This document shows positions 1 through 64,000 of a DNA stretch of 64,000 nt, piece by piece. The stretch is from Blattabacterium cuenoti (GTDB taxonomy: Bacteria; Bacteroidota; Bacteroidia; Flavobacteriales; Blattabacteriaceae): positions 62,001-126,000 of the forward strand of contig NZ_CP059208.1 in the NCBI RefSeq assembly GCF_014252055.1, in the 5' to 3' direction. A program made the position numbers and the translations under genes. The notes beneath the pieces were generated by a model. The model had not been told where the DNA came from. It did not search any database and worked only from the letters and a program-made list of their open reading frames with translations. The stretch's first letter is position 1. Each line of letters starts with the position of its first letter.

Positions 1-37
1 TACGATTTACCCTTTTATTATATATATTTGTAAACAT
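1..37 (-). CDS. Start of a further minus-strand gene (partial, unidentified)
   Basis: An ATG at 37-35 on the minus strand opens a frame with no stop to the window edge; the visible N-terminus reads MFTNIYNKRVNR. It lies 35 nt downstream of the stop of the M16 peptidase and in the same direction, so it may be the next gene of that transcript. In many Bacteroidota two M16 peptidases are adjacent, so a second one is a reasonable guess, but twelve residues cannot show this. It could also be a chance open stretch. Confidence 0.3.
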   Translation of the reverse strand, partial: MFTNIYNKRVNR

Positions 38-72
38 GATTAATTGTATGAAAAAAAACTAACATAATATTA

Positions 73-1386
73 TTATTTTCTATTGTTTTCTGGTTCTGGA
101 ACATTATATAAACGAACTCTGTTATTTATATTTAAATATTTATTGGCTACTCTTTTCACATCTTCTACTGTTATTTTTCTGTATATATCAATATCTGTAT
201 TAATTAATCCAGCATCCTTATAATATAAATAATAATGAATTAAATTAGATGCTATTCCTCCCATAGAATAATTATCGGAAATAAACTTCCTTTCAAAACA
301 ATTTCTTTGCTTTTCTAATTCATATTGTGATATTCCTTTTTCTTTTAAAAAATCTATCTCTTCATCTATAACTTTTGTTAAGTGATCTAAATCAACACCT
401 GGAGTTGTTAAGCCATAAATAATAAATATTCCATAATCCTCCATAAGGTCTAAAAAAGAACCTGCATAAGAAGCTTTTTGCTTGATATTAACAATATTTT
501 TTATTATTCTAGAACTCTCTCCAGAAGAAAGAATATGATCAATTATCCTTAATACATAAGTATCTTTATCAAAGATATTTGGGAGTCTATATGCTAAAAA
601 TAGACCTGGGACTTTTGAGTTTTTATCTACATATGTAGATACAATTTCTTTTTCAATTGGATCTTCTTTTATAAAAATTCTTTTTGTTTCAAAATCTATT
701 TTTCCTTTAGGAACAATTGAAAAATACTCTTTAACTAATTCTCTAGTTTCTATCATATCAAAATCCCCTGCAATAACTAAAATTGCATTGTTCGGAACAT
801 AATATTTTTTATAAAACTTTTTATAATCATTTTCTGTAGCTTGATCTAAATCTTTTTCAAGTCCTATAATTGGATATCTATAAGGATGTTTTTTAAATAA
901 TAAATAAGGTATTGTTTCATATAATGCTGTAACATAAGGTTGATTTTCTACACGCATTTTTTTCTCTTCTTTCACTACTTCTCTTTGTATATTAATGCTT
1001 TCTTTATCTACTTTCGCGTGAAGCATTCTTTCAGATTCTAACCATAATGCTAAAGGTAAACTATCTGATGGTAAAATTTCATAATAACAAGTAGTATCTT
1101 GATTAGTATAAGCATTATTTTTTCCTCCATTAGAAGCTATGTATTTAAAATAATCTCCTTTTTTAAGATTTTTAGATCCTTCAAACATAAGATGTTCAAA
1201 AAAATGTGCAAATCCTGACTTTCCTGGTTCTTCATCTTTGCTTCCGACATGATACAATACAGATACAAAAACTAATGGATTTGTTTTTTCTTGATGTAAA
1301 ATTACATGTAACCCATTTGATAGTTTTTCTTCAAAAAATTGAATATTATATGATTGTTTAGAGCTAAATTTATTATTAATTATCAT
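73..1386 (-). CDS. M16 family zinc metallopeptidase (insulinase/processing-peptidase-like)
   Basis: Zinc peptidase of the M16 (pitrilysin/insulinase) family, 437 residues, the usual size of a single-chain bacterial M16B subunit. The inverted zinc motif HxxEH is present as HFFEH at residues 61-65, and the third zinc ligand should be a glutamate of the EVVKEEK segment near residue 140. The N-terminal half therefore looks catalytically competent; the C-terminal half is the structural M16_C domain. I see no convincing signal peptide. The start is an ATG at 1386, followed directly by the conserved family opening (LSNGLHVILHQEK). Substrate unknown. In Bacteroidota such proteins often work as pairs with a catalytically inactive partner, which may begin at position 37. 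The gene is divergent from actA across a gap of about 185 nt. Confidence 0.9.
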   Translation of the reverse strand: MIINNKFSSKQSYNIQFFEEKLSNGLHVILHQEKTNPLVFVSVLYHVGSKDEEPGKSGFAHFFEHLMFEGSKNLKKGDYFKYIASNGGKNNAYTNQDTTCYYEILPSDSLPLALWLESERMLHAKVDKESINIQREVVKEEKKMRVENQPYVTALYETIPYLLFKKHPYRYPIIGLEKDLDQATENDYKKFYKKYYVPNNAILVIAGDFDMIETRELVKEYFSIVPKGKIDFETKRIFIKEDPIEKEIVSTYVDKNSKVPGLFLAYRLPNIFDKDTYVLRIIDHILSSGESSRIIKNIVNIKQKASYAGSFLDLMEDYGIFIIYGLTTPGVDLDHLTKVIDEEIDFLKEKGISQYELEKQRNCFERKFISDNYSMGGIASNLIHYYLYYKDAGLINTDIDIYRKITVEDVKRVANKYLNINNRVRLYNVPEPENNRK

Positions 1387-1572
1387 GATTATTCATAATT
1401 ATCGTTATTATCATTCAAGTGAAAACAAAATTTTATCATAAGTATGCGAAATAAAATTAAAAAATTAGTAAGAGAAAATAATTTACAATTTTTTTTTTCT
1501 TAAAAATGTATTTTTTTTCTTTTATTCTATTTTTGTTATAAAAATTATGAACCTGTTTTATTTATATTGATT

Positions 1573-2889
1573 ATGAAAAAATCTTTGTTTTCTATTTTTA
1601 TTGTGATTAATATTTTATTTTCATGTATAAAAGCAAAAGAAGATGTACAGAAAATAGAAGGAAATGCTGAAAAAGGAATTGATTTATTTAAAAAAAATTG
1701 TACTGCATGTCATTCCTTAGATTTAGAAAAAAAAATGATAGGCCCTGCTTTATATGGAATAACAAAAAAAAGAAATCGAGAATGGCTACACAGATGGATT
1801 AAAGATAATAAATCTCTAAGGAAAAGTGGAGATAAAGATGCGATATCTATTTATCAAGAATTTGGTAATATTGAAATGAACTCATTCCCTAAATTATCTG
1901 AAAAACAGATAGATGATATTTTATTTTTTATTGAAAATCCAATAACAAAAAAAAAAGAAATAACTAATGACATAGAAAAAAATGAAAATACTGAAAACGA
2001 AATTTTAGAAAAAAAATTTTTAATAAAACTGATTTTTTTATGTTTTAGTATTTTATCTTTAATCATTTTATGGATATTATATAGAATTTATATTTTAACT
2101 AGATTATTAAATGAAGGGGAAGAGCCTATTTTTACAAAAACAGATTTCTTTTTAAAGAAGATCTATAATAGATTAGGAAATAGTTCAGTAAAATGGAAAT
2201 CATTATCCTGTTTTTTAGGATTATTTTTATTTTTTTGTATATACCAAACTTGGCTATTTTCAATGAAAATAGATGTAAATAAAGGGTATAAACCTGAACA
2301 GCCTATTTATTTTTCACATAAAATTCATTCCGGAATAAATGAAATTGATTGTGAATATTGTCATTCAAGTGCAAAAAATGGAAAAACTTCTGGAATACCG
2401 TCTATAAATGTTTGCATGAATTGTCACATTACCATAGAAAAATATAATGGTGACTATATAGAAAAAGGAAAAAGTAGAGAAGAATATAATAGAGAAATAC
2501 AAAAAATTTATCATTCAATAGGATTTGATCCTAGTAATAGAGAATATTCTAGAAAAATTTATCCAGTAAAATGGATTCGAATACATAATATGCCAGATTT
2601 TGTTTATTTCGATCATTCTCAGCATATAATAAGTGGAGAAAAATCAATAAAAAAATTAAAAAAAGTAAATTTAGTTTGCAATGCTTGCCACGGGGAAGTT
2701 CAAAAAATGGATCAAACAGAAATGTATAATGATTTCACTATGGAATGGTGTATATCTTGTCATAGACAAGCAGAAATAGATAAAGAAAATAAATATTATA
2801 AAAAATATTTTTCTAAAAAAATAAAAGAAAATAAAAAAATAACCATAGGAATGATAGGTGGAATAGAATGTGCTAAATGTCATTATTAA
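1573..2889 (+). CDS. actA: Alternative complex III subunit A, multiheme cytochrome c (ActA)
   Basis: Electron-transfer subunit of alternative complex III, the bc1-independent quinol oxidase module that passes electrons to cytochrome c or directly to a terminal oxidase. From the ATG at 1573 (an in-frame TTG lies two codons earlier) the protein has 438 residues. An N-terminal lipoprotein-type signal ends in LFSC (Cys18). A mono-heme domain with CTACH at 43-47 comes next, then two membrane-spanning stretches near 148-176 and 209-231, and a pentaheme region with CxxCH at about 260, 281, 369, 393 and 433. Together that is six heme c sites. It is the first gene of actABCDEF, 33 nt before actB. The pentaheme part is the canonical ActA; the extra N-terminal heme domain is a fusion (see findings). 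Confidence 0.95.
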   Translation: MKKSLFSIFIVINILFSCIKAKEDVQKIEGNAEKGIDLFKKNCTACHSLDLEKKMIGPALYGITKKRNREWLHRWIKDNKSLRKSGDKDAISIYQEFGNIEMNSFPKLSEKQIDDILFFIENPITKKKEITNDIEKNENTENEILEKKFLIKLIFLCFSILSLIILWILYRIYILTRLLNEGEEPIFTKTDFFLKKIYNRLGNSSVKWKSLSCFLGLFLFFCIYQTWLFSMKIDVNKGYKPEQPIYFSHKIHSGINEIDCEYCHSSAKNGKTSGIPSINVCMNCHITIEKYNGDYIEKGKSREEYNREIQKIYHSIGFDPSNREYSRKIYPVKWIRIHNMPDFVYFDHSQHIISGEKSIKKLKKVNLVCNACHGEVQKMDQTEMYNDFTMEWCISCHRQAEIDKENKYYKKYFSKKIKENKKITIGMIGGIECAKCHY

Positions 2890-2922
2890 TTAAAAATCAA
2901 ATAATTAAATAATTGTTGTAGT

Positions 2923-5829
2923 ATGAAATCAAATAAAGAAAAAATAAATTATGTAAAAGTTTTTTTTAATGGAAAAACATCAAGAAGAGATTTTTTAAAA
3001 TGGATAGGATTTAGTACCGCATCAGTTACCCTAGCAGCATGTAAAGGCCCTGTAATAAAATCTATTCCTTATATTGTAAAACCGGATCAAATTAATTTAG
3101 GAAATCCTACTTATTATGCTACAACTATGTTAGATTCTTTTGACGTAGCAAGCGTTTTAGTAAAAACAAGAGAAGGTAGACCTATTAAAATAGAACCTAA
3201 TTTAACCTCAAAATATTTCAATACTACTTCAGCTAGAATACAATCTTCTTTATTATGCCTTTACGATGAAAAAAGATTAAAATTTCCTATTTTAAAAGGG
3301 AAAAAAAGTTCATGGGAAGAAATAGATAAATATGTAATACAACACCTAAAAAAAATAGATAAAAAGGTTATTTTTCTTTCTTGTTCGTTCCCTAGTTATT
3401 CTACTAAAAAATTATTTAATGATTTTAAAAAATCACATCCGAATGCTGAATGGGTAACTTATGATGCAATTTCATATTCTAAAATGTTAGATGCTAGCAA
3501 AGAAATATTTAATGTTCGTGCTTTCCCTTTTTTTGATCTATCAGAATCGGAATTAATTATTTCATTTGATGCAGATTTTTTAGGAGATTGGAGTCCAGAA
3601 AATATGGGAAAATACTACGTAAATAGAAGATCTCCTAAAAAATCTATGATTCAACATATACAAATAGAAAGTAACATGAGTTTATCTGGAGCTAATGCAG
3701 ATTTACGGATACCAAAAAAACCTTCTGAAATTAGAAAAATATTGTTTCAAATTTTTCAAAAAATATTATATGGAAAGGAACCAGAAAATGAAATAGCCAA
3801 TAAAATATCTACGTTAATTAATAATAAAGGATCAAAAAGTGTAATTCTTGCAGATGGAGATGAAGAATCTTATAAATATTCTCTTTTAATTAACAAAAAA
3901 ATTAATAGTAATTCTCTGAAAAAAAATAAATTCATTCTGTCAAAAGAAAGTAATGATGAAAAATTTTTTTCTTTTATAAAAGATTTAGAAAAAGGAAATG
4001 TAGACGCTTTATTTATTCATTATACTAATCCTTTGTATAGTCTTCCTCATTATATTTCTGAAAAAGTGAAAAAATATATAAATAAAGTTCCATTAACGGT
4101 ATCTTTTTCTATGAATAAAAATGAAACAAATGAAATCACAGATGTTGTAGCACCTATTCCACACTGGTTAGAATCTTGGGGAGATACTCACACTTTAAGT
4201 AATATATATACATTAATTCAACCTACTATACAATCGATATTTAATACTAGACAATTCCAAGATTCCTTAATACTTTGGGGGAATATAAAAGAAAAAAATT
4301 TTTATGATTATTTGAAAAAAGTATGGGAAAAAAATATTATTCCAAAATCAAATGTCACCTCTTTTAATGAAGCTCTTTTCCATGGAGTGGTAGAAACAGA
4401 TTATGAAAAACAAAAAATTAATATTAATAATGAATACAACAAAAAAGAATATAATCATATTAAATTATCTAAAGAAAAAATTTTAAAACAAAGTTTTGAA
4501 CTTAGATTATATACGAAAATAGGGATGGGAGACGGTAATCAATATAATAATCCGTGGTTACAAGAATTTCCAGATCCTATTACAAGAGCTACATGGGGAA
4601 ATTATATAACAATATCTCATCTTGATGCAAAAAAAATGAAATTAGAAAATTGGAATAGTGTAGATGGAGCTTTAAATGGAGATTGTATCAACTTAATTAA
4701 GGATGGAAAAGTATTTATCAAAGATATTCCTATTTTGATTCAACCAGGACAAGCTATAGGATCTATAGGATTAGCCTTTGGTTATGGTCAAGAAATAGGA
4801 AAACTGACACAATTATGTAATGGTAAAAATGGATATAAAATATATGATAATTTCAATATTATACAAAAGAATATTCAAATAAAAAAAACTTATAAAACCT
4901 ATAAATTTGCTTGTATACAAGTTCAAAATACAAAATTAGATAGAGATTTAGTTAGAGATGTAGATTTAAAAACATTTTTAAAATATCCTAAAGAAATTTG
5001 GAATAAAGAAGAAAAAATTCCTACTTATAAAGGAATGAAATTTATTAATGATATTCCATCGTTTGGAATAGAAAATAATGAAAAAAAGGAAGGACACCAT
5101 TTTAAATTATCTATAGATTTAAATTCTTGTATTGGTTGTGGATCTTGTGTTATTGCATGTCAATCAGAAAATAACATTCCAGTTGTTGGAAAAGAAGAAA
5201 TAAAAAAATCAAGAGATATGCATTGGGTAAGAGTTGATAGATATTATTCTACAAATAAAAATCAAGAAGAAAATTACGATAATCCAAAAATATATTTTCA
5301 ACCTGTTATGTGCCAACATTGTGATTATGCTCCTTGTGAAACTGTATGCCCAGTAGGAGCAACATCTCATGGAGAACAAGGACAGAATATGATGGCTTAT
5401 AATCGTTGTGTAGGAACTAGATATTGTGCTAATAATTGTCCTTACAAAGTAAGACGTTTTAATTGGTTTGATTATGCTAATAATAAAAAATTTAACTTTA
5501 ACATGAATAATCCTCTTGGAAAAATGGTTCTTAATCCAGATGTAGTTGTTAGAAGTAGAGGAGTAATGGAAAAATGTTCTCTTTGCATACAAAGAACACA
5601 GTACACCATAAGTGTAGCAAAAAAAGAAAATAGAAGTATAAAAGATAGAGAATTTGAAACAGCTTGTAGTATATCTTGTCCTACTAACGCCATCACATTT
5701 GGAGATTTCAATGATAAAAATAGTTTGATCTCCAAAAAATTAGAAGATAAAAGATCTTACAAACTCCTTGAGTTTATAGGGATACGACCTAATGTTTCTT
5801 ATCAAGTAAAGGTAAGAAATGAAATATAA
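2923..5829 (+). CDS. actB: Alternative complex III subunit B, molybdopterin-like/iron-sulfur protein (ActB)
   Basis: Large peripheral subunit of alternative complex III, 968 residues. A twin-arginine signal is visible near the N-terminus (SRRDFLKWIGF) and ends in LAAC, a lipobox-like site, so the protein is probably exported folded and may be lipid-anchored. Residues about 45-690 resemble the molybdopterin-oxidoreductase fold that in ActB carries no molybdenum cofactor. The C-terminal ferredoxin-like part holds four cysteine groups: CIGCGSC (about 736), CQHC plus CETVCP (about 796), CVGTRYC with CANNCP (about 828) and CSLC (about 884) with CSISCP (about 914). This fits the three 4Fe-4S and one 3Fe-4S clusters known for the family. 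It lies between actA and actC with short gaps. Export would need a Tat translocase, which is not in this window. Confidence 0.95.
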   Translation: MKSNKEKINYVKVFFNGKTSRRDFLKWIGFSTASVTLAACKGPVIKSIPYIVKPDQINLGNPTYYATTMLDSFDVASVLVKTREGRPIKIEPNLTSKYFNTTSARIQSSLLCLYDEKRLKFPILKGKKSSWEEIDKYVIQHLKKIDKKVIFLSCSFPSYSTKKLFNDFKKSHPNAEWVTYDAISYSKMLDASKEIFNVRAFPFFDLSESELIISFDADFLGDWSPENMGKYYVNRRSPKKSMIQHIQIESNMSLSGANADLRIPKKPSEIRKILFQIFQKILYGKEPENEIANKISTLINNKGSKSVILADGDEESYKYSLLINKKINSNSLKKNKFILSKESNDEKFFSFIKDLEKGNVDALFIHYTNPLYSLPHYISEKVKKYINKVPLTVSFSMNKNETNEITDVVAPIPHWLESWGDTHTLSNIYTLIQPTIQSIFNTRQFQDSLILWGNIKEKNFYDYLKKVWEKNIIPKSNVTSFNEALFHGVVETDYEKQKININNEYNKKEYNHIKLSKEKILKQSFELRLYTKIGMGDGNQYNNPWLQEFPDPITRATWGNYITISHLDAKKMKLENWNSVDGALNGDCINLIKDGKVFIKDIPILIQPGQAIGSIGLAFGYGQEIGKLTQLCNGKNGYKIYDNFNIIQKNIQIKKTYKTYKFACIQVQNTKLDRDLVRDVDLKTFLKYPKEIWNKEEKIPTYKGMKFINDIPSFGIENNEKKEGHHFKLSIDLNSCIGCGSCVIACQSENNIPVVGKEEIKKSRDMHWVRVDRYYSTNKNQEENYDNPKIYFQPVMCQHCDYAPCETVCPVGATSHGEQGQNMMAYNRCVGTRYCANNCPYKVRRFNWFDYANNKKFNFNMNNPLGKMVLNPDVVVRSRGVMEKCSLCIQRTQYTISVAKKENRSIKDREFETACSISCPTNAITFGDFNDKNSLISKKLEDKRSYKLLEFIGIRPNVSYQVKVRNEI

Positions 5830-5864
5830 TATAGTTTTTCAAAAAAATGAAATGAGGAAAAAAT

Positions 5865-7250
5865 ATGGAAAAAAATTATGAATCATCATCCATAAGAGAG
5901 ACTTTAATTTTAGGAAAAAAAACGTTAAAAGATGTAAGTAATGATGTATTAAGACCTATAGAAAACAAAGCAGGAAATGTATGGAAAATTTCTATTATTA
6001 TATCAATAATAGCATTTATGTGGGGGATGGTATGCATTATTTATACTATAGGAACAGGAATTGGAGTATGGGGGTTAAATAGAACTATTAATTGGGCTTG
6101 GGATATTACCAATTTTGTTTGGTGGGTAGGTATTGGGCATGCAGGTACTTTAATTTCTGCTGTTTTATTATTATTCCGTCAAAAATGGCGTTTATCTATT
6201 AATAGATCTGCGGAAGCTATGACGATTTTTGCAGTAATTCAAGCTGGCTTATTTCCTATTATTCACATGGGAAGGCCATGGAATGCTCATTGGGTTTTAC
6301 CTATTCCTAATCAATTTGGAAGTTTATGGCCAAATTTCAATTCTCCATTATTATGGGATGTATTTGCTATTAGTACATATTTTTCTGTATCTACTGTATT
6401 TTGGTTTATAGGATTAATTCCAGATTTTGCTATGATTAGAGATAGGGTTAAAAATCCTTTTCAAAAAAAAATTTACAATATTTTAAGTTTTGGTTGGGGA
6501 GGAACATCAAGAGAATGGCAAAAATTTGAAGAAGTATCTTTAGTATTAGCCGGCTTATGCACTCCATTAGTTTTCTCTGTGCATACTATAGTCTCATTTG
6601 ATTTTTCTACTTCTGTAATTAAAGGATGGCATAGTACAATATTTCCTCCTTATTTCGTAGCAGGAGCTATATTTTCAGGTTTTGCTATGGTACAAACTTT
6701 ATTAGGTGTAGCAAGAAAAGCACTTTCTTTAGAGGATTATATTACTAGAAACCATATTGAATATATGAATATGATTATTCTTCTTACAGGAGGAATTGTT
6801 TTAACTGCTTATATTTCTGAATTCTTTCTTGCATGGTATTCTGGAAATACTTTTGAAAAATTCATTTATTTTTCTTTAGAAGCGTCTAAAGGACCATTTT
6901 GGTGGGCTTTTTGGGCTTTAATTATTTGTAATGTTATTGTACCACAATTTTTATGGATAAAATCTATAAGGAGAAGTTTTTTTTGGTCTTATATAATAGC
7001 TATTATAATAAATGTTGGAATGTGGTTTGAAAGATTTGATATTATTGTTTTAAATCTAAGCCGTGATTATATTCCATCTTCTTGGACTGGATTTATTCCA
7101 TCATTTGTTGATGTTGGAATATTTATAGGCACTATTGGTTTCTTTTTTACACTTTATCTATTGTATGTACGTGTTTTTCCGGTTATTTCACAATCGGAAT
7201 TAAAAACAATATTGAAACTAAATTCTTCTAATAATAAGAAAAATGAATAA
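5865..7250 (+). CDS. actC: Alternative complex III subunit C, NrfD-like quinol-binding membrane protein (ActC)
   Basis: NrfD/PsrC-type integral membrane subunit of alternative complex III, 461 residues with about ten hydrophobic segments. The stretch IGHAGTLISAVLLLFRQKWR around residues 93-112 is the conserved signature of this family, in which ActC and ActF form the membrane core and ActC is thought to contain the quinol site. The N-terminal 40 residues are polar and likely cytoplasmic. The start ATG follows GAGG about 9 nt upstream. The 3' end overlaps actD by 8 nt, indicating translational coupling. No anomalies seen. Confidence 0.95.
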   Translation: MEKNYESSSIRETLILGKKTLKDVSNDVLRPIENKAGNVWKISIIISIIAFMWGMVCIIYTIGTGIGVWGLNRTINWAWDITNFVWWVGIGHAGTLISAVLLLFRQKWRLSINRSAEAMTIFAVIQAGLFPIIHMGRPWNAHWVLPIPNQFGSLWPNFNSPLLWDVFAISTYFSVSTVFWFIGLIPDFAMIRDRVKNPFQKKIYNILSFGWGGTSREWQKFEEVSLVLAGLCTPLVFSVHTIVSFDFSTSVIKGWHSTIFPPYFVAGAIFSGFAMVQTLLGVARKALSLEDYITRNHIEYMNMIILLTGGIVLTAYISEFFLAWYSGNTFEKFIYFSLEASKGPFWWAFWALIICNVIVPQFLWIKSIRRSFFWSYIIAIIINVGMWFERFDIIVLNLSRDYIPSSWTGFIPSFVDVGIFIGTIGFFFTLYLLYVRVFPVISQSELKTILKLNSSNNKKNE

Positions 7251-7776
7251 GTGTAAAATACATGCATTATATGATAATGATCATGTATTAATAAACAATA
7301 TTAAAAATCTTAAAAAAGATAAAAATTGTGAAATATATGAAGTATATTCTCCTTTTCCTATACATGGATTAGAAAATATTCTAGATTTAAAAAAATCTAA
7401 TTTATCTTTATTTTCCTTTATATATGGAACGTTAGGTTTTTGTATATCATGTTTATTAACATGGTATATCATGATATTAGATTGGCCTCAAAATATTGGG
7501 GGAAAACCTTCTTTTTCCTGGATAAATAATCTACCTTCTTTTATTCCCGTAATATTTGAATTAACCATATTTTTTTCTGCACATTTCATGTGCATTACTT
7601 TTCTTATTCAAGAAAGATTGTTTCCTGGTTCCGTTAAAAAAAATTTTGATCCTAGAACAACTGATAATTTATTTTCAATAGAAATTAATACAATAAAAGA
7701 AAATGTTGAAAACATAATAAATTTTTTAAAAGGAAATGGAGCAATAGAAGTTATTGTAGAATATAAACAGATTTAA
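7243..7776 (+). CDS. actD: Alternative complex III subunit D (DUF3341)
   Basis: Small membrane subunit of alternative complex III, 177 residues. The conserved PFPIHGLE motif near residue 37 is the hallmark of DUF3341/ActD. It is followed by two transmembrane segments (about 54-80 and 99-125) and a soluble C-terminal tail of about 50 residues. In the known complex ActD packs against the ActC/ActF membrane core. The start overlaps the actC stop by 8 nt, and actE begins 25 nt after its end. Function beyond structural support is not established. Confidence 0.93.
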   Translation: MNKCKIHALYDNDHVLINNIKNLKKDKNCEIYEVYSPFPIHGLENILDLKKSNLSLFSFIYGTLGFCISCLLTWYIMILDWPQNIGGKPSFSWINNLPSFIPVIFELTIFFSAHFMCITFLIQERLFPGSVKKNFDPRTTDNLFSIEINTIKENVENIINFLKGNGAIEVIVEYKQI

Positions 7777-7801
7777 TTAATTTTTTAAATATTATGTATG
7801 T

Positions 7802-8416
7802 ATGAATAATTACAAGATTTTTATCTTTTGTTTTTTTAATATTATGTTAACTTCTTGTTGGTTTGATAAGACAAAACCAAATATAGTTTATATGCCAGAT
7901 ATGTATTATTCAGATTCTTATGAACCATATTCAGATCCAAATCTTAACCAAAAAAAGAATAATATCCATATCAATATTCCTTATTTTTTAGAAAAAAAAA
8001 CATCTTCTTTTTCACCAGTAAAAAATACAGTACCAAGAAGCGCATCTTTTATATATTATTTTATTACAAAAACAAAAGATGGATATAATTATTCTAAAAA
8101 AATAACTAAATATCCTTTTTTTAGAAAAAAAAATGAAATAAAAGAAATTATGAGTAAAGGAAAAAATCTTTATAAAATTAATTGTTCTATTTGTCATGGA
8201 GAAAATGGAGATGGTCAAGGTTTGTTAGTAAAAAATGAGAAAATTTTTGGAATTCCAAATTATAAAGATAGAGATATTACTATGGGAAGTGTTTATTATG
8301 TTATCACATATGGAAAAAATAATATGGGGTCTTATGCTTCTCAATTAAATGAAATTGAACGATGGATGGTTTCTGAATATGTTATGTCATTGAAAAATAA
8401 TAGAATAAATAAATAA
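7802..8416 (+). CDS. actE: Alternative complex III subunit E, monoheme cytochrome c lipoprotein (ActE)
   Basis: Monoheme cytochrome c subunit of alternative complex III, 204 residues. The N-terminus is a lipoprotein signal ending in LTSC (Cys19), so the mature protein is probably lipid-anchored on the outer face of the cytoplasmic membrane. One heme c site, CSICHG, lies near residue 128, and the distal methionine ligand is probably the Met of NNMGSY near residue 178. The first 110 residues after the signal are a low-conservation arm that in homologues wraps the complex. It sits between actD and actF with 25 nt and 7 nt gaps. Confidence 0.93.
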   Translation: MNNYKIFIFCFFNIMLTSCWFDKTKPNIVYMPDMYYSDSYEPYSDPNLNQKKNNIHINIPYFLEKKTSSFSPVKNTVPRSASFIYYFITKTKDGYNYSKKITKYPFFRKKNEIKEIMSKGKNLYKINCSICHGENGDGQGLLVKNEKIFGIPNYKDRDITMGSVYYVITYGKNNMGSYASQLNEIERWMVSEYVMSLKNNRINK

Positions 8417-8423
8417 TAATGTA

Positions 8424-9641
8424 ATGTTTCAATTTTCTACAAAAATTAAAAGAAATATATTTTTGATAATAATCATAGGTCTTATTTTAATTTTTTTAGA
8501 TATGATCTTATTAAATAATAAAATAAATAAACCTTGGAGTAGTTTATATATATCTATTTTTTATTTCACATCTATATCTATAGGTTCTATGTTTTTTTTA
8601 GCAGTACAAAATGTATCAAAATCTGGATGGTCTATAATTATTTACCCAATTATAGAGGAAATAATATCTTTTATTCCATATGGTTGTTTAATGATTTTAA
8701 TAATTTTATTTCTAAATGGAATGGGATTATTAAAAATGTTTCAATGGATGAATGATAACTTATTTAATCCTATGTCAAAAGAATATGATGAAATTATTGC
8801 GCATAAAAAAATGTTTCTAAACATCCCATTTTTCCTAATAAGAAGCATTATATATATATTTGGGTACATTTTTTTTTATTTAAGTATAAAAAAAATTTCT
8901 TCTACTTTTTCAATAAGAAGGTCATCTTATTCTTCACTTGAAAATTATAAAAAATTAAATTTAATTTCTATTTTGTTTATAATTTTTTTTTCTATAGCAT
9001 CTATGTTGATGTCATGGGATTGGATAATGTCTTTAAATCCACATTGGTTTAGTACTTTATTTGGATGGTATGTTTTAAGTAGTTATCTAGTAACAGGACT
9101 AAGTGTTATTACTATAGTTTCTATATACCTTAAGAAAAAAGGAAATCTTCCGTTATTTAACGAAAACCATTTGCATGATTTAAGTAAATATTTATTTTCT
9201 GGAAGTTTATTATGGACATATTTTTGGTTTTCACAATTTTTGCTTTATTGGTATGGTAATATACCTGAAGAAATTCTTTTTTTCTTAAAAAGAAAAGAAT
9301 TATATCATAACATCCATTTTTGGATACTAATCCCAAATTTTTTAATTCCATTTTTTTGTTTGATAAGTAGTAAAATAAAAACTAATCCAAGAATAGTATC
9401 TATAGTTTCTATTATTATTTGTATCGGACATTTTATAGATATCTATAATCTTATAGCTCCAGATATAGGACATAAAGGAGAAAAATTTATATTTTCTGAT
9501 ATAGGAGCATTTTTATTAATATCTGGTCTATTTATCTATATTTTATTATTAAATTTAAGTAAGAGAAAATTAATGCTTATAGGACATCCATTATTTCAAG
9601 AAAGTAAAAATTATAAGTATCCTCATATAAAAAATAAATGA
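8424..9641 (+). CDS. actF: Alternative complex III subunit F, membrane protein (ActF)
   Basis: Second large membrane subunit of alternative complex III, 405 residues with about ten hydrophobic segments, related to ActC (NrfD-like fold) but more diverged. Family-typical features include SWDWIMSLNPHWFSTLFGWY around residue 193 and the conserved end in which GHPLFQESKNY closes the protein. It is the last gene of the act operon and starts 7 nt after actE. In many Bacteroidota genes for a cytochrome oxidase follow here; in this window the next gene is hemD on the opposite strand, converging 16 nt away. Confidence 0.93.
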   Translation: MFQFSTKIKRNIFLIIIIGLILIFLDMILLNNKINKPWSSLYISIFYFTSISIGSMFFLAVQNVSKSGWSIIIYPIIEEIISFIPYGCLMILIILFLNGMGLLKMFQWMNDNLFNPMSKEYDEIIAHKKMFLNIPFFLIRSIIYIFGYIFFYLSIKKISSTFSIRRSSYSSLENYKKLNLISILFIIFFSIASMLMSWDWIMSLNPHWFSTLFGWYVLSSYLVTGLSVITIVSIYLKKKGNLPLFNENHLHDLSKYLFSGSLLWTYFWFSQFLLYWYGNIPEEILFFLKRKELYHNIHFWILIPNFLIPFFCLISSKIKTNPRIVSIVSIIICIGHFIDIYNLIAPDIGHKGEKFIFSDIGAFLLISGLFIYILLLNLSKRKLMLIGHPLFQESKNYKYPHIKNK

Positions 9642-9657
9642 TAAAATTAAAATCTTT

Positions 9658-10335
9658 TTAAAATATTTTTTTAATAAGAGAAAAAATTTTTTTTAAAGAA
9701 GGTTTTGAAGGATACCATATTTTTTTTTTGCTCAAAAAATTTGAAATAGATTTAGCTGTAGTTTTTCCTATAGCAAATACTTCTGTTTTTGCATCATTTT
9801 CTATATTATTTTCTAAAAAAAAAGATCTAACTCCAGATGGACTAAAAAAAACAATCACATCATAATTGTACAAATTATCTATTTTTTTTGGAGATAAAAT
9901 AGTTTCATATACTTTGTATCGGTTAATATTGTTTTTTTTTAACAAACTTAAATCATTATTATTTATGTTTCCACAAAACCAATCATAATATTGATTAGTT
10001 TTTATTTTTATAATATATTCTATAATATCTTGAACATAATATTTTTTAAATAAAAAAGAAAAAGGAAAATATTTTTTTACGTAAAAAAAAGTTTTATCTC
10101 CTACTACATAAATTCTTTTTCTTAAATAATTAAAAAAATCTAATTTAAAATTAAGTAAAAAACCTTTTAATCCATTATAGCTTGTAAATATTAATTCATT
10201 ATTTAAAAATGGTTTTTTATTTAAAATAAAATATTTTACTGATAAAAAATCATAGGAATTAATAGAAAAACGTGTATTATCTACTATAACAGAATTATCG
10301 ACTACTTTCGTGAGCAGAATGTGGATCATAATCAT
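9658..10335 (-). CDS. hemD: Uroporphyrinogen-III synthase (HemD)
   Basis: Likely uroporphyrinogen-III synthase, which closes hydroxymethylbilane into uroporphyrinogen III with inversion of ring D in heme biosynthesis. It has 225 residues, slightly short of the usual 240-260. HemD sequences are poorly conserved, so the call rests on the fold pattern (two alternating alpha/beta halves), the FFSPSGVRSFF segment near residue 163 matching the family's TSPSAVRAF region, the AIGKTTAKSI segment near residue 186, and linkage to hemC in the same operon. It overlaps trkA by 4 nt (ATGA type). An alternative start is the second Met two codons in. The product would feed the heme c sites of the act complex. 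Confidence 0.8.
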   Translation of the reverse strand: MIMIHILLTKVVDNSVIVDNTRFSINSYDFLSVKYFILNKKPFLNNELIFTSYNGLKGFLLNFKLDFFNYLRKRIYVVGDKTFFYVKKYFPFSFLFKKYYVQDIIEYIIKIKTNQYYDWFCGNINNNDLSLLKKNNINRYKVYETILSPKKIDNLYNYDVIVFFSPSGVRSFFLENNIENDAKTEVFAIGKTTAKSISNFLSKKKIWYPSKPSLKKIFSLIKKIF

Positions 10336-11036
10336 TTATTTTTTTTATCCTTAACGAAATTCATTATAGACTTATTAGACCCAAAAAGGGTTAATATATC
10401 CCCTTCCTGTAAGATTGTGTCTCCTGTAACTAATCCAATTACTTTTCTTGTAAATTGAATATTAGAAGAATTAGAGCAATTTGAATTTTTTTTAAAATTT
10501 CGTATTATAGTTATTAAAGATACTGAATACTTTTGTGTTAACTCTAAACTTTTAACAGATTTTCCATTAAAATACAACGGAGAGAAAACTTCTGCTATAG
10601 AATGTTTATTGTCTATTCTAAAATAATCTAAAGCATAATTAAAAGATATTTGTTTAGTTAATCTAAAAGCAGCATCTTGCTCTGGATGTACTACATCATT
10701 AATTCCCATAGCTTCTAATATAGTATCATGTATTTTAGATAAAGATCGACTAACTATTCTCAAATTTTTATATCTTTTTAAGATAGCTGTGGTTACTATT
10801 GATGCACCTTCATTTTCTCCAATAGCAACTATTCCTAAATTTGCTTGTTGTATAGGTAAAGCTTTATAAGCAGCTTCATTATTTGCATCCATACATACTA
10901 CATTTGCAATATGATCTTTTAATAGATCTACTTTTTCCATTTTATAATCTATTCCAAAAACTTCATGACCATTATCTGTTAAATTCAATGCTAAAGACCT
11001 TCCAAAATTTCCTAATCCAATAATTATAATTTTCAT
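10332..11036 (-). CDS. trkA: Trk potassium uptake regulatory subunit TrkA (single RCK unit)
   Basis: Peripheral NAD-binding subunit of the Trk/Ktr potassium uptake system. It has 234 residues, that is one RCK_N plus RCK_C unit like KtrA rather than the duplicated 458-residue enterobacterial TrkA. The Rossmann motif GLGNFGRSLALNL is at residues 7-19, and an acidic residue of GIDYKMEKV closes the second strand as expected for NAD binding. The RCK_C part occupies about residues 140-225. It lies between trkH (upstream, 8 nt gap) and hemD (4-nt overlap), so the channel and its gate are co-expressed with heme genes. Confidence 0.92.
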   Translation of the reverse strand: MKIIIIGLGNFGRSLALNLTDNGHEVFGIDYKMEKVDLLKDHIANVVCMDANNEAAYKALPIQQANLGIVAIGENEGASIVTTAILKRYKNLRIVSRSLSKIHDTILEAMGINDVVHPEQDAAFRLTKQISFNYALDYFRIDNKHSIAEVFSPLYFNGKSVKSLELTQKYSVSLITIIRNFKKNSNCSNSSNIQFTRKVIGLVTGDTILQEGDILTLFGSNKSIMNFVKDKKNK

Positions 11037-11044
11037 ATTATAAT

Positions 11045-12802
11045 TTAATTTATAAGAATATACCCTTTAGGATATTTATAATAATAATGAGAATTTATTC
11101 TATTACTTTTTAATAAACTAATCATAACATTAAAAATACCAATTCTTCCTAATAACATTAAAAATATTAAAATTAGTTTACTTCCATCAGATAAATTAGA
11201 AGTAATTCCCAAAGATAATCCAGTTGTAGAAAAAGCGGAAAAAGCCTCAAAAACTATAGATAAAACATTTATTTTAGGATCTAAAAAAACAATAAATAAA
11301 ATACTTATATATATTACAATTAGAGATAATACAATAATTGAAAAAGCTAATCTAATAGATTCTAAAGAAATTTCTTTTCTTTGTATCTCTAATCTATTGT
11401 TTCCTTTAGATAAAGAAATGATGTTCATCAAAGCTAATGCAAAAGTACTAGTTTTTATTCCCCCACCTGTAGAAGCTGGAGATGCACCTACCCACATCAG
11501 GAAAATAGTAAATAATATAGTAACCGGAGATAAACAATTCATATTTAACACATGAAATCCTGCTGTTCTAGATGTTGCAGAAGAAAAAAAAGCAACAATC
11601 CATTTCCCATAAAAAGAATGATGTTCTGATAGAGAATAATAATATTCATTAATATAGTAGAAGATAGTTCCAAAAAAAAGTAAAAATAATGTAGTAGATA
11701 CAACTATTTTTGTATTTAATGATACTATATTCACAGTATATTTTAAATATTCATCTTTAAAAATCTTGTAAAAAAATTTTTTTACAGTTAACCATACGTA
11801 TGTAAAAAAATTAAATAAAATGTTGAAACCTATTCCACCTAATATCAATAAGAAAGCAATAACTAATTGTAATAAATAATTAAATCTTACGGATTTTGAA
11901 TGAAGTCCTTGACTAAGCGTGGAAAAACCACTATTACAAAAAGACGAAATAGAATGAAAAATAGAAAAAAATAATGGATTATCACAATCTATTATTTTTT
12001 TTTCTTTAATAGATAAATAAATTAAAATAGTTCCTATAAATTCTACAGTTACAGTGAATAAAACTACTTTAACTGCTAAAGTTAGCACATTATTCGTTGT
12101 CTTTGCATTTAAAAAATTACTAACAAATACAGCTTCTTTAAAAGAAAATCCATCTCTAAAAAAATAACTAAAAAAAGAAGTTATAGTTAAAATTCCTAAT
12201 CCACCTAATTCTACTAAAGTTAAAATAATAATTTTTCCTGAATAAGTAAAATCTTTTGCTGTATCTAATACAGTTAATCCAGTTACACATACTGCACTGG
12301 TAGAAGTAAATAGTGCATCTATAAATGATATTTTTTTTATATTAGTAGTAGAAGATGGTAACATTAATAAAACAGATCCTAATAAGGACAATAAAATAAA
12401 ACTTGTAATAAAAATGAAAGCTGGATTATGCAATTTAACATAAATTATCCTCATTAGATAAGTAACCTGAATTAACATATATAAAATCAAACCAATGAAT
12501 AAGTAAATTTTTACATCTTCTTTTATTTTTCCATGATTTAGAATAATTTTTATAAAAGAGAAAATCATAAACATTAATAACATAAAAAATGAAAAACAAA
12601 CCATTGATTTGTAACTATTTTCAACATTTTTATTAAGTAAAATAAATATGTGTAAAATGCTTATTGTTAAAACAATACTTATAATAATTTCTGTGTTAAA
12701 AAAATTGTACATTGTTTTTCTCCAACCAATATATATTATCATATAGAGAAATATAATTGGAGTAATAAGTAGTAAAATATTTCGTAACCTAATTTGAATC
12801 AT
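11045..12802 (-). CDS. trkH: Potassium uptake transporter TrkH/KtrB family
   Basis: Potassium-translocating membrane subunit, 585 residues. The C-terminal two thirds show the repeated M1-P-M2 pattern of the SKT superfamily, with selectivity-loop glycines in TSTSAVCVTGLTVLDTA (near residue 165), SSFCNSGFSTL (near 287), TSRTAGFHVLN (near 409) and FSTTGLSLGIT (near 525). The first 120 residues form an extra block of four hydrophobic segments. The gene starts with an ATG overlapping the hemC stop in an ATGA arrangement, so translation is probably coupled to hemC. Its gating partner trkA follows 8 nt downstream. Confidence 0.93.
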   Translation of the reverse strand: MIQIRLRNILLLITPIIFLYMIIYIGWRKTMYNFFNTEIIISIVLTISILHIFILLNKNVENSYKSMVCFSFFMLLMFMIFSFIKIILNHGKIKEDVKIYLFIGLILYMLIQVTYLMRIIYVKLHNPAFIFITSFILLSLLGSVLLMLPSSTTNIKKISFIDALFTSTSAVCVTGLTVLDTAKDFTYSGKIIILTLVELGGLGILTITSFFSYFFRDGFSFKEAVFVSNFLNAKTTNNVLTLAVKVVLFTVTVEFIGTILIYLSIKEKKIIDCDNPLFFSIFHSISSFCNSGFSTLSQGLHSKSVRFNYLLQLVIAFLLILGGIGFNILFNFFTYVWLTVKKFFYKIFKDEYLKYTVNIVSLNTKIVVSTTLFLLFFGTIFYYINEYYYSLSEHHSFYGKWIVAFFSSATSRTAGFHVLNMNCLSPVTILFTIFLMWVGASPASTGGGIKTSTFALALMNIISLSKGNNRLEIQRKEISLESIRLAFSIIVLSLIVIYISILFIVFLDPKINVLSIVFEAFSAFSTTGLSLGITSNLSDGSKLILIFLMLLGRIGIFNVMISLLKSNRINSHYYYKYPKGYILIN

Positions 12803-13752
12803 AATTTTTTATTATGAAATATTTTTTTATTATCTTCAAGTATTTTTTTTCCTCCTTTTTTCAAAATATATTTAGCACATTGAAATCCTATGTTTTTATA
12901 ATTAGTTCCTTTTATTGTTTTTTTTATTTTTTGCATTCCATCTAAACTTAGTAATATTCCAGTAAAATAAACAATTTTATCTTTAATTATAGCATGTGCA
13001 CCTATAGGGCTCATACATCCTCCCGACAATGTTCTTAAAAACTGACGTTCTATATTTGCAGATAATCTAGTTTTTTTATCATCTAGTTTTTCGGTTAATA
13101 ATATATTAATATGATTGTTTTTTTTAAGAGTAGAAACTACAATAATTCCTTGCCCAGGGGATGGGATCATCCAATCTAATTCTTTATAATTTAATAATTT
13201 ACTATTATTCAATTTTTCCAAGATTCCCAATCTTTCTAATCCTACTTTAGCAAAAATAGCGGCTTTCCAAGCATTTTTATATAACTTTATTAATCTAGTA
13301 TTAATATTTCCTCTTAACCCAATAATAGTGTGATGTGGGTATTTTCCTCTCCAAAAAGAGGCCCTTCTTAAACTTCCTGTAGCTATTATAGCATGATTAT
13401 TTAAATTATATAAAAAATCATTTGATCCTTTATATACTAACAAATCATAGGGATTTCCTCTTTTCAAAAAAGCCGAAAGCATTATTTCATTTGGAATATT
13501 AATAGGAACATCTTTTAAAGAATGGACGACCATATCGATTTCTCCTGAAAGCATAATATTAGTTAATTTTTTAGTAAAGACTCCTATTTTATTCATGGTA
13601 TGAATAGGAATATTTTGAATTATATCTCCTTCTGATTTCATTAAAAATAATTGAGAAATATATCCTTCTTCATGAAGAAAAAATTGAACTTTTCTTGCTT
13701 GATATATAGCTAAAGGACTATCTCTTGTTCCGATTCTAATAATTTTTTTCAA
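12799..13752 (-). CDS. hemC: Hydroxymethylbilane synthase / porphobilinogen deaminase (HemC)
   Basis: Polymerises four porphobilinogen molecules into hydroxymethylbilane, the substrate of HemD. It has 317 residues, normal for the family. The opening IRIGTRDSPLAIYQARKV is the conserved HemC N-terminus. The catalytic aspartate region appears as HSLKDVP near residue 80, and the dipyrromethane-cofactor cysteine lies in SGGCMSPIGAHA near residue 245. It is the promoter-proximal gene of hemC-trkH-trkA-hemD on the minus strand; tsaB ends 41 nt upstream. Confidence 0.95.
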   Translation of the reverse strand: MKKIIRIGTRDSPLAIYQARKVQFFLHEEGYISQLFLMKSEGDIIQNIPIHTMNKIGVFTKKLTNIMLSGEIDMVVHSLKDVPINIPNEIMLSAFLKRGNPYDLLVYKGSNDFLYNLNNHAIIATGSLRRASFWRGKYPHHTIIGLRGNINTRLIKLYKNAWKAAIFAKVGLERLGILEKLNNSKLLNYKELDWMIPSPGQGIIVVSTLKKNNHINILLTEKLDDKKTRLSANIERQFLRTLSGGCMSPIGAHAIIKDKIVYFTGILLSLDGMQKIKKTIKGTNYKNIGFQCAKYILKKGGKKILEDNKKIFHNKKL

Positions 13753-13793
13753 AAAAATTATATATTTAAATTAACTTAACGAAAATTAAATAT

Positions 13794-14444
13794 TCATAAA
13801 TAAAAAGGAGAAAAATTTTCTATATTGTGAAATTTCTTTTCACAAAATCTAATGTATGAAATATTAGACATATCTATTGCAGATAGAGAATGTTTAGAAA
13901 CAAAAACAAAATTTTTTTTTGCAAAAAAAAATTTTGTTTCTAAAAAATTTAGATTTCCTAATATGTATACTTTTTTATTTTCTATAGTATTTTCTATAAA
14001 AAAATTTTTATCAATTTCTTTAATAGAAATAGCGCTTAATTTTTCTTTTGACTTATTAAATAAACAAGTATAAAACAAATTGGATTTAACATGTATCATC
14101 GGAATTAAGAATCCACTTTTTATATTATTGATTTTTTGAATCATAAGAGTCAACGAATCTATAGATAATAAAGGAATTCCTAAAGAAATGCATAACCCTT
14201 TAGCAGTAGATGACCCTATCCTTAAAGAAGTATAGGAACCAGGACCTCTGTTAATACAAATAGAACTTAAACTTTTTAAATCAATACTAGAAATTTTTAT
14301 AGCATATTTTATGAATGTATGTAACTTTTCCGAATGAAGATGTTTATCAAAACATTCTTCTACATTAACTAATGATATTCCGTTTTTTGCTATGTTTACA
14401 GAACAATTTTTTGTAGAAGTTTCTAAATTTAGAATTAAAGACAT
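13794..14444 (-). CDS. tsaB: tRNA threonylcarbamoyladenosine biosynthesis protein TsaB
   Basis: Partner protein of TsaD in making the universal t6A37 modification of ANN-decoding tRNAs. It has 216 residues with the actin/ASKHA-like N-terminal fold. The opening LILNLETSTKNCSVNIAKNG and the stretch GPGSYTSLRIGSSTAKGL (about residues 68-85) are diagnostic of TsaB. It probably lacks enzymatic activity of its own and scaffolds TsaD/TsaE. It is divergent from nadE with only 43 nt between the starts. A+T-rich and diverged in the C-terminal half, as is usual for this family. Confidence 0.9.
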   Translation of the reverse strand: MSLILNLETSTKNCSVNIAKNGISLVNVEECFDKHLHSEKLHTFIKYAIKISSIDLKSLSSICINRGPGSYTSLRIGSSTAKGLCISLGIPLLSIDSLTLMIQKINNIKSGFLIPMIHVKSNLFYTCLFNKSKEKLSAISIKEIDKNFFIENTIENKKVYILGNLNFLETKFFFAKKNFVFVSKHSLSAIDMSNISYIRFCEKKFHNIENFSPFYL

Positions 14445-14487
14445 AAAAAAAATTTAATAATTAAAAATATTATAAAAAATAAAAATT

Positions 14488-15279
14488 TTGAAAACAAAAA
14501 AAATAGTAGAGCATATTGTTTTTTGGTTAAAAGAATATATTTTAAAATCTAAATCAAATGGTTTTATTATTGGAATATCTGGAGGAATAGACTCTTCTTT
14601 AACCTCATTTTTAGTAGCTGAAACTAAATTCCCAACAACAATATTGGAAATGCCTATTTTGGAAAAAGAAAGAAATTATTTATCTATAAAACATGCAAAA
14701 TTTTTAAAATCTAAATTTAATAATGTCAGTTATTTAAAAAAAGATTTATCCACTATGTATACTTCTTTTTGTAAAATAATGAATATTAATAATAAAGAAA
14801 CAGATGAAAAAACCTTACTAGCATTAGCAAATGTAAAATCTCGTATTCGTATGCTCACCTTATATTACTATGCTAATAAAAAAAACTATCTTGTTGTAGG
14901 AACTGGAAATAAAATCGAAGATCTTGGAGTAGGATTTTTTACAAAATATGGAGATGGGGGAGTAGATATCTATCCGATAGCAGATTTAATTAAGAGCGAA
15001 ATTTTTTTACTATCTAAAGAATTGAATATTCCTCATGAAATTCAAAAAGCAGATCCAACAGATGGATTATGGGAAGATAAACGTACTGATGAAGATCAGC
15101 TTGGAGCTACTTATGAAGAATTAGAATGGGCTATGGAAATTGTAAAAAAAAAATATCATAATAATTTATTTAATAAGAATCAATCTAAAATTATAGAAAA
15201 ATATTGCAATATGCACAAAAAAAATAGTCATAAAATGAACCCTGTTCCTATATGTAAAATTCCTGATCATTTGAAATAA
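14488..15279 (+). CDS. nadE: NAD synthetase, ammonia-dependent type (NadE)
   Basis: Converts nicotinate adenine dinucleotide to NAD with ATP and ammonia. It has 263 residues, the short NadE form without a glutaminase domain. The PP-loop motif SGGIDSS (about residues 33-39) marks the ATP pyrophosphatase fold. GTGNKIEDLGVGFFTKYGDGG (about 136-156) and DPTDGLWEDKRTDEDQLG (about 190-207) are the conserved deamido-NAD/ATP-binding segments. The likely start is a TTG at 14488; no in-frame ATG precedes the conserved core. It is divergent from tsaB. Confidence 0.95.
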   Translation: MKTKKIVEHIVFWLKEYILKSKSNGFIIGISGGIDSSLTSFLVAETKFPTTILEMPILEKERNYLSIKHAKFLKSKFNNVSYLKKDLSTMYTSFCKIMNINNKETDEKTLLALANVKSRIRMLTLYYYANKKNYLVVGTGNKIEDLGVGFFTKYGDGGVDIYPIADLIKSEIFLLSKELNIPHEIQKADPTDGLWEDKRTDEDQLGATYEELEWAMEIVKKKYHNNLFNKNQSKIIEKYCNMHKKNSHKMNPVPICKIPDHLK

Positions 15280-15294
15280 TCAAATTTATTAATA

Positions 15295-15363
15295 ATGAAA
15301 AAAAATCATATGAAAAATCGTTTTTGTAAATTTGTTATTTCATGGTTTAAGTTTATTTTATGA
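15295..15363 (+). other. Short open frame whose stop overlaps the folE start (possible coupling uORF or remnant)
   Basis: A 22-codon frame (ATG at 15295; product MKKNHMKNRFCKFVISWFKF plus two residues) ends in a TGA that shares the bases ATGA with the folE start codon. It fills nearly the whole nadE-folE gap. It could be a translational-coupling leader, a remnant of a lost gene, or chance in A+T-rich DNA; no family is recognisable. Confidence 0.25.
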
Positions 15364-16061
15364 TAGAAGAAAAAAAAGAAAATACCTTAGAGGTTCTTAA
15401 AAGAAATAATATTTATGATAACTCAAATTTATCTAATCATGAAAAAAATTTTCAGAAAGACTCTTATTTTATAAGTGATGAAAATAAAATTAAAAAAATA
15501 GAAAAACATTTTTTTCATATTATGAAAGTGTTAGGATTAGATATGACTGATGATAGTTTACGAAAAACTCCTAAACGGGTAGCAAAAATGTTTATAAAAG
15601 AGATATTTAGTGGTCTTAATTCCAAAAATATTCCTATTTCTTCTACTTTTGAAAATAAATACAAGTATAATCAAATGTTAATAGAAAAAAATATAACTCT
15701 TTATTCTACATGTGAACATCATTTTCTTCCTATCATAGGAAAAGCTCATGTTGGTTATATTTCTAATGGAAAAGTATTAGGTTTATCTAAAATTAATAGA
15801 ATAGTAAATTTTTATGCTAAAAGACCACAAATCCAAGAACGTCTTACAATACAAATCGTTGGATATTTAAAAGATATTTTATCTACAAAAGATGTAGCTT
15901 GTGTAATAGAAGCAAAGCATTTATGTGTTAATTCTAGAGGAATAAAAGATATAGACAGCAGCACAATTACTAGTGAATTAATAGGTTCTTTTAAAAATAA
16001 TTCAGATATAAGAAGGGAGTTTTTACACCATATTGGAGTTTTTCAAAAAAATGGAATATAA
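15360..16061 (+). CDS. folE: GTP cyclohydrolase I (FolE)
   Basis: Converts GTP to 7,8-dihydroneopterin triphosphate, the first step towards tetrahydrofolate. It has 233 residues, including a poorly conserved polar N-terminal extension of about 50 residues. The zinc/catalytic motif STCEHHFLPIIGKAHVGYI lies near residues 117-135, and LSKINRIVNFYAKRPQIQER follows as in all type I enzymes; the third zinc cysteine is in EAKHLCVNSRG near residue 187. The start ATG at 15360 overlaps the stop of a 22-codon upstream frame. The 3' end overlaps cysS by 11 nt. Confidence 0.95.
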   Translation: MIEEKKENTLEVLKRNNIYDNSNLSNHEKNFQKDSYFISDENKIKKIEKHFFHIMKVLGLDMTDDSLRKTPKRVAKMFIKEIFSGLNSKNIPISSTFENKYKYNQMLIEKNITLYSTCEHHFLPIIGKAHVGYISNGKVLGLSKINRIVNFYAKRPQIQERLTIQIVGYLKDILSTKDVACVIEAKHLCVNSRGIKDIDSSTITSELIGSFKNNSDIRREFLHHIGVFQKNGI

Positions 16062-17568
16062 GGAAATAGCAAAAAAAAACTTAAAAATATATAATTCTTT
16101 AACAGGTAAAAAAGAGTTTTTTCATCCTATCCATAAAAATAATATAGGTATTTATGTTTGTGGCCCTACTGTTTACAATCATTTACATTTAGGTAATTGT
16201 AGAACTTTTATATTTTTTGATATTGTTTTTCGTTATTTTAAACATTTGGGATATAAGGTTCGTTATGTTAGGAATATAACAGATGTAGGACATTTAGAAA
16301 ACAATGGACAACATAATGAAGAAGACAAAATTGATAGGAGATCTAAGATAGAGGGATTAGAACCAATGGAAATTGTTCAAAAATATACTATATCTTTTCA
16401 TAATTTGTTAAATATTCTCAATTTATTACCTCCTAGCATAGAACCTACAGCTACGGGCCATATTGTAGAACAAATAGATATGGTTAAAAATTTAATTCAA
16501 AAAAAGTCAGCTTATGAAATAAATGGATCTGTTTATTTTGATTTAAAAAAATATAATAAGAATTATTCTTATGGAATACTTAGTCATAACAACTTAAATC
16601 AATTAATTAATAAAAATTTAAGTTTTTCTCCTGAAAAACATTATTTTCAAGATTTTTCTATTTGGAAAAAAGTAGGTTATAATCACATTATGAGTTGGAA
16701 CTCTCCATGGGGAAAAGGTGTTCCTGGTTGGCATACGGAATGCACTGTAATGAGCACAAAATATTTAGGAAAAAATTTCGACATACATGGAGGAGGAATA
16801 GATTTAAAATTTCCACATCATGAATGTGAAATAGCGCAATTTAGAAGTTTTTATGAAACAGATAATATTCTTGCAAACTACTGGATGCATACAAATATGC
16901 TTACTTTAAATGGTAAAAAAATGAGCAAATCTACAGGAAATTTTTTAGATTTACAAAACATTTTAATGATAAAAAAAGATAATTATTTTTCTAATATTAT
17001 AAAGTTTTTTATTTTACAATCTCATTATAGAAATATTTTAAATTTTTCAGAAAAGGGTTTATTAGATTCAGAAAAAGGATTTAAAAAAATTATATATTCA
17101 ATAAAAATTTTGAATAACTTTTGTGAAAAAGAATCGTTAAAAAAACAAAATAACAATAATACTAATACTAGATCTTTTACATTATTTAATGTATCAGATT
17201 GGATTAATTCTTGTTATAAAGCAATAAATGATGATTTTAATATTCCTTTATTAATTTCTCTTTTATTTGAAGTTACTAATATAATCATCAATGACCCTAA
17301 AAAAATAGAAGAATCATGGATTTTTTTATTAAAAAAACATATGAATTATTTTTTATTCGATATCCTTGGATTTATAAATAATAATGAAGTAAATGTTTCA
17401 ATAGAAAAATCAAAAAAATTTGAAATTCTAGTTAAAGGATTAATAAAATTGAGAAAAGAAGCAAGAGAGAAAAAAAATTGGATCATATCAGATATAATTC
17501 GGGAAGAATTACATAATATAGGAATTTTTTTGCATGATAAGAAAATTAATAAATCAAAGCTTGATTAA
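16051..17568 (+). CDS. cysS: Cysteinyl-tRNA synthetase (CysS)
   Basis: Class I aminoacyl-tRNA synthetase charging tRNA-Cys. From the ATG at 16051 it has 505 residues; I prefer this start to an in-frame TTG at 16033 because a GGAG lies 12 nt before it and the protein then opens with the usual short lead (MEYKEIAKKN). Signature HLHLGNCR is the HIGH motif near residue 37, KMSKSTGNF the KMSKS motif near 290. The zinc ligands are the Cys of YVCGPTVYN, the Cys and His of GWHTECTVM, and HHECE. The start overlaps folE by 11 nt. Its 3' end overlaps the convergent trans-sulfuration gene by 23 nt. Confidence 0.95.
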   Translation: MEYKEIAKKNLKIYNSLTGKKEFFHPIHKNNIGIYVCGPTVYNHLHLGNCRTFIFFDIVFRYFKHLGYKVRYVRNITDVGHLENNGQHNEEDKIDRRSKIEGLEPMEIVQKYTISFHNLLNILNLLPPSIEPTATGHIVEQIDMVKNLIQKKSAYEINGSVYFDLKKYNKNYSYGILSHNNLNQLINKNLSFSPEKHYFQDFSIWKKVGYNHIMSWNSPWGKGVPGWHTECTVMSTKYLGKNFDIHGGGIDLKFPHHECEIAQFRSFYETDNILANYWMHTNMLTLNGKKMSKSTGNFLDLQNILMIKKDNYFSNIIKFFILQSHYRNILNFSEKGLLDSEKGFKKIIYSIKILNNFCEKESLKKQNNNNTNTRSFTLFNVSDWINSCYKAINDDFNIPLLISLLFEVTNIIINDPKKIEESWIFLLKKHMNYFLFDILGFINNNEVNVSIEKSKKFEILVKGLIKLRKEAREKKNWIISDIIREELHNIGIFLHDKKINKSKLD

Positions 17569-18694
17569 TGTCTTCTATAAGATCTTCAACATTTTCAATT
17601 CCAACAGATAAACGAATAAGAGAATCTTGTATACCTGAAGATCTTCTTATTTCTGAAGGAGTAGATTTGTGAGTCATAGTTGCTGGATGACAAATCAAAC
17701 TTTTTGTTCCTCCTAAACTTTCTGCTAATTTAAATATTTTTGTAGATGTTACAATCTTTTTTGCTGATTCTATTGTATCCTTCTTTAAACTAAAAGAAAC
17801 AATTCCTCCAAAATATTTTTGTTGTTTTAATGCAATATTATGATTCTTATGGTTAATTAATCCTGGATAGTACATTTTATCAATATAATCTTTCTTATTC
17901 TTTTCCAGAAAAGAAGCTATTTTTAATGCATTTTCAGACTGTTTTTTTATACGTAAGTACAATGTTTGAGAACCTCTTATAGTTAACCAACAATCAATAG
18001 GAGATAATACCCCTCCACTTGCATTCTGAATATATTTCAATTTTTCGTAAAAATTTTTATTTTTTACTGTAATTAATCCAGCTAATACATCTGAATGTCC
18101 AGCTAAATATTTAGTAGCACTGTGAATAACTATATCTGCTCCTAACTTAATTGGATTTTGAATAGCTGGAGAAGCAAATGTATTATCAACTACAACTAAT
18201 ATTTTTTCATAATTTTTTTTACATTTATTACTTATAGATTCTATATCTGATATTTTTAATGTAGGATTTGTAGGTGTTTCTAACCAGATCAATTTAGTTT
18301 TATTAGTAATAAATGATACTACATTTTCAACATTTGTTGTATCTACAAATTTGGTATGAACTCCAAATCTTTTATACAAATCTAATAAACGAAAAGTACC
18401 TCCATAAATATCATCAACAGCAACTATTTCATCTCCATATTTCAATAATTTTAAAACAGCATCAACAGATGCTAAACCAGAGGAAAAAGCTATACTACCG
18501 TAACCGTATTCTAATTTTGTAATTAGATTTTCAAGAATTTTCCTTGTAGGATTATTTGTTCTTGTATAATCATAACCTTTATGAACTCCTGGTGCTTCTT
18601 GTACATAAGTCGATGTTTGGTATATCGGTGTAGAAATAGATCCTGTAAGAGGATCTGACAAAATACTTTGAATAAGTCTTGTTTCTTCCTTCAT
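17546..18694 (-). CDS. PLP-dependent trans-sulfuration enzyme (cystathionine gamma-synthase / gamma-lyase family)
   Basis: Cys/Met-metabolism PLP enzyme of fold type I, 382 residues from the ATG at 18694 (an upstream in-frame ATG at 18730 would add a 12-residue leader unlike the family). The PLP lysine lies in HSATKYLAGHSDVLAG near residue 195; YDYTRTNNPTR and SSGLASVDAVLKLL in the N-terminal third and SLGGTKSLICHPATMTHKS near residue 325 are shared by cystathionine gamma-synthase, gamma-lyase and beta-lyase. These activities (metB, metC, mccB) cannot be told apart by motif. Its role is either methionine synthesis or conversion between cysteine and homocysteine. No met or cys genes lie beside it. 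Convergent with cysS. Confidence 0.85.
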   Translation of the reverse strand: MKEETRLIQSILSDPLTGSISTPIYQTSTYVQEAPGVHKGYDYTRTNNPTRKILENLITKLEYGYGSIAFSSGLASVDAVLKLLKYGDEIVAVDDIYGGTFRLLDLYKRFGVHTKFVDTTNVENVVSFITNKTKLIWLETPTNPTLKISDIESISNKCKKNYEKILVVVDNTFASPAIQNPIKLGADIVIHSATKYLAGHSDVLAGLITVKNKNFYEKLKYIQNASGGVLSPIDCWLTIRGSQTLYLRIKKQSENALKIASFLEKNKKDYIDKMYYPGLINHKNHNIALKQQKYFGGIVSFSLKKDTIESAKKIVTSTKIFKLAESLGGTKSLICHPATMTHKSTPSEIRRSSGIQDSLIRLSVGIENVEDLIEDINQALIY

Positions 18695-18829
18695 TGTAAA
18701 TAAAATTTTACGTAAAATTGTTGTATGCAAATGTACTAATTCAAAAAATGAAAATTAAATTTTATTAGTAAAATATTTTATACTTTATATTAAATAGAAT
18801 ATTTTTTTAATAAATTTGTTTCGTATAAT

Positions 18830-18850
18830 TTACATAGCATAGATATGTAA
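18830..18850 (+). promoter_or_regulatory. Inverted repeat upstream of the atp operon (7-bp arms)
   Basis: TTACATA (18830-18836) and TATGTAA (18844-18850) form a perfect 7-bp inverted repeat around a 7-nt spacer, 30 nt upstream of atpB. A TATAAT hexamer at 18824-18829 directly abuts the left arm. It could be an operator or a 5'-UTR hairpin; in such A+T-rich DNA chance is not excluded. Confidence 0.4.
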
Positions 18851-18860
18851 AAAACATATA

Positions 18861-18880
18861 ATCTATAATATTTTATAGAT
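18861..18880 (+). promoter_or_regulatory. Perfect hairpin abutting the atpB start codon
   Basis: The 20 nt ATCTATAATATTTTATAGAT form an 8-bp perfect stem with a TATT loop, ending at the base just before the atpB ATG at 18881. A stem here would cover the ribosome-binding region, so it may control translation of the first ATP synthase gene. The sequence shows the structure; the function is inference. Confidence 0.45.
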
Positions 18881-19951
18881 ATGAAAAATTTTTCGATAAA
18901 AAAAAAGTGTTTCCCATTATTTTTGTTTGTATTTATTTCATTTTTTTTTGTTAAAATTTCCAATAGTTCTAATAGTAATGATAATAAATTAAATAAATCA
19001 TCTAAAAATATAGATATAGCCAATACAATAATTAATCATGTTAGTGATTCCTATGAATGGCATGTTATAGGGACTCATAATAATGGAATTACTTTTTATT
19101 TGCCTATAATATTATGGAATAATGGATTAGAATGTTTTTCTTCTTCACAATTTTTAAAAAAAAATATAGTTTTGGGAAACTATGGATACTATACAATGTA
19201 TCATGGAAAAATTTATACTACAAATAACAGTGGAAAATTACATTTTCTAAAACAAGGAGTTATAAAAAACAAAAAACCATGGGATTTTTCCATTACTAAA
19301 AATGTAATATCTATATTTTTATCTTCTTTTTTATTATGTTATCTATTTTTACGAATGAGATATAGTTATAAAAATCATTATCCGAAATGGAAATTCGGAA
19401 TATTTTTAGAATCTATGATTCTGTTTTTGAGAAATGATATTGCTATTCCAAACATAGGGAAAAATAAATATAAATCTTATTTTCCTTTTTTATTAACATC
19501 CTTTTTTTTTATATTAATTAATAATTTAATTGGATTAGTTCCAATGTTTCCAAATGTAACAGGTAATATAAGCGTTACTTTTACTCTAGCTATAATTACT
19601 TTTGTTATTACTAATGTTAATGCAAATAAAAATTACTGGATTCATAATTTTTGGATGCCTGGAGTACCAATAGGAATAAAATTATTATTAGCCCCTATAG
19701 AATTTATCGGAATATTTATCCGTCCATTAACTTTATGTATTCGTTTATTTGCTAACATAACTGCTGGACATATACTTATTTTAAGCTTTATTTGTCTTAT
19801 TTTTATTTTTAAAAGTTTTTTCGTAGCAGGATTCTCCATAATTTTTGGATTTTTCATTTTTATATTAGAAATTATAGTTTCTTTTTTACAAGCTTTTATT
19901 TTTACAACTTTATCTTCTCTTCTTATAGGTACAGCTGTAAAAGAAGAATAA
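18881..19951 (+). CDS. atpB: ATP synthase F0 subunit a (AtpB)
   Basis: Proton-channel subunit a of F-type ATP synthase. It has 356 residues, longer than the about 270 of E. coli because of the N-terminal extension (about 120 residues, with a signal-like hydrophobic segment at 8-27) common in Bacteroidota. The essential arginine is in RPLTLCIRLFANITAGHIL near residue 285. At least five hydrophobic helices follow from residue 140 on. It is the first gene of atpBEFHAG and starts immediately after a perfect hairpin. A 37-nt gap separates it from atpE. Confidence 0.95.
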   Translation: MKNFSIKKKCFPLFLFVFISFFFVKISNSSNSNDNKLNKSSKNIDIANTIINHVSDSYEWHVIGTHNNGITFYLPIILWNNGLECFSSSQFLKKNIVLGNYGYYTMYHGKIYTTNNSGKLHFLKQGVIKNKKPWDFSITKNVISIFLSSFLLCYLFLRMRYSYKNHYPKWKFGIFLESMILFLRNDIAIPNIGKNKYKSYFPFLLTSFFFILINNLIGLVPMFPNVTGNISVTFTLAIITFVITNVNANKNYWIHNFWMPGVPIGIKLLLAPIEFIGIFIRPLTLCIRLFANITAGHILILSFICLIFIFKSFFVAGFSIIFGFFIFILEIIVSFLQAFIFTTLSSLLIGTAVKEE

Positions 19952-19955
19952 ATAA

Positions 19956-20216
<261 letters not shown>

Positions 20217-20231
20217 TAATAATGTTATTAT

Positions 20232-20723
20232 ATGGATTTAGTTACTCCTTCATTTGGTCTAATATTTTGGCATTCATTAATATTTTTAATGCTTCTTTTT
20301 TTTCTATCAAAATTTGCTTGGAAGCCAATAATCAATTTTATTGATCAAAGAGAAAAGGAAATTAAAACATCTATTGAGAAATCAGATCAATTAATAAAAG
20401 AATTTCAAAAAATAGAAAATAAGAAAAAAATTATTTTAAAAGAAGCTTTTGAAAAAAGAGATCTAATTTTGAAAGAAGCTGTCAAAATAAAAGATAAAAT
20501 AAAAGTAAGAGCTAAAAAAGAAGGTCTTTTAGAAAGAGAAAAAATGTTGAAAGAAACAGAAAAAATTATTCATATGAAAAAGAAAGATGCTTTTAAACAA
20601 CTAAAAAGTAAAATAGGAGAAATTTCTATAAATATTGCAGAAAAAATACTAACAGAAAAATTAAATAATAAACAAAATAAACAAGAAGAACTCATAAAAA
20701 AATTAGTAGAAAAATTATGTTGA
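20232..20723 (+). CDS. atpF: ATP synthase F0 subunit b (AtpF)
   Basis: Peripheral-stalk subunit b, 163 residues. One N-terminal membrane helix (about 9-27, ending FAWKPIINFIDQREKEI, the conserved junction) is followed by a long, charged, coiled-coil-like helix to the C-terminus. It connects the a subunit to delta/alpha and resists rotor torque. Gap of 4 nt to atpH. There is only a single b-type gene, so the stalk is probably a homodimer. Confidence 0.95.
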   Translation: MDLVTPSFGLIFWHSLIFLMLLFFLSKFAWKPIINFIDQREKEIKTSIEKSDQLIKEFQKIENKKKIILKEAFEKRDLILKEAVKIKDKIKVRAKKEGLLEREKMLKETEKIIHMKKKDAFKQLKSKIGEISINIAEKILTEKLNNKQNKQEELIKKLVEKLC

Positions 20724-20727
20724 AAAA

Positions 20728-21276
20728 ATGTTTCCTAAAAATATAATTAAACATTATGCAATGATTCTTTATGAAGAATCCATAAAAAATAATAATAATA
20801 CCAAAAATGATTTTTTTTATAAAAAAATAAAAAAAGCTTCTTCTATATTATTATATGATAATGGAAAATTAAAAAAAATTATACAAAGTTTATTATTGAA
20901 TGATAAAAAAAAAATAAAAATTTTCAAAAGTATTTTTTACCATTTTGATTCTTTGCTTTTCCGTTTTGTTCAACTTTTAATTTTACGAAAAAGGGAATAT
21001 TTATTATATGATATATTTTTAGAATATAAAAATATATATAAAGTAAAAACAAAAAAACTTGTAGAATGTAGTATTACTACTGTTTACCCTATAAATATAG
21101 ATATACTATCTAAAATTGCATATAAAATTAATCCTTTAAAAAACAAAAAATATCATATAGTAAATAAAATTAATAAATCTATTCTGGGTGGATTTCTATT
21201 TTGTATAGATAATAAAAAATGGGATTTTAGTATAAAAAAACAATTATCCTGTATTAAAGAAATCTTTAAAAATTAA
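20728..21276 (+). CDS. atpH: ATP synthase F1 subunit delta (AtpH)
   Basis: Delta/OSCP subunit that joins F1 to the peripheral stalk, 182 residues. Conservation is low, as usual; the recognisable parts are the N-terminal helical domain (YAMILYEESI) and the C-terminal segment in which KINKSILGGFLFCIDNKKWDFSIKKQL corresponds to the family's DPSLIGGFVLRIGDKQYDASV region. Position between atpF and atpA confirms the identity. The gene is unusually rich in lysine codons and A tracts. Confidence 0.92.
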   Translation: MFPKNIIKHYAMILYEESIKNNNNTKNDFFYKKIKKASSILLYDNGKLKKIIQSLLLNDKKKIKIFKSIFYHFDSLLFRFVQLLILRKREYLLYDIFLEYKNIYKVKTKKLVECSITTVYPINIDILSKIAYKINPLKNKKYHIVNKINKSILGGFLFCIDNKKWDFSIKKQLSCIKEIFKN

Positions 21277-21297
21277 AATTTTTAAGCTTTTATTTTC

Positions 21298-22884
21298 ATG
21301 TCAGATTTAAAATATTCTGAAATATCATCAATTCTTAAAGAAGAATTATCAGACTTTCAATTTGAATCAAAACTATCCGAATATGGAATTATTGTTCAAG
21401 TAGGAGATGGAGTAGTTAGATCTTTTGGTTTAAATTCTGCTTTTTATGGAGAAATAGTAGAATTTAAAGGAGGAGAAAAAGGTATAGTATTAAATCTTGA
21501 AGAAGATCATGTCAGTATTGTATTACTTCATTCATCTAAAAATATAAAAGAAGGAGATACAGTAAAAAGAACAAAAAAAACTTTCTCTATAAAAGTTGGA
21601 GAAAATTTATTAGGTAGAGTTATAGATATATTGGGGAATCCTATTGATGGAAAAGGGCCTATTATAGATGATGGAGAATCATTTGAAATGCCTATAGAGA
21701 GAAAAGCTCCAGGTGTTATATATAGAGAACCTGTAAAGGAACCATTACAAACTGGGATTAAGTTTATAGATTCCATGATTCCCATAGGAAGAGGACAGAG
21801 AGAACTGATTATAGGAGATAGGCAAACAGGAAAAACTACTATAGCTATTGATACAATTATTAATCAAAGAAAATTTTTTGAAAATAAAAATCCTGTTTAT
21901 TGTATCTATGTAGCAATAAGTCAAAAAGGATCTACAATAGCAAAAATTGCCAAAATTTTAGAAGAAAATCAAGCTTTATCTTACACCGTTATAGTTGCAG
22001 CAACATCTTCTGAACCTGCTCCAATTCAAGTATTCGCTCCTTTTTCCGGAACTGCTATTGGAGAATATTTTCGTGATACAGGACGTTCTTCTTTAATTGT
22101 ATATGACGATCTTTCTAAACAAGCTGTTTCTTACAGAGAAATTTCCTTATTACTACGACGTCCTCCTGGAAGAGAAGCTTATCCAGGAGATGTTTTTTAT
22201 TTACATTCTCGTCTTTTAGAAAGATCAGCGAAAATTATAAAAGATCAGAAAATGGTAGAAAAAATGAATGATATTCCAGAATCAATTAGGAATAAAGTAA
22301 AGGGAGGAGGATCACTTACTGCTATTCCTATAATTGAAACTCAATCTGGAGATATTTCTTCTTATATACCAACTAATGTCATATCTATAACAGATGGACA
22401 AATTTTTTTGGAAAAAGAACTATTTAACTCAGGAATACGTCCTGCCATTAATGAAAGTATATCTGTATCTCGTGTTGGAGGAAGCGCTCAAATTAAATCT
22501 ATGAGAGAAATAGCTAGTACACTAAAAATAGATCAAGCACAATTTAGAGAATTAGAATCATTTTCAAAATTTGGTTCAGAACTAGATCCATCCACTATGG
22601 AAACTATAAATAGAGGAAAAATTAATATAGAAATATTAAAACAATTACCTCAAACTCCATATGATATTGCAGAACAAATTGCTATTATTTATGTTGGAAC
22701 AAAAAATCTTTTAAAAAAAATTCCTATAGAAAAAATTTCTCTTTTTGAAAAAGATTATCTTTTTTATTTGAAAGAAAAACATAAAGATTTATTGGATAAT
22801 CTAAGAAAAGGTGATTTTAAAAAAGAATATCATAATATTATAGAAAAAATTGTATTGGAATTAAGTAACAAATATATTATTTAA
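21298..22884 (+). CDS. atpA: ATP synthase F1 subunit alpha (AtpA)
   Basis: Non-catalytic nucleotide-binding subunit of F1, 528 residues. The P-loop GDRQTGKT is near residue 175, and the alpha signature [17 protein letters not shown] near residue 385 is followed by the C-terminal helical domain. The sequence is far more conserved than atpH or atpG around it. It is separated from atpG by a single base. Its catalytic partner atpD (beta) is not in this window; in Bacteroidota atpDC normally sits elsewhere. Confidence 0.97.
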
Positions 22885-22885
22885 T

Positions 22886-23755
22886 ATGTCTTCTAATCCA
22901 AAAGATATAAAAAGAAGGATTATTTCTATAGAATCTGTAATAAAAACTACAGAAGCAATGAAAATGATCTCTGTAGTAAAATCAAAAAAATCTAAAGAGA
23001 TATTTATGAACATAAAATATTATTTAGATCATATAGAATTAATTTTTTCAGAGCTTATATCAACATTATCAATAGAAGAAAAAATAGAAAATAAATATTT
23101 TCATTCTTCAAATGGGAAGAAATTATTTATTGTATTTACTTCTAATCGTGGATTATGTGGATCTTTCAATTCCTCAATATTTGAAAAAATTAATATCATA
23201 CTTCAAAAAAAACATTTTTCATATAAAAACTGTATTTTTTTCTGCATTGGAAAAAAAGGATTCGATTTTCTGTCCAAAAAATATAATATATATGATAATT
23301 TGATAGAAAATTTCAATGAAAAAAAAATAAAATTTCTTATAAATAAACTAATTTCAGATTTTTTTAAAAATACTATTTCCTCTATTTACTTAGTATATAA
23401 TAGCTTAAAAGATTCTTTACTTCAAAAAATAATAGTGGAAAAATTTCTTCCTATTAAAAAAATAAAAAACCTATATAAACATAAAGAATCAAAAAATTTT
23501 ATTTTAGAACCATCTAAAAATAAAATTATAAATTATATAATTCCAAAAATTCTTTTTATTAAATTGAAAAAAACATTTTCAGAGTCTTTAACAGCAGAAC
23601 ATACAGCACGTATGATTTCTATGCATAAAGCAACAGAAAATGCGTCTCATATTAAAAATGATTTAATACTAAATTATAATAAAGAAAGACAAGCAACAAT
23701 AACTAAAGAAATACTTGAAATAATAGGTGGGTTAGATTCACTTCAAATAAAATAA
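22886..23755 (+). CDS. atpG: ATP synthase F1 subunit gamma (AtpG)
   Basis: Central rotor shaft of F1, 289 residues. The N-terminal helix carries the conserved IKRRIISIESVIKTTEAMKM region, the Rossmann-like middle opens with FIVFTSNRGLCGSFN near residue 85, and the C-terminal helix contains SESLTAEHTARMISMHKATENA and ends NKERQATITKEILEIIGG. It is the last atp gene here and starts 1 nt after atpA. trpS follows 30 nt later, so the operon may read on. Confidence 0.96.
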   Translation: MSSNPKDIKRRIISIESVIKTTEAMKMISVVKSKKSKEIFMNIKYYLDHIELIFSELISTLSIEEKIENKYFHSSNGKKLFIVFTSNRGLCGSFNSSIFEKINIILQKKHFSYKNCIFFCIGKKGFDFLSKKYNIYDNLIENFNEKKIKFLINKLISDFFKNTISSIYLVYNSLKDSLLQKIIVEKFLPIKKIKNLYKHKESKNFILEPSKNKIINYIIPKILFIKLKKTFSESLTAEHTARMISMHKATENASHIKNDLILNYNKERQATITKEILEIIGGLDSLQIK

Positions 23756-23785
23756 TTAGTTTATATTACTTTTATTGAGAAAGTT

Positions 23786-24775
23786 ATGGAAAATATATTA
23801 ACAGGAATCCGAAGTACAGGAGTTCCTCATTTAGGAAACATTTTAAGTGTCATTATCCCGTCAATTAATATGGTAAATAAAAGAAAAAAAGGTTTTTTTT
23901 CTTTTATATTTATCGCAGATTTACATTCCATAATCCAAACAGAAAATATACAAAACATAAAAAACAATGTTTATAACATTACAGCTACATGGTTAGCTTT
24001 TGGATTGAATACAGAAAATAGTATTTTTTATAGACAATCAGATGTTCCAGAAGTTACTGAATTAGCTTGGTATTTAAGTTGTTTTTTCCCTTATCAACGA
24101 CTAACATTAGCGCATTCCTTTAAAAAAGAAAAAGATAAAAAAAAAATAAATGTAGGATTATTTACTTATCCTATTTTAATGGCTGCTGATATTTTACTTT
24201 ATAACGCAAAAATAATTCCAGTAGGAAAAGACCAATTGCAACATATAGAGATAGCACGACGAATAGCTTATTTTTTTAACAAAAGAATAGGAAAGGAAGT
24301 ATTTTCATTACCTAATCCTTATTTACAGGAAAAATATATGTTTATCACTGGAACAGATGGAACAAAAATGAGTAAATCTAAAAATAACTATATTGATATT
24401 CTTTCTTCAAATGAAATTTTGAAAAAACAAATTATGAAAATACAAACAGATAATAAATCTTTAGAAGAAAAAAAAAATCCTGACAAAGATTACATAATGT
24501 CTTTATATAAATTAATTTCCCCAAAAGAAAAAATAGAAAAGATGAAAGAAAAATATATAAATGGTGGATATGGATATTTAGAAGCAAAAATAGCATTATA
24601 TGAACAAATAATTTGTAAATTTTCTGCAGAAAGAAATAGATTTTTTTCCCTTATAAAAAATAAATCATTATTAGATGAAATTCTTTTTCATGGAGCTAAA
24701 AAAGCAAAAAATATAGCAATAAAGCGAATAAATTACATTAGAAAATACTTGAATTTCAATTCATTATTATCATAG
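23786..24775 (+). CDS. trpS: Tryptophanyl-tRNA synthetase (TrpS)
   Basis: Class I synthetase charging tRNA-Trp, 329 residues, normal for the bacterial form. The opening LTGIRSTGVPHLGN holds the HIGH-type motif (HLGN, residues 15-18), and GTKMSKSKNNYI near residue 194 is the KMSKS loop. VGKDQLQHIEIAR near residue 152 is the conserved tryptophan-pocket segment. It follows atpG after 30 nt and is separated by 92 nt from grpE, a gap containing the sigma-54-like site. Confidence 0.96.
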   Translation: MENILTGIRSTGVPHLGNILSVIIPSINMVNKRKKGFFSFIFIADLHSIIQTENIQNIKNNVYNITATWLAFGLNTENSIFYRQSDVPEVTELAWYLSCFFPYQRLTLAHSFKKEKDKKKINVGLFTYPILMAADILLYNAKIIPVGKDQLQHIEIARRIAYFFNKRIGKEVFSLPNPYLQEKYMFITGTDGTKMSKSKNNYIDILSSNEILKKQIMKIQTDNKSLEEKKNPDKDYIMSLYKLISPKEKIEKMKEKYINGGYGYLEAKIALYEQIICKFSAERNRFFSLIKNKSLLDEILFHGAKKAKNIAIKRINYIRKYLNFNSLLS

Positions 24776-24808
24776 ATAAAAAATGACATTATGACACAAT
24801 TATAAATA

Positions 24809-24825
24809 TTGGCAAATATTTTGCT
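24809..24825 (+). promoter_or_regulatory. Candidate sigma-54 (-24/-12) promoter for grpE-dnaJ
   Basis: The 17 nt TTGGCAAATATTTTGCT carry GG at 24811-24812 and GC at 24823-24824 with exactly 10 nt between, the invariant spacing of sigma-54 promoters (TTGGCA-N6-TTGCT here; consensus TTGGCACG-N4-TTGCW). A start about 12 nt after the GC would lie near 24836, leaving a leader of about 30 nt before the grpE ATG. The inner GCAAA-TAT-TTTGC is also an inverted repeat. Use of the site depends on rpoN, which is not in this window. Confidence 0.5.
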
Positions 24826-24867
24826 ATCCTGGTCGATAGGAGTTATGTTGAAAATATTTTTTATATT

Positions 24868-25461
24868 ATGGACACCAATAAAAATACTGAAAAAAAAGAT
24901 TCTTGTTTTACTATTTCCGATGATGGTTCTCCTCTTTACAATGAAAAAAATAAAACACAAAAAAAACATAAAGAAGTTTTAAAAGAATCCGAATCCTTAG
25001 AATCATTGAAAAAGAAGGTAGAGGTTCTTAAAGAAGATTTAAAAAAAGAAAAAGATAAATACTTACGTATTTTTGCAGAATTTGAAAATTCTAAAAAACG
25101 TACTCAAAAAGAAAGATTTGACATTTTCATAACTGTTCATGAACAAATTCTTATAGATCTAATTCCAATTTTAGATGACTTTGAACGTAGTTTAAAAGAA
25201 TTAAAAAAATCTAAAGATGAATTCCTTATTAAAGGAGTTACCCTTATACAAGAAAAGCTTATTAAGGTTTTGAAAAAAAAAGGATTAAAGAAAATAAATA
25301 TAAAAAAAGGAGATGATTTCAATACAGATTTTCATGAAGCAATTACACAAATACCAGCTATTACAGAAGATTTAAAAGGAAAAGTTATAGAAATAATAGA
25401 AGCTGGATATATTCTTAAAGAAAAAGTAATAAGACATGCCAAAGTCATTACTGGAAAATAA
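24868..25461 (+). CDS. grpE: Nucleotide exchange factor GrpE
   Basis: Co-chaperone that releases ADP from DnaK, 197 residues. A polar N-terminal region (1-45) precedes a long coiled coil (about 46-95: ESLKKKVEVLKEDLKKEKDK), then FAEFENSKKRTQKER, the conserved neck, and the C-terminal beta domain ending GYILKEKVIRHAKVITGK. It lies 24 nt before dnaJ, forming a grpE-dnaJ pair. No CIRCE element is visible upstream; a sigma-54-like -24/-12 site is. Probably stress- or constitutively expressed. Confidence 0.96.
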   Translation: MDTNKNTEKKDSCFTISDDGSPLYNEKNKTQKKHKEVLKESESLESLKKKVEVLKEDLKKEKDKYLRIFAEFENSKKRTQKERFDIFITVHEQILIDLIPILDDFERSLKELKKSKDEFLIKGVTLIQEKLIKVLKKKGLKKINIKKGDDFNTDFHEAITQIPAITEDLKGKVIEIIEAGYILKEKVIRHAKVITGK

Positions 25462-25485
25462 TTATTATTAACAACTTTTATCTTC

Positions 25486-26607
25486 ATGATGAAAAAAGAT
25501 TATTACGAAGTATTAGAGGTATCTAGAAATGCTTCTTCGGAAGAAATTAAAAAATCATATCGAAAATTAGCAATTAAATATCATCCGGACAAGAACTTAA
25601 ATAATAAAAAAGAAGCAGAAGAAAAATTTAAAGAGGCTGCTGAAGCTTATGAGATTTTAAGTGATCCAGAAAAAAGAGAACGTTATGATAAATTTGGTCA
25701 TTCAGGTGTAAAAGGAAGTACTTCTGCAGCAGGTGGGATGAATATGGAAGATATTTTTACTAATTTCGGAGATATCTTTGCTGATGCATTTGGCGAAGGT
25801 TTTTCTAGTTTTGGTTTTGGAAGATCTACAAGATATAAAACTATTAAAGGAAGTGATTTAAGAATAAGAGTAAAACTTTCATTAGAAGAAATAGCTAATG
25901 GTACAGAAAAAAAAGTTAAGGTAAAAAGATTAAAAGTAGCTAAGGGAATAAAATACAAAGATTGTTTATCTTGTCATGGAACAGGTCAAATAACACACAT
26001 TACAAACACTATATTAGGAAGAATGCAAACAACTTCTCAATGTAATGTTTGTTCTGGAACAGGAAAAAGTATAGAAAATATACCTTACGGAGCTAATAAA
26101 CATGGATTAATAAAAGAAGAGGAATTAGTAGATATAAAAATACCATCAGGTATTATGGAAGGAATACAATTAAAAGTTTCCGGAAGAGGAAATGAAGCTC
26201 CTTTTGGAGGAGTCCCTGGTGATTTAATTATTCTAACAGAAGAAATTCCTCATCCAAAATTGAAAAGAGAAGGAAACAATTTACATTATGATTTATATAT
26301 TTCATTTCCTGATGCAATATTAGGAGCTGTAAAAGAAGTTCCAACTATAAATGGAAAAGCTAGAATTAAAATAGATACTGGAACACAATCAGGAAAAACT
26401 TTAAGGTTGAAAAATAAAGGATTACCTAAAATTAATGGATATGGATATGGAAGTTTATTGATTCATGTAAATGTTTGGACTCCTAAAAAAATAAATGAAG
26501 AACAAAGAAAATTTTTTGAAAAAATGAGGAAAAATGAAAATTTTCTTCCTCATCCAGGAAATGAGGAAAAATCTTTTTTTGATCGTGTAAGAGAAATGTT
26601 CTCCTAA
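25486..26607 (+). CDS. dnaJ: Chaperone protein DnaJ with a single zinc centre
   Basis: Hsp40 co-chaperone of DnaK, 373 residues (a second ATG lies one codon in). The J domain occupies residues 1-70 with HPD in YHPDKNL near residue 34. A Gly/Phe-rich linker follows (about 75-115). The zinc region has only two CxxCxGxG repeats, CLSCHGTG near 161 and CNVCSGTG near 187, where classical DnaJ has four. By position these are repeats 2 and 3 (zinc centre II); repeats 1 and 4 are replaced. I recall a similar layout in other flavobacterial DnaJ proteins. The C-terminal substrate-binding domains are intact. Confidence 0.96.
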
Positions 26608-26664
26608 TTTTTTTAAATTAATAGACAAAATTTTTTACGGAAATAGTAGTACATAATATAATTT

Positions 26665-27846
26665 ATGCAAAAAGTTGTTGTAGGACTCTCTGGTGGAGTA
26701 GATTCAAGTGTAGCAGCTTTAATTCTAAAAAGAAAAGGATATAAGGTAATTGGATTATTTATGCATAATTGGGAAGATACTATTTATAGTAATCAATGTT
26801 CCTGGAAAGAGGATAGTATTGATGCTATGTTAGTTGCTGAACAATTAAATATACCTTTTCAAATAGTAGAAATGAAAAAAGAATATAAAAAACATGTGAT
26901 TGACTATATGTTTAATGAATATAAATTAGGAAAAACTCCTAATCCAGATATATTATGTAATAAAAAAATTAAATTCTCTATTTTTTTAGAAAAAGCTATT
27001 GATTTAGGAGCTGATTTTATTGCTACTGGACATTATGTAAATAATGAAAAAATTCTAAAAAATAAAAAAATAATTCATCGTCTTTTAACTGGAAAAGATC
27101 CTTATAAAGATCAATCATATTTCTTATGTCAATTAAATCAATACCAATTAAGAAAATCTATTTTTCCATTAGGAGGACTTATGAAAAGTCAAGTACGAAA
27201 AATAGCAGAAAAAAATAGATTATATAATGCTTATAAAAAAGAATCTCAAGGCTTATGTTTCGTAGGAAAAATTGATTTATCTAAATTTCTTAGGCAAGAA
27301 ATTTTTTCAAAAAAAGGAGACATAATATATATCGATTCTAATGCTCCAATTTATTATAAAAAAAATGAATCTTTTTCTTCTCTTGAAGAAAAATTATTTT
27401 TTTTATCTAGAAAAAAAAAATATAAAAAATCAGATGGAAAAGTTATAGGACACCATGATGGAGCACAATTTTTTACTAAAGGTCAACGTAAAAGAATTTC
27501 TTTAGGAGGCTATAAAGAGCCTTTGTTTGTTATAGAAACTGATATAAAAAAAAATATTGTTTATACGGGAATGGGGAAAGAACATCCGGGGTTATATAAC
27601 AAATTTTTGTTTATTTCAGAAGAAAATATTCATTGGATAAGAGAAGATCTCATAATGCATAAAGGAGATAAAATGGATGTTACGTGTAGAATACGTTATA
27701 GACAACCTTTACAGAAATCAAAGTTATATAAATTAACTAAAGGAATGTTAGTAGAATTTGATAAAATGCAATGTGCTATAATGGAGGGACAATTTGCAGT
27801 TTGGTATCTTGGAAAAGAATTGATAGGATCTGGAATTATTTCGTGA
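26665..27846 (+). CDS. mnmA: tRNA-specific 2-thiouridylase MnmA (TrmU)
   Basis: Introduces 2-thiouridine at wobble position 34 of tRNAs for Lys, Glu and Gln. It has 393 residues. The PP-loop GLSGGVDSSVAALIL is at residues 8-22; the catalytic cysteines are in NPDILCNKKIKF near residue 102 and ESQGLCFVGKI near residue 199. The C-terminal beta-barrel domain is complete. It is a monocistronic-looking gene after dnaJ (57 nt gap), followed by a perfect palindrome that may terminate it. Confidence 0.95.
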   Translation: MQKVVVGLSGGVDSSVAALILKRKGYKVIGLFMHNWEDTIYSNQCSWKEDSIDAMLVAEQLNIPFQIVEMKKEYKKHVIDYMFNEYKLGKTPNPDILCNKKIKFSIFLEKAIDLGADFIATGHYVNNEKILKNKKIIHRLLTGKDPYKDQSYFLCQLNQYQLRKSIFPLGGLMKSQVRKIAEKNRLYNAYKKESQGLCFVGKIDLSKFLRQEIFSKKGDIIYIDSNAPIYYKKNESFSSLEEKLFFLSRKKKYKKSDGKVIGHHDGAQFFTKGQRKRISLGGYKEPLFVIETDIKKNIVYTGMGKEHPGLYNKFLFISEENIHWIREDLIMHKGDKMDVTCRIRYRQPLQKSKLYKLTKGMLVEFDKMQCAIMEGQFAVWYLGKELIGSGIIS

Positions 27847-27871
27847 TAATGTACGATAAAAATATTTTTTT

Positions 27872-27897
27872 ATCAAAAAAAACATGTTTTTTTTGAT
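27872..27897. terminator. Perfect 26-nt palindrome after mnmA (bidirectional terminator candidate)
   Basis: The arrangement is ATC, eight A, CATG, eight T, GAT: a perfect inverted repeat starting 25 nt after the mnmA stop. The stem is A/T-rich and ends in a T run on either strand, as in weak factor-independent terminators. A similar T8G/CA8 hairpin occurs at 44827-44850. Confidence 0.5.
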
Positions 27898-27928
27898 TAT
27901 TAATAATAATCACCTCTTCATTGGAATT

Positions 27929-27985
27929 ATGATTATGAACTTTGCAATATATTTACTAATCAATCAAAAAATAATGATTTTTTAA
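27929..27985 (+). CDS. Candidate ilv operon leader peptide
   Basis: An 18-codon frame, MIMNFAIYLLINQKIMIF, begins 6 nt after a GGA and ends at TAA 27983-27985, about 100 nt before an intrinsic terminator and 150 nt before ilvD. Five of 18 codons are Ile and two adjacent codons are Leu; there is no Val. Enrichment for the products of the downstream operon is what a transcription-attenuation leader would show. Ile is common in such A+T-rich genomes, so the excess is suggestive only. Confidence 0.35.
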   Translation: MIMNFAIYLLINQKIMIF

Positions 27986-28088
27986 AAATAAATAGACAAA
28001 AATAGATTTTATACTATTCATTTTTTTCATATTTTTGCATATTATATAATATTGTATTATTAATCATAATTAGATGATATTTTTTCAT

Positions 28089-28119
28089 CCCTACTAGAAA
28101 AATTCAGTAGGGTTTTTTT
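28089..28119 (+). terminator. Intrinsic terminator / attenuator in front of ilvD
   Basis: CCCTACT (28089-28095) pairs perfectly with AGTAGGG (28106-28112) around a 10-nt loop and is followed by seven T (28113-28119). This G+C-rich stem stands out in the A+T-rich gap. The T run ends 17 nt before the ilvD ATG at 28137, leaving no room for a promoter between them, so ilv transcripts must read through it. That makes a conditional attenuator more likely than a plain end of the mnmA transcript. Confidence 0.7.
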
Positions 28120-28136
28120 GATTTATAAAACATCTC

Positions 28137-29816
28137 ATGGAAAAAGAAATTAATAATTTTAGTAAAAAGATAACAAAAGAATCTGATTTACCTGCAGCTC
28201 ATGCTATGTTGTACGCTACCGGAATGAAAGATTCCGATTTTTGTAAAGCACAAATAGGAATAGTTAGTAATTGGTATGATGGAAATCCTTGCAACATGCA
28301 TTTGAATAAAATGGGAAAAATAATAAAAAATTCAGTAATAAAAAAAAATTTGATAGGATTTCAATTTACTACTATTGGAGTAAGTGATGGTATTACTATG
28401 GGAACATCAGGGATGAGATATTCTCTCCCATCTAGAGAATTAATAGCAGATAGTATAGAAACTGTAGTCGACTCACATCATTATGATGGAGTGATAGCTA
28501 TTCCTGGATGTGATAAAAATATCCCAGGAGTTCTAATTGCATTACTAAGATTAAATAGACCTTCTATTATTGTTTATGGAGGGAGTATTTCTTCAGGTTA
28601 TTATAATGGTAAAAAATTAGATATTGTTTCTTCTTTTGAAGCTCTAGGAGAAAAAAATATATGCAAAATATCAGAAAAAGAATATAAAAATATAATTAAA
28701 AATTCTTGTCCAGGGCCTGGTGCATGTGGAGGAATGTATACTGCAAATACTATGGCTTCAGCTTTAGAAGCTATGGGGATTATGCTACCTTATTCGTCTT
28801 CTTCTCCATCGACAAGTGAAAATAAAAAAAAAGAATGTGAAGAAGTATCTAATTATATTAAAATTTTATTAGAAAAAAATATAAAACCTAGAGATATAGT
28901 AACTAAAGATTCTATAGAAAATGGAATAAAATTAGCTATGTGTTTAGGGGGATCTACTAATTTAGTTTTACATTTTTTAGCTATTGCTAAATCCGCAAAT
29001 ATTGATTTTACTTTAAAAGATTTTCAAAGAATTAGTAATAAAATTCCTCTTATAGGAAATTTAAAACCAAGTGGTCCATTCTTAATGGAAGATATACATA
29101 TATGTATTGGAGGAATGCCTGTTATCATAAAATATCTGTTAAAAAAAGGAATCCTTTCAGGAGATTGTTTAACTGTAACTGGAAAAACATTATCTGATAA
29201 TATGGATAATATTCCGGATATAACTTTTAATCAAAAAATTATTTTTCCTATAGAAAATCCCATTAAAAAAAATGGACATATCAGAATTTTATATGGAAAC
29301 GTATCACCAGAAGGTGCTGTTGCAAAAATAACAGGAAAAGAAGGAATTATTTTTCGAGGAAAAGCAAATGTTTTTGATTCAGAAGAAGAAGCTAACAAAG
29401 CAATTACAAATAATAAAATAACTCCTGGTAGTGTTATTGTTATCAGATATGTAGGGCCAAAAGGAGGGCCAGGAATGCCAGAAATGTTGAAACCAACGTC
29501 TTACATTATGGGATCAGGATTAGGAAAAAATATAGCTCTTATAACAGATGGAAGGTTTTCAGGTGGATCACATGGATTTGTTATAGGTCATGTTACTCCA
29601 GAAGCACAATGTGGAGGATTAATATCTATTATTCAAAATGGAGATTTTATTAAAATAGATGCAGAAAATAATACTATTAATCTAGAAATAGAAGAAAATG
29701 AAATACAAAGAAGAAAAAAATTATGGAATCCTCCTCCATTAAAAATTAAAGAAGGATATCTATATAAATATATAAAAATGGTTTCTTCCGCTTCTAAAGG
29801 ATGCATTACAGACTAA
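28137..29816 (+). CDS. ilvD: Dihydroxy-acid dehydratase (IlvD)
   Basis: Iron-sulfur dehydratase making 2-keto-3-methylvalerate and 2-ketoisovalerate in isoleucine and valine synthesis, 559 residues. Cluster cysteines are in NWYDGNPCNMHL (about residue 52), PGCDKNIPG (about 124) and CPGPGACGGMYTANTM (about 192-207). GRFSGGSHGFVIGHVTPEA near residue 475 is the second family signature. It is the first gene of ilvD-B-N-C-A, 17 nt after a terminator-like hairpin. ilvB begins 13 nt downstream. Confidence 0.97.
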   Translation: MEKEINNFSKKITKESDLPAAHAMLYATGMKDSDFCKAQIGIVSNWYDGNPCNMHLNKMGKIIKNSVIKKNLIGFQFTTIGVSDGITMGTSGMRYSLPSRELIADSIETVVDSHHYDGVIAIPGCDKNIPGVLIALLRLNRPSIIVYGGSISSGYYNGKKLDIVSSFEALGEKNICKISEKEYKNIIKNSCPGPGACGGMYTANTMASALEAMGIMLPYSSSSPSTSENKKKECEEVSNYIKILLEKNIKPRDIVTKDSIENGIKLAMCLGGSTNLVLHFLAIAKSANIDFTLKDFQRISNKIPLIGNLKPSGPFLMEDIHICIGGMPVIIKYLLKKGILSGDCLTVTGKTLSDNMDNIPDITFNQKIIFPIENPIKKNGHIRILYGNVSPEGAVAKITGKEGIIFRGKANVFDSEEEANKAITNNKITPGSVIVIRYVGPKGGPGMPEMLKPTSYIMGSGLGKNIALITDGRFSGGSHGFVIGHVTPEAQCGGLISIIQNGDFIKIDAENNTINLEIEENEIQRRKKLWNPPPLKIKEGYLYKYIKMVSSASKGCITD

Positions 29817-29829
29817 TTGATTGATATAT

Positions 29830-31524
29830 ATGGTAAAAAAATTATTCTCTGGTTCAGAAATAGTAATAAAAACTCTTTTATATGAAAAAGTAGAATATAT
29901 TTTCGGATATCCTGGAGGTGCAATTATGCCTATATACGACTCTTTACATGATTATTTGAATTTTGTAACTCATATTTTAATGCGTCACGAACAAGGATCT
30001 ATACATGCAGCACAAGGATATGCTAGAGCTACTGGAAAAATAGGTGTATGTTTTACTACATCAGGTCCTGGAGCTACCAATTTAATTACTGGATTAGCTG
30101 ATGCACTAATAGATAGTACTCCTATTGTTTGTATCACCGGACAGGTATCATCTAATCTTTTAGGAACTGATGCTTTCCAAGAAACAAATATCATAGATAT
30201 TTCTATGCCTGTTACAAAATGGAATATTCAAGTTTTAAAAGCAAAAGATATTTGCGAATCTATTCAGAAGGGGTTTTTTATAGCAAAAAAAGGAAGACCG
30301 GGACCAGTTTTAATAGATATTACTAAAGATGCTCAATTCCAAAAATCTGAATTTAATTATAAACACTTTGAATATATAGAAAATTTTCATCCATATCCTT
30401 GTATAAAAGAAAAAAACCTGATAGAAGCAGCAAATTTAATAAATACTGCTCAAAAACCTATGATTTTAGTTGGACAGGGTGTTATTTTAGCTAAAGCAGA
30501 AGATGAATTTAAAGAATTTGTAGAAAAAACAGGAATTCCTGTTGCTAGTACATTATTAGGTTTAGGTGCATTGTATAGTGACCATTATTTATATGTAGGA
30601 ATGTTAGGGATGCATGGAAATTATGCTCCAAATATTCTAACAAACCAATGTGATCTACTAATTTCTATAGGAATGCGTTTTGATGATCGTGTTACTGGAA
30701 ATGTAAATAAATATGCTAAAAATGCAAAAATAATTCATTTAGAAATTGATCCTTCCGAAATTAACAAAAATATACCATGTCATATACCAATACTTGGAGA
30801 TTGTAAAATATCTTTAAAAAAACTAATTTTTTATGTTAATAAATCTAATCATGAAAAATGGGTAAATAAATTCTTTTATCTAAAAGAAAAAGAAAAAATA
30901 GAAGTAATAGAAAATGATATTAATCCAATTAAAAAAGGTTTGACTATGGGAGAAGTAATAAAATGGATCAATAAATATAAACAAAAAGATGCAATTCTTG
31001 TGACGGATGTGGGGCAACATCAAATGATAGCTTCAAGATATTTTAATTTTACTTATAAAAAAAGTCAAATAACCTCTGGAGGATTGGGAACTATGGGATT
31101 TGCATTACCTGCTGCAATTGGAGCTAAATTAGGATCAAAAGATAGACAAGTTATTTGTATTGTAGGAGATGGTGGAATACAGATGACAATTCAAGAAATG
31201 GGTACTATTTTACAAAACAATATTTCTGTGAAAATCGTTTTATTAAATAATAATTTTTTGGGAATGGTACGTCAATGGCAACAACTTTTTTTTGATAAAC
31301 GTTATTCATGTACAGAATTAGTTAATCCTGACTTTATAAAATTAGCTAATGCATATAGTATAGAAGCAGAAAGAATAAACAATAGAAAAAAATTAGAAAA
31401 ATCTATAAAAAAAGCATTACGTAATAAAAATGCTTTTTTATTAGAAGTAGTAGTAGAAAAAGAGGATAATGTTTTTCCTATGATTCCTGCGGGAGCAGCT
31501 GTAGATGAAATTCGTTTAACATAA
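29830..31524 (+). CDS. ilvB: Acetolactate synthase large (catalytic) subunit (IlvB)
   Basis: Thiamine-diphosphate enzyme condensing pyruvate with pyruvate or 2-ketobutyrate. It has 564 residues from the ATG at 29830; an in-frame TTG at 29821 is less likely. The N-terminal domain holds GYPGGAIMPIYDSL and the ThDP glutamate of RHEQGSIHAAQGYARATG (about residues 50-67). The C-terminal ThDP motif runs from GDGGIQM to NNNFLGMVRQWQ (about 446-481). The middle domain would bind FAD. It lies 13 nt after ilvD and 17 nt before ilvN. Confidence 0.97.
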   Translation: MVKKLFSGSEIVIKTLLYEKVEYIFGYPGGAIMPIYDSLHDYLNFVTHILMRHEQGSIHAAQGYARATGKIGVCFTTSGPGATNLITGLADALIDSTPIVCITGQVSSNLLGTDAFQETNIIDISMPVTKWNIQVLKAKDICESIQKGFFIAKKGRPGPVLIDITKDAQFQKSEFNYKHFEYIENFHPYPCIKEKNLIEAANLINTAQKPMILVGQGVILAKAEDEFKEFVEKTGIPVASTLLGLGALYSDHYLYVGMLGMHGNYAPNILTNQCDLLISIGMRFDDRVTGNVNKYAKNAKIIHLEIDPSEINKNIPCHIPILGDCKISLKKLIFYVNKSNHEKWVNKFFYLKEKEKIEVIENDINPIKKGLTMGEVIKWINKYKQKDAILVTDVGQHQMIASRYFNFTYKKSQITSGGLGTMGFALPAAIGAKLGSKDRQVICIVGDGGIQMTIQEMGTILQNNISVKIVLLNNNFLGMVRQWQQLFFDKRYSCTELVNPDFIKLANAYSIEAERINNRKKLEKSIKKALRNKNAFLLEVVVEKEDNVFPMIPAGAAVDEIRLT

Positions 31525-31541
31525 AAAAATAATAAAATAAT

Positions 31542-31844
31542 ATGAAACATAAATTCAGAATAATAATTTTAGGAGAAAATGATACGAGACTATTAAGTAG
31601 AATACTTATTATACTTAATCGTAGAAATTTAAAAACTAATCATATTAATGTTTATAATGATAAAAATAGTTCTAATTTTCAACATCTTCTAGATTTAGAA
31701 TCTAAAGAAGAAGAATTGATTAAAGTAAAAAAATTAATTGATAAATTAATTGGAGTTATTCATGTTTTTTACTATAAAATAGAAGAAAAAAACTCTAGAA
31801 AAAATTCTTGGAAAAGAATAGATTTACCATTAGCAACATCTTAA
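31542..31844 (+). CDS. ilvN: Acetolactate synthase small (regulatory) subunit (IlvN)
   Basis: Regulatory subunit of acetolactate synthase, 100 residues: essentially one ACT domain (about residues 4-75) plus a short tail. This equals the short enterobacterial IlvN but is well below the about 160-180 residues of the long form. The usual glycine-rich effector loop near the start (NRPGVLSR in many homologues) reads ENDTRLLSRILIILNRRN here, so valine feedback may be weakened. It lies 17 nt after ilvB and 17 nt before the ilvC ATG. Confidence 0.88.
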   Translation: MKHKFRIIILGENDTRLLSRILIILNRRNLKTNHINVYNDKNSSNFQHLLDLESKEEELIKVKKLIDKLIGVIHVFYYKIEEKNSRKNSWKRIDLPLATS

Positions 31845-31861
31845 TAAAGAATAAAAAAATT

Positions 31862-32911
31862 ATGAAAGTTAAATTTGGACCTGTAGAAGAAAATATTGTA
31901 ACAAGAGAAGAATTTTCATTATCTAAAGCTAAAGAAATATTAAAAAAAGAAGTAATAGCTGTATTAGGATACGGAGTGCAAGGTCCTGGACAATCTCTTA
32001 ATTTAAGAGATAATGGATTTCAAGTCATCATCGGACAAAGAAAAAATTCTTTCTCTTGGGAGAAAGCTTTAAAAGATGGATGGATAGAAGGAAAAAATCT
32101 TTTTTCTCTTGAAGAAGCGTGTAAAAGAGGAACAATAATTATGTATTTGTTGTCAGATGCAGGACAAATATCTTTTTGGCCAACACTTTGCAAGTTTCTT
32201 CATCATGGAAAATCTTTGTACTTTTCACATGGATTTGGTTTGACTTTTTGTGAAAAAACAAAGATATATCCACCTAAAGATATAGACATTTTTTTAGTTG
32301 CACCTAAAGGATCAGGAACTAGTTTAAGAAGATTATTTAAAGAAGGAAAAGGAATTAATTCTAGTTATGCTGTATATCAGGATTACAGTGGGAATTGTTT
32401 AGAAAAAACTATATCTATTGGTATAGGAATAGGATCAGGATATTTATTTGAAACAAATTTTAAAAATGAGGTCTATTCCGATTTAGTAGGTGAAAGAGGG
32501 ACTTTAATGGGAGCAATCCAAGGAATTTTTGCTGCGCAATATCAAATTTTAAGAGATAAAGGACATTCTCCTTCAGAGTCTTTCAATGAAACTGTAGAAG
32601 AACTAACTCAAAGTTTAATGCCATTAGTTTCAGAAAATGGAATGGATTGGATGTATTCTAACTGTTCTACTACTGCGCAAAGAGGTGCTTTAGATTGGTG
32701 GAAAAAATTTATGGACGCTACATTACCAATATTTCAAGAATTATATGATGAAGTTTCTTCAGGAAAAGAAGCTGAAAGAATCATAAAATCTAATATTGAT
32801 AAAAATTATAGAAATAAATTACAAAAAGAATTAAAAGACCTAAGAGAAAGTGAATTATGGAAAGTAGGATCTACTATACGAAATCTAAGACCAGAAAAAA
32901 AAGAATCCTAA
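31862..32911 (+). CDS. ilvC: Ketol-acid reductoisomerase (IlvC)
   Basis: NADPH-dependent isomeroreductase acting on acetolactate and acetohydroxybutyrate. It has 349 residues from the ATG at 31862; the open frame reaches back into ilvN, but the conserved protein begins MKVKFGPVEENIVTREEF. The nucleotide-binding loop is VLGYGVQGPGQSLNLRDNG near residues 36-54. The metal-binding acidic residues fall in FETNFKNEVYSDLVGERGTL (about 198-217). The protein has a single C-terminal helical domain and resembles the Bacteroidota form, which reads QGPGQ where many class I enzymes read QGHAQ. Confidence 0.95.
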   Translation: MKVKFGPVEENIVTREEFSLSKAKEILKKEVIAVLGYGVQGPGQSLNLRDNGFQVIIGQRKNSFSWEKALKDGWIEGKNLFSLEEACKRGTIIMYLLSDAGQISFWPTLCKFLHHGKSLYFSHGFGLTFCEKTKIYPPKDIDIFLVAPKGSGTSLRRLFKEGKGINSSYAVYQDYSGNCLEKTISIGIGIGSGYLFETNFKNEVYSDLVGERGTLMGAIQGIFAAQYQILRDKGHSPSESFNETVEELTQSLMPLVSENGMDWMYSNCSTTAQRGALDWWKKFMDATLPIFQELYDEVSSGKEAERIIKSNIDKNYRNKLQKELKDLRESELWKVGSTIRNLRPEKKES

Positions 32912-32935
32912 GTTTTATAAAAAACGTATTGAATA

Positions 32936-34201
32936 TTGAGTAATATAAAAGAATATTTTCCTTCTTATAAGGAAATAATTAAGGCTAAGAATTTATTGAA
33001 TGATATTATTTATGAAACTCCATTACAAAAAAATTTACTTTTATCAGATAAATATAAAGCTAATATTTTTTTAAAAAGAGAAGATTTACAAATCATACGT
33101 TCATATAAAATTAGAGGTGCATATAATAAAATAATAAGTTTATCTAATACAGAACTAAAAAATGGAATTGTTTGTGCAAGCGCTGGAAATCATGCACAAG
33201 GTGTAGCATATTCATGCAGTATATTAAAAATACTAGGAAAAATTTATATGCCAAGCACTACTCCTAAACAAAAAGTAGAAAGAGTAAAAATGTTTGGAAA
33301 ACAATATATTGAAATTGTTCTCAGTGGAGATACATTTGATGAAGTTAGTTTTGAAGCTATAAAAGATTGTAAAAAAAATGAAAAAGTTTTTATTCATCCT
33401 TTTGATGATACAAAAATTATTGAGGGACAAGCTACTGTTGGTTTAGAAATTTTGCAACAATCAATTTCAACTGATATAGATTATGTTTTCATACCTATTG
33501 GAGGTGGAGGATTAGCTTCTGGAGTTGGTAGTCATTTCCGACAAGTAAGTCCTAAAACTAAGATTATAGGAGTAGAACCTAAAGGGGCTCCTTCTATGAG
33601 TTTTTCTATAAAAAAAGGAAAGGTTATAGAATTAGATTCTATAGATAGATTTATTGACGGAGCTTCTGTAAAAAAAGTTGGAGAATTAAATTTCAATATT
33701 TGCAGAAATATATTACATGATATAAAAACAGTTCCAGAAGGAAAAGTTTGCACAACTATTTTAGATCTTTATAACTTAGAAGCTATTGTTGCAGAACCTG
33801 CAGGAGCTCTTTCTATAGCTGCTTTAGATTTTTATTCTAAAGAAATAAAAGGAAAAAACATAGTCTGTATTTTAAGTGGAGGAAATAATGACATAACTAG
33901 AACAGAAGAGATAAGAGAGAGATCTCTTTTATATGAAGAGAAAAAACACTATTTTATAGTAAAATTTCCACAAAGAGCTGGAGCACTTAGAGAATTTGTT
34001 AACAATATTCTAGGTCCAAAAGATGACATAGCTTATTTTGAATACTCTAAAAAAAACTCTAAAGAAGAAGGACCAGCTGTAATAGGAATAGAATTATCAG
34101 ATAAAAATGATTTTTCAGAATTGTTAGGAAGAATGAAGGAATATAGAGTTCATTTTCAATATTTAAATAAAAATCCAGATTTATTTCGTATTCTTATATA
34201 A
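32936..34201 (+). CDS. ilvA: Threonine dehydratase, biosynthetic (IlvA)
   Basis: PLP enzyme deaminating threonine to 2-ketobutyrate, the committed step of isoleucine synthesis, 421 residues. The PLP lysine is in IIRSYKIRGAYNKI near residue 57; CASAGNHAQGVAYSC (about 81-95) and PIGGGGLASGVGS (about 186-198) are the asparagine and glycine-loop motifs. A single C-terminal ACT-like regulatory domain (about 335-421) marks the short form. The start appears to be TTG at 32936. It is the last gene of the ilv operon, so all steps from threonine/pyruvate to the keto acids are grouped here. Confidence 0.95.
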   Translation: MSNIKEYFPSYKEIIKAKNLLNDIIYETPLQKNLLLSDKYKANIFLKREDLQIIRSYKIRGAYNKIISLSNTELKNGIVCASAGNHAQGVAYSCSILKILGKIYMPSTTPKQKVERVKMFGKQYIEIVLSGDTFDEVSFEAIKDCKKNEKVFIHPFDDTKIIEGQATVGLEILQQSISTDIDYVFIPIGGGGLASGVGSHFRQVSPKTKIIGVEPKGAPSMSFSIKKGKVIELDSIDRFIDGASVKKVGELNFNICRNILHDIKTVPEGKVCTTILDLYNLEAIVAEPAGALSIAALDFYSKEIKGKNIVCILSGGNNDITRTEEIRERSLLYEEKKHYFIVKFPQRAGALREFVNNILGPKDDIAYFEYSKKNSKEEGPAVIGIELSDKNDFSELLGRMKEYRVHFQYLNKNPDLFRILI

Positions 34202-34209
34202 AAAAATAG

Positions 34210-34295
34210 TACCCACGACTGGATTTGAACCAGCACATCCTAAATAGGATACCACCACCTCAAAGTGGCGTGTCTACCAATTCCACCACGTGGGC
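34210..34295 (-). tRNA. tRNA-Leu (anticodon GAG)
   Basis: An 86-nt cloverleaf with a long variable arm, as in leucine tRNAs. The acceptor stem is GCCCACG with CGTGGGT and discriminator A; the first pair is G-U. The anticodon stem is CCACT/GGTGG with loop TTGAGGT, giving GAG, which reads CUU/CUC. The T-arm is GCTGGTTCAAATCCAGT-like. CCA is not encoded. It lies between ilvA and dapB on the opposite strand. Confidence 0.93.
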
Positions 34296-34417
34296 TATTT
34301 AATTAATTTATATTATAAATATAAAATTATAAAATAATTATAAAAGATATAATTTTTTTAATCTATTTTTGATTTTAGAATAGTCTCATAAAAATAAAAT
34401 TTAAATAAATATATTAT

Positions 34418-35137
34418 ATGAACATAGGGATAATAGGATATGGAAAAATGGGGCGTGCTATAGAAAAAATAGCAAAAAATAGAAATCATAATGTATCATT
34501 ATGTTATGATAAAACACCTAAAATATCATTGTTAAAAACAGTTAATTTAGATGTAGTTATAGAATTTAGTCAACCAGAATCTGTTTTTAATAATATAAAA
34601 ATTTGTATAGAAAATAATATACCTGTTGTATGTGGGACTACAGGATGGTTAAATAAAATGGAAGTTATTAAAAAAATATGTAAAGAAAAAAATGGTTCTT
34701 TCCTTTATTCTTCCAATTTTAGTATTGGAATGAACATATTTTTTGAGATAAATAAAAAACTATCAAAATTAATGTGTCCATATACCAAAGATTATGAAGT
34801 AACAATAGATGAAACTCATCATTTAGAAAAAATAGATAAACCAAGTGGGACAGCGTTATCCCTAGCTGAGTCTATTATTCATAATAAAATGAAAAAAACG
34901 TGGATTCTTAATGAAAAAAGAATATCAGCAGATCAAATATTGATATTATCTAAAAGATTAGGAAATATAACTGGAGACCATAACGTGATATATAAATCTA
35001 ATATAGATAAAATAGAAATTAAACATGAGGCTTATAACAGAGATGGATTTGCTATTGGAGCAGTTATTGCTGCAGAGTGGATAAAAAATAAGAAAGGAGT
35101 CTTTTCTATGAAAGAAGTGTTAGGAATAAATAAATAA
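34418..35137 (+). CDS. dapB: 4-hydroxy-tetrahydrodipicolinate reductase (DapB)
   Basis: NAD(P)H-dependent reductase in the lysine/diaminopimelate pathway, 239 residues. The dinucleotide-binding motif GYGKMGRAIEKIA is at residues 6-18, CGTTGW near residue 71, and the catalytic segment ETHHLEKIDKPSGTAL near residues 132-147 (His-His and Lys followed by PSGTA). It serves lysine provisioning and peptidoglycan precursors. It starts 122 nt after the divergent tRNA-Leu. lepB follows 9 nt later. Confidence 0.96.
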   Translation: MNIGIIGYGKMGRAIEKIAKNRNHNVSLCYDKTPKISLLKTVNLDVVIEFSQPESVFNNIKICIENNIPVVCGTTGWLNKMEVIKKICKEKNGSFLYSSNFSIGMNIFFEINKKLSKLMCPYTKDYEVTIDETHHLEKIDKPSGTALSLAESIIHNKMKKTWILNEKRISADQILILSKRLGNITGDHNVIYKSNIDKIEIKHEAYNRDGFAIGAVIAAEWIKNKKGVFSMKEVLGINK

Positions 35138-35146
35138 TTTAATTGT

Positions 35147-36529
35147 ATGCTACAATATTTTGTATTTAGTGGCATTTTTACGTTTTTTTTACATATTATT
35201 CATGTACTGGGTACATATAATTTTTATAAAAAATTTAGAATCAGTTATTGGAAAACTATTATTCCTATATATAACGTTTTTATTATTTTAAAAAAAATAC
35301 ATAGACCTGTATGGTGGATTTTTCTTTTATTTATACCATTAACAAACATTATTCTATTCTTAGTTATATGGTTAGATCTAATCCGTTATTTACATAAAAT
35401 AAAAAAAAAAGATATTTTCATTTTCTTTTTATCTGCAGGTTTATATATTTTTTATATCAATTTTTTTAAAAATATTAATATAAAAAAAGAAAAAATAACA
35501 GAAAATAATGAAGGAATATTATCATCTTTAATCCTTTCGTTTATAATACATACCTATATAATACAGCCATTTGTTATACCAACTTCTTCTATGGAAAAAA
35601 GTTTATTAGTAGGAGATTTTATTTTAGTAAGTAAAATCCATTATGGATTAAGAATGCCTATATCTCCTATATGTGTTCCTTTTTTTCATAATAATATTCT
35701 TGGATTAAAATCTTATTTTAATATTAAATTTCCATATTTTCGTTTTCATCCTATAAACCATATAAAAAGAAATGATATTGTTGTATTTAATTTTCCTAAA
35801 GATGATAAAATATTAGATAGAAAAGATCATTATGTAAAGCGATGTGTGGGACTTCCAGGAGATATTATTTTTATTAAAAAAGGAGTTCTATTCATAAATC
35901 ATAAAAAAGAAAAAAATTTTACGAATAATAAACAACAATCTTATTTTATTAAGACCAAGAATATTCCTTTAAATTTAGAATTTTTAAAAGAAAAAATGGA
36001 TATTGAAGATGTTGAATTTTTTGAAGAAAAAAATGATGAATATTTTTATCAGATTATATTAACAAAAAAAAGAGTAACTCAAATAAAAAAATTATTTAAT
36101 AACATAATTTTCATAAAAAAAAATATTTATCCAAAAGAAGTTAAAGATCCATCAATAATTCTTTCAAATAATTTTGGGTGGAATAGAGATTATTTTGGAC
36201 CATTATATATTCCTAAAAAAGGAGATACTATTAAAATAAACTCAAAAAATATACATCTTTATAATGAGATATCCTGTTATGAAGGAGAAAAAAAAGTGAA
36301 CCTAATGAATAGAAAAAATTATAAAGTAAAAAAAAATTATTATTTTATGATTGGAGATAATAGACATAATTCTTTCGATTCTCGTTACTGGGGATTTGTT
36401 CCAGAAGATCATATAGTAGGAAAACCATTATTTATATGGATGAGTATTGATTGGGATAGAAAAAATCCAATGAACATATTTCATTGGAAATTTCGTTGGA
36501 ATCGCATTATGACAACAATAGATAGATAA
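35147..36529 (+). CDS. lepB: Signal peptidase I (LepB), long Bacteroidota type
   Basis: Type I signal peptidase that removes Sec/Tat signal peptides, 460 residues. The N-terminal 115 residues contain four hydrophobic segments, and a further one (about 124-142) precedes the catalytic site, more membrane spans than E. coli LepB. The catalytic serine is in IPTSSMEKSLLVGD near residue 149, the general-base lysine in HYVKRCVGLPGD near residue 231. The family box GDNRHNSFDSRYWGFVPE lies near 403-420. The 165 residues between lysine box and GDNRHNS are an expanded region usual in Bacteroidota. Gap of 9 nt after dapB. Confidence 0.94.
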   Translation: MLQYFVFSGIFTFFLHIIHVLGTYNFYKKFRISYWKTIIPIYNVFIILKKIHRPVWWIFLLFIPLTNIILFLVIWLDLIRYLHKIKKKDIFIFFLSAGLYIFYINFFKNINIKKEKITENNEGILSSLILSFIIHTYIIQPFVIPTSSMEKSLLVGDFILVSKIHYGLRMPISPICVPFFHNNILGLKSYFNIKFPYFRFHPINHIKRNDIVVFNFPKDDKILDRKDHYVKRCVGLPGDIIFIKKGVLFINHKKEKNFTNNKQQSYFIKTKNIPLNLEFLKEKMDIEDVEFFEEKNDEYFYQIILTKKRVTQIKKLFNNIIFIKKNIYPKEVKDPSIILSNNFGWNRDYFGPLYIPKKGDTIKINSKNIHLYNEISCYEGEKKVNLMNRKNYKVKKNYYFMIGDNRHNSFDSRYWGFVPEDHIVGKPLFIWMSIDWDRKNPMNIFHWKFRWNRIMTTIDR

Positions 36530-36541
36530 CAATCTATTTAT
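36518..36541. terminator. Inverted repeat between convergent lepB and rhomboid gene
   Basis: An imperfect 10-bp stem (core ATAGAT/ATCTAT, loop AACA, one G-U pair) spans the lepB stop codon region and the 28-nt intergenic gap before the convergent rhomboid gene. It is placed where a bidirectional terminator would be expected, but it is entirely A/T-rich and has no clear T run. Confidence 0.3.
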
Positions 36542-36557
36542 CACTATTTTACATTAT

Positions 36558-37244
36558 TTATCTTTTTAAAAAAAAACTTCCTATAAAATAACCAGATAAG
36601 ATACCTCCAATATGAGCAAAATGTGCAACTCCAGGAGCTAAATTTAAAATAGCAGATAAAAAACTTCCAAAAATAAAAATCATGATAGCTTTTTCCACAG
36701 CAATAGGAAATGGAAAAGGTAAAATAAAAATTTTATGTTCTGGGAAAAATCTAGCAAAGGCTCCAACTACTCCACTAACAGCACCAGAAGCACCCATCAT
36801 TGGAGAATACATAGAACTATAAAGAGTTATTTTTTGTTCTTCATTTAAAGAATCTAATGCTTTTTTAGCTTGATAAAAATCTAAAGTATGTAAAAAATAA
36901 TACATAACACTTGTATTGAAAATTATTTGTAATAACGCAGCAAAAAATCCTGAAAAAAAATATATTATCATAAATTTTTTTATTCCTAATAAAGTTTCAA
37001 TCTGTCCTCCGAACATAAATAATGCTAACATATTAAAAATTATATGTAAAAAAAGTCGTTTAGAATGTACAAACATATGAGTTAATATTTGATATAACTC
37101 GAATCGTTCATCTAAAGGATGATATAAAGACAGAAAACTTTCTATTTTATATTGTGAAAAAACAAATGTAGCTGTATATACAAGTATATTTATGCTGATT
37201 AAATGTTTTACAGCATCTGAATTAAAATTTGTATAAATATTCAC
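36558..37244 (-). CDS. Rhomboid family intramembrane serine protease
   Basis: Six- to seven-helix rhomboid protease, 228 residues. The catalytic serine motif GASGAVSGVVGAF is near residue 152 and the catalytic histidine is in VAHFAHIGGILSGYFIG near residue 207; the conserved loop-1 region reads HMFVHSKRLFLHIIFNMLALFMFG. Both catalytic residues are present, so activity is likely; the substrate is unknown. The start is probably a GTG at 37244, which makes the gene overlap the end of mutL by 23 nt. Rhomboid genes often sit next to mutL in Flavobacteriia, from memory. Confidence 0.92.
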   Translation of the reverse strand: MNIYTNFNSDAVKHLISINILVYTATFVFSQYKIESFLSLYHPLDERFELYQILTHMFVHSKRLFLHIIFNMLALFMFGGQIETLLGIKKFMIIYFFSGFFAALLQIIFNTSVMYYFLHTLDFYQAKKALDSLNEEQKITLYSSMYSPMMGASGAVSGVVGAFARFFPEHKIFILPFPFPIAVEKAIMIFIFGSFLSAILNLAPGVAHFAHIGGILSGYFIGSFFLKR

Positions 37245-38994
37245 TTTTAAAAAAATTTTCGTTTACTCTAAAAAATACAGGATCTCCTGTATAAGTATAA
37301 TTATAATTTTTACAAGAAAATAAATCTCTAATTAAATATTCCATTTGATCAGAATTTAATTTTTCTCCATATTTTATGGCTGCTGATTTAGATATAGATT
37401 TTATAATCATATCTTTTTTATTACTCTTTTCTTTTATTAAATCATAATTTAATAGATCTTTAAATATTTTTTGTAATGTATTTTGATGAATATTATCAGG
37501 AATAGTATATAAATAGGCAAATTTATTTCTGAAATAAAAATAAAACCCAAGATATTTTAAATCTTCTTTTATATTTCTCAAATAAAAGAATTCTTTTTTT
37601 GATAGTTTTATTTTTAATGGAAAAAATAATTTTTGGATAATTAAATTTTTTTTTGAATTAAAAAATTCATATAGTATATTACTATGTGCTCTATGTTGAT
37701 CTACTAATATCATATCTTCATTTTTTAATAATGTAAAAACTATATATTTTCTATTTATCTGAATTGTTTTTATTTTTATTTTCTTAAAAACATAATCATG
37801 AAGTTTATTTTCATTTGAAATGAATGAACTATATTTCTCATTTTTTATTTTATTTAAATGCCTTAATTTAAATACTTTTTCAGAAAAAATTTCTGAATTA
37901 GAACATGAATTATAATAATTTATAAAAAATTTTTTTTTATCTAAATCACAAGAAGATAAAATATTAGAGTTTTTTAACTCTTTATTTTTTATATTTTCAA
38001 CTTTATACTGGTGAAATAAAACGTTTTTTATTTCTTGTTTAATTAAAGCACTTATTTCTTCTTCTCCATCTAATTTCACTTCTTTTTTTGCAGGATGTAT
38101 ATTCCAATTTACCAAGTTTGGAACTATATCGATAAAAATAAAATAAGATATTGTATTAAAATTTTTTAAAAATCCATTATAAGCATGAACAATTTTTTTA
38201 TGTAATAAAAGATGTTTTACACAACGTTTATTAACAACTAAAAATCGATCTCCTTTCTTTGTTATGGAAGAATTAGGAGTGCTTACAAATCCTTGAATTA
38301 AAAATTTTTCCTTTTTTATTAAAAAAGACGTTAATATTCTATTTTTGTTCTTAAAAATTTCTTTTATTCTTTCTTTCAAAGAAGCTTTTTTTAGATAAAA
38401 AAAAATTTTTTCGTTATGAAAAAAACGATATAATATTTCTCTGTGAGAAATCACAATTTTATAAAATTCATTAACTATATGAATAAATTCTATTTTAGAA
38501 GATTTTAAGAATTTTCTTCTAACGGGAATTCTAGAAAAAATATTTTTTACAGAAATTCTTGTTCCCCTATGCATGTTCATAGGGAGTTCCTTTTTAATTT
38601 TACCTTCCTCTATAAAAAGATGAACCCCTTCTGAACTTTTATTATCTTTAGTTTGTATTTCTAATTCAGCTATTAGCGCTATAGAAGATAAACCTTCTCC
38701 TCTAAATCCTTTTGTATGAATCTTAAAAAGATCATTAATATTATAAATTTTTGAAGTGGCAAATCTTTGAATACTCATTCTAGCATCACTTAAACTCATT
38801 CCATCTCCATCATCTACCAATTGAATTAATGTTTTACCTGAATCTTTTATAAAAATATCAATTTTTTTAGCATTAGCATCTATTGAATTTTCCATAAGTT
38901 CTCTCAAAATAGAAGAAGGTCTTTCTATTGTTTCTCCAGCAGCAATTTGACTTATTACATTTTTAGGTAAAAGTTTAATAACATTTTGATTCAT
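37222..38994 (-). CDS. mutL: DNA mismatch repair protein MutL
   Basis: Mismatch-repair ATPase that links MutS to downstream nicking, 590 residues. The GHKL ATPase part is complete: RELMENSIDANAKKIDI (about 28-44), DDGDGMS (about 61-67), KGFRGEGLSSIALIA (about 94-108). The C-terminal endonuclease motif DQHA-x2-E-x4-E appears as DQHRAHSNILYE near residue 432, with the first glutamate replaced by serine. It overlaps ribH by 4 nt upstream and the rhomboid gene by 23 nt downstream. MutS is not in this window. Confidence 0.95.
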   Translation of the reverse strand: MNQNVIKLLPKNVISQIAAGETIERPSSILRELMENSIDANAKKIDIFIKDSGKTLIQLVDDGDGMSLSDARMSIQRFATSKIYNINDLFKIHTKGFRGEGLSSIALIAELEIQTKDNKSSEGVHLFIEEGKIKKELPMNMHRGTRISVKNIFSRIPVRRKFLKSSKIEFIHIVNEFYKIVISHREILYRFFHNEKIFFYLKKASLKERIKEIFKNKNRILTSFLIKKEKFLIQGFVSTPNSSITKKGDRFLVVNKRCVKHLLLHKKIVHAYNGFLKNFNTISYFIFIDIVPNLVNWNIHPAKKEVKLDGEEEISALIKQEIKNVLFHQYKVENIKNKELKNSNILSSCDLDKKKFFINYYNSCSNSEIFSEKVFKLRHLNKIKNEKYSSFISNENKLHDYVFKKIKIKTIQINRKYIVFTLLKNEDMILVDQHRAHSNILYEFFNSKKNLIIQKLFFPLKIKLSKKEFFYLRNIKEDLKYLGFYFYFRNKFAYLYTIPDNIHQNTLQKIFKDLLNYDLIKEKSNKKDMIIKSISKSAAIKYGEKLNSDQMEYLIRDLFSCKNYNYTYTGDPVFFRVNENFFKSEYLYKF

Positions 38995-39473
38995 TTTATA
39001 GACTTTCTAAATAAAGACATATATATAGCAGTTTTAGCACATTCTACCCCTTTGTTCCCATTTTTTCCACCTGAACGATCAATAGATTGTTGTTTATTCT
39101 TATCTGTTAATACACAGAATATAACTGGAACATCATATTTTATATTTATATCTTTTATTCCTTGAGAAATAGCTTGACAAAGATATTCAAAATGAAAAGT
39201 TTTTCCTTGTATTAAGGATCCTATAACAATTATAGAATCAAAATTATAACAAATAGCTATTTTTTTAGAAGAATAAATTAATTCATAGCTACCAGAAACT
39301 GTCCAAGTTTTTATTCTATTTTTTGAAATTCCATATTGAATTAAAGTATCATAAGCAGCGTTATATAATCTGTCTGTAATATCTTTATTCCATAAAGAAA
39401 CGATAAAAGCGATACGTAAATCTGCATTTATAATTTCATTTTTATCTAATGAATAAATAGGTTCTTTTTTCAT
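38991..39473 (-). CDS. ribH: 6,7-dimethyl-8-ribityllumazine synthase (RibH)
   Basis: Penultimate step of riboflavin synthesis: condenses the ribityl-aminouracil with dihydroxybutanone phosphate. It has 160 residues, normal length. Recognisable segments are IAFIVSLWNKDITDRLYNAAYDTL near the start, WTVSGSYELIYSSKKI near residue 58, IVIGSLIQGKTFHFEYLCQAISQGI near residue 80 (with the catalytic His) and PVIFCVLTDKNKQQSIDRSGG near residue 115. It overlaps mutL by 4 nt and lies 9 nt after the TPR gene, so the three are probably cotranscribed. Confidence 0.94.
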   Translation of the reverse strand: MKKEPIYSLDKNEIINADLRIAFIVSLWNKDITDRLYNAAYDTLIQYGISKNRIKTWTVSGSYELIYSSKKIAICYNFDSIIVIGSLIQGKTFHFEYLCQAISQGIKDINIKYDVPVIFCVLTDKNKQQSIDRSGGKNGNKGVECAKTAIYMSLFRKSIK

Positions 39474-39482
39474 AAAAAAAAT

Positions 39483-40109
39483 TTATAATTTATTGTTAAT
39501 AAACATGATATATTTTTCTACATTTTTTTTATATAAGAAGGAAGGATAATATATTTCTATTTTTTCTAATAAATATTTTGATTTTTTATATCTTTTCATA
39601 TAAAAATTTAGTAGGGCTGCTTTATAATAATAAAGTGGCGTTGTTAATTCGTTTTCTTTTACTTTTGCGGCTTTAATATAATATATTAAAGCTTTTTCTT
39701 TATACCGCATTTGGGAAAATGCATCACCTATAAATCCATATTTAATAGAAAATAAAATATCATCTTTAGCAGAAAAACTCTCCATCATTTTTATTGATTC
39801 TTTATAATTCCCTAATTTATAATAACAAATTCCTGCGTAGAATTTAGAAATATTTCCCGCTTTAGTGAAAGGATATTTAGATATTATTCCTAAAAAACCT
39901 AGATAATTAATTTTTGTTTTTTTTTTATTTAAAGCGTTGTTTATTTCTCCTTGAGAAAGATATTTTTGAGCATATGTTAATTCCAATAGAGCTTTCTTTT
40001 CATGTGAATGAATAAAAAATTTTTCATAATAAAGTATACCAAAAACTAATGCTATTACTGTTATTATACAAGAATAAATTATTACATATTTTTTATTTGA
40101 TTTAACCAT
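39483..40109 (-). CDS. Membrane-anchored tetratricopeptide (YfgM-like) protein
   Basis: A 208-residue protein with one N-terminal membrane segment (about 7-27, VIIYSCIITVIALVFGILYY), then helical TPR-like repeats: SKFYAGICYYKLGNYKESIKMM, KYGFIGDAFSQMRYKEKALIYYI and YYYKAALLNFYMKRYKKSKYLLEK have the spacing of TPR helices. The layout matches YfgM/YbgF-type envelope scaffolds found next to ribH in many Bacteroidota. A role in handling exported proteins is possible but unproven. It lies between gldE and ribH on the minus strand. Confidence 0.75.
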   Translation of the reverse strand: MVKSNKKYVIIYSCIITVIALVFGILYYEKFFIHSHEKKALLELTYAQKYLSQGEINNALNKKKTKINYLGFLGIISKYPFTKAGNISKFYAGICYYKLGNYKESIKMMESFSAKDDILFSIKYGFIGDAFSQMRYKEKALIYYIKAAKVKENELTTPLYYYKAALLNFYMKRYKKSKYLLEKIEIYYPSFLYKKNVEKYIMFINNKL

Positions 40110-40143
40110 ATTATTTTTTTGTATATATAAAAAAAATACTAAA

Positions 40144-41457
40144 TTATTTTCTTATTACTTCTATAGTTTTTATTCTTTTATTTTCAATATTTTTAATAAT
40201 AAAAGAATAATTAAGAAAATTAATTTTCTGTTTATTCTTTGGAAATTCTTTATTTATTTCCATAATAAACCCCCCTATAGTATCTGCATCTCCTTTCTTT
40301 TTCTCAAAAAAAATTTCTTCTTTTACATCCATAATACGATAAAAATTAATTAAAGAAGTTTTTCCATCAAATAAATAATTGTTATTATCCAGTTTAGAAT
40401 AAGATGTATCTTCTACATCAAATTCATCGGTAATATCTCCTACTATTTCTTCAATAACATCTTCTAAAGTGATCAATCCACAAGTTCCTCCATATTCATC
40501 TACCACAATAGCTAAGTGAATTTTACTTTTCTTAAAATCACTTAAAAGGTCATCTATCTTTTTTTTTTCTGGGACAAAAAAAGGAGGATGGATTAATTGT
40601 ATCCAATTAAAATCATTTTTATAAATGAATGGAAGAAGGTCTTTTGCATAAAGTACTCCTTCTATATCATCAATACTTTCTTTATAAATTGGTATTCTAG
40701 AATATCCATGATTACGAACAGATCTTAATACTTTAGAAAAAGAAGTATTGCTATTTAAAGCAAACATATCAATTCTAGGAGTCATAATTTGATGGATTTC
40801 TGTGTTTCCGAAATCAACTATTCTTTGTAGAAATTGACTTTCTTTAATATTTTTCTTATAAGACGTTATTTTTAAAGCTCTTGATAATTTATCAACAGAA
40901 AATACATTTCTTTTTTTTAGCAATCTATTTTCTATAAGTTTAGATATAAAAATTAATATTCTACTAATAGGGTATAAAGTTTTACTAAGAAAAATTAAAG
41001 GCTTAGACATAAATAAAGCGAAACTAAAATTATTTTTTGCATATATCTTAGGAATTATTTCTCCAAATAAAAGCAATATAAAAGTGAGTAATACTACTTC
41101 TAAAATAAAGTTAATGGGAATAATAGAATATTGATCATAGAAAATCGAAATTTTTTTTTTAAAAAATTCCATTAAATAGGATATTAATACTACAATACCA
41201 ATATTAGAAAAGTTATTAGATATTAATATCGTTGCTAATAGTTTTTTTTTATTTTTTAGAATTTTTAACACAATATTTCCTCTATAAAAGTTTTTTTTTA
41301 CTTCTCGATCTACAGTTTTTTTTTCCATGCAAAAAAAAGAAGTTTCTGCTCCAGATATTAGGGCAGAAAATAATAAAAGCATTATTATTACTAATAAATA
41401 AAAAACTAAATATAAAGTATTTTCTAATAAAATATTCGTCGAAGATTCTTTTTCCAA
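40144..41457 (-). CDS. gldE: GldE/CorC-like membrane protein with CBS domains
   Basis: A 437-residue protein of the CNNM (DUF21) - CBS pair - CorC_HlyC type. The membrane part spans about 12-185 (ALISGAETSFFCMEKK is the conserved DUF21 opening), the CBS pair about 205-335 (QIMTPRIDMFALN; VDEYGGTCGLITLEDVIEEIVGDI), and the CorC domain the last 80 residues. Next to mutY this corresponds to gldE of gliding Bacteroidota. Relatives are implicated in magnesium efflux, a plausible role in a non-motile symbiont. The start is probably a TTG at 41457. The ssb gene that often lies between mutY and gldE is absent. Confidence 0.85.
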   Translation of the reverse strand: MEKESSTNILLENTLYLVFYLLVIIMLLLFSALISGAETSFFCMEKKTVDREVKKNFYRGNIVLKILKNKKKLLATILISNNFSNIGIVVLISYLMEFFKKKISIFYDQYSIIPINFILEVVLLTFILLLFGEIIPKIYAKNNFSFALFMSKPLIFLSKTLYPISRILIFISKLIENRLLKKRNVFSVDKLSRALKITSYKKNIKESQFLQRIVDFGNTEIHQIMTPRIDMFALNSNTSFSKVLRSVRNHGYSRIPIYKESIDDIEGVLYAKDLLPFIYKNDFNWIQLIHPPFFVPEKKKIDDLLSDFKKSKIHLAIVVDEYGGTCGLITLEDVIEEIVGDITDEFDVEDTSYSKLDNNNYLFDGKTSLINFYRIMDVKEEIFFEKKKGDADTIGGFIMEINKEFPKNKQKINFLNYSFIIKNIENKRIKTIEVIRK

Positions 41458-41513
41458 AAGATTAAATTTTGATGAAAATTTTTTTCATAAAAAATGTACA
41501 TAACAAAAAATAA

Positions 41514-42572
41514 TTAAATCATATTTTTATTATGTTTTAAAAACAATATAATAGGACGAGGAAAAGGGTAATCCTTTATTTTATTATGCGGAATAAAAAA
41601 AAATTCATTTTTTTTTATTAATTTATCTTTTTCTTGAAAAATTTCGCAATTCAAAAATTGAATTGATAAATTTTGATGAGTTAATTTATGTTTTATTTTA
41701 TAAATAACAGTATTAAAAATTAAATTGAATTTTTTCCAAACGGTCTTTATTATCTCTTCATGAGAATGAAGATTATTTTTTAATTCTATTAAAGGAAATT
41801 CATAAAGTCCTTTCCATATGTCATTTTTAGATCTTTTATGTATACAAATATTTTTTTTATGATCATATAAAATAATATAATAAAAAAATCTTTCTATTAT
41901 ACAATATTTTTTTCCTATTTTTACAGGAAATTTATCTACTACTCTATTTTTAGCAGCAAAACAAGAATTTTTTATTGGACAAAAATAACATTTAGGATTT
42001 TTATAAGTACATATAATGGAACCTAAATCCATTATAGCTTGATTAAAAATACCTGGGACTTTACAAGTTTTCATCATTTTCACAATAATATCTCTTAAAA
42101 CATTTTTTGTTTTTTCAGATGTAATATTTTTATCTATTCCTAAATATCTTGAAAAAACTCTACAAGCATTCCCATCTAAAGATGGGATTCTTTCATTAAA
42201 ACATATAGAAGCAATAGCAGAAGCTGTATAAGGACCTATACCTTTATATTTTATTAAATGTTTATAACTTTTTGGGAAGTTATCTTTTTTTTTTATTAAT
42301 TCCTTAGCAAAGGAATGTAAATTTCTAGCTCTAGAATAATAACCTAGTCCTTCCCACTTTTTTAAAACATATTTTTCATCTGCTTCAGATAATTTTTTTA
42401 TACTAGAAAATTCTTTTATAAAATTATAGTAATATTTTATTACTTGAGATACTTTTGTTTGTTGCAACATGAATTCTGAAACTAATATATAATACGGATT
42501 TTTTGTTTTTCTCCATGGAAGATCTCTATAATTATTTTTATACCAATTTATTATTTTTTTAGAAAAATCCAT
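41514..42572 (-). CDS. mutY: A/G-specific adenine glycosylase (MutY)
   Basis: Base-excision repair enzyme removing adenine opposite 8-oxoguanine, 352 residues. The catalytic glutamate is in SEFMLQQTKVSQVI near residue 33, the helix-hairpin-helix in KYKGIGPYTASAIASI near residue 109, and the catalytic aspartate in PSLDGNACRVFSRYLG near residue 131. The 4Fe-4S cluster cysteines appear as C-x6-C-x2-C-x5-C (CTYKNPKCYFCPIKNSC) near residue 188. The C-terminal MutT-like domain that recognises 8-oxoG is present. It is divergent from hup. Confidence 0.96.
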   Translation of the reverse strand: MDFSKKIINWYKNNYRDLPWRKTKNPYYILVSEFMLQQTKVSQVIKYYYNFIKEFSSIKKLSEADEKYVLKKWEGLGYYSRARNLHSFAKELIKKKDNFPKSYKHLIKYKGIGPYTASAIASICFNERIPSLDGNACRVFSRYLGIDKNITSEKTKNVLRDIIVKMMKTCKVPGIFNQAIMDLGSIICTYKNPKCYFCPIKNSCFAAKNRVVDKFPVKIGKKYCIIERFFYYIILYDHKKNICIHKRSKNDIWKGLYEFPLIELKNNLHSHEEIIKTVWKKFNLIFNTVIYKIKHKLTHQNLSIQFLNCEIFQEKDKLIKKNEFFFIPHNKIKDYPFPRPIILFLKHNKNMI

Positions 42573-42605
42573 ATATATTAAATTTTAAAGCAATTTTATA
42601 AAAAA

Positions 42606-42621
42606 TTCCTATATTTAGGAA
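42606..42621. promoter_or_regulatory. Inverted repeat in the mutY-hup divergent gap
   Basis: TTCCTA (42606-42611) and TAGGAA (42616-42621) form a perfect 6-bp inverted repeat with a TATT loop, midway in the 82-nt gap between the mutY and hup starts. It may be an operator or the beginning of a 5' UTR hairpin for hup. It contains the only G/C pairs in the neighbourhood. Confidence 0.35.
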
Positions 42622-42654
42622 AACGAATTTTGTTATTCGATATAATGATTAAAC

Positions 42655-42948
42655 ATGACAAAAGCAGATATAATAACAGAAATCATATCAGAAACTGGAT
42701 CTGAAAGAATTGACACGCAAAAGGTGATAGAAATATTTATGAAAAAAATAAAACAAAGTCTAACATCGGGAGAAAATGTTTATTTAAGAGGATTTGGATC
42801 GTTTATTATTAAATATAGAGCAAGAAAACTTGGACGTCATATATCTAAAGATATGTCTATAGTTATTCCTGAACATAATATTCCAGCATTTAAACCTGCA
42901 AAGTCTTTCACCGAATTAATAAAAAAAAATGTTCCTATTAAAAAATAA
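42655..42948 (+). CDS. hup: DNA-binding protein HU family
   Basis: Small nucleoid protein, 97 residues. MTKADIITEIISETGS is the typical HU start, followed by the dimerising helices; the DNA-binding arm signature is GFGSFIIKYRARKLGRHISK near residues 46-65, and the end FKPAKSFTELIKK is standard. Probably a homodimeric HU. It is divergent from mutY; a 29-residue basic protein and rng follow. Confidence 0.95.
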   Translation: MTKADIITEIISETGSERIDTQKVIEIFMKKIKQSLTSGENVYLRGFGSFIIKYRARKLGRHISKDMSIVIPEHNIPAFKPAKSFTELIKKNVPIKK

Positions 42949-42988
42949 TGATGTTAGAAACTTAAATCAATAAATATTGAAAATTATT

Positions 42989-43078
42989 ATGCCAAACGGA
43001 AGAAAAAGAAAAAGACGTAAGATAGCTACCCATAAAAGAAAAAAAAGAAATAGAAGAAACAGACATAAAAAGAAATAA
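42989..43078 (+). CDS. 29-residue basic protein, mS38/DUF1713 (AURKAIP1/COX24)-like
   Basis: A tiny frame, MPNGRKRKRRKIATHKRKKR plus nine more residues rich in R, K and H, with over 60 percent basic residues. The pattern KRKRRKIATHKRKKRNRRNRHKKK matches the short conserved block of mitochondrial small-subunit protein mS38 (AURKAIP1/COX24, DUF1713), which has short bacterial relatives in Bacteroidota. A role as a small ribosomal protein or rRNA-binding factor is likely but inferred. It lies 40 nt after hup and 41 nt before rng. The start is ATG; the neighbourhood hup - small protein - rng supports a real gene. Confidence 0.8.
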   Translation: MPNGRKRKRRKIATHKRKKRNRRNRHKKK

Positions 43079-43119
43079 CCTTTCTTATTTTTTCTAAATT
43101 TTTTCCTTGTTTTTTGGGG

Positions 43120-44727
43120 ATGAGTAAAGAATTAGTTATAAATGCAAATGAAGAAGAACAAGAAATAAAAATTGCTCTTTTAGAGAATGGTAAACTATTA
43201 GAACTTCATAAAGAAGTTTTTAATAGAAAGTTTTCCGTAGGTGATATCTATTTAGGAGTAGTAGAAAGAATTTTGCATGGATTAAATGCTGCTATTATTG
43301 ATATAGGACATTCGAAAGGAGGTTTTTTACATTATAATGATCTTGGATTTCAAAAATATAAAAATATATTAGATTTAATTCCAGATAATCATAGAAAAAA
43401 AGAGATTTTTATTTATCCAAATTCTTCGGAAAAAGAAAGAATTATAGATTATACTAATAATAATAATGATATTAATTCTATAGATGAAGTTTTATGTCTT
43501 GGACAAAAAATTATTGTACAAGTATCTAAAGAACCTATTTATAATAAAGGATTAAAGTTAACATCAAAAATTTGCCTTCCAGGAAGGTACTTAATTCTCA
43601 TTCCTTTCTCAGATGAAATTTTTGTTTCTCAAAAAATAAAAGATATAAAAGAAAAAAAAAGATTGATTTCTCACATAAAAAAAATAAAACCAAATAAATT
43701 TGGTATTGTGATTAGAACAGCTTCTTATAATAAAATATTAGAAATTTTAGAAAAAGAACTTTTTTACTTAATAAATAAATGGGAAATAACACTAAATAAT
43801 ATAATAAAACTACCTCCAGTTCAGATATTAAATGAAGAAAGCAAAATTTTTTGTTTTTTAAGAGACCTATTTAATGATAATTTCCAATATATTTATTGTA
43901 ATAATAATTTTCTTTGTAAAGAAATTTATTCTTATTTATCTTTAATAGCACCTGATAAAATCAGTATAATAAAATATTATAAAGAAAATATTCCAATATT
44001 TGAAAAATATGGAATAAATAAACAAATACAAACATATCTAGGAAAAAATGTTCCACTAGATAATGGTGCATATCTTATTATAGAACATACAGAAGCTCTT
44101 CATGTTATAGATGTTAATAGTGGAATAAGCAATCCCTTTCAGAAAAATTGTACAGAATCAGAAAGAATTGATCAGGTATTAAAAATAAATTTGATTGCTG
44201 CAACAGAAATAGTTAGACAACTTAGATTGAGAAATATGGGAGGAATAATTATAGTAGATTTTATAGACATGTCAGAATCTATTCATAAAAATAAACTATA
44301 TGAATATATAAAAGAAAAAATGAAAAATGATAAAGCAAAACATAAAATTTTACCTCCAAATGAATTTGGATTAGTTCAATTTACTCGTCATAGAGTAAGA
44401 CCTGAATTAAAAAAAAATAACTATAAATTAAATTATAATATTTACTATAACTATAAAAATCATAAAAAAGATTCTGATTACATCAATCATATAGAATTTT
44501 CTATAGAAAATATTATAAGAAATAAAATGGTTAAGAATAAGGTAATACAATTACATATACATCCTTTTATTTCAGCTTATCTTAAAAAAGGATTTCCTTC
44601 TATACAACAAAAATGGTTATTTAACCATAAAAAATGGATAAAAATTATTCCAAAAGAATCATTAAAATATACAGAATATATTCTTTCTAATGAGAAAAAT
44701 AAAATTATTTTATCTTCTTTTTATTAA
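43120..44727 (+). CDS. rng: Ribonuclease E/G family (RNase G, Rng)
   Basis: Endoribonuclease for rRNA maturation and mRNA decay, 535 residues from the ATG at 43120. An S1-like domain with an insertion spans about 35-125, followed by the 5'-sensor and RNase H-like parts. The catalytic aspartates are in LHVIDVNSG near residue 330 and IIVDFIDM near residue 378. The C-terminal zinc-link motif CPxCxG of enterobacterial RNase E/G is missing: after QFTRHRVRPELKK the sequence is Asn/Tyr/Lys-rich. That agrees with my memory of Bacteroidota homologues. tRNA-Leu(UAG) follows within 10 nt. Confidence 0.94.
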   Translation: MSKELVINANEEEQEIKIALLENGKLLELHKEVFNRKFSVGDIYLGVVERILHGLNAAIIDIGHSKGGFLHYNDLGFQKYKNILDLIPDNHRKKEIFIYPNSSEKERIIDYTNNNNDINSIDEVLCLGQKIIVQVSKEPIYNKGLKLTSKICLPGRYLILIPFSDEIFVSQKIKDIKEKKRLISHIKKIKPNKFGIVIRTASYNKILEILEKELFYLINKWEITLNNIIKLPPVQILNEESKIFCFLRDLFNDNFQYIYCNNNFLCKEIYSYLSLIAPDKISIIKYYKENIPIFEKYGINKQIQTYLGKNVPLDNGAYLIIEHTEALHVIDVNSGISNPFQKNCTESERIDQVLKINLIAATEIVRQLRLRNMGGIIIVDFIDMSESIHKNKLYEYIKEKMKNDKAKHKILPPNEFGLVQFTRHRVRPELKKNNYKLNYNIYYNYKNHKKDSDYINHIEFSIENIIRNKMVKNKVIQLHIHPFISAYLKKGFPSIQQKWLFNHKKWIKIIPKESLKYTEYILSNEKNKIILSSFY

Positions 44728-44735
44728 TTAATTTT

Positions 44736-44818
44736 GTGGGCGTGGTGAAACTGGTAGACACGTCAGACTTAGGATCTGATGCCTTTTAGGTATAAGGGTT
44801 CGAATCCCTTCGCCCGCA
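44736..44818 (+). tRNA. tRNA-Leu (anticodon UAG)
   Basis: An 83-nt class II cloverleaf. The acceptor is GTGGGCG with CGCCCGC (second pair U-G), discriminator A. The anticodon stem is TCAGA/TCTGA with loop CTTAGGA, giving UAG, which reads CUN codons. The long variable arm is TGCCTTTTAGGTA-like and the T-loop reads GGTTCGAATCC. CCA is not encoded. Confidence 0.95.
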
Positions 44819-44826
44819 CTAGCTAA

Positions 44827-44850
44827 TTTTTTTTGTAAATTCAAAAAAAA
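44827..44850. terminator. T8G / CA8 hairpin after tRNA-Leu (bidirectional terminator candidate)
   Basis: Eight T plus G (44827-44835) pair with C plus eight A (44842-44850) around a TAAATT loop: a perfect 9-bp stem 8 nt after the tRNA. It has the same design as the palindrome after mnmA at 27872-27897 and could stop both the rng/tRNA transcript and transcripts from the right. Confidence 0.4.
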
Positions 44851-44891
44851 GTATTTTTGTTCTTAACAACAGCTTTAATCTTCATTTTTTA

Positions 44892-45821
44892 TTATAAAAT
44901 CATTTCATCGAATGATATGATAGTATGAAATCCTTTTTCTGAAAAGTAATTTCTCATTCCTTTTCTAGAACTTATTAAAACAAAATCTCCTCCCCAGGAG
45001 CCTAAACTTTTTACCAATCCCAAGTAATCTGGAAAATAAGTTTCTTTAATTGTAGGAATGTTAAGGATTTCAGAGATTATCATTTCATGTTTCAATAATA
45101 ATTCTTCAAATTCAATTAATGTTTTACAGAAAGGTAATTTTAAAGTTATAGAAGATATTGATTCAATATTTTGAATAGAAATTTTCTTTTTTATAGAAGA
45201 AAAAAACTTGATTCCATCACAAGTATTTTTCTTTTTATTAAGATGTAAAAAAAATAGTTTATCTTTAAATGGAGGGTTGAATTTTATAGGTATTATATAA
45301 GGTTTATTATGATACAATTTATAAAATATTGGTTTAGAAATAGAAACACAAGAAATGTCATAACCACTTCCCGGAAAGTTATCTCCTAATAATAAATGGG
45401 GGTTTATATCAGCCCATTTCGCTATATTATTAATTAAAGTAGAACTACTACCTAATCCCCAATTCCTTGGAAATTCCAAGTTTGTTTCTACAAGAAATCC
45501 AAAAAAATGGGTTAAGAAGTTGTTTCTAATTTTAGAAGATTTTAATAATAGGTATCTTAGCTTAAGAGCTATTTCTTTTTCAGTATCATAAACTATGTCT
45601 AGAGAAGGAATATTAAAAACAACTTCAAACCAAAGTTTATCCATTTCATCATAACTTTTCCAATGTAATATAGAGGATAAAAAATTTTTACCAAAAATGG
45701 TTAATGATTGTCCTTTAATTGTAGGTAAAGCTAATCCTATAGCTCCACATAAAATAAAATATTCTCCCGTTAACAATAGTTTTCCATGACTATAAAAAAA
45801 TTTTTTATAATAATACATCAT
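44892..45821 (-). CDS. GYDIA-type GHMP kinase
   Basis: Small-molecule kinase of the GHMP superfamily, 309 residues. The ATP-binding motif 2 appears as NWGLGSSSTLINNIAKW near residues 120-136, preceded by the N-terminal HGKLLLTGEYFILCGAIGLALP segment. GSGYDISCVS near residue 152 is the motif that gives this Bacteroidota subfamily its name (GYDIA). By homology to mevalonate and phosphomevalonate kinases a role in isoprenoid precursor synthesis is plausible, but the substrate is not known. It overlaps fabD by 4 nt. Confidence 0.85.
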   Translation of the reverse strand: MMYYYKKFFYSHGKLLLTGEYFILCGAIGLALPTIKGQSLTIFGKNFLSSILHWKSYDEMDKLWFEVVFNIPSLDIVYDTEKEIALKLRYLLLKSSKIRNNFLTHFFGFLVETNLEFPRNWGLGSSSTLINNIAKWADINPHLLLGDNFPGSGYDISCVSISKPIFYKLYHNKPYIIPIKFNPPFKDKLFFLHLNKKKNTCDGIKFFSSIKKKISIQNIESISSITLKLPFCKTLIEFEELLLKHEMIISEILNIPTIKETYFPDYLGLVKSLGSWGGDFVLISSRKGMRNYFSEKGFHTIISFDEMIL

Positions 45822-46675
45822 TTATTTCTTAAAATTTTTTTTATTAAACTACTTAAAATATTTCCTGGACCTATATCAATAAATAATGAAGCTCCATGAA
45901 TTATCATATTTTTTATGGACTGCTTCCATTTAACTGGAGAAGTTAAATGCTCTCTAAGATTATTTTTTATGTCTTCAGATTTTATAATTGGCTGAGCATT
46001 TACATTTTGATAAATTGGACATTTAGAATCTTTAAAAGATGTTTTTTCTATAATTTTTTCAAATTCTTTTTTTGCTGGTTCCATCATAGGAGAATGAAAT
46101 GCTCCATGAACAGGAAGAATAAATATTCTTTTAGCTCCAATTTTTTTTAAACAAGAACAAACTCTTCTTACTGATTTTTGTTCTCCAGAAATTACTAATT
46201 GTCCTGGACAATTGTAGTTAGATGGGACTACAATTCCATTATCTGTTTTGCAGTAAAATTCTATAACTTCATCTTCTAACCCAAAAATAACGGCCATTTC
46301 TCCTTTTGTAGACTCACAAATATTTTGCATTAATTTAGCTCTTTGATTCACTAATATTAATCCTTTTTCAAAAGAAATAACATTAACAGATGCTAAAGCT
46401 GAAAATTCACCAAGAGAATGTCCAGCTACCATATCTGGATCAAAGTCATTTGATATTTTTGCTTTTATGACTGAATAAATATAAATTGATAGTTGTGTAT
46501 ATTTCGTTTTTTCTGAAAGAATCTTTGTTTCATTAAACATCATAGATGTTATTCTAAATCCTAAAATTTCATCCGATAAACGAAATAATTTTTTTGCTAA
46601 AGTAGATTTTTTATATAAATCTTTTCCCATACCATTAAATTGTGATCCTTGACCAGGAAATAAATAAGCTTTCAT
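45818..46675 (-). CDS. fabD: Malonyl CoA-acyl carrier protein transacylase (FabD)
   Basis: Loads malonyl groups onto acyl carrier protein for fatty acid synthesis, 285 residues. The start MKAYLFPGQGSQFNGMGKDL is the family opening; the catalytic serine is in GHSLGEFSALA near residue 86 and the catalytic histidine in HGAFHSPMM near residue 197. It is upstream of and overlapping the GHMP kinase, and divergent from tatD with only 22 nt between the starts, so promoters must overlap coding sequence. Fits accB/accC at the right edge of the window in the same pathway. Confidence 0.96.
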   Translation of the reverse strand: MKAYLFPGQGSQFNGMGKDLYKKSTLAKKLFRLSDEILGFRITSMMFNETKILSEKTKYTQLSIYIYSVIKAKISNDFDPDMVAGHSLGEFSALASVNVISFEKGLILVNQRAKLMQNICESTKGEMAVIFGLEDEVIEFYCKTDNGIVVPSNYNCPGQLVISGEQKSVRRVCSCLKKIGAKRIFILPVHGAFHSPMMEPAKKEFEKIIEKTSFKDSKCPIYQNVNAQPIIKSEDIKNNLREHLTSPVKWKQSIKNMIIHGASLFIDIGPGNILSSLIKKILRNK

Positions 46676-46697
46676 ATAAAAAAATATTTAATTAATC

Positions 46698-47462
46698 ATG
46701 AAAATAACAGATACTCATGCTCATTTATACATGAAAGAATTTCAAGAAGATATTTGTGATGTAATAAAAAGAGCAATGAATCAAGATATAAATAGATTTA
46801 TTATTCCTTCTATAGATAGTTCAACTATCCCCGATATTATTGAATTAGAAAAAAAATATCCAAATATTTGCTTTTCCATGATAGGATTACATCCTAATAA
46901 TGTTTTTCCGGATACTATAGAAACAGAATTAAACAATATAAAAAAATATTTAAGTAAACATCATTTTCTTTCTATAGGAGAGATAGGAATAGATTTACAC
47001 TCTAGTAAAAAATTTCTTCTTGAACAAGAATACGCCTTTGTAAATCAAATAAAACTAGCAAAATATAATAAATTACCGATAATAATCCATTGCAGAAATT
47101 CTTTTCATAGAGTTATCAAAATATTAGAAGAAAATTCTTATGATAAAGGAATTTTTCACTGTTTTTGTGGAAACCTAGAAGAAGCTATAAAAATAACAGA
47201 TTTAGGAATGAAGCTCGGAATAGGTGGAATAATTACTTTTAAAAATAATCATATTGATAAATTTTTACATAATATATCTATAGATAATATTGTATTAGAA
47301 ACAGATTGTCCATATCTATCTCCACATCCTTTTAGAGGTAAAAGAAATGAACCTAGTAGATTAAGAATAATATTAAATAAATTATCTAAAATTTATTCTC
47401 TTCCAGAAGAAATAATAGCAAAATCTATAGAAAAAAATGTTGATGATTTATTTTTTCAATAA
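46698..47462 (+). CDS. tatD: TatD family metal-dependent hydrolase/DNase
   Basis: TIM-barrel metal-dependent hydrolase, 254 residues. Metal ligands are visible in DTHAHLY (residues 4-10), GEIGIDLH near residue 95, IHCRNSF near 131, FHCFCG near 154 and ETDCPYLSPHPFRGKRNEP near 201. TatD proteins are 3'-5' exonucleases or general metal hydrolases, and a role in D-Tyr-tRNA or DNA quality control has been proposed for the family. It stands alone between divergent fabD and convergent fumC. Confidence 0.93.
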   Translation: MKITDTHAHLYMKEFQEDICDVIKRAMNQDINRFIIPSIDSSTIPDIIELEKKYPNICFSMIGLHPNNVFPDTIETELNNIKKYLSKHHFLSIGEIGIDLHSSKKFLLEQEYAFVNQIKLAKYNKLPIIIHCRNSFHRVIKILEENSYDKGIFHCFCGNLEEAIKITDLGMKLGIGGIITFKNNHIDKFLHNISIDNIVLETDCPYLSPHPFRGKRNEPSRLRIILNKLSKIYSLPEEIIAKSIEKNVDDLFFQ

Positions 47463-47480
47463 AAAGTAATTCATTATCTA

Positions 47481-48872
47481 TCATATCATTTTAGATGGAT
47501 CTACTAATTCTTCAAACTCTTCAATAGTTAAATAGCCTAATTTAACAGATTCTTTTTTTAAAGTTGTATTATTTTTATAAGCGGATCTTGCTATTTCTGC
47601 TGATTTTTCATACCCAATACGAGTATTTAATGCTGTTACCAACATTAAAGATTTATCTAAAAACTCTTTTATTCTCAAATAATTTGGTTTAATTCCTTCT
47701 ATACATAAGGTATAAAAAGATTTACAAGCATCTGCAATAAGATTAGATGATTTCAAAAAATTATAAATAATTAATGGTTTAGAAACATTCAATTCGTAAT
47801 TTCCAGAAGAATTTGCCATTGAGATAATCGTGTCATTTCCTATAATTTGTGTGCAAACCATTATAATAGCCTCACATTGTGTAGGATTTATTTTTCCAGG
47901 CATAATGGAAGATCCGGGTTCATTTTCTGGTATTAAAATTTCTCCAATTCCAGATCTTGGTCCAGAAGATAAAAAACGAATATCATTTGATATTTTTATT
48001 AAAGAAACTGCTATTTGTTTAATAGCTCCATGAGACTCAACCATAGCATCATGAGATGCTAAAGCTGAGAATTTATTATTTGTTATTTTAAAAGGATACC
48101 CTGTATATTTACATATATATTCTGTAACTTTTACATCATATCCTTTTGGAGAATTTAATCCGGTTCCTACAGCTGTTCCTCCTATAGCTAATTCAGAAAG
48201 AGAATCTAAAGTTTTTTCAATAGAATTTATTCCATGATTTATTTGAGAGACATATCCTGAAAATTCTTGTCCTAATGTTATAGGAGTAGCATCCATAAGA
48301 TGAGTCCTACCTATTTTTATAATATTCCTAAATAACTTTGCTTTTTTTTCTAAAGCATCTCTTAGCTTTCTAATAAAAGGAATAGTTTTTTCTACCAGTT
48401 TTTTATAAGCTGCTATGTACATGGCAGTGGGAAAAGTATCATTAGATGATTGAGACATATTAACATCATCATTAGGATGTATGTAAGGTTTTCCTACTCC
48501 AAGTTTTTTTCCCATTAAAACATGAGATCTATTTGATATAACTTCATTAATATTCATATTGGTATGAGTTCCAGATCCAGTTTGCCAGACGACTAAAGGA
48601 AATTGATTATTTAATTTTCCATCTATAATTTCATCACAAACTTGTGATATAAAATCTCTTTTTTTTTTAGATAAAATACCAAATGAAAAATTGGCATAAG
48701 CAGCAGCTTTTTTAAGAATTCCAAAAGAATGAATAATTTCTATTGGGATGCTCCCCTCTTTTCCTATCTTAAAATTATTTCTTGATCTTTCTGTCTGTGC
48801 TCCCCAATATTTATTATAAGGTACTTTTACTTCTCCTAAAGTATCTTTTTCTATTCTATATTTAAAATTCAT
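47481..48872 (-). CDS. fumC: Fumarate hydratase class II (FumC)
   Basis: Oxygen-stable fumarase of the TCA cycle, 463 residues. The superfamily signature [16 protein letters not shown] lies near residue 318; the fumarase-specific [15 protein letters not shown] segment is near 98-112 and [17 protein letters not shown] near 140. [21 protein letters not shown] near 186 holds the catalytic histidine. Aspartase and argininosuccinate lyase are relatives, but the segments fit fumarase best. Convergent with tatD. Confidence 0.95.
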
Positions 48873-48919
48873 TCTTAAATTTTTTTTTACGAAATTATAG
48901 AAAAAAATCAGAATTTATT

Positions 48920-49090
48920 ATGATAATTAAATTTTTGGGATTTTTAATTTTTTTACTTATAACCATATCTGGCTTTTGGTGTATTCTATTTTTATCTTCT
49001 TTCAGTATTTACTGGATTGTAAGTGGTCTAATTGAAACTATTAAAAATTTTAGTCATATTTTTAAAAATGAAAAAAGAAAAAAAATATAG
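48920..49090 (+). CDS. Small hydrophobic protein upstream of the FtsB-like gene
   Basis: A 56-codon frame beginning MIIKFLGFLIFLLITISG with a long hydrophobic run to about residue 38 (FWCILFLSSFSIYWIVSGL), then a basic tail ending NEKRKKI. It looks like a one- or two-helix membrane protein. It overlaps the start of the FtsB-like gene by 23 nt. There is a faint resemblance to small DUF4834-type Bacteroidota membrane proteins, which I cannot verify. The length of the hydrophobic segment without stops argues for a real gene. Confidence 0.5.
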   Translation: MIIKFLGFLIFLLITISGFWCILFLSSFSIYWIVSGLIETIKNFSHIFKNEKRKKI

Positions 49091-49379
49091 TAGTATAGTA
49101 ATAAAAAATAAGTACTTCTGGATAAGTTTATCATTTTTTATATGGATGTCTTTTTTTGATACAAATTCTTTAGTATTGCATTGGAAGATAAAAAATGAGA
49201 TTAAAGAAATAACTTTAGATAGAGATTATTTGAAAAATAAAATTCTTTTAGAAAAAAATCATTTAAAAAAATTAACAAAAGATTCTAAATATATTGAAAA
49301 ATTAGCAAGAGAAAAATTTCATATGAAAAAGGAAGATGAAGATTTATTTATTATAAATAATAAAAATAAAAAAAATTAA
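49068..49379 (+). CDS. FtsB/DivIC-family septum formation protein
   Basis: A 103-residue bitopic protein from the ATG at 49068 (an in-frame TTG lies 12 codons earlier). A single membrane segment (about 16-37, FWISLSFFIWMSFFDTNSLV) is followed by a coiled coil (about 40-72) and a conserved-looking end, SKYIEKLAREKFHMKKEDEDLFII, matching the FtsB/DivIC consensus (EKIAREEYGMVKPGE). Probably part of the FtsQ/L/B division complex. It overlaps the small hydrophobic gene before it by 23 nt and converges on mnmG 18 nt away. Confidence 0.85.
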   Translation: MKKEKKYSSIVIKNKYFWISLSFFIWMSFFDTNSLVLHWKIKNEIKEITLDRDYLKNKILLEKNHLKKLTKDSKYIEKLAREKFHMKKEDEDLFIINNKNKKN

Positions 49380-49397
49380 CTAACTAAAATAAGTTTC

Positions 49398-51272
49398 TTA
49401 ACGTCTTATACATATTAATAAAATACTTAAATCTGAAGGAGTAATTCCGCTTATTCTTGATGCTTGAGCTAATGAAATTGGACGATAATAATTCAATTTT
49501 TCTCTTGCTTCTAATGATAAAGATTTCATTTTTTTATAATCAAAATTATGTGGAATAATAATATTTTCTAACCTTAATAATCTTTTTGCATTTTCCTCTT
49601 CTCTATCTATATACCCTTTATACTTAATTCTAATAGAAACTTGTTCCAATATTTCTTTCGAAAACACATTATTTTTTATTTCTTCTTTTATAAATGGAAT
49701 AGAAACAAGATCTTCAATTTCAATACCAGAACGAGATAATATAGTTTCAATTTTCTTTTTGCTGAATATTATTGGAGAATTTTTATTGTTTAAAATAGGA
49801 TTTATAACTATTGGGTCAACATTTTTTTTTCTAAAAAAAGAAATACATTTCTCTATTAAATAAGTTTTTTTACCTACTAAATTCATATTTTTCTTTGAAA
49901 TTAATCCTATATCATATCCTATATAGGTTAACCTTTCATCTGCATTGTCTTGTCGTAACAACATTCTATATTCAGCTCTTGAAGTAAACATCCTATATGG
50001 CTCCATAGTTCCTTTTGTAATTAAATCATCTATTAATACTCCAATATAAGCTTGATTTCTTTTAAGCATAAGTGGAGAATTTTCTTTAATTTTCATATGT
50101 GCATTAATTCCTGCAATTAATCCTTGTGCTGCTGCTTCCTCATATCCTGTAGTTCCATTAATTTGTCCAGCAAAAAAAAGATTTTCTATGATTTTACTTT
50201 CTAAAGTAGGTTTTAATTGATCTGGAGGAAAATAATCATATTCAATAGCATATCCAGGCCTTAGAATTTTTACATTATCAAATCCATATATATTTTTTAG
50301 AGCATCATATTGTATCTTTTCTGGAAAAGATGTAGAAAATCCATTAATATATACTTCATTTGTATTCCATCCTTCAGGTTCAATAAAAATAGGGTGTTCT
50401 TCTTTATCAGAAAACCTATAAATTTTTTCTTCTATAGAAGGACAATATCTTGGACTTGAACCTTGAATTGAATCAGAAAAAATTGGAGAATGTGCAATAT
50501 TTTCTTTTATAAAATCATGTACTATATGATTTGTATAAGCAATATAACATTTATGTTGTTTTTTTAATTTTTTTGTTTTATAAAAAAAAGAAAATTTCTT
50601 AGGATTTAAATCTCCTTCTTGAACTTTCATTTTTTTATAATCTAAAGAACGTCCATCTACTCTAGGAGAAGTTCCAGTTTTCATTCTCCCAAATTTTAAT
50701 CCAAATATATTAACTAATTGTTCAGTAATTCCTTTAACTTCTTTTTCTGCAATTCTTCCTCCACTAATTTTTTTACTCCCAATATGAATTTTTCCATTTA
50801 AAAATGTTCCGTTTGTCAATATTACACTTTTAGCTTTAATTTTTACTCCAAGAGCTGTTTTAACCCCTTTAACTATATAATTTTTTATAATTAAAGATGT
50901 AACAGTATCTTGATATAGATCTAATTTATTTCTTTTTTCAAGAAAAAATCTCCAAAAATTAGAATATAACCTTCTATCACATTGAGCTCTAGGGCTCCAC
51001 ACAGCAGGACCTTTAGATTTATTTAACATTCTAAACTGAATTGTACTATAATCGGTTACTACAGCTGATAATCCTCCTAAAGCATCTATTTCTCTTACAA
51101 TTTGACCTTTAGCAATTCCTCCTACAGCTGGATTACAAGATAACTGACCTATTGTCTGTAAATTTGTAGTAATTAGTAGAGTTTTTGATCCCATTTTAGA
51201 TGATGCAGATGCTGCTTCTGATCCAGCATGACCCCCTCCAACTATAATTATATCATATACATTTGAAAACAT
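49398..51272 (-). CDS. mnmG: tRNA uridine-5-carboxymethylaminomethyl modification enzyme MnmG (GidA)
   Basis: FAD-dependent partner of MnmE in modifying wobble uridine 34, 624 residues. The FAD-binding motif GGGHAGSEAA is at residues 12-21; SCNPAVGGIAKGQIVREIDALGG near 45-67 and the GidA signatures GPRYCPSIEEKIYRF-like region near 275 and GQINGTTGYEEAAAQGLIAG near 370 are all present. MnmA, acting on the same wobble base, is also in this window. ybeY ends 12 nt upstream, so both are likely cotranscribed. Confidence 0.96.
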   Translation of the reverse strand: MFSNVYDIIIVGGGHAGSEAASASSKMGSKTLLITTNLQTIGQLSCNPAVGGIAKGQIVREIDALGGLSAVVTDYSTIQFRMLNKSKGPAVWSPRAQCDRRLYSNFWRFFLEKRNKLDLYQDTVTSLIIKNYIVKGVKTALGVKIKAKSVILTNGTFLNGKIHIGSKKISGGRIAEKEVKGITEQLVNIFGLKFGRMKTGTSPRVDGRSLDYKKMKVQEGDLNPKKFSFFYKTKKLKKQHKCYIAYTNHIVHDFIKENIAHSPIFSDSIQGSSPRYCPSIEEKIYRFSDKEEHPIFIEPEGWNTNEVYINGFSTSFPEKIQYDALKNIYGFDNVKILRPGYAIEYDYFPPDQLKPTLESKIIENLFFAGQINGTTGYEEAAAQGLIAGINAHMKIKENSPLMLKRNQAYIGVLIDDLITKGTMEPYRMFTSRAEYRMLLRQDNADERLTYIGYDIGLISKKNMNLVGKKTYLIEKCISFFRKKNVDPIVINPILNNKNSPIIFSKKKIETILSRSGIEIEDLVSIPFIKEEIKNNVFSKEILEQVSIRIKYKGYIDREEENAKRLLRLENIIIPHNFDYKKMKSLSLEAREKLNYYRPISLAQASRISGITPSDLSILLICIRR

Positions 51273-51284
51273 GCATGATATTTA

Positions 51285-51713
51285 TTAAAATTGAAACAAA
51301 TCTAAATAAAAATTTTCTTTTTTTTTCATTAATTTTCTATCTTCTTTTTTTTTGTCATTATATCCTACTAAATGCAGAACTCCATGTATCATAACACGTT
51401 TTAACTCAACTAAAAAAAATTCATTCCATTTTTTAGAATTTTCTATAATTCTATCTATACTGATATATATATCTCCTAATATGGAAAATTTTAAACTTTC
51501 TGTTGAATAACTAAAAGCAATAACATCTGTATAAAAATTTTTATTTAAGTATTTTTTATTCATTGCTAATATGAAATCGTCATTGCAAAAAATATAATTT
51601 ATATTATTATTAATAATATAACCTTCATTATTTAATAATATATTAATTTCATTTATGAATGAAAATTCATTTTTTATACGAAAGTTTTTTATCTCATAGA
51701 AAATATTAATCAT
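51285..51713 (-). CDS. ybeY: Endoribonuclease YbeY (16S rRNA maturation)
   Basis: Zinc endoribonuclease for 16S rRNA 3'-end processing, 142 residues. YTDVIAFSYS near residue 58 is the substrate-groove segment, and MIHGVLHLVGYND near residue 108 is the metal site. The classical motif H-x3-H-x5-H ends here in Asp instead of the third His (GYND); I recall the same substitution in other Bacteroidota. The start is 12 nt from the divergent pssA start. mnmG lies downstream. Confidence 0.9.
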   Translation of the reverse strand: MINIFYEIKNFRIKNEFSFINEINILLNNEGYIINNNINYIFCNDDFILAMNKKYLNKNFYTDVIAFSYSTESLKFSILGDIYISIDRIIENSKKWNEFFLVELKRVMIHGVLHLVGYNDKKKEDRKLMKKKENFYLDLFQF

Positions 51714-51725
51714 TGAATTTTTTTT

Positions 51726-52412
51726 ATGATAGAAAAAATAAAAGGAATAATTCCAAATATTTTAACATTGTTAAATCTGTTTTTTGGCAATATTTCTATA
51801 ATATTTTTATTTTCAGAAGATTTTTTATCTTCTAACATAGCTACTATAATTTCAATAGTTTTTGATTTTCTAGATGGATTTATTGCAAAACTTATGAGAA
51901 AAAATAGCAAATTCGGAAAAGAATTAGACTCTCTTGCAGACATGGTTTCTTTTGGATTAGTACCATCTATATCAATGTTCTTCATCCTTAAAAAATCTAA
52001 CAAGATTGGATTTACATATATAGAATGCTTTTCTTTTTTAATTTCTATTTTTTCTGCATGTCGTCTTGCAAAATTTAACATAAGTCATAAAAAATTAGGA
52101 TTGACAACTACGGTGAATGCTCTATTTTTTTCTTCATTATCAGTAATTTTTCAAAATAATTATAAACATCCTATTTTGATATTATTTTTTATTTTCTGTT
52201 CTTGTTATCTATTAATTTCTAAAATACAGATGTTTTCCATTAATTTTAATGGATATACATGGAAAAAAAATAAAATACGTTACATATTTTTATTGATTAG
52301 TATTTTTCTTTTATTAACTTTACATATGATTGCTATACCATGTGTTATCATTTTATATATAATAATTTCAGTTTATTATAAAATCATAAAAAAATTCATA
52401 TTAAAAAAATGA
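51726..52412 (+). CDS. pssA: CDP-diacylglycerol-serine O-phosphatidyltransferase (PssA)
   Basis: Membrane CDP-alcohol phosphatidyltransferase making phosphatidylserine, the precursor of phosphatidylethanolamine, 228 residues with about seven hydrophobic segments. The family motif D-x2-DG-x2-AR-x8-G-x3-D-x3-D is seen as DFLDGFIAK, then FGKELDSLAD, residues about 41-66, with Lys in place of the motif Arg. NILTLLNLFFGNISI near residue 10 is typical of PssA. Start codons of pssA and ybeY are separated by 12 nt. It overlaps the following exonuclease gene by 4 nt. Confidence 0.92.
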   Translation: MIEKIKGIIPNILTLLNLFFGNISIIFLFSEDFLSSNIATIISIVFDFLDGFIAKLMRKNSKFGKELDSLADMVSFGLVPSISMFFILKKSNKIGFTYIECFSFLISIFSACRLAKFNISHKKLGLTTTVNALFFSSLSVIFQNNYKHPILILFFIFCSCYLLISKIQMFSINFNGYTWKKNKIRYIFLLISIFLLLTLHMIAIPCVIILYIIISVYYKIIKKFILKK

Positions 52413-53176
52413 AATTAAAACTTTATCGTCCTATTTGTTTCTTTGATATAGAAGCTACGGGAATAAATATTGGTAAGGATAGAATTATAGAAATATCCAT
52501 ATTAAAAATATTTCCTAATGGAAATAAAGAAAATAAAACTTGGCTTATTTATCCTGGAATTCCTATTCCTCCACAATCAACAGCTATCCATGGAATTAAA
52601 GATGAAGATGTTACTGGTAAACTTAGATTCAAAGATATAGCTACATCTATACTAAAAATGATAGAAAATACAGATTTGGCAGGATATAATTCTAATAGAT
52701 TTGATATTCCTATTCTAGCAGAAGAAATGTTAAGAGCAGGAATGTCTTTTGATATTAAAAAACATAAAACTATAGATGTTCAAGTGATATTCCATAAAAT
52801 GGAACCTAGAACTCTTTCTGCTGCTTATCAATACTATTGTAATAAAAATCTTATGAAAGCTCATAGTTCTAAAGCTGATGTTTTTGCTACTTATGAAATA
52901 CTATTATCTCAATTAGAAAAATATCAAAATTTGAAAAAAGATGTAAAAAGTTTAAATCAATTTTCTAATCAAAAAAAAATAGCAGATCTTGCAGGATTTA
53001 TAAAAATAGATGAAGAAGGGAACGAAATATTTAACTTTGGAAAATACAAGGGAGAGAAAGTTTTAGAAATATTCGAAAAAGATCCAAATTATTATGGATG
53101 GATACAAAATTCAGATTTTCCATTATATACAAAAAAAATACTAACGAATATTAAATTAAGAAAATTTAATAAATAA
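52409..53176 (+). CDS. DnaQ-like 3'-5' exonuclease (DEDDh family)
   Basis: Exonuclease of the DEDDh superfamily, 255 residues. Motif I is FFDIEATGIN (residues 7-16; D-x-E), motif II lies in LAGYNSNRFDIPILAEEM near residue 91, and motif III is HSSKADVFATYEIL near residue 144 (H-x4-D). The last 60 residues, containing FNFGKYKGEKVLEIFEKDPNYYGWI, form a small domain resembling DUF3820. It may be a stand-alone proofreading or RNA/DNA-trimming enzyme; the polymerase link cannot be judged. It overlaps pssA by 4 nt and converges on htpG. Confidence 0.9.
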   Translation: MKLKLYRPICFFDIEATGINIGKDRIIEISILKIFPNGNKENKTWLIYPGIPIPPQSTAIHGIKDEDVTGKLRFKDIATSILKMIENTDLAGYNSNRFDIPILAEEMLRAGMSFDIKKHKTIDVQVIFHKMEPRTLSAAYQYYCNKNLMKAHSSKADVFATYEILLSQLEKYQNLKKDVKSLNQFSNQKKIADLAGFIKIDEEGNEIFNFGKYKGEKVLEIFEKDPNYYGWIQNSDFPLYTKKILTNIKLRKFNK

Positions 53177-53199
53177 CTAAAAAATTATTCTTTATTTAA

Positions 53200-55059
53200 T
53201 TAACAAAGATCTTTTAATTTTTTAGATACGAAAATATCTAGATATTTTCCACGTAATAAATTTTTTGATAAAAGTGTTAAATTTATAATATCTTGTATTA
53301 GATTTTTTCTTTTTTCTTCAAATTTTTCCTCTAAAATTTTTTTCATTAATATATGATTAGTATTAACTATTAATTCATAATATTTACCTTCATCTTTCTC
53401 TATAAGATCTTTTTTTAGATAGTTCATTTCTTTCATCCTTCTTAAGAATTCCGGAATAACAATTAAAAAAGGATCATCATTTTTAGATAAATCTTCTAAT
53501 TTAATAGATGAAAAATTCATGTTTTCCACTAAATTTTTTTTAACGTAATTTTCTATATTCTTTTTTTGTTCTTCTGATAAAGAAGATTTATTTTCTACTT
53601 TATTAGAAATCAACTTGTCAATATGATCTGAATCTATCCTAACAAAACAGATATCCTTATACAATAATTCTAATTTTTGTATGAAATGAATTGAAAGTGG
53701 ACTATCTAAAATTAGAACTTCATAAGATCTATCTAATGCTTTTTTAATATATCCATATTGTTCTTCTTTATTAGAAGAATATAGAAAAACAATTTTTCCA
53801 TCCTTATTTGTCTGACAGTCTTTTACTTTTTCCTTAAATTCTTCTAAGGTAAAAAAGATCCTATCTACATTAGGAAATGTGTAAAAATCTATACACTTAT
53901 CAAAAAAATTTTGGACACTAATCATTCCATATTCCACAATTATTTTTATGTTTTCCCATTTATTTTCAAAATCTTTCCTATCATTTTTAAACATATAACT
54001 TAACTTATCTGCAACTTTTCTTGTTATATATTTTGATATATTCTTCACAGAAGGATTATTTTGTAAAGAAGACCTTGAAACATTAAGAGGGATATCAGGA
54101 GAGTCTATTACTCCTCTTAATAAGCTTAAAAAATCTGGTACTACTCCTTCTAAATTATCTGTAATATAAACTTGATTCTGATATAAATGTATTTTATCCT
54201 TTTGGATGTCAATTCTTTGATCCATTTTTGGAAAAAATAAAATTCCTGTCAAATTAAACGGATGGTCTATATTTAAATGAACCCAAAATAAAGGGTTTTC
54301 TAATTGATTAGGATACAATTCATGATAAAAATTTGAATAGTCTATATCTCTTAATTCTATAGGATTTTTTTTCCAAGCAGGAAAAGTATTATTAATGAAA
54401 ATCTCCTTATTATTATCTCCTTCATTATCTTCACATGATAAAGTAATTTTTACAGGCATAAATTTACAATACTTCTTCAACAATTTTAAAATTTGATCAT
54501 ATTCTAAATACTCTTTACTTTCATCATTAACAAATAAAACAATTTCCGTCCCCCTATTTCTTTTTTCAATTTGTTCCATAACAAAATTAGGAGTTCCATC
54601 ACAAGACCAAAATATCGATGAATAATCTTTCTTATAAGATTGTGTAAAAATTTCAACTTTATCAGCAATCATAAAAGAAGAATAAAATCCTAACCCAAAA
54701 TGTCCAATTATATTAGAAGAACTATCGGTTTTATATTTTTTAATAAACTCTTCTGCTCCAGAAAAAGCTATTTGATTTATATATTTTTCTACTTCTTCCT
54801 TGGTCATTCCAATTCCATTATCTATTACATGAATAGACTTATTTTTTTTATCTATTAAAATTCTAATTTTTAAATTATCAACTACATCTATATCACTATC
54901 ACTTAACTTTCCTAAGTTAACTAAAGTCTTTAGTTTTAAAATTGCATCTGTTGCATTAGATACAAGTTCACGCAAAAAAACTTCTTGATCTGAATAAAGA
55001 AATTTTTTTATGATAGGAAATATGTTCTCTGAAGTTACACTAATCTTATTCTTTTCCAT
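53200..55059 (-). CDS. htpG: Chaperone protein HtpG (Hsp90)
   Basis: Bacterial Hsp90, 619 residues. The GHKL ATPase domain is clear: FLRELVSNATDAILKLK (about 24-40), VIDNGIGMTKEEV (about 79-91), GHFGLGFYSSFMIADKVEIF (about 122-141). The middle domain includes GVVDSPDIPLNVSRS-like LLRGVIDSPDIPLNVSRSSL near 320, and the C-terminal dimerisation domain is complete. A single gene, convergent with the exonuclease gene. I see no obvious heat-shock promoter in the 103 nt upstream. Confidence 0.97.
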   Translation of the reverse strand: MEKNKISVTSENIFPIIKKFLYSDQEVFLRELVSNATDAILKLKTLVNLGKLSDSDIDVVDNLKIRILIDKKNKSIHVIDNGIGMTKEEVEKYINQIAFSGAEEFIKKYKTDSSSNIIGHFGLGFYSSFMIADKVEIFTQSYKKDYSSIFWSCDGTPNFVMEQIEKRNRGTEIVLFVNDESKEYLEYDQILKLLKKYCKFMPVKITLSCEDNEGDNNKEIFINNTFPAWKKNPIELRDIDYSNFYHELYPNQLENPLFWVHLNIDHPFNLTGILFFPKMDQRIDIQKDKIHLYQNQVYITDNLEGVVPDFLSLLRGVIDSPDIPLNVSRSSLQNNPSVKNISKYITRKVADKLSYMFKNDRKDFENKWENIKIIVEYGMISVQNFFDKCIDFYTFPNVDRIFFTLEEFKEKVKDCQTNKDGKIVFLYSSNKEEQYGYIKKALDRSYEVLILDSPLSIHFIQKLELLYKDICFVRIDSDHIDKLISNKVENKSSLSEEQKKNIENYVKKNLVENMNFSSIKLEDLSKNDDPFLIVIPEFLRRMKEMNYLKKDLIEKDEGKYYELIVNTNHILMKKILEEKFEEKRKNLIQDIINLTLLSKNLLRGKYLDIFVSKKLKDLC

Positions 55060-55162
55060 AGAATAAATAATTATTCAATAAAATAATATCTTCAAATATC
55101 ATACCACTCTTAATTAAATAATACCGTTGTCATATACAATTATGTCAGTTATGTAACTATTT

Positions 55163-56107
55163 TTAGTTAAAAATAGAATTAATAAATTCTATTTCATCAA
55201 ATTTTCTTAAATCTTCTATTTTTTCTCCTACTCCTAAATATCTAATAGGAATTTTGAATTGATCCGTAATCCCTATTATCACTCCACCTTTTGCTGTTCC
55301 TTCTATTTTTGTTAATATTATAGAAGAAATTTTAACAAAGGAAATAAATTTTTTCACTTGTTCAAAAGCATTCTGACCTGTAGAAGCATCCAATATAAGC
55401 ATAATTTCATGAGGAGATTCAGGAATTATTTTTTTCATCACTCTACTTATTTTGGAAAGTTCTTCCATTAGATCAACACGATTTTGCAATCTTCCAGCCG
55501 TATCAATTAAAACTATGTCTTTATTTTTTGATTTTGCAGATTGCAGTGTATCATAAGCAACAGAAGCTGGATCTGCATTTATATGTTGTTTAATCAATGG
55601 AACTCCAGCTTTATTTGACCATATTTCAAGTTGATTAATAGCCGCAGCTCTAAATGTATCTGATGCCCCAATTATTGTTGAAAAACCTTTTTTTTTAAAA
55701 AAAAAAGCTAACTTACCAATTGTAGTTGTTTTTCCTACACCATTTACTCCTACTATCATAATTACATATGGTTTCTTTCCGTACTTTATTTTTTCTTCCA
55801 AACTATCATTACTATCATTTACAATTCCTGTAAAAAAATTTTTTATCTCTTTTTTTAAAGAATTATATAAGTCTTTTGTAGACTTGTATCCATCATTTTT
55901 TATTTTTTTTTCTAAACTATCAATAATCTTTATAGTTGTTTTTGTTCCTATGTCTGCTGATAAAAGTAAATTTTCTATTTGATCTAAAATTTTTAAATCA
56001 ATTGATTTTTTTAAAAAAATGAGGTTTTTTATTTTTGAAAAAAAAGATTCTCTAGTTTTTTTTAATTCATTGTCGAAATTTTCTTTTTTTTTTCTTAGAA
56101 AAAACAT
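55163..56107 (-). CDS. ftsY: Signal recognition particle receptor FtsY
   Basis: SRP receptor GTPase that docks ribosomes at the membrane, 314 residues: only the N and G domains, lacking the long acidic A domain of E. coli FtsY, as is usual for Bacteroidota. G1 is GVNGVGKTTTIGKLA near residue 118, followed by GASDTFRAAAINQLEIW near 146, DTAGRLQNRVDLMEEL near 200 and TKIEGTAKGGVIIGI near 266. Its ATG shares a base with the stop of the DUF4295 gene, so it is coupled to the ribosomal protein operon. Confidence 0.97.
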   Translation of the reverse strand: MFFLRKKKENFDNELKKTRESFFSKIKNLIFLKKSIDLKILDQIENLLLSADIGTKTTIKIIDSLEKKIKNDGYKSTKDLYNSLKKEIKNFFTGIVNDSNDSLEEKIKYGKKPYVIMIVGVNGVGKTTTIGKLAFFFKKKGFSTIIGASDTFRAAAINQLEIWSNKAGVPLIKQHINADPASVAYDTLQSAKSKNKDIVLIDTAGRLQNRVDLMEELSKISRVMKKIIPESPHEIMLILDASTGQNAFEQVKKFISFVKISSIILTKIEGTAKGGVIIGITDQFKIPIRYLGVGEKIEDLRKFDEIEFINSIFN

Positions 56108-56271
56108 TATTTAATTACTTCTTTATTAAAAAAACTTTTTATTTCTTCTGAGGAAATTATTTTATCTTCAAAAGTATAAAAACCAGACTTCTTTGATTTA
56201 ACTATTTTTATAGCTAAAATCATTTTTTTTGATTCTATCTTTTTTTTATTTTCTACAGTTTTTTTAGACAT
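56107..56271 (-). CDS. DUF4295 small protein (rpmG-ftsY operon)
   Basis: A 54-residue basic protein, MSKKTVENKKKIESKK at the start, then MILAIKIVKSKKSGFYTFED in the middle and SSEEIKSFFNKEVIK at the end. This matches the DUF4295 family, restricted to Bacteroidota and always found in rpmB-rpmG-DUF4295-ftsY. Function is not established; size, charge and context suggest a ribosome-associated protein. The TAA stop and the ftsY ATG share one base (TAATG), and rpmG ends 2 nt upstream. Confidence 0.88.
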   Translation of the reverse strand: MSKKTVENKKKIESKKMILAIKIVKSKKSGFYTFEDKIISSEEIKSFFNKEVIK

Positions 56272-56273
56272 CT

Positions 56274-56456
56274 TCATTTAATTTCTTTATGAATAGTATA
56301 CTTTTTTAGAATGGAATTGTATTTCCTTAATTCTATTCTATTTGGGGTATTTTTCTTATTCTTTGTTGTTATATATCTAGAACAACCAGATATTCCACTT
56401 TTTCTATGCTCAGAACATTCCAAAATAACTTGGATTCTATTTCCTTTTTTTGCCAT
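56274..56456 (-). CDS. rpmG: 50S ribosomal protein L33 (RpmG)
   Basis: Large-subunit ribosomal protein bL33, 60 residues. [41 protein letters not shown] is the conserved core; here only two cysteines occur, so the four-cysteine zinc form is not present (a zinc-independent type). It lies 17 nt after rpmB and 2 nt before the DUF4295 gene. Confidence 0.97.
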
Positions 56457-56473
56457 ATTATACTAATTTTTTT

Positions 56474-56710
56474 TTATTTTTTATTTTTTTTATATTGAAA
56501 TTTTTTCAATGCCTTTTCAATTCCTATTTTATTAATAATTCTAATTGCATAAGTGCAAATCTTTAAAGTAATCCATTTATTTTCTTTTGTTAAAAAAAAA
56601 CGTTTTTTACATAAATTAATATTAAAACGTCGTTTTGTCTTATTGTTAGCATGAGAGACTTTATTACCAAACATTACTCTCTTTCCTGTCAATTCACAAA
56701 CTTTTGACAT
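56474..56710 (-). CDS. rpmB: 50S ribosomal protein L28 (RpmB)
   Basis: Large-subunit ribosomal protein bL28, 78 residues from the ATG at 56710; the frame extends ten codons further but the family begins [29 protein letters not shown]. It is the first gene of rpmB-rpmG-DUF4295-ftsY, divergent from yebC with an 88-nt gap. Confidence 0.97.
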
Positions 56711-56798
56711 AATATTTTTTTTTACTAAATTGCTATACAACTTTACTTTTTCTCAAGATTAACTCACAATTAATATACAATAATTTCTTAATATTTCA

Positions 56799-57515
56799 AT
56801 GTCAGGACATAGTAAATGGTCAAATATACAACATAGAAAATCTAATAAAGATTTTAAAAAATCTAAAATATTTTCTAAAATAATTAAAGAAATATCGATA
56901 GCTGTTAGAGAATCAGGAAAAAATTCTTTTCGCCTAAAAAATGCTATTGCTAATGCAAAATCATTTAACGTTCCTAAGAATTCTATAGAAAAAGCTATAG
57001 AAAAAAATCTGAAAATTAAGAAAAACAATTACAAAAATATAATTATAGAAGGACGTATTCATGGAATTAGTATGATTATAGAATGTACAACTGATAATAA
57101 TATTAGGACAATGTCTAATGTAAGATCAATAATTCATAAAAATGGAGGAAGATTATGCAAAAACGGAGAATTAAATCATTTATATCGAAAAATAGGAATT
57201 TTTCATGTAAAAGAAAAAAATATTAACTCTAGCATAGAAGATTTTGAACTTATGGTTATAGATTTTGGAGCAAAAGATTTTATAAAAAACAATAATATAA
57301 TATCTATATATACAGATTTTTCATATTTTGGGGCTATGAAAAAAAATTTGGAAAAATTAGAAATATTTTATCATTCAGAAATTAATTATATTCCAAAAAT
57401 AAATAAAAATATATCAAACGATAAAAATAAAAAAGTACTAGATTTAATAGAAAAATTAAAAAATAACGAAGATGTTGATAACGTTTATTCTGATTTTGAT
57501 ATAAAAATAAAGTAA
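56799..57515 (+). CDS. yebC: YebC/PmpR family regulatory/translation protein
   Basis: Highly conserved YebC-family protein, 238 residues. The N-terminal signature SGHSKWSNIQHRKSNKDFKKSKIFSKIIKEI is intact, and the middle includes YKNIIIEGRIHGISMIIECTTDNNIRT, corresponding to the family's EGYGPGGVAVIVE region. Members act as transcriptional regulators or, as shown for some, relieve ribosome stalling. The C-terminal third is diverged. RNase P RNA begins at or just after its stop. Confidence 0.93.
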   Translation: MSGHSKWSNIQHRKSNKDFKKSKIFSKIIKEISIAVRESGKNSFRLKNAIANAKSFNVPKNSIEKAIEKNLKIKKNNYKNIIIEGRIHGISMIIECTTDNNIRTMSNVRSIIHKNGGRLCKNGELNHLYRKIGIFHVKEKNINSSIEDFELMVIDFGAKDFIKNNNIISIYTDFSYFGAMKKNLEKLEIFYHSEINYIPKINKNISNDKNKKVLDLIEKLKNNEDVDNVYSDFDIKIK

Positions 57516-57806
57516 GTATAATGACCTATCGCATTTTAAAAAAAAATAAATAATGAGGAAAGTCCGGACACCATAGAGCAACACAATGGTTAACAACCAT
57601 CCATCGAGAGATGAGGAATAGTGCAACAGAAAGAATGTACAGGATAAGGCTGTAGTGAAATCATGTAAACTCTGTGTGGTGAAATGCCATGTATACCGGA
57701 AAACTTGCTCGGTTGATACCGGGGGGTAGGCAGATAGAGGTCTAGGGTAATCTAGATCCTAGATAAATGATAGGAAAAAACAGAATCCGGCTTATAGTTT
57801 TACTTA
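57513..57806 (+). ncRNA. rnpB: RNase P RNA (rnpB)
   Basis: Catalytic RNA of RNase P, about 290 nt, bacterial type A. The diagnostic 5' block GAGGAAAGTCCGGACACC is at 57555-57572 and the 3' block ACAGAATCCGGCTTAT at 57780-57795; these form the P4 pseudoknot core. Internal conserved parts such as ATAAGGCTGTAG-like and CGGTTGATACCGG stems are visible. The ends are estimated from a TAAGTA/TACTTA pairing that could be helix P1, which would overlap the yebC stop codon. tRNA-Ser follows within about 10 nt. Confidence 0.95.
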
Positions 57807-57815
57807 TTTTTATTT

Positions 57816-57898
57816 GGAGAGATGGCCGAGAGGTTTAAGGCGCACGTCTGGAAAGCGTGTACACAAAAGTGTCAAGGGTTCGAATCCCTTTCTCTCCG
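57816..57898 (+). tRNA. tRNA-Ser (anticodon GGA)
   Basis: An 83-nt class II cloverleaf with a long variable arm. The acceptor is GGAGAGA with TCTCTCC and discriminator G, the identity base of serine tRNAs. The anticodon stem is CACGT/GCGTG with loop CTGGAAA, giving GGA (UCC/UCU). CCA is not encoded. It lies 4 nt before the stop of the convergent rmuC. Confidence 0.96.
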
Positions 57899-57902
57899 CA
57901 TT

Positions 57903-59069
57903 CTAATAATTTTCTATATCTCTTAACTTTTTTTCAATAAAATTAGTTCTTACACCTAATAAAGTGTCTATATCCTTTGAAGCTCCTTGTAATTTTTCTT
58001 GAGCTTGATGAAGTAATATTCCAAATTTTTTAAATTCTTGTTTTACAGTTTCCAAAACTTTCCATACTTCAGAACTTCTTTTTTGAATAGCTAAAGTTCT
58101 AAAACCTATTTGTAAACTATTTAATATAGCAGCTAGAGTTGATGGTCCTGCTATAACGGTTTTATATTTTATTAATAACTCCTCTAATAAACTAGAATTT
58201 TTTACTGTTTCCGCGTATATCCCCTCAAATGGCAAAAAAAGAATAGCAAAATCTGTAGTATTAGGAGGATCTATATATTTATCTTTAATATCTCTAGACA
58301 TTTTTTTAAGAACAGATTCCATGTTTTTTATCGATACTTTGATATTTTTTTTATCACCTTTACGATAAGCATTTTGTACTTTTTCATAAGTTTCTTTTGG
58401 GAACTTAACATCAATAGGAAGCCATACAACATTTCCTTCTCCAAGTCCAGGAAGTTTAATCGCAAATTCAACTATAAAATTTGTATTAGATTTAGTAATT
58501 ACATTAGAAGCATACTGATCGGGAGATAAAATCTGTTGTAAAAGCATTGAAAGTTGCATTTCACTAAAACTACCACATATTTTAACATGATTTAATGTTC
58601 TTTTTAAATCACTAACATCCTTTGCTAGGATCTTCATTTCTCCAAGTCCTTCTTGTAAAAACAATAATTGATTTCCAATAATTTCAAATGATTTTCCTAA
58701 ATGGAAACTTAGGGAATCCTGAAGTTTTTCATTAACATTTTTTTTTATGTCTTCTAGATTATTTTCTGTTAACTTAAATAATTTTTCTTGCTCCGCATAA
58801 ATAAAATCTAATTTTTTAGATTGATGATCTATATGGAATAGAATTTTTTTATCAATATAATCTTGAAATTCTGTTAGAGTTTTAGTTAATCCATTTTTCA
58901 ATTCTGTAAAATAATCACGTAATTGTTCTCTGCTATATTGAGATAATTCTTGTGTATCTTTCCTTTGATTTCTGAATTCTTCACGAAAAAACAACTCTGA
59001 TTTTCTAAAAAAAAATAGAAGAATAATAAAGAAAAAAATAAAACAAAAAAATAATGAAAAATAAAACAT
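57903..59069 (-). CDS. rmuC: DNA recombination protein RmuC
   Basis: RmuC family protein, 388 residues from the ATG at 59069. An N-terminal membrane helix (about 3-21) leads into a long coiled coil (about 35-140), then the nuclease-like PD-(D/E)XK domain: FVVEFAIKLPG-like NFIVEFAIKLPGLGEGNVVWLPIDVKFPKE around 190-218 and FAILFLPFEGIYAE near 270, ending TLAAILNSLQIGFRTLAI, all typical of RmuC. It limits illegitimate rearrangements at inverted repeats in E. coli. The initiator tRNA and rho lie upstream on the same strand. Confidence 0.95.
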   Translation of the reverse strand: MFYFSLFFCFIFFFIILLFFFRKSELFFREEFRNQRKDTQELSQYSREQLRDYFTELKNGLTKTLTEFQDYIDKKILFHIDHQSKKLDFIYAEQEKLFKLTENNLEDIKKNVNEKLQDSLSFHLGKSFEIIGNQLLFLQEGLGEMKILAKDVSDLKRTLNHVKICGSFSEMQLSMLLQQILSPDQYASNVITKSNTNFIVEFAIKLPGLGEGNVVWLPIDVKFPKETYEKVQNAYRKGDKKNIKVSIKNMESVLKKMSRDIKDKYIDPPNTTDFAILFLPFEGIYAETVKNSSLLEELLIKYKTVIAGPSTLAAILNSLQIGFRTLAIQKRSSEVWKVLETVKQEFKKFGILLHQAQEKLQGASKDIDTLLGVRTNFIEKKLRDIENY

Positions 59070-59115
59070 CAAAATATCAAAAAATATGGAATAATTTTTT
59101 TTGTAAAATCTAAAA

Positions 59116-59188
<73 letters not shown>

Positions 59189-59230
59189 GAAATTACATCG
59201 AATATAGTATTTTTCATTTAAAAAATCAAA

Positions 59231-60778
59231 TTATCTATTCATAGATATTAAAAATTCTTCATTATTCTTAGTTCTAGCTATTCTTGCCCTTAAAAATTCC
59301 ATAGCTTCTACGGAATTCATATCAGAAAGATGTTTACGAAGAATCCACATCCTTTGTAAGGTATTTGTATCTAATAGTAAATCATCTTTTCTTGTACTAG
59401 AAGAAACAAGATCAATGGCTGGATAAATACGTTTATTAGCAATTTTTCTATCTAATTGAAGTTCCTTGTTTCCTGTTCCTTTAAATTCTTCAAAAATAAC
59501 TTCATCCATTTTTGATCCTGTATCGATCATTGCTGTAGCAATAATTGATAAAGATCCTCCATTTTCTATATTTCTAGCAGCGCCAAAAAATCTTTTTGGT
59601 TTATGCAAAGCGTTTGCATCAACTCCTCCAGACAAAACCTTTCCAGATGCAGGAGCTACAGTATTATAAGCACGAGCTAAACGTGTGATAGAATCTAATA
59701 GGATAACTACATCATGAGAACATTCTACCATTCTTTTTGCTTTTTGTAAAACAATGTTAGCTACTTTTACATGTCTATCTGCTGGTTCGTCAAAAGTAGA
59801 AGCAATTACTTCTCCTTTTACATTTCTTTGCATATCTGTTACTTCTTCTGGCCGTTCATCTATAAGTAATATGATTAAATATACTTCCGGATGATTAGCA
59901 GCAATAGCATTTGCTATTTCTTTTAATAAAGTTGTTTTTCCTGTTTTTGGAGGAGCTACAATCATTCCTCTTTGTCCTTTTCCTATAGGAGTAAAAAGAT
60001 CTACTATTCTTGTAGATAGTGTAGAATTTTTTTCTGCTAGTTTAAATTTTTCATTTGGAAATAATGGAGTCAAATGTTCAAATGAATCTCTTCCTCTAAT
60101 AAATGAAGGATTCCTGCCATTAATTTCAATAATTTTTATTAATGGAAAATATTTTTCTCCATCTTTTGGAGGTCGGACTTCTCCTCTTATTGTATCTCCA
60201 GTTTTCATTCCAAAAAGTCTAATTTGAGATTGAGATACATAAATATCATCAGGAGATGATAGATAATTAAAATCAGATGATCGTAAGAAACCATAGTTTT
60301 CTAGCATTATTTCTAGAACACCTTCGCTAATTATAATACCATCAAACTCATATTCTGGAGATTTATATTTATTTGAAAAATTTTTTTGCAATAAAATATC
60401 TACATTATGACTTTGTTGTTGTGGAGATTGAAATGTTTGGTTATCGTATTTTTCATTTTTTTTCCAACTAGATAAATTTTGATGTTTTTTTTGAAATTTA
60501 ACATCTTCTCTAATTTTTCCACCATTGTTTATGACTTTATTTCTTTCTGAAAATATAGAATCTGTTCCAGTCCCTTTTCTATTTTTATACTCCTTTTTAG
60601 GAATATTTTTATCTTTTTTTTGAGAAGAAATATTTTTATTATTATTATTAAAAATAGAAATTATTTTTTCTAATAGTTCATTTTTTCGTAATTGTGTACA
60701 TTTCTTTAATCCTGAAGAACGGGCAATTTCTTGTAACTCGAAAAGTTTTTTACTTTTTAATTCAGTAATATCAAACAT
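59231..60778 (-). CDS. rho: Transcription termination factor Rho
   Basis: Hexameric RNA helicase ending transcription, 515 residues. The N-terminal Rho_N helices occupy 1-45 ([28 protein letters not shown]), then a 90-residue low-complexity, Asn/Lys/Gln-rich linker not found in E. coli Rho (about 45-135), then the cold-shock RNA-binding fold ([21 protein letters not shown]). The ATPase P-loop is [14 protein letters not shown] near residue 275, with [21 protein letters not shown] downstream. Intact and likely functional. Divergent from DUF4293. Confidence 0.96.
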
Positions 60779-60950
60779 AAAGTAATAATTGGGTTAGATT
60801 TTTTATATATATCACATATTGATGGATTGTATAAAAAAAAATATGCTTTAGTAGTATAATGAGAACTAGGAAAAAGTTATAAACGATAAATACAATTATA
60901 CAAAAAATAAATTTGAACTTAGTAAGATAAAGTAAAAATTTATAAAAAAT

Positions 60951-61361
60951 ATGTTATACCGCATGCAAACATTATATTCATTAATTTCTATTGCTATTTA
61001 TTTTTTTTCATTGTATTTATATGATGAAATAAAGACAAAACATTGCATTTTATTAAATAAAATAATTTTATGCATTTTAGTTCTATGTTTAACCTTATCT
61101 ATTTCTAGTTTATTTTTCTTTAAAAAAATGGAGATTCAATTATTTTTAAATAAAATTAATATAGCAATAAATATTATAAATTCTATTATAATACTATCTT
61201 TTTCATCATTTTATTATTATAAACTAAACGTATCCATTTTTTTTCAAAGAAAAATGTACATTTTTTTTATCATATTTCTTTCTATATCTATTTTAAAAAA
61301 AACTAACAAATTAATAAAAAAAGACATTAAACTAATTGAATCCATTAATAGGATACGATAA
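60951..61361 (+). CDS. DUF4293 membrane protein
   Basis: A 136-residue protein with four hydrophobic segments (about 7-22, 34-56, 66-90, 99-115). The opening MLYRMQTLYSLISIAIY and the end DIKLIESINRIR match the conserved termini of DUF4293, a Bacteroidota family normally found next to rho. Function unknown. It is divergent from rho across a 172-nt gap and lies 29 nt before prfA. Confidence 0.85.
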   Translation: MLYRMQTLYSLISIAIYFFSLYLYDEIKTKHCILLNKIILCILVLCLTLSISSLFFFKKMEIQLFLNKINIAINIINSIIILSFSSFYYYKLNVSIFFQRKMYIFFIIFLSISILKKTNKLIKKDIKLIESINRIR

Positions 61362-61390
61362 ATATATTATTGTGGAATAAATAAGAAAAA

Positions 61391-62491
61391 ATGAAAAAAC
61401 CATTATTAATTCAAAAATTAGAAGAATATGAAAATGAATTTCAAAAAATATCAAAATCTATAAAGCCTCATAATAACATTTTTTATGATAAAGAAAAATC
61501 TAAAGAATTTTTTAAGAGATATCTAAAATTAGAAAGAATATCATTCTTACATCAGAAATATAAGAAAGAACTAAATTTTCTACAAGAAGTAAACTTCATC
61601 ATAGAAAATGATAAAGATATAGGAATGAAAGAATTAGCATTTGTTGAAAGATCTAATATCTTAAAAAAAATTTCCAATGTAGAAAAGGACATTGAAAATG
61701 TTTTATTTTCATCATCTATAGAAGAAAATATTACGGAAGATAATAGAAATGCTATTATGGAATTACGATCTGGAACAGGAGGTGATGAAGCTTGTCTTTT
61801 CGTAGAAGATATATTAAGAATGTATACAATGTATTTTAAAAAATCTGGTTGGAAATATAAGATTATACATGCTCAAAAAGGTGGAATTAAAGGGTATAAA
61901 GAAATTATTTTGGACATTATTGGAAAAGAAGGAATAGGAGTTTATGGGGATTTAAAATTTGAATCTGGAGTACATAGAGTCCAAAGAATCCCAAAAACAG
62001 AATCTCAAGGTAGAGTACACACATCTGCTATTACAGTGGCCGTTTTACCTCAAGTAAAAGAAATAGAGGTAAAAATAAATTTATCTGATGTTAAAAAAGA
62101 TACTTTTAGATCTAGTGGATCTGGAGGACAGCATGTAAATAAAACAGAATCTGCTGTAAGACTAACACACATTCCAAGCAAAATAACAGTAGAATGCCAA
62201 GAAGAACGTTCTCAACATAAAAATTTTGAAAAAGCAATGAATGTATTAAGATCACGCATTTATCATAAAAGAATGGAAAAACAATTAAAAGAAAGATCTA
62301 TAGAAAGAAAATCATTAGTCTCCACAGGAGATCGTTCCGTAAAGATAAGAACTTATAATTATCCTCATAGTAGAGTAACAGATCATAGAATACATAAGTC
62401 TATCCATGATCTAACAAATTTTATGAATGGAGATATTCAAGAAATGATTGATTTATTAAAAAATTTCGATAATGATCAAAATAAATTTTAA
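61391..62491 (+). CDS. prfA: Peptide chain release factor 1 (PrfA)
   Basis: Release factor recognising UAA and UAG, 366 residues. The codon-reading tripeptide region is [20 protein letters not shown] near residues 199-218 (P-x-T type, hence RF1 and not RF2's SPF), and the GGQ motif lies in [20 protein letters not shown] near residue 242. [21 protein letters not shown] near 129-149 is also RF1-typical. The 3' end overlaps the convergent accC by 4 nt. Confidence 0.97.
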
Positions 62492-63852
62492 TTATTGTCA
62501 GATAAAAAAGATTCTAAATTAATTCTATCTAGAAAATTTGTATTGTAACTTCCTTTTAAAAAATCATCATTCTGCATAAGTTTTTTATGAAAAGGAATAG
62601 TTGTACCTATTCCTTCTATTACAAATTCATCTAAAGAACGTTTCATTTTTTCAATAGTTTCTTTTCTACTTTTTGCTGTAGTAATAACTTTAGCAATCAT
62701 AGAATCATAATAATGAGAAACATAATACCCAGCATAAATATGAGTATCTATACGGACCCCTTTACCACCTGGTATATGCATATGCGTAATTTTTCCAGGA
62801 ACTGGACGAAAGTTTTTATATGGTTCTTCAGCATTAATTCTACATTCTAGAGAACACATTTTTGGAAAAAAATTTTTGTTTTTTATAATTTTTTTTCCAC
62901 AAGCTAAAAATATTTGTTCTTTAATCAAATCTAATCCTGTTACTTCTTCAGTAATAGCATGTTCTACTTGTATTCTAGGATTCATTTCCATGAAATAATA
63001 ATTTTTTTTATCGTCCACTAAAAATTCTATGGTGCCTACCCCTTCATAACGGATAAATTCCGCAGCTTTTACTGCTTCTGCTCCCATTTTTTTTCTAAGA
63101 GATGTAGTTAAAAAGGGAGAAGGAGCTTCTTCCACTAATTTTTGGTTTCTTCTTTGAATAGAACAATCTCTCTCAGATAAATGACAAGCTCTTCCATATT
63201 GATCTCCTAAAATTTGAATTTCTATATGCCTAGGATTTAAAACAAGTTTTTCCATATACATATCATTTTTTCCAAAACAGGCTAAAGATTCTTTTTTAGC
63301 TTCTTCCCAAGACATTTTCAAACAATTTTTTTCCAATACAGATCTTATTCCTCTTCCTCCTCCTCCAAAAACTGCTTTTATTATGATAGGATACCCTATT
63401 TTATCTGCAATTTTCTCTATCTTTTTGTAAGAATAATCAATAAAACAACCTGATCCAGGTAAACATGAAATACCAGCTTTTCTCATGGTGTTTTTAGCAG
63501 AAATTTTATTTCCCATTTGGATCATATGACTTGGGGTCCCTCCTATAAACTTTATTCCATGTTTATTACACATAGATGAAAAATAAGCACTTTCAGATAA
63601 AAACCCATATCCTGGATGGATAGCGTCTGCATTTGTTAATTCAGCCGCAGATATTAAATTTGGAACGTTTAAATAAGATTTATATGGAGAAGGAGGACCT
63701 ATACATACTGCTTCATCTGCAAAATAAACATGTAAACTATGTTTATCTACAGTAGAATAAACGGAGACTGTTTTTATCCCCATTTCTTTTGCAGTACGTA
63801 TGATCCTTAAGGCAATTTCTCCACGATTAGCTATTAATATTTTTTTAAACAT
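62488..63852 (-). CDS. accC: Biotin carboxylase, acetyl-CoA carboxylase subunit (AccC)
   Basis: ATP-grasp enzyme that carboxylates the biotin of AccB, first committed step of fatty acid synthesis, 454 residues. The N-terminal [24 protein letters not shown], the glycine-rich ATP loop FGGGGRGIR near residue 165, [38 protein letters not shown] (here given as its ends around 209-246) and the catalytic [14 protein letters not shown] near 288 are all present. It follows accB after 5 nt. fabD in this window serves the same pathway. Confidence 0.96.
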
Positions 63853-63857
63853 AGAAA

Positions 63858-64000
63858 TTAAGAATTAGGATCCAAAATAAATAAAGGTTGATCATAATCA
63901 ACTGGAGTAGAGTCTTCCACTAAAATTTTAATAAGTTTTCCATTAAATTCAGATTCTATGTCATTAAACAATTTCATAGCTTCTATTACACATACTTTTG
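63858..64000 (-). CDS. accB: Biotin carboxyl carrier protein of acetyl-CoA carboxylase (AccB), C-terminal part
   Basis: The last 47 codons of a gene entering from the right edge. The biotinylation motif is VIEAMKLFNDIES, with the acceptor lysine in EAMK, and the rest (GKLIKILVEDSTPVDYDQPL then FILDPNS) is the end of the biotinyl/lipoyl fold. The stop at 63858 is 5 nt before the accC start, the classical accB-accC arrangement. The N-terminal part lies outside the window. Confidence 0.93.
   Translation of the reverse strand, partial: KVCVIEAMKLFNDIESEFNGKLIKILVEDSTPVDYDQPLFILDPNS

Follow-up and report, generated by a model that had tools for sequence, protein, structure and literature searches.

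As a rule, obligate insect endosymbionts do not retain alternative sigma factors. Does the chaperone locus grpE-dnaJ of Blattabacterium cuenoti nonetheless carry a working sigma-54 promoter, and, if it does, which protein acts on it? We addressed this question in a window of 64,000 nucleotides (G000:C1:62001-126000, where G000 is this genome, a single contig of 622,023 bases), and compared the genome with 48 others, giving a set of 49 Blattabacterium genomes from one genus. Coordinates without a contig prefix are those of the window unless stated otherwise. The grpE gene (24868..25461, + strand; 197 aa; Pfam PF01025, E 1.4e-36) follows a trpS-like gene (23786-24775) across a gap (24776-24867) of 92 nt, the length given in the original prediction, and is followed after 24 nt by dnaJ (25486..26607, + strand; 373 aa; Pfam DnaJ, DnaJ_CXXCXGXG and DnaJ_C), with which it is probably co-transcribed. 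A consensus scan places a sigma-54 -24/-12 promoter, TGGCAAATATTTTGCT, within this gap at 24810..24825 on the + strand. In the stretch TTGGCAAATATTTTGCT (24809-24825) the GG dinucleotide occupies 24811-24812 and the GC dinucleotide 24823-24824, which yields the GG-N10-GC arrangement originally proposed, and 11 of 12 positions match TGGCACRNNNNTTGCW, which we take to be the sigma-54 consensus. Both this site (11/12) and a site located 57 nt ahead of groES (10/12) place the GG at -24 and the GC at -12 with 10-nt spacing in the pattern TGGCAC-N5-TTGC. General sigma-54 promoter geometry predicts that transcription of grpE starts at 24836 (+ strand), 12 nt past the C of the -12 GC. Close to this position, an AGGAG (24838-24842) precedes an out-of-frame ATG at 24846 whose short frame overlaps the grpE start (24846-24868); the AGGAG is probably meaningless, because it is absent from relatives.

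Taken on its own, a single sequence of this type could arise by chance in an AT-rich gap. The whole 622-kb genome, which contains 33 kb of intergenic DNA, was scanned for GG-N10-GC, and first-order Markov simulation of all intergenic DNA gave an expectation of 0.025 sites matching at least 11 positions and 0.255 sites matching at least 10, in keeping with the earlier judgement that a chance match was improbable. Three intergenic sites reach at least 10/12, namely the grpE site, the site before groES and a further 11/12 site in a large gene-free block that is taken to be rRNA. Moreover, the GG and GC dinucleotides, proposed at the outset as the letters to follow across strains, are kept in 42 of the 49 genomes. 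The conservation of the site already refutes the chance reading, and in combination with the low expectation per genome and the phylum-wide recurrence before grpE described below it reduces the probability of that reading to practically nothing. Nitrogen regulation was also considered as the role of RpoN and rejected, as the putative rRNA site apart the intergenic scan above 9/12 returns only grpE and groES.

Upstream of the promoter lies a second element, a palindrome that the original prediction had not contained. This putative activator site, TGACATTATGACA (24784..24796, + strand), is positioned 13 nt ahead of the promoter and matches 11 of 12 positions of TGTCATNATGACA, the Blattabacterium family consensus of the palindrome; it is also found before grpE in free-living Bacteroidota. 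The sequence TGNCATTATGAC occurs exactly twice in the 622-kb genome, at 24784-24796 before grpE and at 434358 (contig numbering) before groES, and both copies are intergenic and accompanied by a sigma-54 promoter. Scanning the genome, as had been suggested for a check, showed that groESL too is preceded by a sigma-54 promoter with this palindrome upstream of it. When genome-wide sites were ranked with a scoring matrix trained only on 18 grpE sites from free-living species, grpE came first (37.6) and groES second (26.7), and the next site (20.8) had no palindrome. With palindromes counted as present at 10/12 or better, 40 of the 49 grpE regions contain one and two more genomes have a variant, whereas the groES regions contain the promoter in 49/49 genomes and the palindrome in 47/49. 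At both loci, the letters of the -24/-12 elements and of the palindrome are kept while the flanks drift. Measured from the palindrome centre, the first G of the promoter is 19-21 nt away at grpE, and at groES 20 nt (1 genome), 40-43 nt (7) or 50-54 nt (39). These distances group near 20, 41 and 51 nt, approximately whole helical turns, with a resultant length of 0.78 at 10.5 bp and 0.85 at 10 bp for species that are not independent of one another. Upstream of both promoters there is, then, a conserved and helically phased palindrome at which activator binding is predicted.

The proteins that such a promoter would use are both encoded in the genome. RpoN is intact, with its DNA-binding domain (PF04552, E 9.6e-49) and an RpoN box of sequence ARRTVAKYR, and it is full length in 49/49 Blattabacterium genomes, in agreement with the original statement that the genus keeps rpoN. 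The enhancer-binding protein gene that was to be looked for alongside it is found beside groES (G000:C1:432328-433608; 427 aa) and encodes the one clear sigma-54 activator of the genome (PF00158, E 2e-66; E 5e-65 for the match at residues 13-179); the second-best PF00158 match, at E 3e-10, is an 871-aa Clp-like ATPase. The activator is composed of an AAA+ domain (residues 13-179), a lid (185-260) and a Fis-type HTH (HTH_8, 385-425), and it contains the Walker motifs and GAFTGA loop of AAA+ enhancer-binding proteins (GESGVGKE, GGTIFLDE, and GSFTGA, a one-letter change from GAFTGA). Its lack of an N-terminal sensory domain, together with the AAA+ and Fis-type HTH architecture, makes it PspF-type, and its AAA+ part matches PspF structures, although NtrC-type and FleQ structures are matched more strongly. 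The gene order in this genome is miaB-activator-lptE-secG-groES-groEL, in which miaB, lptE and secG were named by inspection and comparison. The activator is present in 49/49 congeners and in 112 of the 119 genomes sampled from the order, and the activator, secG, groES order is also kept in the free-living genome G051, along with lptE and a TPR-like gene.

Considered together, the sequence comparisons make it very probable that a working sigma-54 promoter drives grpE-dnaJ via a single activator bound to the palindrome, that groES-groEL is driven in the same manner, and that RpoN is kept for proteostasis. The position of the grpE palindrome counts against this explanation, as its centre near -47 is nearer to the promoter than typical sigma-54 enhancers are. 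The palindrome could instead be the operator of some other DNA-binding protein, for example a repressor, in which case the activator would act elsewhere or need no site. A third TGTCATNATGACA-type palindrome, which precedes miaB-activator with no sigma-54 promoter in 13/13 congeners inspected and has decayed to TGTCATGACA in this genome (G000:C1 about 430910-430935), would fit such a repressor-type site; however, this third copy stands ahead of the activator's own gene cluster, no other clear sigma-54 activator carrying a Fis-type HTH was found in the genome, and the palindrome follows sigma-54 promoters with phased spacing and disappears together with them. We therefore consider an unrelated operator unlikely. 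PspF acts at its sites as a repressor of its own gene, and by analogy the miaB-activator palindrome is a probable autoregulatory site from which the activator would repress itself.

The pattern of loss among the 49 genomes bears on whether the grpE promoter is still in use. It has been lost in G009, G010, G014, G015, G022, G038 and G039, all of which are smaller than 600 kb, so that 7 of 11 genomes below this size lack it, as compared to 0 of 38 larger ones (Fisher p 4e-6, uncorrected for phylogeny). None of these seven genomes keeps a good palindrome at grpE, while the groES promoter is retained throughout, small genomes included. This pattern fits a promoter-palindrome module that works as long as it is present but that grpE can do without once genome erosion is advanced. 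It could also be read as the mark of a relic, once a sigma-54 promoter and now idle in the stable bacteriocyte environment, a reading with which the degraded miaB and htpG elements of this genome also agree. Against it, the GC-bearing -24/-12 elements and palindrome letters are conserved in an AT-rich, drifting genome as their neighbours change, and rpoN, the activator and the groES promoter are intact in 49/49 genomes; an idle promoter accordingly seems quite improbable to us. A point against the preferred explanation is that the promoter is missing in 7 of 49 genomes, so that grpE can be expressed there by other means. The sigma-54 site could be real and yet serve as a stress booster, while a sigma-A promoter (TTTG...TAnnTTTG) that overlaps it or lies downstream supplies most grpE-dnaJ mRNA. 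The seven genomes without the site still have grpE, pairs of sigma-54 and other promoters are known in F. psychrophilum (e.g. remFG), and TATGTTG-like blocks partly recur across species in the leader (24836-24867), but by eye there is no good TAnnTTTG at the site, and conservation peaks in the -24/-12 elements and the palindrome. Dual control of this kind is a serious possibility, though we lean against it. CIRCE/HrcA control was ruled out: in agreement with the original reading, no CIRCE (TTAGCACTC-N9-GAGTGCTAA) is found in the genome, where the best match is 14/18. Screening the ORFs with a simple sigma-70 family motif gave no match, not even to the expected rpoD, and so carries no weight for or against a sigma-32 gene (rpoH).

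Related elements precede further chaperone genes. In Blattabacterium, TGGCATAATGATTG is almost invariant upstream of dnaK (30 regions), and TGGCAY-N6-TTG, usually followed by A, is found before dnaK in 30/30 sampled Flavobacteriaceae, most of which also have a TGNCA-N3-TGNCA palindrome 20-21 nt upstream of it. The dnaK element is thus shared, with a variant -12 element. Blattabacterium has a diminished form of its palindrome, in many cases a half-site near 42 nt, and in this genome only a half-site is seen. In the dnaK promoters of Blattabacterium (dnaK of this genome, G000:C1:411331) and of Flavobacteriaceae, where TGGCAY-N6-TTG is highly conserved, the last -12 position is A, G or T and not the C of TTGC, which counts against the preferred explanation; if this promoter is sigma-54 dependent, its -12 element is an unusual variant. 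On the opposite strand of the window, htpG (53200..55059, - strand; 619 aa; assigned by an HtpG motif and orthologue search) is preceded at 47 nt by a weak, possible sigma-54-like site, TGGTATGATATTTGAA (55091..55106, - strand), which is degenerate here, and by a degenerate palindrome, TGACATAATTGTA (55135..55147, - strand), whose 36-nt distance falls outside the usual phase. Of 30 congeners, 20 have the htpG element, and relatives often have a palindrome about 20 nt upstream of it. In free-living G051, the groES upstream region contains TGGCATTTTTTTAGCC.

To see how widely the arrangement occurs, we searched 84,980 species for the composite TGTCATNATGACA-N12..42-TGGCA-N6-TTGC. Of its 19 matches, 13 have a gap of 12 or 13 nt (binomial P 6e-12, assuming uniform gaps), and 12 of these directly precede grpE, all in Bacteroidota. 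The hosts are Tenacibaculum, Myroides, Flavobacterium, Roseivirga, a Cyclobacteriaceae, a Marinifilaceae and Blattabacterium. The thirteenth, in a Verrucomicrobia MAG, has no grpE downstream and was counted as chance. Matches with other gaps fall largely outside Bacteroidota and most were taken as chance; among them, a Lentimicrobium MAG has a clpB-like gene preceded by a gap-22 composite, longer by one helical turn, which suggests that clpB belongs to the regulon of some Bacteroidota. With the filter used here, the grpE site was not detected in many of the scanned Flavobacterium/Chryseobacterium-like genomes, which again counts against the preferred explanation.

Sigma-54-type starts for groESL, dnaK, grpE-dnaJ, lon and htpG have been TSS-mapped in F. 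psychrophilum (SM4 promoters, cluster B254; PMC9723704), and the kind of promoter found here is therefore already known. That bacterium belongs to the same class and has the same promoter type before grpE-dnaJ and groES-groEL (PMC9723704), and there, as in Blattabacterium, 3.3 kb separate an activator-LptE transcription unit from the start of groES. In contrast, it is free-living, with three PF00158 proteins and a larger regulon that includes gliding genes, whereas Blattabacterium has one clear activator and a chaperone-only set. A 2025 survey predicts sigma-54 enrichment of GroEL, GroES, GrpE, DnaJ and DnaK in Flavobacteriia and Bacteroidia; its regulons are promoter-matrix predictions only, and its text describes neither an activator site nor a Blattabacterium regulon (PMC12316311). 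The original prediction considered chaperone genes under RpoN control unusual, which is correct relative to E. coli or Bacillus but not within this lineage (PMC9723704, PMC12316311). RpoN has also been noted as unusual in Blattabacterium, Walczuchella and Uzinura, with a nitrogen role tentatively suggested for Walczuchella (PMC3971599). The text of PMC9723704 contains neither an activator-site palindrome nor an activator assignment; the earlier papers that we searched name sigma-54 promoters but not the activator site. As far as the searched literature shows, subscription papers lying outside it, the palindrome, the identity of the activator and an endosymbiont regulon reduced to chaperones are new.

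We propose that a dimer or higher oligomer of the activator binds TGACATTATGACA about 20 nt ahead of the -24 GG, on a fixed helix face, and would hydrolyse ATP to open the closed complex of RpoN-RNA polymerase, so that grpE transcription would begin near 24836. The same activator would raise groES-groEL transcription from a copy of this palindrome located about 50 nt upstream, and would act at dnaK and htpG through reduced or variant versions of the arrangement. The miaB-activator palindrome, present in most congeners, would probably provide autorepression resembling that of PspF of the E. coli phage shock system, whose architecture of AAA+ and Fis-type HTH without a receiver domain the activator shares. 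It differs from PspF in targeting cytosolic chaperones and not psp genes, in carrying about 120 more residues between lid and HTH, and in the closeness of its site to the promoter. The target genes are those of sigma-32 (RpoH) and HrcA/CIRCE control, which employ a different sigma factor family or a repressor. DnaK sets the activity of sigma-32; a sensor-less activator could plausibly be governed in a comparable way, through chaperone titration, or else through a partner protein. RpoN would thus have been retained for proteostasis, a regulatory role that came down from free-living Bacteroidota. According to a long-standing idea, high chaperone levels buffer unstable proteins in endosymbionts, and a retained RpoN system that points to chaperones agrees with it. 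More broadly, the palindrome and the groES-linked activator constitute a concrete candidate for chaperone control in Bacteroidota. We give even chances to a wider reading, in which Blattabacterium sigma-54 is a dedicated proteostasis sigma factor served by a single sensor-less activator. This activator would read TGTCATNATGACA close to the promoter and in helical phase with it (at grpE, about -47), its activity may follow free chaperone levels, and the same activator-palindrome pair would be the general heat-shock/proteostasis switch of Bacteroidota.

A smaller endosymbiont genome of the same family, G064 (345 kb), keeps the activator and the activator-secG-groES order. Palindrome-plus-promoter-like sequences are seen there before grpE (TGTCAAAATGACA ... 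TTGCATAAATTTTGCT) and before groES (TGACATTATGTCA ... TGGCATATTTTTGGAT).
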